Shown one piece after another: positions 1-27,732 of a DNA stretch of 27,732 nt; position 1 is the first letter of the stretch; each line of letters opens with the position of its first letter. The stretch is from Isotricha intestinalis (lineage: Eukaryota > Ciliophora > Litostomatea > Vestibuliferida > Isotrichidae): positions 1-27,732 of the forward strand of contig JAJJLU010003843.1 in assembly GCA_023807065.1 (NCBI GenBank), given 5' to 3'. The notes beneath the pieces are model-generated. The model had not been told where the DNA came from. It saw only the letters and a program-made list of their open reading frames with translations, and made no database searches. A program made the translations under genes and the position numbers.

Positions 1-3000
1 TAAAAGTATTATTTACATCATTATTATGTAAAATATCATTATATTCTAATTCTTTTTCTTCTGTCATTTCTTTTACTAAAATTGTTCCATAATATAATCC
101 TTCTTTTAATCTTCCTAAATATACAAAAGTTTTAGTTAAATATTTTAATGAATAATAATATTCTTTTCTAAAAATTCTTTTATGTTTATTAAAAACTTTA
201 TAAGCAATATTAAACATTTGATTAGCATTATAAAATTTAAAATTTTTTTCAAAAAATAATCCAACATCTCTTGTTAATTTACCATAAAAAACATTTAATT
301 CTCCCATTGAATTTTTAGCTATTTCAACAGATGCTAAAAAATTATTATCTATTTTATCTTCTTCTTTTCGAGAATTACTATTTTTATATAAAGCTTTAGC
401 ATAAGTAGATTTTAATAAACTTATAAAAGGATGTTTCATATTCCAATATCTTTGAATAATTGTTTCACAAGTATAAAGATAATTAGAATCATTTTTATTA
501 TTATTTTCAATTACTTCATTTTTATTTAATCTATTTTGAGTTTTAGGTTGATATTGACTTATAATTAAAGCAATAAAATTATCAAAATGTACTTCAAATA
601 TATGCGAAACTTGTAAAGGAACATTATCAGTAAAAGTAATATTTTTATCAAATTCTTTTATTTGATTTTGATGAGAAGAACTTTTAGTTTTTTTTTCAGT
701 ATCCCAACCTTTTAGAATTTTCAAATAAAACAAATAATAATAATTTTGAGATATTTTTTTCTTATATAAATATTTTTCAGCATAATAATTTAATTTAGCT
801 TGATAATAATGTAAATCACCAGGATAATATAGAGAAAAATTATTAGTTAAAGGTAAAGCAACATTATCCTTACATAAAAAATAAGTAAAATTATAATAAC
901 AATTTTTACAAGAAGGTTGAATTGATTCAAAAATAGCAGTTTCAAATTTTTGACTTCCCATTTTTTCTAAAATTGCTGCAATTCCATTTTGAAATTTAAT
1001 TCCTGTATGATATTGAATTGCACTTATTAAAGCAAGTATACTTATTGAATCATCTTTACAATACATAAATACATCATCATTATTTATATCATATCTCATT
1101 TTAATATTTTCTATTATAAAATTCCATAATTCTTCAGTAGATGTAAATTCAATTCCATATAAATTTAATTTTGTTTTTGACATTCTAAATAATAAACTAA
1201 AGAAATTACTTAAAGGTTGAAATTTCATTTGATTTATTTCATTATCAAAGTTATCTTTTTTATCTTTATTATCTTTATTTTCTTTTAAAGGATATTCATC
1301 TCCTTGCATATATAAACCAGTAATTTCAATTCCATTATAATATAAATATTTAACTCTTTCAACAGGTTGAGTAATAGATTTTAAATAATCACTTCCATAT
1401 GAAATATTAAAAGACAATGGAACTCTATGTAATGTTGTAGTTAATTCTTTTATATTTAAATAAAAAGCATTCATTGCTTTAGTAAAAGTACTTTGACCTA
1501 ATAAATCAAATATTATTTTTTTACATACTCTTGCAAACATTTCTATTAAACATAATTCTCTTATATGAGGTACTTTTGTTCTTTCTGCTACTTTTCCTAA
1601 ATAATGTAAATTTATTCCATAATAATGAAATGATATTTTTAATGTTTCTGAATTATATGGAATCAAATACATTGAGTCTAATGCATTTATTAAGAAATCT
1701 AATTTTATTTTAAATTTATCTTCTAATATATTTGATATTTCATTATTATTTTGATAAGTATTTTTTTTTACGACATTTAATATTATTTGCCAAGGTTCTT
1801 TTTCTTTATTATTATTAAAATTATTTGAACTTTCATCTTCATAATTTAATATATTTGATCTGAAATTTTTTGGAGAATTAATACTACTGATTTTTCTTCC
1901 TGTATCTATACTTGAATTATCTAAATTAATATCTTTTTCTCTTTTTCCACTTTCTTTTTCAAACTCAATATTATTTATTGCAATTTCTTGTCTATAAAAA
2001 ACTCCTTCTGTATTTAATTGAGGAATTAAAACATCAAAATACATTAAATAATTAAAAGTCATTTCAGGTTGTTTATTTAAAGTTTGATTAACATATTGAA
2101 AAAAAGTTTCATTTTCATTATCATTTTCAACAGCATTTTCAGATATAATTTTTTTAACACATTTAATAAATTGATCAACACTTTGAACAATTTGATTTCT
2201 TTCATTTTTTCCAACAACCTCATTTTTAATATTTTTATCAAAAGTTTTAATATATTCATTAGTAACATTATTAATATAAGATTCCAAATCAAAATTTTTA
2301 TCATCACTAATAGTTTTAGAAGAAATATTAACAATAACATTAGAAATTTCAATTTTTTCATTTTTAACATCATTATTATTTTCAGAAATAAATTTGCTAA
2401 GTTCTTTAACAAAATAAATATCATTTTTATCTAAAGAATTTTGAGCCATTTGTAATTTTAATCCTTCTAAATATTCTTCATTAGCATAAATATCACTTTC
2501 ACAATAAACTCTAAATCCATTAAAATCAATAATACAACTCATAGGAATAGAAGGGAAATCATCTGTAGATTCACAAATACTAGATAATTTAATTAAAAAA
2601 TCTTGAAAATAATTTTTTTGCCTAAATTGATATTTTAATCCTTTCCATTTTCCTTTAGATTGAGTAAAAGTATTCTTAAATTTTGCTGATAAATTATTCC
2701 AAGTTAAAGTATAATTGACTCCCCAAACTGAATATAATAATACTGAATTATTTTCTTGACTATAATAATAAGGATTTGGAAAAACTATTGGATGCAATTT
2801 TTTTTGAATTGTTATATCTTCTGGTTTTTCAAAAGTTCCTAAATCATTTATTATTTTTTGAACTATTTTCTCACAATGTTTTACAAATAAATTATAACAA
2901 TAATATATTGCTAATTCTAAATATAATTGATGTTTAGCATCATCTTCTTTTATTTTTTCATCTTTTAATTTATTTTGATTTATTCTAATTTGTCTTGCTT

Positions 3001-3939
3001 TTTCTTCTTTTATTCTTTCTTCTTTTAATTGTTCTTCTTTTTCTTTTTCTTCTCTTTCTTTTAAATAATCTTCTCTTGAATTTGTATTTATAAATGATTG
3101 ATTTGATTTTAATTTTTCTTTTTCTTCTCTTAATTTTTGCTCTCTTTCTCTTTCTTCTTTTTCTCTTTTTTCTTTTTCTAATCTTTCTAAACTTTTAATT
3201 CTATTTTTATTATTTTTATATATTTGATTTAAATATTCTTTCATAAAACCTTGATATAAAATACCAATATAATGTATTTTATCTTTTTCATCATTTAATT
3301 CTATTTTTCTAATTTCTCTTTGATTAAATTCTTTTTCTTCTTCTTTTCTTTCTTCACTTTCTTTTTCTTTTTTTTTATTTTTTAATTTCTTATAATTTTC
3401 TATTTGTTTTTTGGCGTCTTTAATAGCTTTTCTAAAACAATCTGCTTTAGTTTCCATTATCCAATAATTTTCAGGATCATCTCTATCAATATTGACATTA
3501 ACATTATATATTCTAATTGGAGCTTTTGTAAATGAAGAAATTGGTTCATTTGATTTTATTTCATATTGAGAAAAAAAACCTTTTAATTTCTTTTCTTCTG
3601 GTTTTATTTGTTTAAAATATTTTACTACTTGATAAAATGTATTTTTATCAAAAGTATTATTTTTTAATACTGTGTATAAACTGTTTAATGAGTCTAAAAA
3701 ATTTTTAGTGTTTTTATTGTTTTCTATCATTGCATAATAAGATATTCCTTCTTCTGATATATATAATATTCGAGATTTATGACTATAACCTTTTTTTCCT
3801 AATTTTTTTACTTTAAATACAAATTCTAAAGGCTGCTGTTGTTCTTGAGATTCTTTATCTTGAGATGATTGTTCTGGTTCATCTATATTTTTTTTAAGGT
3901 TTTTTAAGTTATATATAATTTTTTACCATTTTCTATCAT
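1..3939 (-). CDS. PH-like / coiled-coil / CLU-domain protein, 3' end beyond window
   Basis: The reading frame is open from the left edge to 3882 and joins a four-codon first exon (3939-3927) across a 44-nt intron, giving at least 1298 residues with no stop seen. Residues about 22-156 look like a divergent PH domain: a basic beta-rich start (KVKKLGKKGYSHKSRILYIS) and a closing helix (ETKADCFRKAI) with Phe where PH domains usually have Trp. Residues 159-312 are Lys/Glu/Arg-rich and probably coiled coil. Residues about 450-800 resemble the clustered-mitochondria (CLU) domain, with DFNGFRVYCESD near 460 and GINLHYLGKVAERTKVPHIR followed by ELCLIEMFARVCK near 760. The C-terminal part seen (about 1190-1290) is helical and TPR-like, as in CLU proteins. 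Known CLU family members bind mRNAs for mitochondrial proteins and affect organelle distribution. Family assignment rests on remembered motifs; the PH call is weaker than the CLU call. The C-terminus is missing because of the window edge. Confidence 0.72.
3883..3926 (-). other. 44-nt GT-AG intron in the CLU-domain gene
   Basis: The large frame has a TAA at 3923-3925 and no ATG between that stop and residue M of YYAMIE. Reading the minus strand, ATG ATA GAA AAT G is followed by GTAAAA and the next AG is ATATAG, after which AT GAA CCA restores the frame. Splicing gives MIENDEPEQSSQDKE. This is a phase 1 intron that removes the in-frame TAA. Confidence 0.75.
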
Positions 3940-4404
3940 TTTAAATTTAAAACAAAAATATTATGTTTATTATTTTGAATTAATTTTTATAGATAAATAA
4001 TTAATATTATTACTTTTCTAACTCCTATTATTTTACTTTTAAAATTGAAGTTGGTTTAATATTTTGGGTAAAAAAATCTGATTCTTAATCATTTACTATA
4101 TAATATTCATTTTTGAAAATTTCCCGTTTATTCGTTAAAACTTATTAAAAAAGTTTTTAATAAATTTAGAGGGATATTATATTCAAATGATTTAAAAAAT
4201 TTTACTTTTTTAGTTAAATTATCTTTAAAAAAAATCCCTTTTAAAAAAATTCCCATTTATGCGTCAAATGACAAGAGGAAAAAAATCTATTTTAGAAAAT
4301 TTCCCGTTTATTCGTTAAAATGACTCTAGGAAAAAAATCCATTATAGTAAAATTCCCGTTTATTCGTTATCCGTTTATTGTGTTAATTACAGTATTTATT
4401 TAAA
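3940..4404. other. Upstream region of the CLU-domain gene, no gene, repeats inside
   Basis: This non-coding stretch lies between the start of the leftward CLU-domain gene and a short rightward ORF. It presumably holds the promoter of the leftward gene. It contains short G+C-richer islands that are copies of a repeat built around CCCGTTTATTCGTTA (separate entry); the rest is A/T sequence without coding signal. Confidence 0.6.
4115..4380 (+). repeat. Interspersed/tandem repeat with CCCGTTTATTCGTTA core
   Basis: A 26-bp segment at 4115-4140 is repeated exactly at 4295-4320 (core TTTCCCGTTTATTCGTTAAA). Variants occur at about 4246-4270 (ATTCCCATTTATGCGTCAAA) and 4349-4369 (ATTCCCGTTTATTCGTTA), the latter followed at once by a partial copy, TCCGTTTATTG. 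From about 4246 onward the units follow each other every 50-53 bp and share a second half of the form ATGAC-n-AGGAAAAAAATC. The role is unknown; it could be a regulatory array, a decayed mobile element or an unrecognised RNA. Confidence 0.75.
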
Positions 4405-4533
4405 ATGGAGAACTTAAATGATTTAGATGAAATGTTAGGACAATTAATAATTTTGAAAAAAGTAGATGATAAAGATTTTAAAAATAGATTTATTAAAATA
4501 TTTATCTATTATCTTATCAAAATGGAATCATAA
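4405..4533 (+). CDS. Short hypothetical ORF, 42 codons
   Basis: ATG to TAA encodes MENLNDLDEMLGQLIILKKV and a further 22 residues, acidic at the start and Lys/Ile-rich at the end. The composition (Asp, Glu, Leu and Lys codons with A/T third positions) looks more like the real genes here than like neighbouring non-coding DNA, and the ATGG start context matches other genes. I recognise no family. It lies just downstream of the repeat array and 453 bp before the PKG start. It could be a small protein, an orphan exon or a chance ORF. Confidence 0.3.
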   Translation: MENLNDLDEMLGQLIILKKVDDKDFKNRFIKIFIYYLIKMES

Positions 4534-4986
4534 AAACAATTTGAAAAGTAAAATATAATTTTTGTGTTTCCTTAATTCAATTTTTTCTTTCTCTTTTTTT
4601 TTCTTGTTATTATTAGAAAATTTAAATATTTATTTATTTTTCTTGTTTTTATTATATAAAACAATAGTTCATAATATGTAAATACTCCATCTAATATGTT
4701 CTACTGTTTTAATTTTTTTATTGTTAATTGCCTTAAAAATATAAGTCATATTTATATCATTTTTTTATTATTTGTTTTATATATATTTATAAATATGTAA
4801 ATTATAACAAGAAAAAATTGATAATTCCCTATAGAATTCATAAAATTTTAAACTTTAGATTGGAATAAATTCATTTATTTATGTCATATATATTAATAAA
4901 AAAAGAAAAAAAAGTTTTTTAATCTTTAATAATTTTTCTAAAATTATTAAAAATATAATAAAACAAAATTATTTTAATTGAATTAA
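4534..4986. other. Intergenic, upstream of PKG
   Basis: Very A/T-rich DNA with T-rich runs and no ORF of note on either strand. No tRNA-like or other RNA signal was seen. It presumably carries the 5' control region of the PKG gene. Confidence 0.6.
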
Positions 4987-7900
4987 ATGGGTATTTGCTG
5001 TGATAATACTCAAAGTAAATTATTATAATAAACAATATAGAGGTAGCAACAGAAATAAAAACAGATGCTTTTGCACTTTCAAATAATAATCAAACATTAG
5101 TTTTAAATAGTCATCATTCAAAAAAAATGGGATTAAATGCTTTAGGTGTAATTAATTATTTTATTAATTATAGATTAGACAGAAACAGATAAAGCTTTAA
5201 CGAAAAAAAAAATGAAATTTATTCATGACATTGATAAAAATATAAATGACCGAAAGATTTTAGATGTTAGAAAATCCTTTTCTTTTCATAAAAAAATAAA
5301 TTCCACTGACCCATTAAAAAAAGATATTATAGGAACTTTACATGATGATGAAGAAGATTTAAAAATTAAAGTTGAAAATTGTTTAAATGAAGAAAACCAA
5401 AAAAAATTTTGGCAAAGAAATTCTTTAGAACATAAGATTCCAAAAAATGCTTCAAAACATAGTAGATTATCTATAATGTCAATTCCTAAAGACATCTTAA
5501 ATGCTAAAAGTAATAATAATAATAATAATAATATGAATATTAATAATAATATTAATAGTCCTATGAATAATCTTAATAGTAAAAATAATAATAATAATAA
5601 TAATCTTATAATAAATAAAAATAGTGTAAGTCACAAAAATTCAGAAGAGATAAAAGAAGAAATAAAAAAGAAATGTGTTAATAGAGAATTAACTGAAGAA
5701 GAAGAAGAAAAAATAAAAGAAATATTTAGAAATCAATTTATATTTGATTCAGTTCCTGATTCTTTATTAAATGTAGTTTTAGAATCTTTAATATTAATCC
5801 ATATATCAAAAGGAGAATATTTATATACAAAAGGTTCTCAAAAATCTTATTTTTATATAATATTAAAAGGTTCTTTTGAACAATATTCTTTATTAGATAA
5901 TAATGAAATAGAAGTTCCTAAAATTTATAAAGAATGGGAATCAATTGGAATAGATTGTTTAATGGCTAATAATACTATAAGTACTTTTGATCATTCACTT
6001 TTATGTTTAAATGATGCTGAAGTTTTAGTTTTAGATTCTGATAAATTTGTTCAAATAAAAGAAACTATTATTAATCTTAATTTAAAAGATAGATATGACT
6101 TTTTAAATAATATTATTATTTTCAAAACTTTAGATTCTATTATCAAACATAATATTGCAAAAAAAATGGAATTAATTACTTATAAAAAAGATGAAGTTAT
6201 TATTAAAAAAGGAGATAAAAAAAATAAATCTTTATATTTAATTAAAAAAGGTTTTGTAAGATGTTGTTTAAATGGAAAAGATATAAGAATATTAAAAGAA
6301 AATAGTATATTTGGGATGTTAGCATTAATATTAGAACAAGAAAGAACTTTAGATGTTCTTATAGGAGAAGATGATACATTATTATTTGAAATAACAAGAG
6401 AAGATATTATTGATTCAATTGGTGAAAATTATGTTGATATAATGTTATTTTCAATATATAAAAATGTAGTAGATCAAAATTTAAATTTACACGATTTAAT
6501 AAATGAAGAAAATATAAATGACTTATATGATTTTTTTAAAATAGTACAATATAAAAATAAAGAAAATATAAATAATAATATTAAAGAAAAAAACCTTTCA
6601 AAGAAAAGAATAATAATAATAATAGAAGGAAATTTCATAGATGAAAAAACAAAAGAAGTAAAATATAAATCAGGAGATTTAATTGGTGAAGAAGTAATAA
6701 AAAATCAAACAGATATTCCTAATAACTTAATTGCATTTCCAGATGTAACTTCAATAGAAGCAAATTTAGAAGAAATAGAAGAAATATTAGGAGAAGAATA
6801 TAAAAAAAATGCAAATACAATAAAATTATTAGTCAAAAAATTAAAGAAAGTTCCTTTATTAAGTAATTTAACAGAAAATGAATTAAAATCAATATCAAAT
6901 TATTTAAAAACCGAAAAATATATTCAAGGACAAGAAATAATAAAAGAAGGAAATGACGCAGATTATTTTTATATATTATTTAAAGGAAGTGTTACAGTTT
7001 CAAGAAAAGGAAAAAGATTAAGAGATTTAGAAAAAGGAAGTTTCTTTGGTCAATTAGGTTTATTATCAGAAAATAAAAAAAGAACTTCTACAATTGTTGC
7101 AATTTCAAATTCAATTTGTTATCTTCTTCCAAAAGAACATTTTAATATATTATTAAATAATAAAATTACTAATGGTTTAATTAAAAAAGCTAATTCTTTA
7201 CAAAATGATTTAATGTCTTTTGAAGATTTATATTATATGAAACATTTAGGAATGGGTCAATTTGGAAGTGTAAGTTTAGTACATAATAATCAATTTATAT
7301 TTGCTATTAAAGCAATATTAAAACATGATGCAAATTTAAAGAGAAAAATAGCAGATTATATAATTTCAGAAAGGAGAATTTTATTAGCATTAGATCATCC
7401 TTTTATAGGAAAAATGGTTAAAAGTTTTAAAAATGATTTTTTTGTTTTTTTCTTAATAGAATATATAAACGGAGTAACAATGTCACATGTAATAAAAAAT
7501 TTAAATTTTACAGTAAAAGAGAATCGTTTTTACATAGCATCATTATTATTAGCAATAGAATATTTACACAGAGAGAAAATAGTTCATAGAGATATAAAGC
7601 CAAATAATGTAATGATAACATCAAAAGGATTTATAAAATTAATCGATTTTGGAACTGCAAAATTTATAGTAGATTTTACAAGCACTGTAATAGGAACACC
7701 ACATTATTTATCACCTGAGATTTTACTTGGACAAGGATATTCTTACTCATGTGATTATTGGTCTATTGGAGTTGTTGCTTATGAATTAACTTATAAATGT
7801 TATCCTTTTGGAGGTCATAGTAAAGATGTTATGGAAATTTATCATGATATTATGTATTCTTCTGGATTTAATTATCCTAATAATAATAGTGAAAATATTT

Positions 7901-8190
7901 ATATTAATCATTTAATTGATGGATTACTTTGTAAAAAAGTTGAAAAAAGACTTTGTAATATTAGTAAAATTAAAAAAATGAAAGTTTTTGAAAATTTTAA
8001 TTGGAATGAATTATTAAACAGAAGTATGAAACCTCCTTTTATTCCTGAAGTTCCTAATTTATGTGAAATTCAATTAGATCAATTTAAAATGAAATATGAA
8101 GATTATATTTATGAAGAATTAAATAATTTTCCTCCTAAATTTTTAGAGGATACTGTTTATGAAAATTGTGGTTGGGATGAAGAATTTTAA
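4987..8190 (+). CDS. cGMP-dependent-type protein kinase (PKG), four CNB-like domains, three exons
   Basis: Exons 4987-5014, 5041-5147 and 5179-8190 give about 1048 residues. The spliced start MGICCDNTQ is a textbook N-myristoylation plus palmitoylation signal, so the kinase is probably membrane-bound. After a poly-Asn linker come four CNB-like modules (about 228-340, 353-470, 492-590 and 599-720), the alveolate PKG layout. Their phosphate-binding cassettes are degenerate: [16 protein letters not shown] in the second and [16 protein letters not shown] in the fourth keep the Arg but lack the canonical Glu; the first and third lack both. The AGC kinase domain is intact: LGMGQFGSV near 734, Lys in FAIKAIL near 756, HRDIKPNN near 850, DFGTA near 868, and an activation loop [13 protein letters not shown]. 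The protein ends GWDEEF, like the C-terminal tail of known PKGs. Family assignment is firm; the ligand is not. If the upstream exons were wrong, translation would begin at 5212 (992 residues). Confidence 0.88.
5015..5040 (+). other. 26-nt GT-AG intron in PKG
   Basis: GTAAAT to ATATAG, phase 1, after codon CAA of MGICCDNTQ. Skipping it joins A to AG (Lys) and continues in an open frame, [16 protein letters not shown]. The unspliced frame hits a stop within the intron. Confidence 0.7.
5148..5178 (+). other. 31-nt GT-AG intron in PKG
   Basis: GTAATT to ATTAG, phase 0, between GGT and ACA. It removes an in-frame TAA/TAG region and joins NALG to [17 protein letters not shown], the main kinase frame. 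An earlier acceptor (ATAG ending at 5173) would leave a TAG in the kinase frame, so the later TTAG is preferred; transcript evidence is needed to settle the exact acceptor. Confidence 0.6.
5512..5604 (+). repeat. AAT trinucleotide tracts encoding poly-Asn
   Basis: Two runs of AAT repeats, separated by short interruptions, lie inside the PKG coding sequence and encode Asn stretches between the N-terminal region and the first CNB-like module. The reading frame is kept, so this is an in-frame microsatellite and low-complexity linker. Confidence 0.9.
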
Positions 8191-8547
8191 AATTTGTTAT
8201 TTTTGTCTTTTTTCAATTTTTTTAATTTTCTTTTTTGTGTAATATATTATTTTTTTCTCTTTATTTTGTTTTTCAAATTTATATTTTGGATTAGGAAACA
8301 AATAAGTTTTGTAGTTTTTACTACTTTTAAAATAGTTTATATTAGACTAAATGAATAGAATAAAGAATTATAAATTTTGATATTTGAAGTAAAAAGAAAA
8401 TAATTTAGTTGTTTTGTATACTAAAAATATTAAATTTTATAATTAACAAAAGATAAATAAAGAATAAGAGTAAAATTTTATAAAAAATAGTCTAACTTTT
8501 AATCAATAAAATAACTAATTTAAAAGAAGTAATATTAAAATATATTT
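8191..8547. other. Intergenic between convergent PKG and orphan gene
   Basis: Both flanking genes end here, so this is two 3' flanks. Sequence is T-rich then A-rich, as expected for 3' UTRs on opposite strands. No gene or RNA signal was seen. Confidence 0.6.
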
Positions 8548-9747
8548 TTAAAAAACTGTAGAACTCAAAGAAGCACTCATAAACGGAGTTTTCCCAGTTA
8601 AACTTTTATACATTTCTCTAATATTATAATCATCACCATAAACTTTATTTTGAGTAATATCATTTAAATATTTTTCAAATTCAGGAATAGTTAAATTTTT
8701 GCTTTCTTTCATTGTTTCTAATTGATTTCTTTTATACAATTTTTTTTTCCCAGGGATTTTATCTTCATATTCTTTTTCAAAATCAATTAATTTTTTTCCT
8801 TTAATTTGTAAAGAACCCATAATTTCAATTTCATTAATAATATTTTCACAATTTGAAATTGTTGGTAAATAAGGATTTTTCCTAAAAGTTTTAATATAAT
8901 TTTCATTTATTTCAGGTTTTCTACATTTTAAAATCACATTAGGAGATTTTTCAAAAAATCTTCCCCAAAAAGGCTTTTCATTTGTTCCTATATTTATATA
9001 ACAATCTCTATTTCCTCTAAAATTTTTTGGTCTTCTTAAATTAAAATAAAAATTGTTATCTCCTAATTTTACTTCTTTTGGAGTTTTTTTTTCTATTGTA
9101 TTTAAAACTGCTTTTTTAAATAAATATGAATCAATACTTGATATTAATAATTCTTCTTTATTTTTCTTTTTTGTTTTTTTTACCAAATAATTTTCTATTG
9201 AAGTTGAATTTTTATTTAATCTTTCATATTCATTTAAATTTTTTTCTTGATTTTCTAATTCAATTTTAATTAAATTAGGTAAAGTTTTAAGTAATTTTTT
9301 ATTTTCAATTTCTTTATTTCTTTCAGTATGATATTTAATATCAGAATAAATATTACTTAAAATTTTATTATCAATTACATCATATGATTCTTCTTTTTTT
9401 TTTAACATTTGACCTTGAGTTTCAGTTGTTTTAGAAGAATAATTAGTTCCTCCTTTTTTCATTTGATTTTTTTTTAACAAATTTTTTTTAAAATATTGAG
9501 AATCTCCTACATAAGAATATGGAATTATTTCATTATTTTCAGTATATCTTGGTCCTTGAGGTTTTTTTCCAATATATATATTTGCATTAATATCCAAAAA
9601 ATCCTCTTCGTTATTAAAAAAACTTTTTATTTTTTTTATTATTGTTGATTTATCTTTATGTTTTGTTAATGATGTTACATAGAGTGTTTTTGGTTGTTTG
9701 TTTGATGAAAAATCAAAAAAATTAACATGATGAAATGATGTTGTCAT
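8548..9747 (-). CDS. Conserved-looking protein of unknown function, 399 aa
   Basis: ATG at 9747 to TAA at 8548, one exon, no membrane segment and no signal peptide. The protein is basic (many Lys) and has two more ordered-looking parts rich in aromatic residues and Pro/Gly. One is at about 45-85 (ANIYIGKKPQGPRYTENNEI). The other is at about 230-330, with NFYFNLRRPKNFRGNRDCYI and, further on, NEKPFWGRFFEKSPNVILKC. The middle (about 90-220) is a charged linker. It ends near KSLTGKTPFMSASLSSTVF. I recognise no family. The short Pro/Tyr/Phe-rich motifs spread along a basic chain resemble axonemal or cytoskeleton-associated proteins of ciliates, but that is only an impression. Convergent with PKG; its start faces the CK1-CDPK gene. 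Confidence 0.8.
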   Translation of the reverse strand: MTTSFHHVNFFDFSSNKQPKTLYVTSLTKHKDKSTIIKKIKSFFNNEEDFLDINANIYIGKKPQGPRYTENNEIIPYSYVGDSQYFKKNLLKKNQMKKGGTNYSSKTTETQGQMLKKKEESYDVIDNKILSNIYSDIKYHTERNKEIENKKLLKTLPNLIKIELENQEKNLNEYERLNKNSTSIENYLVKKTKKKNKEELLISSIDSYLFKKAVLNTIEKKTPKEVKLGDNNFYFNLRRPKNFRGNRDCYINIGTNEKPFWGRFFEKSPNVILKCRKPEINENYIKTFRKNPYLPTISNCENIINEIEIMGSLQIKGKKLIDFEKEYEDKIPGKKKLYKRNQLETMKESKNLTIPEFEKYLNDITQNKVYGDDYNIREMYKSLTGKTPFMSASLSSTVF

Positions 9748-10270
9748 TTTTTTTATTTTTATACTTTTTTTTATTATTTAAAAAATTGAATATTTTGTTG
9801 ATTTATTTTTAACAATCAATTCAATTTCTTTTTAACAAATTAAATTAATTATTTATTTGGAAATTGGAAATCAGAAATAATAAAATTCTAAATTATCAAA
9901 TTAGTCTAATAAATAATCTACAAAATATATTTTATAAATATGTGAATACATATTTTTCTCCTTTATAAATGTATAACATTTAAAAATATTTTCATTTTGT
10001 TGTTAACATCTAAATTTATTGTAACTTTTAGATCTTTGATTTGAAACAAAGGCATGAATTTATTATTTTTTTGAACATTTTTTTTTGGGATAAGAATTTA
10101 TTTTGATATATCTTTAATATAAATATTTATATTATAAATTTATAATAATAAATTATAATTTACTTCTTTTATTCAATATATTTAATTTTAATGTGATTGA
10201 TTATTTCAAAAAATTTTATTATATTTTTAATAAATATATTTATTATATTTACTTATTATATATAATTTTA
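9748..10270. other. Divergent intergenic region between orphan gene and CK1-CDPK
   Basis: Both neighbours are transcribed away from this stretch, so it should hold two promoters. It is almost pure A/T with no recognisable motif. An in-frame ATG at 10193 precedes the chosen CK1-CDPK start, but the 26 residues it would add are Tyr/Ile/Phe-rich and look like translated A/T-rich leader. Confidence 0.6.
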
Positions 10271-13200
10271 ATGAATAAAAAGGAAGAAATTTCAAGTGAC
10301 GAATCAATGAATAGTGATGAAAATAGTGATAATTCTTCAAGTGATTCAAATAAAAAAAAAAAGGAAGAAAAGTCAATTGTTACAAAAAATGATATCATTT
10401 TAGATAATTATGTTCTATTATCAGAAGCAGGAAAAGGTTCATTTGGTCAAATATATTTATCATATAGTATGAGAGATAATATAGAAGTGGCAATAAAAAA
10501 GGAAATGAAAAGAATAAATCAAAAAACATATCAATTAAAAAATGAATGTAAAATATATCAGCAATTATTAAATATACCACAAAAAATAGATTTAACAGGA
10601 ATAAATATAATTCCTCAAACACCTAATCAAGGAGTTCCTAAATTTTATGGAATGGGAGAAAATTTAGATTCTTTTTATTTAATAACTGAATTTTTAGGTC
10701 CAAATTTATTAGAATTATTTTATTATTGTGGAAATAATAAATTTAGTATAATTACAGTATGTTTATTAGCAATTCAAATGTTAAATAGAATAGAATATTT
10801 ACATAAGAATAATTATGTTCATAAAGATATTAAACCAGAAAATTTTTTAATTGGAACAAATGAAAAATCAAATGTGTTATATTTAGTAGATTTTGGTTTA
10901 AGTAAAAGATATAGAAATCCAAGAACACATTCTCATATTCCATATCATGAAGGAAGAAGATTAACAGGAACTGCAAGATATGTCTCAATAAATACTCACT
11001 TAGGAATTGAACAAAGTAGAAGAGATGATTTAGAAAGTATTGGTTATTTAATTATATTTTTTTTAAAAGGAAAATTACCTTGGATGGGATTAAAAGATAG
11101 TAAAAATCGTGGGAAAAATAAATATGAAAGAATTAAAGAAAAAAAACTACAAATACCAACTGAAATTTTATGTCATAGTTTACCTGAAGAAGTTACTGTT
11201 TATCTTAATTATTGTAAAAGTTTAAAATTTGAAGATAGACCAAATTATGATTATATAAGAGGATTATTTATTAGGTTATTAGGAAATTCTTCTGAAACTT
11301 ATGGAATTGTAAAAGAAAACATAAAATTTGATTGGTGTTTCGAAGATAAATTTAGACTTATGGAACTTTTTCAAATGAAAAAAGATTCAACTATAGATGA
11401 TGATAATCTAAATAATTTACATGGATTACATAAAGCTCCAAATGAACTTTCAATGATTGATGAACAACAATATAATGAAAAGAAAAATGAAGATGAAGAT
11501 GATAATAATTCTGAATCATCTTATGATTCTCAAAAAACAGCTGAAGTCAATTTTAAAGGTATTGATAAAGAAGAAGTTAATGTTAAAAATGTTTTAACTA
11601 CTTTAATTCATCAAGAAAATATTGACAAATATATTGGAACATTAATTCAAAATGATAATGATCAAAAAAATAATGGTATTCAACAAAAAAAAACTTTGAA
11701 ATTAAATCCAGAAGAAGAAAAAAGAAAAATTGAAGAACAAGCAAAAAATATATTATTAAATGAAATGAAAAATATGACATTACCTCCAGATTCATTAATA
11801 AAAAATAATGATGAAGAGAAATATAAAGAAATAAGAAGAAAACAACATGCTCGTTCTTCTTGGAAACATTTAACAGATATTGGATTTAGAAAAAATATAC
11901 AATTAATTCTTCAAAAAGAACAATGTATAAAAATAAATAAAGAAAAAGTTACTCAGTATTATTCTGTTTTAGAAGATTTAGGACATGGAGCTTTTGGAAG
12001 TGTTAAAAAAGTTTTACATAAACAATTAAATGAATATAGAGCTATGAAAATAGTTAATAAGTTATTACATTCAAGTCATAATGAAATAGAAATTTTAAGA
12101 AAAATATCTCATCCTAATATAGTTAATATATTTGAAATATTTGAAGATAAAAAAAAATATTATATAATAAATGAATTATGTGATGGAGGAGAATTATTTT
12201 CAGCAATTTCAGACAGAGGTTATTTCACAGAATTTGAAGCAAGTAAAATAATAAAGCAATTATTAGAAACAATAAATTATTTACATTCAATGAATATAGT
12301 TCATAGAGATATAAAACCAGAAAATATAATGTTAATGGCAAATGGAAAAGATATAAAATTAATAGATTTTGGAACAGCAATAGAATTACCAAAAAGAAAA
12401 AAATTAACAAAATTAATAGGAACTTCATATTATATAGCTCCTGAAGTTATAGGACATAATTATGATGAAAAATGTGATGTTTGGTCTTGTGGAATAATAT
12501 TACATATTTTATTATGTGGTTATCCTCCTTTTAATGGTCCAACTAATAATGATATCTATAGTGCTATTCAACATAGTAAATTATTATTTAAAAGAGAAAA
12601 TTGGACTCATATTTCTAAAGAAGCTATTAAATTAATTAAGAAAATGCTAGAAAAAAATCCGAAAAAAAGACCAACTGCTGAAGAATGCTTATCCGATTTT
12701 TGGTTTTCTAAAACTACTTTTAATAAAGATGCAGAAATTAAAATAAATAAAGTTGAAATTTTAGAAAGAATGGCACAATTTGTTCAACAAAATAAATTTA
12801 AACAAGCTGTTTTACAATTTATTTCAACCCAATTTAATTTGAAAAAAGAAGAAGAAAATTTAAAAGAAATTTTCAAAGCTTTTGATAAAGAAGGAAAAGG
12901 TGTTATTTCAAAAAAAGATTTTGTAGAACAAATAGATAATATTTATGGTGGTTTTATAAATGAAGAAGTATCAAATATAGTTTTTAGGAATTTAGATTTA
13001 GATAATTCAGGAGAAATTTCATATAATGAATTTTTAACATCTGTAATTGATTCTCAAAAAATTTTAACAGAAGATAGATTAAAAAAAGCTTTTGATATGT
13101 TTGATAAAGATGGAAGTGGTGCTATAGATTTAGATGAAATTAAAGTTTATTTTGGAGGAAATGATAAATTGTGGAAAAAAGTTATTAAAGAAATTGATTT

Positions 13201-13303
13201 AAATGGTGATGGACAAGTTGATTTTGAAGAATTTAAAAAAATGATGATTGGAATGGATCCTAAAGAAATTGTAGGAGGTAATGTTAATGAAGAAGAAAAT
13301 TAA
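10271..13303 (+). CDS. Casein kinase 1 - CDPK fusion protein with four EF-hands
   Basis: One uninterrupted 1010-residue frame (ATG at 10271, TAA at 13301). Residues about 47-340 are a full CK1 kinase: GKGSFGQIYLS, VAIKKE (Lys near 75), GPNLLELF, HKDIKPEN (Asp near 185, Lys replacing the usual Arg), DFGLSKRYR and the CK1 signature LTGTARYVSINTHLGIEQSR. A charged linker of about 220 residues follows. Residues about 563-815 are a CaMK-type kinase: GHGAFGSV, AMKIVNK, HRDIKPEN (Asp near 679), DFGTA and GTSYYIAPEV. A junction segment then leads to four EF-hands: DKEGKGVISKKD near 870, DLDNSGEISYNE near 905, DKDGSGAIDLDE near 942 and DLNGDGQVDFEE near 975; the first is less regular. The CDPK half should be Ca2+-switched through its autoinhibitory junction and calmodulin-like lobe; CK1 is usually constitutive and prefers acidic or primed substrates. 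Both kinases look catalytically complete. The fusion could put CK1 output under Ca2+ control, which is inference. Confidence 0.93.
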   Translation: MNKKEEISSDESMNSDENSDNSSSDSNKKKKEEKSIVTKNDIILDNYVLLSEAGKGSFGQIYLSYSMRDNIEVAIKKEMKRINQKTYQLKNECKIYQQLLNIPQKIDLTGINIIPQTPNQGVPKFYGMGENLDSFYLITEFLGPNLLELFYYCGNNKFSIITVCLLAIQMLNRIEYLHKNNYVHKDIKPENFLIGTNEKSNVLYLVDFGLSKRYRNPRTHSHIPYHEGRRLTGTARYVSINTHLGIEQSRRDDLESIGYLIIFFLKGKLPWMGLKDSKNRGKNKYERIKEKKLQIPTEILCHSLPEEVTVYLNYCKSLKFEDRPNYDYIRGLFIRLLGNSSETYGIVKENIKFDWCFEDKFRLMELFQMKKDSTIDDDNLNNLHGLHKAPNELSMIDEQQYNEKKNEDEDDNNSESSYDSQKTAEVNFKGIDKEEVNVKNVLTTLIHQENIDKYIGTLIQNDNDQKNNGIQQKKTLKLNPEEEKRKIEEQAKNILLNEMKNMTLPPDSLIKNNDEEKYKEIRRKQHARSSWKHLTDIGFRKNIQLILQKEQCIKINKEKVTQYYSVLEDLGHGAFGSVKKVLHKQLNEYRAMKIVNKLLHSSHNEIEILRKISHPNIVNIFEIFEDKKKYYIINELCDGGELFSAISDRGYFTEFEASKIIKQLLETINYLHSMNIVHRDIKPENIMLMANGKDIKLIDFGTAIELPKRKKLTKLIGTSYYIAPEVIGHNYDEKCDVWSCGIILHILLCGYPPFNGPTNNDIYSAIQHSKLLFKRENWTHISKEAIKLIKKMLEKNPKKRPTAEECLSDFWFSKTTFNKDAEIKINKVEILERMAQFVQQNKFKQAVLQFISTQFNLKKEEENLKEIFKAFDKEGKGVISKKDFVEQIDNIYGGFINEEVSNIVFRNLDLDNSGEISYNEFLTSVIDSQKILTEDRLKKAFDMFDKDGSGAIDLDEIKVYFGGNDKLWKKVIKEIDLNGDGQVDFEEFKKMMIGMDPKEIVGGNVNEEEN

Positions 13304-13777
13304 TAATATATTATTTTATTAAATATTGCTGTAAATTTTTAATAATTTAAATGGAGTGTAAATTTAAAAAATATATGAAGTTAGATAATATAATAATATA
13401 TATAATTAAATTATTAATAAATTTTTATAAATAGTAGGGATTAACATATTTTGAATATTTACAATGCTCATATTTCCCAATTCTTTTTTTAAATAATTGT
13501 TTTTTAATAACTTGAAAATATAAGTTATTCCATTAAGTTGACATATTAATTTTCTTTTTTAGAGAAAGATTTTTGAAATATTAATCATTGTTTCATTCAT
13601 TTGAGATTATTCTTCTTATTTATTAAATTTTTTATGATTTAAATTTTAAAAATCAAGTTATTAAATATATAATAAAAATTATGTTATTGTAAAAAATTTT
13701 TATCATTTTTGATTAAACCAATCAAAAACATCCCCCCTGAAAAAAATTATAATTAATATTAATAAGATAAAGTAATC
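13304..13777. other. Intergenic between convergent CK1-CDPK and phosphatase genes
   Basis: Two facing 3' flanks. Mostly A/T, with one small C-run (near 13731, CATCCCCCCTG) that I could not connect to any element. No ORF or RNA gene was seen. Confidence 0.6.
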
Positions 13778-15961
13778 TTATGAAGAGCCTTTATCCTTAA
13801 TAATTTTATTAGTATATTTCACAGTAAAATTAGTAGAAGAACTTAAAGGATTATTTAAATTATATTTAAATCCTCCTCTTAAATCATTTGCTCTAGAACT
13901 TTGACTATCATTTTTTCTTTGTAAAATTTCATTTAATTCAACTTTTAAATCTTTAACATTTTTATTCTTAGTACTATTATCTCTTCCATTAAAAAAAATT
14001 GCTTTTTTAGAACTTTTTGGTCTATTTTGAGTATAACTTCCAATATCAAAATTATAAGAAAGACTTTTTCCATGATTAAAATTTTTTGTTGTATTATTTC
14101 CAGATAACATTATTTTACTATTATTATTTAGATTTTTTAATTCAACTTTTGAATTATCATTTGACATTAAATAATTAGTTGATTTATTTTTTCCTAAAGT
14201 AAGATCTTTTTTTCCTTGAAATTGACTACTATTATCTCTATTAGAAATATTATTACTTGGAAAACCAGAATATTTAATTTGACTTTTTTTCTTATTTACT
14301 TTCATAAAATCAATTCCTGTTATATTTATTTGTTTACTATTATTATTCAAATTATTTGCTCTTGTTGTTTTTACATTATGTATATAACCTGTATTTAAAA
14401 ATACATTTTTTTGATGTTGAGTTGTTTGAGGAACATTATTTTCTTTTTTAAATCTAAATATTTTTAAATTATTATTCATATTATTTGAATTGTTATTAAA
14501 ATTTAAACTTTTTTGACTTCTATGTTTGTTTGCTTTTATTAAATTATATTTTACTTGAGGCATTGATGAACTTGGTTGATGATGAATTTCTTTTGATAAA
14601 TTCATTTTTTTATCTTCTTCTTTTGTTTTTTTGTTGTTTTCATAAACTATATTTGTTATATTATTATTTATTATTTTTATATTTATTTGTTGGGAATTTT
14701 CATTTTCATTTTCATTTTTTCCTTTTTCTTTTTTTTTGTCTACTTTTTTTTCTCCTTTATCTTCTTTTTCTTTTTCTTTATCCATTAATTTTTCTTTTTT
14801 ATCTTTATCTTCCTTATCTTTTTTTTCTTTTTCTTTCACTTTTTTATTTTCTTCTTTTTCTTTTTTTTCTTCTATTTTATCTTCATTTCCTTTATCTTTT
14901 TTTTCATTTATATTTTTTTTATCTTTATCTTCATTTTCTTTTTTATTCTTTTCTTTATCTTTACTTTCCTTTTCTGTTTTATCATTTTCTTTGATTTTAT
15001 TTTTAATCATTAAGTTATAAACATTAATAATATAAGAAGCTTTAGAATAAGCAATTTCATTATCAACAACAATTTTTTTGATATATTCTCTAACATCAGG
15101 AACATCAGCTAAAAATTCTAAAATAGGAGTTAAATGATATAATTCTCTATCATCTCTATCATCAAACCAGCTTAAAATAGGTAAACCATTATCAGGATTT
15201 AAAGCATAAGAAATTGGTGAATTATCAACAATAATAATATCCTTTAAATCTCTTCCAAGTCTTTTTAAATCTTTAACAAATGACGTATTTATTAAAGTAC
15301 AATGTTCTCTAAATAATCTAAAAGGACAAAAACCTTGTTTATCAATTATATCTAATAATGGATCTGCATATTTACTTAAACTTGCAGTAAAAATAACTAA
15401 TTCAAATTTTTTTGCCATTTTTTCTAAAAATTCTTTTACTCCAGGACGAACTAAAACATGAATATCATGAATTTCATTATCTAATTCTATTTTAATTATT
15501 ACATCAGAAGGATAATCAAATGGAATAAATCCACTATGAACTAAAGTTTCATCTAAATCTAATACTAATGTTTTTTTATCTGATATTTTTGGAGGTAAAA
15601 GACCATTATTTATTTTCATCCCTGAATTTAATAATCTATTTGGAGAATGAGAATGTGATTTTTGCTTATTTTGATTTTCATATTTGTTTTCTATTTTTTT
15701 ACTTTCGATTAATTCATTTTCTATTTTTTTATCTTTTTCTACTTGAGTTATTATATTTGATACTATATTTGATTTCTTTTGAATTTTATTTTGTTGATTT
15801 TCTTTATTTTTTAATTTTATATTTGATTGATTTGTGCTTTCTCCTCTTTTTTTTATATTTACTTGAATATTTCTACCTGGAAAATTCGATGATTGGTTTA
15901 CATGAATTCTTCCTATTATTTCTTGGTTTTTAGATTTTTTATTATTCATTTGGTTTGACAT
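13778..15961 (-). CDS. FCP1/SCP-type protein phosphatase with long low-complexity tail
   Basis: 727 residues from ATG at 15961 to TAA at 13778. Residues about 128-300 form an FCP1-homology (HAD-type) catalytic domain: KTLVLDLDETLVHSGF carries the DxDxT nucleophile motif, and VRPGVKEFLEKMAKKFELVI, FTASLSKYADPLLD and DIIIVDNSPISYALNPDNGL supply the remaining conserved motifs. The spacing matches small CTD phosphatases (SCP/CTDSP) and Dullard-like enzymes, which remove phosphate from Ser/Thr, including the RNA polymerase II CTD. There is no BRCT domain, so it is SCP-like rather than FCP1 itself, and no membrane segment, which argues against Dullard. The N-terminal 120 residues are basic and Asn/Gln-rich. 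Residues about 320-420 are an almost pure Lys/Glu/Asp stretch, and the rest is Asn/Ser-rich. Most relatives are far shorter, so the 430-residue tail is the odd feature. Substrate unknown. Confidence 0.9.
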   Translation of the reverse strand: MSNQMNNKKSKNQEIIGRIHVNQSSNFPGRNIQVNIKKRGESTNQSNIKLKNKENQQNKIQKKSNIVSNIITQVEKDKKIENELIESKKIENKYENQNKQKSHSHSPNRLLNSGMKINNGLLPPKISDKKTLVLDLDETLVHSGFIPFDYPSDVIIKIELDNEIHDIHVLVRPGVKEFLEKMAKKFELVIFTASLSKYADPLLDIIDKQGFCPFRLFREHCTLINTSFVKDLKRLGRDLKDIIIVDNSPISYALNPDNGLPILSWFDDRDDRELYHLTPILEFLADVPDVREYIKKIVVDNEIAYSKASYIINVYNLMIKNKIKENDKTEKESKDKEKNKKENEDKDKKNINEKKDKGNEDKIEEKKEKEENKKVKEKEKKDKEDKDKKEKLMDKEKEKEDKGEKKVDKKKEKGKNENENENSQQINIKIINNNITNIVYENNKKTKEEDKKMNLSKEIHHQPSSSMPQVKYNLIKANKHRSQKSLNFNNNSNNMNNNLKIFRFKKENNVPQTTQHQKNVFLNTGYIHNVKTTRANNLNNNSKQINITGIDFMKVNKKKSQIKYSGFPSNNISNRDNSSQFQGKKDLTLGKNKSTNYLMSNDNSKVELKNLNNNSKIMLSGNNTTKNFNHGKSLSYNFDIGSYTQNRPKSSKKAIFFNGRDNSTKNKNVKDLKVELNEILQRKNDSQSSRANDLRGGFKYNLNNPLSSSTNFTVKYTNKIIKDKGSS
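14700..14998 (-). repeat. Lys/Glu/Asp low-complexity coding tract
   Basis: About 300 bp of pyrimidine-only-like plus strand (TTC, TTT, ATC and CTT triplets) that encodes alternating Lys, Glu and Asp in the phosphatase tail. It is a purine-rich simple sequence on the coding strand, probably grown by slippage. The opposite-strand ORFs over this stretch are artefacts. Confidence 0.8.
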
Positions 15962-16473
15962 TTTTTAATTTAATTTTTTATTAATTTTTGATATTGTTTT
16001 TTTTACAAAATTTATAAAAATAGTTTCACTTTTTTAATACTCTTCTATGTTATTGTTGTAATAAATATTAACTAATTTATATTTATAACTTTTTACAACG
16101 AAACATATGATTTATAAAAACCTTTTTTTATTTAAAAATTTTTTTATTTATCACTTTTTAAATTTAAAAAATGATTATTTTTTGGTATATCAGTATTTAA
16201 ATTTATCTTTCAATAACTTCAAATTTGTTAATTTTATCATCAAAAATCCTTTCATCAATATTTTAAAGTTTTTTGAATTTCTTTCAATTGATAAATTTTA
16301 CTTACTTTAATTTCGAAATTTTCATTTAATTATTTTTAATAAAAAAATAAGTTGAAAATAAAGATTTTAGTATCCTTTACTTAAATAAAAATTTTTAATA
16401 AAATATTTCATATTATTTTTCGTGAAAAAAGAACTAAAAATGAAAACAATTTAATTCCCTTAAATTTCCTATT
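15962..16473. other. Intergenic between LysRS 3' end and phosphatase start
   Basis: Contains the upstream region of the phosphatase gene and the 3' flank of the LysRS gene, both on the minus strand. A 67-codon ORF on the plus strand (16107-16310) is Phe/Leu/Ile/Asn-rich and looks like translated A/T noise. Nothing else was seen. Confidence 0.6.
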
Positions 16474-18381
16474 TTAGACTTTTTCTTCTTTTTTATCATC
16501 TTCTTTTTTTTCATCTTGTGGTTTCATAGCAGGGAAAAGAATAACTTCCTTAATATTAACATTATCAGTTAAAATCATAGTTAATCGATCGATTCCCATT
16601 CCAAATCCTCCAGTAGGTGGTAAACCATGTTCAAGAGCATTTAAGAAAGTTTCATCAATATCATTAGCTTCTTCATCACCCTGAGCTTTAGCTTCCATTT
16701 GTTTAACAAAAAGTTCTCTTTGTTTAATAGGATCATTTAATTCAGTATAAGTATTAATTATTTCATGACAATTTATAAATAATTCAAATCTTTCTGATAA
16801 TTGAGGAATTGATCTATGATATTTTGTTAATGGACTCATTATTTGAGGATGATCTATTATAAATGTTGGTGATACACATTTTGGTTCTATAAATTCTCCT
16901 ACTAATTTATCTAATAATCTTGCAGTTGTTTTTGGAGGTGGACAATCTATGTTCTTTTCTTTACATAAATTCTCTAAGAATAATCTACATTCTTCACTTT
17001 CTAAATTTTCTGGAATTTTTATATTTAATTCCTCTTCTAGTCCTTTAATTAATGATATTCTCTTAAATGGAGGTTTAAAATCTATTTCAAGTACTTTTTT
17101 CTTTTCTTTTTTCTCTTCTTCTTTTTTCTCTTCTTCTTTTTTTTCTCCTTTTTTACCTTTTTTATCAGTTTTCTTAGGTTCTTCTTCATCTTTTCCATCA
17201 GGATGATATTGAATTTTATAAGTTCCAAAAAATTTAAAAACCATAGTACTTAATAATTCTTCAGTTAAATCCATTAAATCAAAATAATCAGCATAAGCCA
17301 TATAAAATTCAACAGTTGTAAATTCAGGATTATGAGTTAAATCAATACCTTCATTTCTGAATTGTTTTCCAATTTCAAAAACACGATCCATTCCTCCAAC
17401 AATTAATTCTTTTAAATATAATTCAGGTGCAATTCTTAAAAATAAATTCATATTTAATTCATTATGATGAGTAATAAAAGGTTTAGCATTAGCACCTCCT
17501 GCAATCATATTCATCATAGGAGTTTCAACTTCAACAAATTTTCTATCTAATAAAAACTGTCTTATATAATTAATGATATTATTTCTCATAATAAAATTTC
17601 TTTTAACATTAGGATTAATAATTAAATCAAGATATCTTTTTCTAAATCTAGTTTCAGTATCTTTTAATCCAGTTTCAACTTTAGGTAACATATGCAAACA
17701 ATAAGATAATAAAATTAATTCTTCACAAGAAACACTTAATTCACCTTCTTTTCCTTTTGGATTAGTTCTTCCAGGATGTCCTATAACTCCAATAAAATCA
17801 CCTCTTCTAACATTAATATGAGTATCAACAAAACTTTTTTTTCCTTTATGATTACGTTCATCAACATATATTTGAATTTGTGCATCTTCACCTCTTATAT
17901 CATAAAATATTAATGATGAACCTGATTTTCTTATTGAATGTACTCTTCCTGCTACTTGAACTGTTTCTGGAAGAAATTCTCCTTTTTTTGTTATATCCTT
18001 ATATTTTGCTATAAAGTCTGGAAGAGATATTGTTACATTAAATTTATGTGGATATGGATGATTTCCTTTTTGTAATTCACTTATTATCCAATTTTTACGA
18101 TTTTCAAAGTATTTTGTAGGATCAAGCTCTTCTTCTTCCCCTTCTTTTTTTTTTGATTTTTTCTCGGGATTTAAATTTTCTTTCTCCTTTTTTTCCTTTT
18201 TTTTCTTCTCTTCATTTTCTGCTTTTTGCTTCATTTTCATTATTTGCTTATATTTAGATTTTGATATTATTTCACCTGTTTCAGGATCACGATATTCTTC
18301 CTTTTTTTTCTCCTTTTCTTCTTCTTGCTTTTTTTCTTCTGGGTTTTGCTCTGTATCTTTCTTTTCTTCACTGTTTTCCAT
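16474..18381 (-). CDS. Lysyl-tRNA synthetase, class II, cytosolic type
   Basis: 635 residues starting at [12 protein letters not shown] (ATG at 18379-18381). A longer in-frame start at 18717 would add 112 hydrophobic residues that are antisense to the ARL3 gene, so it was rejected. The N-terminal 110 residues are Lys/Glu-rich, as in eukaryotic LysRS, where such an extension binds tRNA. An OB-fold anticodon domain follows ([20 protein letters not shown] near 140), then the class II core: motif 1 region ([20 protein letters not shown]), motif 2 ([20 protein letters not shown] near 335-360) and motif 3 ([16 protein letters not shown] near 590). It charges tRNA-Lys with lysine using ATP. A Lys/Glu-rich insert of about 30 residues (near 402-432) sits between YKIQYHPDG and [12 protein letters not shown], where most relatives have a short loop. 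The C-terminus is also Lys/Glu-rich. Divergent from ARL3 with 173 bp between starts. Confidence 0.95.
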
Positions 18382-18554
18382 ATAAAAAATATTAAAAAGA
18401 TTAATTATATCTTTAAATAGTTCAAAAAAAAAATTAAAATAAAAATTAGGAAAAAAATAAACCTTATATTCTTTTAATATAAAAATAAAAAGTGTAAAAA
18501 AAGCTAAAAAAATCCCTTTAAAAAAAAAAAACAAAAAAAAAAATATAAAGAAAA
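18382..18554. promoter_or_regulatory. Compact divergent promoter region, LysRS / ARL3
   Basis: Only 173 bp separate two start codons that point away from each other, so both 5' UTRs and promoters must fit here. The sequence is A-rich on the plus strand with long A runs just before the ARL3 start. No defined box can be assigned. Confidence 0.45.
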
Positions 18555-19097
18555 ATGGGACTTTTAGAATTATTAAAGAACTACAAGAAATTTGATAAAG
18601 ATCCAAACATTTTAATTCTTGGATTAGACAATGCAGGAAAAACAACATTATTACACAACATAACTCAAGAGCAAGTGAAAACAACAGAGCCAACAAAAGG
18701 GATGAATATAAAGACAATAATACAGGAAGGATTTACAATAAACGTATGGGACATTGGAGGACAAAAGGAAATAAGACAATATTGGAGTTATTATTATGAT
18801 AATGTAGATGCATTATTATATGTAGTAGATTCAGCTGATGAAGAAAGAATTGGTGAATGTAATGATCAATTGAAAATTTTAATGAAAGAAGATAAATTAA
18901 TGAAAGTTCCTCTTTTAGTTTATGCTAATAAAGCCGATTTAGCTACTTGTTTAGGAGCTGATGAAATAGTCGATAAATTAGAATTAAATGATATTACTGA
19001 TAGAGATTGGAGTCTTTATGCTTGTTCTGCTTTAAAAGGTTTTGGGATTATGGAAGGATTGAAATGGCTTATTGAAAAAGTCGCTTCTAAACAATAA
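18555..19097 (+). CDS. ARL3: ARF-like small GTPase, ARL3 type
   Basis: 180 residues, the usual length for ARL3. It opens [12 protein letters not shown], close to the ARL3/ARL2 amphipathic helix. GLDNAGKTT at 23-31 is the P-loop, Thr47 in [11 protein letters not shown] is switch [11 protein letters not shown] (Gln70) is switch II, ANKAD near 125 replaces the usual NKQD, and CSALKGFG is the base-recognition SAx loop. The C-terminal half ([14 protein letters not shown], then the EI-x4-L pattern and SALKGFG) fits ARL3 better than ARL2. ARL3-GTP, made by ARL13B, unloads lipidated cargo from UNC119 and PDE6D inside cilia, so its presence argues for a ciliated cell. The NKAD change is conservative because Asn, Lys and Asp are kept. 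Start chosen because it gives the conserved MGLL N-terminus. Confidence 0.93.
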
Positions 19098-19678
19098 ATT
19101 TATTTACTTTTTGTCTAAGTTTACTTAATTTTTTTTTAAAAAGTTTTTTAATATCTTTTTAAGGAGCAAAATAAAGAATTTTTATTATTTTATTGTTAAA
19201 TTTCTTTTTTTTTAATTTTTAAGTCTATTTTACGGATTAGAATTTGAAATTAATTATTAATTTATTAATCATTTAAAAAATTACTTTGAAAATTGATTTA
19301 TAAGAAACAATACATAATAGAAAAATAATTGAAATATTAGAAGCACTATTATTTCCTTTTATATAAAAGTTCATATTTAACATATAAGTTAATATTATTA
19401 ATATACTTATAATAAAATCAATATATAAAAAAAACTGAAATTATATTTAATCCACTTTTAAAATGATTTATCCAAAAAATTTCATTTCTGAAAGAAATAG
19501 ATTTTATAAAAATATTTCCAATTTTTTTTTAAATATAAATTAAAATAAAATTTGTTATTGGTGTTTATTGAAATAAATAATATAGACATATATTTTTTAA
19601 ATGAAATTAAAAGAAAAGAAAAGTAAATAAAAATAAATTTTTTTATTGTCAACAAAAATAAATAAATTAAATTAAAAT
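19098..19678. other. Intergenic between convergent ARL3 and Asn-rich orphan
   Basis: Two 3' flanks facing each other, about 580 bp of A/T-rich sequence. No ORF with coding character, repeat or RNA gene was seen. Confidence 0.6.
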
Positions 19679-21175
19679 TTAACTAAAAGTATTAGGAATT
19701 CTTTCTCTATAAGTAAAATGTAAATCAGAATGATTAGCTCCAACTTGATCAGTTTTTTTAAACCAATGTTTATCTTTAACAGAATTTGCAAAAAGATCAC
19801 TTAAATTAACAGCATCAATTCTATTAACATCAACAAATTCAGAAACAGATTTAACTCTATTAGTAATTTTAATTCCATTAATTTCATCTTTTGTTTTAAA
19901 AACAGATTTTTTTCCAGGAGAAATAATATTATATTGAACAGAAGTATAATTATTATATGTTGTTCTTTTTGGAATTCTAGGAATCCAACTTGAATTACTT
20001 TCACTAGTCATATGTAATTTACCTTCAAAATCAGTTAATTGACGATGATTTCTAAATATATTTTTTTCACCTGATTTTTTTTTAAATAATTCATCATCTT
20101 TTAATAAAAGAGGATCACTCTCATAATATTTATATTGTATTTCCTCTCTTTCTGTTAATAATGGATATATATTTCTTGGAAATTTTATCTTTTTTGGATC
20201 ATGATGTGTGTTATAATTATTGTATTTAAATTGAAGATTGTTGTTATAGTTAAATTGTGATGTAAATTCATTTAATTCTTCTTCATCATCATTGTAATTT
20301 TCATTATAATTTTTTTCGTCGTTTTCTGTTTTTAAATTCTCTAAATTTTCTCTTTGAGGTTCATTTAAATTATTATTTGTATTTTCTATTATTTGTTCAT
20401 TGTTATTTTCTTTTGTTATTTCTTTTATATTATTTTCATTTGTTTCTTGTTGTATTTCATTTTTGTTACTTATATTTTCAAGATTTTGATTATTATTATT
20501 TTCTCTCTCAATAAGGTTATTATTTGGTTCTTTTACATCATTATTTTTTTCATTATCAACTTGATTAATATTATTTACATTAGGTTCATATCTAATATTT
20601 TCAAAACCATTATTTTTCTCATCTTCATAATTTTCCTTATTAATTTTTTCTTCATAATTATCATTTCCATTTTTATTATTAGAAATATAAGGTGAAGGAT
20701 TAGTTCTTAAATTTCTATCACCTTCATTATTTATTTTTTTCATAAAATTTATATTTAATTTCCTAGGTAAATTATGCATACTTTTCAATAAAATAGGATG
20801 TTTATTTAAATAATCAAAATAAGGATAACCATTAGGTTTTAAATTATCTTTTTTTGAACTTTGAGATAAAATATCTTGTAAAGTTATTGTTCCTCCTGAT
20901 TCTTTATTAATAATATCTTTTACTTTATCAGTAAAAATTTCTTCATTACTTTTTCTATTTGAGTATTTTAAATCAACACTAGATATATTATATTGATATG
21001 GATTTTCTACTTTTCTATAATAATAAATTGGAGGATATTGACTTAATCTAACTTGAGTTAATTCATTATATTTATTTGGGTTTGGATCACAATTTATTGA
21101 TATTTTTGTTGTAAATGGATTATTTGATTTTGGATTTACTTTTGAATTTATTGATTTTGATTTTAGTTTAAACAT
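19679..21175 (-). CDS. Asn/Glu-rich protein of unknown function, 498 aa
   Basis: ATG at 21175 to TAA at 19679, one exon, no membrane segment. The ends look structured and the middle does not. Residues 1-150 hold Tyr/Pro-rich motifs (VRLSQYPPIYYYRKVENPYQ, then YNISSVDLKYSNRKSNEEIF). Residues about 150-315 are Asn/Glu low complexity. Residues 320-498 again hold motif-like segments (DPKKIKFPRNIYPLLTEREE, SWIPRIPKRTTYNNYTSVQY, NIISPGKKSVFKTKDEINGI) and a well-formed C-terminus, WFKKTDQVGANHSDLHFTYR. Spaced Tyr/Pro/Arg motifs in a basic chain are typical of microtubule-associated or axonemal lining proteins of ciliates, but I recognise no specific family. Its start lies 96 bp from the end of the TatD-like gene on the same strand. 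Confidence 0.8.
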   Translation of the reverse strand: MFKLKSKSINSKVNPKSNNPFTTKISINCDPNPNKYNELTQVRLSQYPPIYYYRKVENPYQYNISSVDLKYSNRKSNEEIFTDKVKDIINKESGGTITLQDILSQSSKKDNLKPNGYPYFDYLNKHPILLKSMHNLPRKLNINFMKKINNEGDRNLRTNPSPYISNNKNGNDNYEEKINKENYEDEKNNGFENIRYEPNVNNINQVDNEKNNDVKEPNNNLIERENNNNQNLENISNKNEIQQETNENNIKEITKENNNEQIIENTNNNLNEPQRENLENLKTENDEKNYNENYNDDEEELNEFTSQFNYNNNLQFKYNNYNTHHDPKKIKFPRNIYPLLTEREEIQYKYYESDPLLLKDDELFKKKSGEKNIFRNHRQLTDFEGKLHMTSESNSSWIPRIPKRTTYNNYTSVQYNIISPGKKSVFKTKDEINGIKITNRVKSVSEFVDVNRIDAVNLSDLFANSVKDKHWFKKTDQVGANHSDLHFTYRERIPNTFS

Positions 21176-21271
21176 TTTTATTTATTTTTATTTATTTTTA
21201 ATAATAACAGTTATTCATTATTTAATTTTATCACTTAATTATAATGTATTTTATTATTGTTTATAATTATT

Positions 21272-22210
21272 TTAATCCTTTAAATTAAATAAATCAAGAC
21301 TATTTTTATAGCAAATTTCAGATAATTCTTTTTTATCAATTTCTTTAATTTTACTTAATGCTTCAAGAACTTGTATCATAGTACAAGGTTCATTTCTTTC
21401 TTTACACATAAATCCTTTTTTCATTTTTTCTTTTTTTAATCTTCCTTTAAAAGAAGTTTCAACAAATTGAAAAGCAGCATTTGAACTTCTAATTTCACAA
21501 TAAGGAGCATCAGTTTCAAATAATAATTTATCATTTGGGATTTTTTTAACAACTTCAATATTATTTTTTGTTCTAAAAGATGCTCCAGTAACTCCAATAT
21601 ATAAATTTAAACTTAAATATTTATTTAATTCATCTTCACTTCCAGTAAAAGAATGTACAATTCCTTTATTAAATTTATTTCTATTTTCTTTTACAATATT
21701 ATAAAATTCATCATTTGAATTTCTATCATGAAAATACATGGGTAAATTAAATTTTTCAGCTAATGAAAAATGAGGAGAAAATAATTTTAATTGATCTTCT
21801 TTGTTTGAATAATGTAATAAATCATAATCTAAACCACATTCACCAATAGCAATAATTTTATCTTTATATAAATTTATTAAATCATCTAAATTTTTGAAAA
21901 TAGATTCAATATCGTTATTAAATAATTTTAATGCTTCTGTTGTTCTACAAGGATGAATTCCACTTGTTATATAATAATTTGAACTTTTTTGAGATAAATT
22001 ATATGATATTTTTGTGTCTTCAAAATTTCCTGCTGCAAATAACATTTTTTTTACTCCCATTTTATTTGCTCTTTCTATTACTTCATCCACATCTGTTTCA
22101 TGGTATTTTTTCTCATGATATATTCCTTGAAATTCTTCACTACATAAATTTGCAGCTATGTCAAAAAAAATAAAATCACATTTTGGGAGAACGAATTTAT
22201 TTTTGTCCAT
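21272..22210 (-). CDS. TatD-family metal-dependent nuclease (TATDN1-like)
   Basis: 312 residues, the normal family length, on a TIM-barrel amidohydrolase fold. Motifs in order: FFDIAANLCSEEFQGIYHEK at about 16-35, matching the TATDN1 type (DIG-NLTD-MF-GIY) rather than the bacterial DxH type; SGIHPCRTT near 85; AIGECGLDYD near 122, whose Glu is a metal ligand; YFHDRNSNDEF near 160; GIVHSFTGS near 187; and LFETDAPYCEIR near 233, whose Asp is catalytic. TatD enzymes are 3'-5' DNA exonucleases and endonucleases linked to DNA repair and to apoptotic DNA breakdown; TATDN1 is the usual eukaryotic member. All the main catalytic motifs are present, so it should be active. The C-terminal segment with two Cys (FMCKERNEPCTMIQVLEALS) matches the family. 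Confidence 0.95.
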   Translation of the reverse strand: MDKNKFVLPKCDFIFFDIAANLCSEEFQGIYHEKKYHETDVDEVIERANKMGVKKMLFAAGNFEDTKISYNLSQKSSNYYITSGIHPCRTTEALKLFNNDIESIFKNLDDLINLYKDKIIAIGECGLDYDLLHYSNKEDQLKLFSPHFSLAEKFNLPMYFHDRNSNDEFYNIVKENRNKFNKGIVHSFTGSEDELNKYLSLNLYIGVTGASFRTKNNIEVVKKIPNDKLLFETDAPYCEIRSSNAAFQFVETSFKGRLKKEKMKKGFMCKERNEPCTMIQVLEALSKIKEIDKKELSEICYKNSLDLFNLKD

Positions 22211-22749
22211 TAATTTATTTTTTTTTTAAATTAATTATGTTTAAATTTCATAAATTTTTAATCTTTTTATTCAATTTTATAATATTAATAATCCAAATAT
22301 ATTATTTATAATTAAAACAAATTAAATTTAAATCAAAAATAATAAGATATAATTCTCAAAAAAATAAATAAAATATGTAACAAAAAATGTAAATTAATAA
22401 AAAATATTTCAGAGATCCACTTATCATTATACATTTTAAAATTTATTAATCAACATTAATCATAAAAACATCATAATCATTAAAAGAAAACATATATTCT
22501 CTCAATATAAAATATTAAAGATATTCATATTAAACAAACAGAAATAATAATAATAATAACATATTAATATGATTTTGATACATTCTGAGATTTGAACTGT
22601 TAATAGAATTATACATTATTTTGAAAGTTATTGTTATTTTGGAATTAATGTTTTGAATTTTTAGAATCTAATAATAATAAATACATTTCTTTTTTTATAT
22701 TACTATAATTTTCAATTATATTTTTTTAATCATTTAAATTTTTTTAAAT
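22211..22749. other. Divergent intergenic region, TatD-like gene / basic orphan
   Basis: Both neighbours read away from this stretch, so it should hold two promoters. It contains a short ATA/AAT run near 22545-22560 and is otherwise A/T noise. A GTTCAAATC-like string on the minus strand near 22592-22602 was examined as a tRNA T-arm and rejected. Confidence 0.6.
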
Positions 22750-23949
22750 ATGTTAAATGAAAAATCAAATAATGTTGGAGAAAAAGGATATTTATTAAGA
22801 AGAAGTTTAATTAATAATGAAGCTATGAAATCATTAAATAAAAAACATACTTTACAAATTCCACGTAAAAAAAAATCATCAACATTTAATTTACATACTG
22901 AATATTCAAATTTAGAAACAATTTCAAAAACAAATAATGTAGAACAGGATAAAGATTTAGTTTCATTAGAATCAAATTTAAAAAATAAATTTAAAAGAAA
23001 TTCAAAAAAAAATAAAAGAATAACTTTTCGAGAAGAAACCCCATCATTATCAATAAAAAATACTATAAGTTATGAAACATCTTCTTTTTCAGCAAATTCA
23101 ATTAAAACAAAATCATTTATAGACAAAAATATTAAATTAAGTAGAAATAAAAATGGAATATTAAATATAAAAAAGACTTTAAAGCAATTAAATGATTTAA
23201 CAGATAAATTGGGAATAACAAAAAAAACAGAAAGAGAAAAATATATGAAAGATAAACAAAAAAGAGTTTTTTTAAGAAATGAAATAAAATCTCCATTTCA
23301 TGAAAAACAAGAAAAAAAATTAGCTTTATTTTCTTCTACTGCAAAATTAAATAAATTTATTATAAATGATTATTACATGAGTGAATATAATAAAAGTGCA
23401 GAATTAGGGAAAAAAAAATTAAAAATTGCTCAAAATACTTTTGAACAAATAAATAAAGATAGAATGAATGAATTATATCAAAAAAGTCAAAATTATTTTA
23501 TTGCTGATCCAGAAAGAGACGAATTTTATTATAATTTAACTCATCAATATGAAAATGAAGATTATAATAAAAGATCTTATTCAGAAAGTGAAGTTAAAAA
23601 AACAATTGATAATTATTATAGTATTTTAAGTAAAAAAAAAATAAAAAAAAATTTAAAATTATTCGATAAAATTAGAGGTTTAAATAATGAAGAATATATT
23701 GAGATTAATCCTAATAATGACATTGAATTTAGTAATTTAGATAGGCTTATTAGAATTAAAAAATATAAACAAAAATGCTTTCATGAAAATATAAATGATA
23801 AAAAAGAAAAATTAAAAAATGAAGAAGAAGATGTTTTAATTTGTTTAAGTAAATTTAAACCTTCTATTTTATCTAAAAAACCTTTTAGATTATCAACTTT
23901 AAATCAATATAAAGCAGTCAGTGGAATTTATTTTGGTTTACCATGTTAA
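22750..23949 (+). CDS. Basic protein of unknown function, 399 aa
   Basis: ATG at 22750 to TAA at 23947, one exon. Strongly basic, with Lys-rich segments throughout and no membrane segment. The first 140 residues are Ser/Lys/Asn-rich and look disordered. A more ordered helical-looking part spans about 140-330, with KKTLKQLNDLTDKLGITKKT, then EIKSPFHEKQEKKLALFSST and NYFIADPERDEFYYNLTHQY. The protein ends FRLSTLNQYKAVSGIYFGLP followed by a terminal Cys. I recognise no family. The C-terminal motif LSTLNQYKAVSGIYFG looks conserved and would be the best search seed. It could be a cytoskeletal or basal-body component, but nothing in the sequence proves this. Confidence 0.8.
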   Translation: MLNEKSNNVGEKGYLLRRSLINNEAMKSLNKKHTLQIPRKKKSSTFNLHTEYSNLETISKTNNVEQDKDLVSLESNLKNKFKRNSKKNKRITFREETPSLSIKNTISYETSSFSANSIKTKSFIDKNIKLSRNKNGILNIKKTLKQLNDLTDKLGITKKTEREKYMKDKQKRVFLRNEIKSPFHEKQEKKLALFSSTAKLNKFIINDYYMSEYNKSAELGKKKLKIAQNTFEQINKDRMNELYQKSQNYFIADPERDEFYYNLTHQYENEDYNKRSYSESEVKKTIDNYYSILSKKKIKKNLKLFDKIRGLNNEEYIEINPNNDIEFSNLDRLIRIKKYKQKCFHENINDKKEKLKNEEEDVLICLSKFKPSILSKKPFRLSTLNQYKAVSGIYFGLPC

Positions 23950-24808
23950 ATATTTTTATAAATATAAATTTTTGAAATTGGATTTTTTTGAATAGATATT
24001 AATATAAAGATGTAAATAGAAAATTTAAATTAAAAACAGGAAAATAATCATCTATATATATTATTTTCCATTTATCTTCTATTTTCATTTTATTTCTACT
24101 TTTCTCTTAATTTATATTTATTATTTTAATATAATAAGAATTATGGAAATTCTGAAATTGATAATGTAGAATAAAAATAACATTTGACATTGATTCTAAT
24201 TTAATATAAATATTTTGTATATTGAAATATAGGCATAAACATTTAATATTAATCCCACCTAAAGGGCTTTTAAAAAGAAATTGTTAGAAATGTCAATAAA
24301 AACAAAATATATATAGATTATTTTAAATGCAAAGAAATATATTTAACTATATTGTTATATAAACATATAAAAGAAAATTTAACATATTACAAACATCAAT
24401 CTCAAAATAATTAAATAGTATTGGAAAAAATAAAAGGAAAATACATAGATTAAAATAAATCAAATGAATTCAAATTTATCTTTTTCCCAAAATGATATTG
24501 AATATTGTTGTTCAAAGAATATATTAGAAAAAAAATTGTTTAATTATTTAATTCAAATATTCAATTAAATTATTAATCTCAAATTCTTTTCTTTAATTTT
24601 TATTTAATTAAATGGAAAATGAATATATAAATTGTTATAATATATCTCTAAGAAGATGATGAATAAATTAAACTTTTTTTGCTTATTTCTTAATATCATC
24701 AATTCTAAATATTATTCATAACATTAATCGATTGTATGTTTCATTTCAAAAAAATTCAAAAAAAAAAAATAGTAAAAAAATAATTGAAATAATATTTAAT
24801 TAAATTAA
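23950..24808. other. Long intergenic region upstream of coiled-coil gene
   Basis: About 860 bp, the longest gene-free stretch here. It includes the 3' flank of the basic orphan and the upstream region of the coiled-coil gene. Two tiny ORFs occur on the plus strand, 24464-24568 (34 codons) and 24612-24659 (15 codons, starting MENEYINCY). They could be upstream ORFs or exon fragments but are too short to call. A small G+C island near 24254-24270 (CCCACCTAAAGGGC) has no clear meaning. Confidence 0.5.
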
Positions 24809-26551
24809 ATGGATAATGAAAATAATAATCCTCAAGTAAATTCTCAAGAAATATCAGAAGATAACATAAATTTAAACAACTTAACAAATTTAACTGATTC
24901 AGATATAGATGATGAAAAATATCAACCAACTTATTCAGTTCCTCAAAGTAGAATATATAGAAATCATAGTTCAAATAATATGACAATTCAAAATAATTTA
25001 AATATTGAAATTCAAACTAAAAAAATTAAAGAACTTAATAATAAAATTTTAGAAATCACAAAATTAAATCAAGAATATGAAGTTCAACTTAAAAATTATA
25101 AAACAGAATTTTTGAAATTACAAGAAGCTTATAAAAGTAAAGAAAATATTTCAAGAGAATTTCAACAAGCAATAAATTCTTCAAAGAGTAAATTTAATAA
25201 ATTAGAAGAAAAAAATTCAAATTATAAAAAAGAAAATGAAGTTTTAAAAGAAAAAATTAAAAAATTAGAAAATGAATTACAAGAAGAAAGAGAAAAAATA
25301 AAAAAAAATTCAGAAAATGTAAAAAATATAGAAATTTATAATAAACAAATAAAAGAAATGGAATATGAATATTTAGAAAAAGAAAGAAAATTAAATCAAA
25401 AAAATCAAGAAAAAGAAAATAAAATTAAAAATGAATTAATGGATGAAATAACTAAATTAACAAAACAAATTGATGAACTTAAAATTGAAAATGAAAAAAT
25501 AAAATATGATTATTCAAATCAAAAATTAGAAATAGATAAATTACAAGGAAAAATTGATGAAAAAGATTATGATCAACAAAATCAAATAAATAAAAAAGAA
25601 AAAGAAATTAAGAAATTAAATGATAAAAATATTGAAAATGAAAAAATAATAAAAGAATTAGAGAATAATTTAAAAGAAGTAAAAAATTTATATTCTAAAG
25701 ATATTCAAAAATATAAAAATGAAAATGAAAAAATATTAAATGAATCAAATATATATAAAGAAAAAATACAAGAAATTGAAGGTGAATTATTTAATTTAAA
25801 TAATACAATTGAATTAAATAATCAAGAAATAACACAAAATAAACAAGAAATTCAAAATAAAAATTTAGAAATTGAACAATTAAAAATGAATTTAGAAGAC
25901 TTATCAAATAAATTTGAATCATCACTTAATGAAATAGATTTATATGAACATGAAATTTTAACATATAAATCTAAAATAGATGAATTAATTAGAGAATCAT
26001 CACAAATTGAATCTGAAAAAAAAGAATTGGCTCAAAGTTTATCTGTTGCTACTGATTCAATCAAAAAATATGGAGAACAATTTAATAAACAAAAAAATAT
26101 TTATGAACAAAAATTATTTAGAGCTAATGCTAAATTTGAAAGTTTAGAAAAAAAATATAAATATAATACTAAACAAATGAAAAATAAAGAAAAAATATTA
26201 TTAAATGAAAATCAAAATTTAAAACATAAAATTACTGAAATTGAAGCTGAAAAAAATCAAATTGAAGTTCAAAATAAAATTCAAAATATTTCTAATAATA
26301 ATTTAGGATTAAATAATAATTTAAATTCAAGTGTGATGTTAAATAATAATACAATGTTTAATTTACCTGCTGTTCAAAATAATATGTTAAATAATTCTTT
26401 TTCAGTTAATACTAATAATAATTTAGGGATGATAAATAATTTAGGAACATATCAAACTTTTACTTATAAATATGATGATGGAGATGATGAGAAAAAAACT
26501 TTGGAAGAATTTAAAAGAATATTAGCAAAAATTGATGAAAAATTAGATTAA
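24809..26551 (+). CDS. Long coiled-coil protein, 580 aa
   Basis: ATG at 24809 to TAA at 26549, one exon. Residues 1-65 are acidic and Asn-rich. Residues about 70-490 are a near-continuous heptad-type coiled coil made mainly of Lys, Glu, Asn, Gln, Leu and Ile (for example KIKELNNKILEITKLNQEYE and the KSKIDELIRESSQIESEKKE segment). Residues about 490-550 are Asn-rich with repeated NNNL/NNL motifs, and the chain ends in a short charged helix, KKTLEEFKRILAKIDEKLD. Such proteins usually act as structural or tethering parts of centrioles, cilia, Golgi or cortex, but composition alone cannot identify which. I recognise no specific family. Convergent with the cyclin gene. Confidence 0.85.
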   Translation: MDNENNNPQVNSQEISEDNINLNNLTNLTDSDIDDEKYQPTYSVPQSRIYRNHSSNNMTIQNNLNIEIQTKKIKELNNKILEITKLNQEYEVQLKNYKTEFLKLQEAYKSKENISREFQQAINSSKSKFNKLEEKNSNYKKENEVLKEKIKKLENELQEEREKIKKNSENVKNIEIYNKQIKEMEYEYLEKERKLNQKNQEKENKIKNELMDEITKLTKQIDELKIENEKIKYDYSNQKLEIDKLQGKIDEKDYDQQNQINKKEKEIKKLNDKNIENEKIIKELENNLKEVKNLYSKDIQKYKNENEKILNESNIYKEKIQEIEGELFNLNNTIELNNQEITQNKQEIQNKNLEIEQLKMNLEDLSNKFESSLNEIDLYEHEILTYKSKIDELIRESSQIESEKKELAQSLSVATDSIKKYGEQFNKQKNIYEQKLFRANAKFESLEKKYKYNTKQMKNKEKILLNENQNLKHKITEIEAEKNQIEVQNKIQNISNNNLGLNNNLNSSVMLNNNTMFNLPAVQNNMLNNSFSVNTNNNLGMINNLGTYQTFTYKYDDGDDEKKTLEEFKRILAKIDEKLD

Positions 26552-26785
26552 CATTTATTTATTTATTTAATTAAATAATTAAATTTTAGATATATTCATT
26601 TATTATAAACAATAATATTAATTATTTTAATAATATTTTGAGTATTGAATCAAATAAAATATATGATTTTTAAATTTCTTATCTTTTAATTTTTGAATCA
26701 ATATTTCTTCTTTTAAAAAAATAAATTAATTTAAATAATTCAATCTACAAATTAATTAAATTAGAAAAAATAATATATTAATAAT
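26552..26785. other. Intergenic between convergent coiled-coil and cyclin genes
   Basis: A 234-bp pair of facing 3' flanks, A/T-rich, with no gene or repeat of note. Confidence 0.6.
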
Positions 26786-27732
26786 TTATAATATTTTGTT
26801 TTTAAGTATTTGAGCAACCATTTTATATTCATAAGTAGAAAATTTTGCAGAAATATTTTTTAATTTATTATTCTTTAAAAAACCTTTAATAAAATTTAAC
26901 AATAATTTTCCACATTTTCCAATTTCTTTTTCAGAATAACCACTTTTTTCAATTATTAAATCACTTAAATCTTTATCTATAATTAAAAATGATATATATA
27001 ATGATGAAGCAGCTTTTAAACTTTGATTTAAATACATTAATTTAATATCAAATAAGCTTAATTCTAAAATATATTGAGCTAAAAAAAATATTTTTTGATT
27101 TGAATTTTTTATCATTTCATTAAAATGAGAAAGAAAAATAAAAGAAGATTCATATAAAAAATCAAATTCAAATAAATCTAAAATTTCATCTTCCATTTTA
27201 ATAATATCTTTCTTTTTAAATTTTTTTTTTAAAGAATGAATCATTTGTTCAATTGTTGGTAATTTTATTTCATCCATTTACAAGCAATATATAAAGAAAC
27301 AATAGAAATTAATTGAAAATGTAAAAAATTATTGATTTTTTTCTTTTCTATATATCTATCTATAATATTAATTGCAAGAAATAAAGAATTAGATTTCATT
27401 TTATATTTTGTATGACAATGAGATATCCAATTTATTATTTTCATTCTTACTTCACTATTAATTAATATTTTATTTTGATTTGAAAATATATCATTTTGAT
27501 ATTTTGGTTTATTTACTTTTTCATTTTCTTTTAAATATAATAAAATATCATTTGAATATTCTGGTACAAATTGAATAAATGAATTCGATAAATTATCTAT
27601 ATTATTTTCAATATTTAAATCACTTTCTTTAGTTTCTATTAAACTAATTTCAGAAGAAATTTTAGTTTTTGTTTTATGAGATATAATATTATTAGATTTA
27701 TCATTTGAATTAATATTTTTTTTTTCTTTTTT
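26786..27732 (-). CDS. A/B-type cyclin, 5' end beyond window, with a 1-nt frameshift
   Basis: Two open frames read leftward. The upstream frame (27732-27277) encodes a disordered lead, then FVPEYSNDILLYLKENE and a cyclin N-box: EVRMKIINWISHCHTKYKMK, SLFLAINIIDRYIEKKK and SIVSLYIACK. The downstream frame (from 27277) continues MDEIKLPTIEQMI and a cyclin C-box: MEDEILDLFEFDFLYESS, FFLAQYILELSLFD, KAASSLYISF, SGYSEKEIGKC and KFSTYEYKMVAQI. Known cyclins read A-S/C-K-Y-E-E-I-x-x-P across this point, so ACK-M-DEIKLP is exactly right if one base were added. The two frames therefore belong to one gene that is one nucleotide short in a run of three A (27277-27279). Mitotic cyclins activate CDK1-type kinases. 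The N-terminus, including any destruction box, is off the window. Gene identity is firm; whether the shift is real is open. Confidence 0.82.
27277..27279 (-). other. Frameshift site in the cyclin gene
   Basis: On the minus strand the N-box frame reads GCT TGT AAA TGG ATG AAA TAA and stops, while the conserved continuation starts at ATG GAT GAA, whose A is the last A of AAA. A fourth A would restore the frame. There is no canonical slippery heptamer, so a deletion or a homopolymer sequencing error is more likely than programmed -1 frameshifting. Confidence 0.75.

What the first reader, a model, noticed from the sequence alone, without database searches (positions are those of the whole stretch)
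10271..13303. Casein kinase 1 fused in frame to a complete Ca2+-dependent protein kinase
A single frame with no stop holds a complete CK1 kinase (LTGTARYVSINTHLGIEQSR signature), a linker of about 220 residues, a complete CaMK-type kinase and four EF-hands. CK1 is normally a stand-alone, constitutive kinase, and CDPKs normally carry only short variable N-termini. I do not know of a described CK1-CDPK fusion. If real, CK1 output could be localised or gated by Ca2+.
Basis: partly seen in the sequence, partly recalled or inferred. Interest (0 to 1): 0.82.

Follow-up and report, generated by a model that had tools for sequence, protein, structure and literature searches.

The report
Two-kinase fusion protein of gut ciliates
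A ciliate gene encodes one protein that joins a casein kinase 1 to a calcium-switched protein kinase, and the same genome holds about twenty such fused genes, which suggests a little-known way to tie a normally always-on kinase to calcium signals.

Summary
One open frame (10271-13303, 1010 codons plus TAA, 117.7 kDa) encodes a CK1 kinase, a 208-residue linker, a CDPK-type kinase and four EF-hand loops, the first non-canonical. It is no assembly accident: the 120 relatives listed (of 1847 hits) all keep this order, and the window's own 57-Mb genome has 20 CK1-CDPK frames on 20 contigs, 16 of them complete. In that genome's CK1 search the 20 best places are these 20 frames (381-701 bits); the next scores 273. 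Catalytic residues of both kinases are invariant in 121 of 121 rows. The linker keeps short motifs, above all S-x-x-T-x4-F, which fits the CK1 primed-site pattern. Two paralogs keep CK1 but have a dead CDPK kinase with two canonical EF loops, so the CDPK half may serve CK1 as a Ca2+ sensor. Telomeres and stop codons point to a trichostome ciliate. Ten searches of the held paper library listed no description of it. Ca2+ gating of CK1 is inferred, not shown.

The parts
10271..13303 (+). whole fused gene, 1010 codons plus TAA
10271..10390 (+). charged, Ser-rich N-terminal tail (residues 1-40)
   Evidence: pLDDT under 50 for residues 1-39
10391..11320 (+). casein kinase 1 domain (residues 41-350)
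11321..11944 (+). linker (residues 351-558), mostly low confidence in the model
11528..11560 (+). linker motif 1, S420-x-x-T423-x4-F428-x-G430; like a primed CK1 site
   Evidence: S420 120/121, T423 121/121, F428 119/121, G430 44/121 (Pro in 71); S 19/20, T 20/20, F 20/20 in own paralogs
11615..11644 (+). linker motif 2, E449-x-I-D-x-Y-I-x-x-L458, predicted helix
   Evidence: I451 118/121, Y454 119/121, but Tyr in only 15 of 20 own paralogs; helix 449-460, 451-461 in the second model
11915..11935 (+). linker motif 3, K549-E-x-x-I-K-I555, just before the CDPK kinase
   Evidence: K549 121/121, I553 114/121, I555 116/121
11945..12715 (+). CDPK/CAMK-type kinase domain (residues 559-815)
12749..12883 (+). 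junction (autoinhibitory-type) helix region, residues 827-871
   Evidence: aligned to the same region of CDPK entries 3hzt and 3lij; helices 827-854 and 857-871, partly under pLDDT 50
12884..12919 (+). EF-hand loop 1, non-canonical (DKEGKGVISKKD)
12995..13030 (+). EF-hand loop 2, canonical
13103..13138 (+). EF-hand loop 3, canonical
13196..13231 (+). EF-hand loop 4, canonical

Best explanation
The gene encodes a real two-kinase enzyme of a ciliate, probably a trichostome, one of about twenty fused paralogs. Shown by sequence: a CK1 with its catalytic and phosphate-pocket signatures, a linker with conserved short motifs, and a CDPK with junction helix and EF-hands in one chain, both kinase halves under purifying selection. 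Inferred: the CDPK half is held off by its junction until Ca2+ binds the EF-hands, as in known CDPKs. The linker takes the place of the CK1 C-terminal tail: its S-x-x-T motif is phosphorylated in the primed CK1 manner and folds back on the phosphate pocket of CK1 to hold it down, as recalled for the phosphorylated tail of CK1 delta. Ca2+ binding or CDPK activity shifts this tether, so that CK1 output becomes Ca2+-responsive and confined to CDPK sites. In two paralogs the CDPK catalytic core has died and that half would act as a pure Ca2+ sensor for CK1.
For: Fusion: the 20 best CK1 places of the genome are the 20 fused frames, then a gap from 381 to 273 bits; both halves in one open frame at 20 places; 120 of 120 listed relatives; distances of the two halves correlate over the 16 complete paralogs, r 0.72, p 0.0001. 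Activity: catalytic Lys, Glu, Asp, Asn and DFG Asp of both kinases 121/121. Linker: in 38 non-redundant rows Ser at -3 in 37, Thr in 38, Phe at +5 in 37, against linker backgrounds of 10.7%, 4.2% and 2.1%. Phosphate pocket: R229 invariant in the 50-row alignment and R236 121/121, aligned to CK1 delta K171 and R178. The first-ranked structural match, tied with many CK1 delta entries, is CK1 delta with a tethered phosphorylated tail. Ca2+ sensor idea: C1085 and C900 have lost the P-loop glycines, beta-3 Lys, HRDxKPEN Asn and DFG in the CDPK half, keep canonical EF2 and EF3, keep CK1 and S-x-x-T-x4-F, and the dead half stays under constraint (dN/dS about 0.26).
Against: No model places the linker motifs on either kinase: pLDDT is under 50 around motif 1 in both predictions, and pTM of the whole is 0.41. 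Motif 1 could be a docking site instead. The linker as a whole evolves fast, in some paralog pairs without sign of constraint (pN/pS 1.11 and 1.12), and motif 2 has lost its Tyr in 5 of 20 paralogs. The two dead-CDPK genes are close relatives, so one event. No biochemical, transcript or proteomic data. The tail-inhibition comparison and the CK1 consensus are recalled, not tested.
Confidence: 0.5

Rival explanations
1. Tethered relay: both kinases work independently and are joined only so that they sit at the same place or substrate. The Ca2+-activated CDPK phosphorylates a site and CK1 then phosphorylates three residues further on, as CK1 likes primed sites. CK1 itself is not gated by Ca2+.
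For: Both catalytic centres are invariant in 121 of 121 rows; the linker is long, variable (209-538 residues in the 121 rows; 209-577 in own paralogs) and mostly under pLDDT 50, as expected of a tether.
Against: Two paralogs with a dead CDPK kinase but constrained sequence have no use for a relay; the conserved linker motifs need another role.
Confidence: 0.33
2. Two kinases after all: the halves are separated by an internal transcript start, splicing or cleavage in the linker, and the genomic fusion has little bearing on function.
For: Some relatives in the databases appear as CK1-only and CDPK-only frames whose longest contig has the same length, e.g. 9144 and 14961 bases, so the linker can be interrupted at DNA level.
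Against: In that lineage a CDPK frame still carries linker motifs upstream of the kinase (P0295), which suggests an intron, not two genes; 16 of 20 frames in this genome run unbroken from ATG to stop; conserved motifs span the linker.
Confidence: 0.08
3. Assembly chimera or lost stop codon that joins two neighbouring genes.
For: A 21-residue patch (952-972) holds all six differences from the otherwise identical protein P0002 and resembles P0004, so a small local mix-up in EF3-EF4 is possible.
Against: Twenty fused frames on 20 contigs, one of them, C15, with telomere repeats at both ends, and 120 of 120 listed relatives.
Confidence: 0.01

Closest known systems
Apicomplexan-type CDPKs (e.g. Toxoplasma and Eimeria CDPK1, Cryptosporidium CDPK3)
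   Same: CAMK-type kinase, junction helices and four EF-hand loops in the same order; 35-38% identity in the Foldseek rows shown, best E 1e-99 by sequence
   Different: The N-terminal variable region is replaced by a whole CK1 kinase and linker; EF-hand 1 is non-canonical
CK1 delta/epsilon and yeast Hrr25
   Different: The tail continues into a second kinase with EF-hands; insertions relative to CK1 delta, the largest of about 17 residues near residues 100-120 (alignment)
Other CK1s and CDPKs of the same genome
   Same: Same families; 82 further CK1-like places at 91-273 bits and 25 further CDPK-like places at 292-386 bits, some of them pieces or broken frames
   Different: Well separated in score from the fused frames; among database rows, 15 CDPKs of stand-alone size lie across a branch of length 0.82, support 100
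Dual-kinase proteins such as RSK (recalled, no call)
   Same: Two different kinase domains in one chain joined by a regulatory linker
   Different: RSK joins AGC and CAMK kinases; none that I recall has a CK1 or EF-hands

Membership tests
CK1 kinase family | catalytic Lys, Glu, HRD Asp, Asn and DFG Asp | tested here: met
   121 of 121 rows each; R of HRD is K in 2 rows, the window among them
CK1 kinase family | CK1 signature with SIN in place of APE, and CK1 fold | tested here: met
CK1 kinase family | no further domain in the chain | tested here: not met
   CDPK half in the same frame. A passage of PMC3019232 says CK1 proteins have no additional domains. The half is CK1; the protein as a whole is not an ordinary CK1
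CK1 kinase family | activity on primed or acidic sites | not testable with these tools
   needs enzyme assays
CDPK family | CAMK-type kinase with intact catalytic residues | tested here: met
   best PDB matches are CDPKs
CDPK family | junction region followed by four EF-hands | tested here: met
   four loops in order, three canonical and one degenerate in the window; by pattern 4 loops in 84 and 3 in 37 of 121 rows
CDPK family | Ca2+-dependent activity | not testable with these tools
   needs enzyme assays
Trichostome ciliate origin | telomere unit (CCCCAAT)n at contig ends | tested here: met
   pattern CCCCAAN x3: 956 forward and 863 reverse matches, control 0 and 1; of the 100 places listed nearly all read CCCCAAT and lie at contig ends; same unit reported for Muniziella cunhai, passages of PMC11316547
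Trichostome ciliate origin | standard genetic code and very AT-rich genome | tested here: met
   16 complete fused frames end in TAA 13, TGA 2, TAG 1; window GC 13-27% by 600-base stretch
Trichostome ciliate origin | 18S rRNA | not tested
   the search did not complete

The most novel reading that the evidence does not exclude
A new multi-gene class of Ca2+-gated casein kinases: in these ciliates CK1 has been put under direct Ca2+ control by fusion to a CDPK, with a self-phosphorylated S-x-x-T tether as the switch, and in some paralogs the CDPK has decayed to a pure Ca2+ sensor that regulates CK1.
Probability: 0.35. Interest if true: 0.87.

Novelty: new variant of a known kind. Interest (0 to 1): 0.73.

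Why it matters
CK1 is usually seen as constitutive and controlled by its tail, by location and by priming of its substrates (recalled). A conserved family that ties it covalently to a Ca2+ sensor kinase would be a direct Ca2+ input to CK1, may be part of the CK1 and CDPK expansions reported for ciliates (passages of PMC3341644), and offers a natural series, from two live kinases to a live CK1 with a dead CDPK, in which Ca2+ gating can be tested. CDPKs of rumen ciliates have been proposed as inhibitor targets (passage of PMC6925433).

Tried and rejected
Rfam found nothing in the window and ARAGORN no tRNA. Search for a docked linker: two AlphaFold runs, whole protein and CK1 plus linker, left motif 1 under pLDDT 50, so docking is not supported by models. 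Two CK1 frames of 886 and 997 aa elsewhere in the genome (C133, C1344) were read as possible further fusions; the ORFs from their first Met (864 and 963 aa, each with only part of a CK1) show by eye a long low-complexity tail ending in a cysteine cluster and no second kinase; no family search was run on them. The own-genome search for 18S rRNA did not complete. Three protein searches could not settle which named ciliates hold the fusion: only the best 120 rows are shown and most are unnamed metagenome proteins. Fusion rows in the trees mix with cut-off or exon-like fragments, so the group counts do not measure gains or losses. VIA-align rows cover residues 40-359 almost alone and say nothing on the CDPK half.

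Full report
Observation. The frame at 10271-13303 is open over 1010 codons and ends in TAA. Pfam finds two Pkinase stretches and several EF-hand models. Sequence search of solved structures matches residues 45-347 to CK1 delta and 563-993 to a CDPK3. A frame of this length is not expected by chance in this AT-rich sequence: log10 P is about -44. The linker is 208 residues and EF-hand 1 is non-canonical, small departures from the first description.

Is it an artefact? A search of the whole protein listed 120 of 1847 hits; all 120, mostly unnamed metagenome proteins, have a CK1 followed by a CDPK kinase. These rows are not 120 species: at under 80% identity 38 remain, the query included, and P0005, P0006 and P0011 are 98-99% identical to genes of the window's own genome. 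The window is a whole contig (C1279) of a 57.3-Mb assembly. In it, 20 contigs carry a CK1 match and a CDPK match in one open frame. Read out, 16 of 20 run from ATG to stop with the EF region, three run off a contig end (C426, C1525, C1000), and one, C927, stops early in EF-hand 1. A CK1-only search gives the same 20 frames as the 20 best places, at 381-701 bits, then drops to 273 bits; 82 further places score 91-273 bits. C15, one of the fused loci, has telomere repeats at both ends. A chance join of two loci is excluded.

Evolution. The CDPK halves and related fragments lie on one side of a branch (support 100, length 0.82) from 15 CDPKs of stand-alone size. In the CK1 tree 15 rows, among them the named animal and other ordinary CK1s, fall beyond a branch of support 100, length 0.57; several rows on the fused side carry no CDPK in the listed frame, so unfused relatives cannot be excluded. 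Both trees used the quick method without bootstraps and hold some long branches. Pairwise distances of the two halves correlate over the 16 complete paralogs (r 0.72, p 0.0001), as expected if they were inherited together. The own paralogs interleave with metagenome rows, so much of the family's spread seems older than this genome. Both kinase halves are under purifying selection: for C1279 against C1128 dN/dS is about 0.35 (CK1), 0.25 (CDPK kinase) and 0.47 (linker); for C301 against C1702 0.09, 0.12 and 0.57. In two pairs with C186 the linker shows none (pN/pS 1.11 and 1.12). These are counts by a simple method under strong AT bias, so rough. In another, unnamed lineage CK1 frames end just after FDWCFDDL-x-x-LW (P0149, P0159, P0165, P0172; a variant in P0160) in an intron-like hydrophobic stretch, and CDPK frames with the same longest-contig length (5129, 9144, 14961, 7366 bases) appear in the other list. 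The CDPK frame P0295 begins with linker-like motifs (SEATI, EDIDLYINKL). This suggests an intron in the linker there; that the paired frames lie on the same contig is inferred from equal lengths only. A fifth pair (6335 bases, P0123 and P0273) looks more like a frame break inside the linker.

Anatomy. In 121 of 121 rows both kinases keep their catalytic residues. The linker is long and variable (209-538 residues in the 121 rows; 209-577 in the own paralogs), yet holds three conserved stretches: S420-x-x-T423-x4-F428-x-G430 (120, 121, 119 and 44 of 121; position 430 is more often Pro, 71), E449-x-I-D-x-Y-I-x-x-L458, and K549-E-x-x-I-K-I555. In the 38 non-redundant rows Ser stands three before the Thr in 37, against a linker background of 10.7% Ser. 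Acidic residues crowd around. This is the pattern that CK1 prefers, a phosphorylated or acidic residue three before the target (recalled). CK1 delta residues K171 and R178 of its phosphate pocket (roles recalled) align with R229 and R236, invariant in the 50-row alignment and in 121 of 121 rows respectively. AlphaFold gives two kinases and a mostly low-confidence linker with a helix at motif 2; a second run on CK1 plus linker does not dock motif 1 either. Foldseek finds CDPKs for one half and CK1 delta for the other; VIA-align confirms the CK1 half.

A natural experiment. Paralogs C1085 and C900 have a CDPK half without P-loop glycines, with Arg for the beta-3 Lys, Ser for the HRDxKPEN Asn and NFS for DFG, and a degenerate EF-hand 4; EF2 and EF3 stay canonical, and the CK1 half, S-x-x-T and F stay intact, whereas the Tyr of motif 2 is gone, as it is in C1083, C927 and C1000. 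dN/dS of this dead half is about 0.26, so it is still kept. None of the 20 has a dead CK1 at the motifs checked. This favours CK1 as the essential output and the CDPK half as regulator, and ties motif 1 to CK1. The two genes are close relatives, hence one event.

Organism. Contig ends carry (CCCCAAT)n, 956 forward and 863 reverse matches against 0 and 1 in the control, the unit reported for the trichostome Muniziella cunhai, which also has the standard code and an AT-rich genome (passages of PMC11316547). All three stops are used by complete fused genes. The 18S search did not complete, so the group rests on these marks and the genus is open. That it lives in a gut is inferred from the group.

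What is known. The papers were seen only as search listings or passages. A passage of PMC3019232 states that CK1 proteins have no additional domains. Passages of PMC3341644 report expansions of CK1 and CDPK families in ciliates and mention no fusion. Searches of the held library, two of them on rumen-ciliate genomes in general, brought up no CK1-CDPK fusion in their listings; most subscription papers and all preprints, among them a Stentor kinome preprint that I recall, are not covered. Some members carry the name calcium-dependent protein kinase in JGI data, so the sequences exist in databases though the architecture seems unremarked.

Verdict. The fusion is real, conserved and expanded; both kinases look active in the window copy. 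That Ca2+ controls CK1 through the tether is the most interesting reading and is about as likely as not. Kind: a new variant of known kinase families.

Noticed in passing
window 13124-13186: All six differences between the window protein and the otherwise identical P0002 lie in residues 952-972, where the window reads like P0004 (all but residue 952); looks like gene conversion or a small assembly mix-up. C1128 is 93% identical at DNA level over 193 bases here.
   Followed up: partly
window 5212-8190: Neighbouring gene encodes cyclic-nucleotide-binding domains (three matched stretches) and a kinase, a cGMP-dependent-kinase-like layout.
   Followed up: no
G000:C1085 and G000:C900 (L182, L183): Fused paralogs with a dead CDPK kinase half but intact CK1 and two canonical EF-hands.
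   Followed up: partly
G000:C927 (L180): Fused frame breaks in EF-hand 1; an EF-hand-like DNA match lies further downstream at 47433-47594.
   Followed up: no
G000:C643, C1031 and C400: EF-hand DNA matches on contigs that gave no CK1 match; they may hold the missing ends of fused genes cut off on other contigs.
   Followed up: no
proteins P0021 and P0346: Protein kinases named as from an archaeon MAG are CK1-CDPK and CDPK proteins like those of this ciliate, probably mis-binned eukaryotic contigs.
   Followed up: no
G000:C133 and G000:C1344 (L187, L188): CK1 genes with very long low-complexity tails ending in a cysteine cluster (CCTIM, CCTII), perhaps lipid-anchored like CK1 gamma.
   Followed up: no
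G000:C1101 (L190:1236-3071): A CK1-like protein whose HRD and DFG motifs look degenerate, perhaps a pseudokinase.
   Followed up: no
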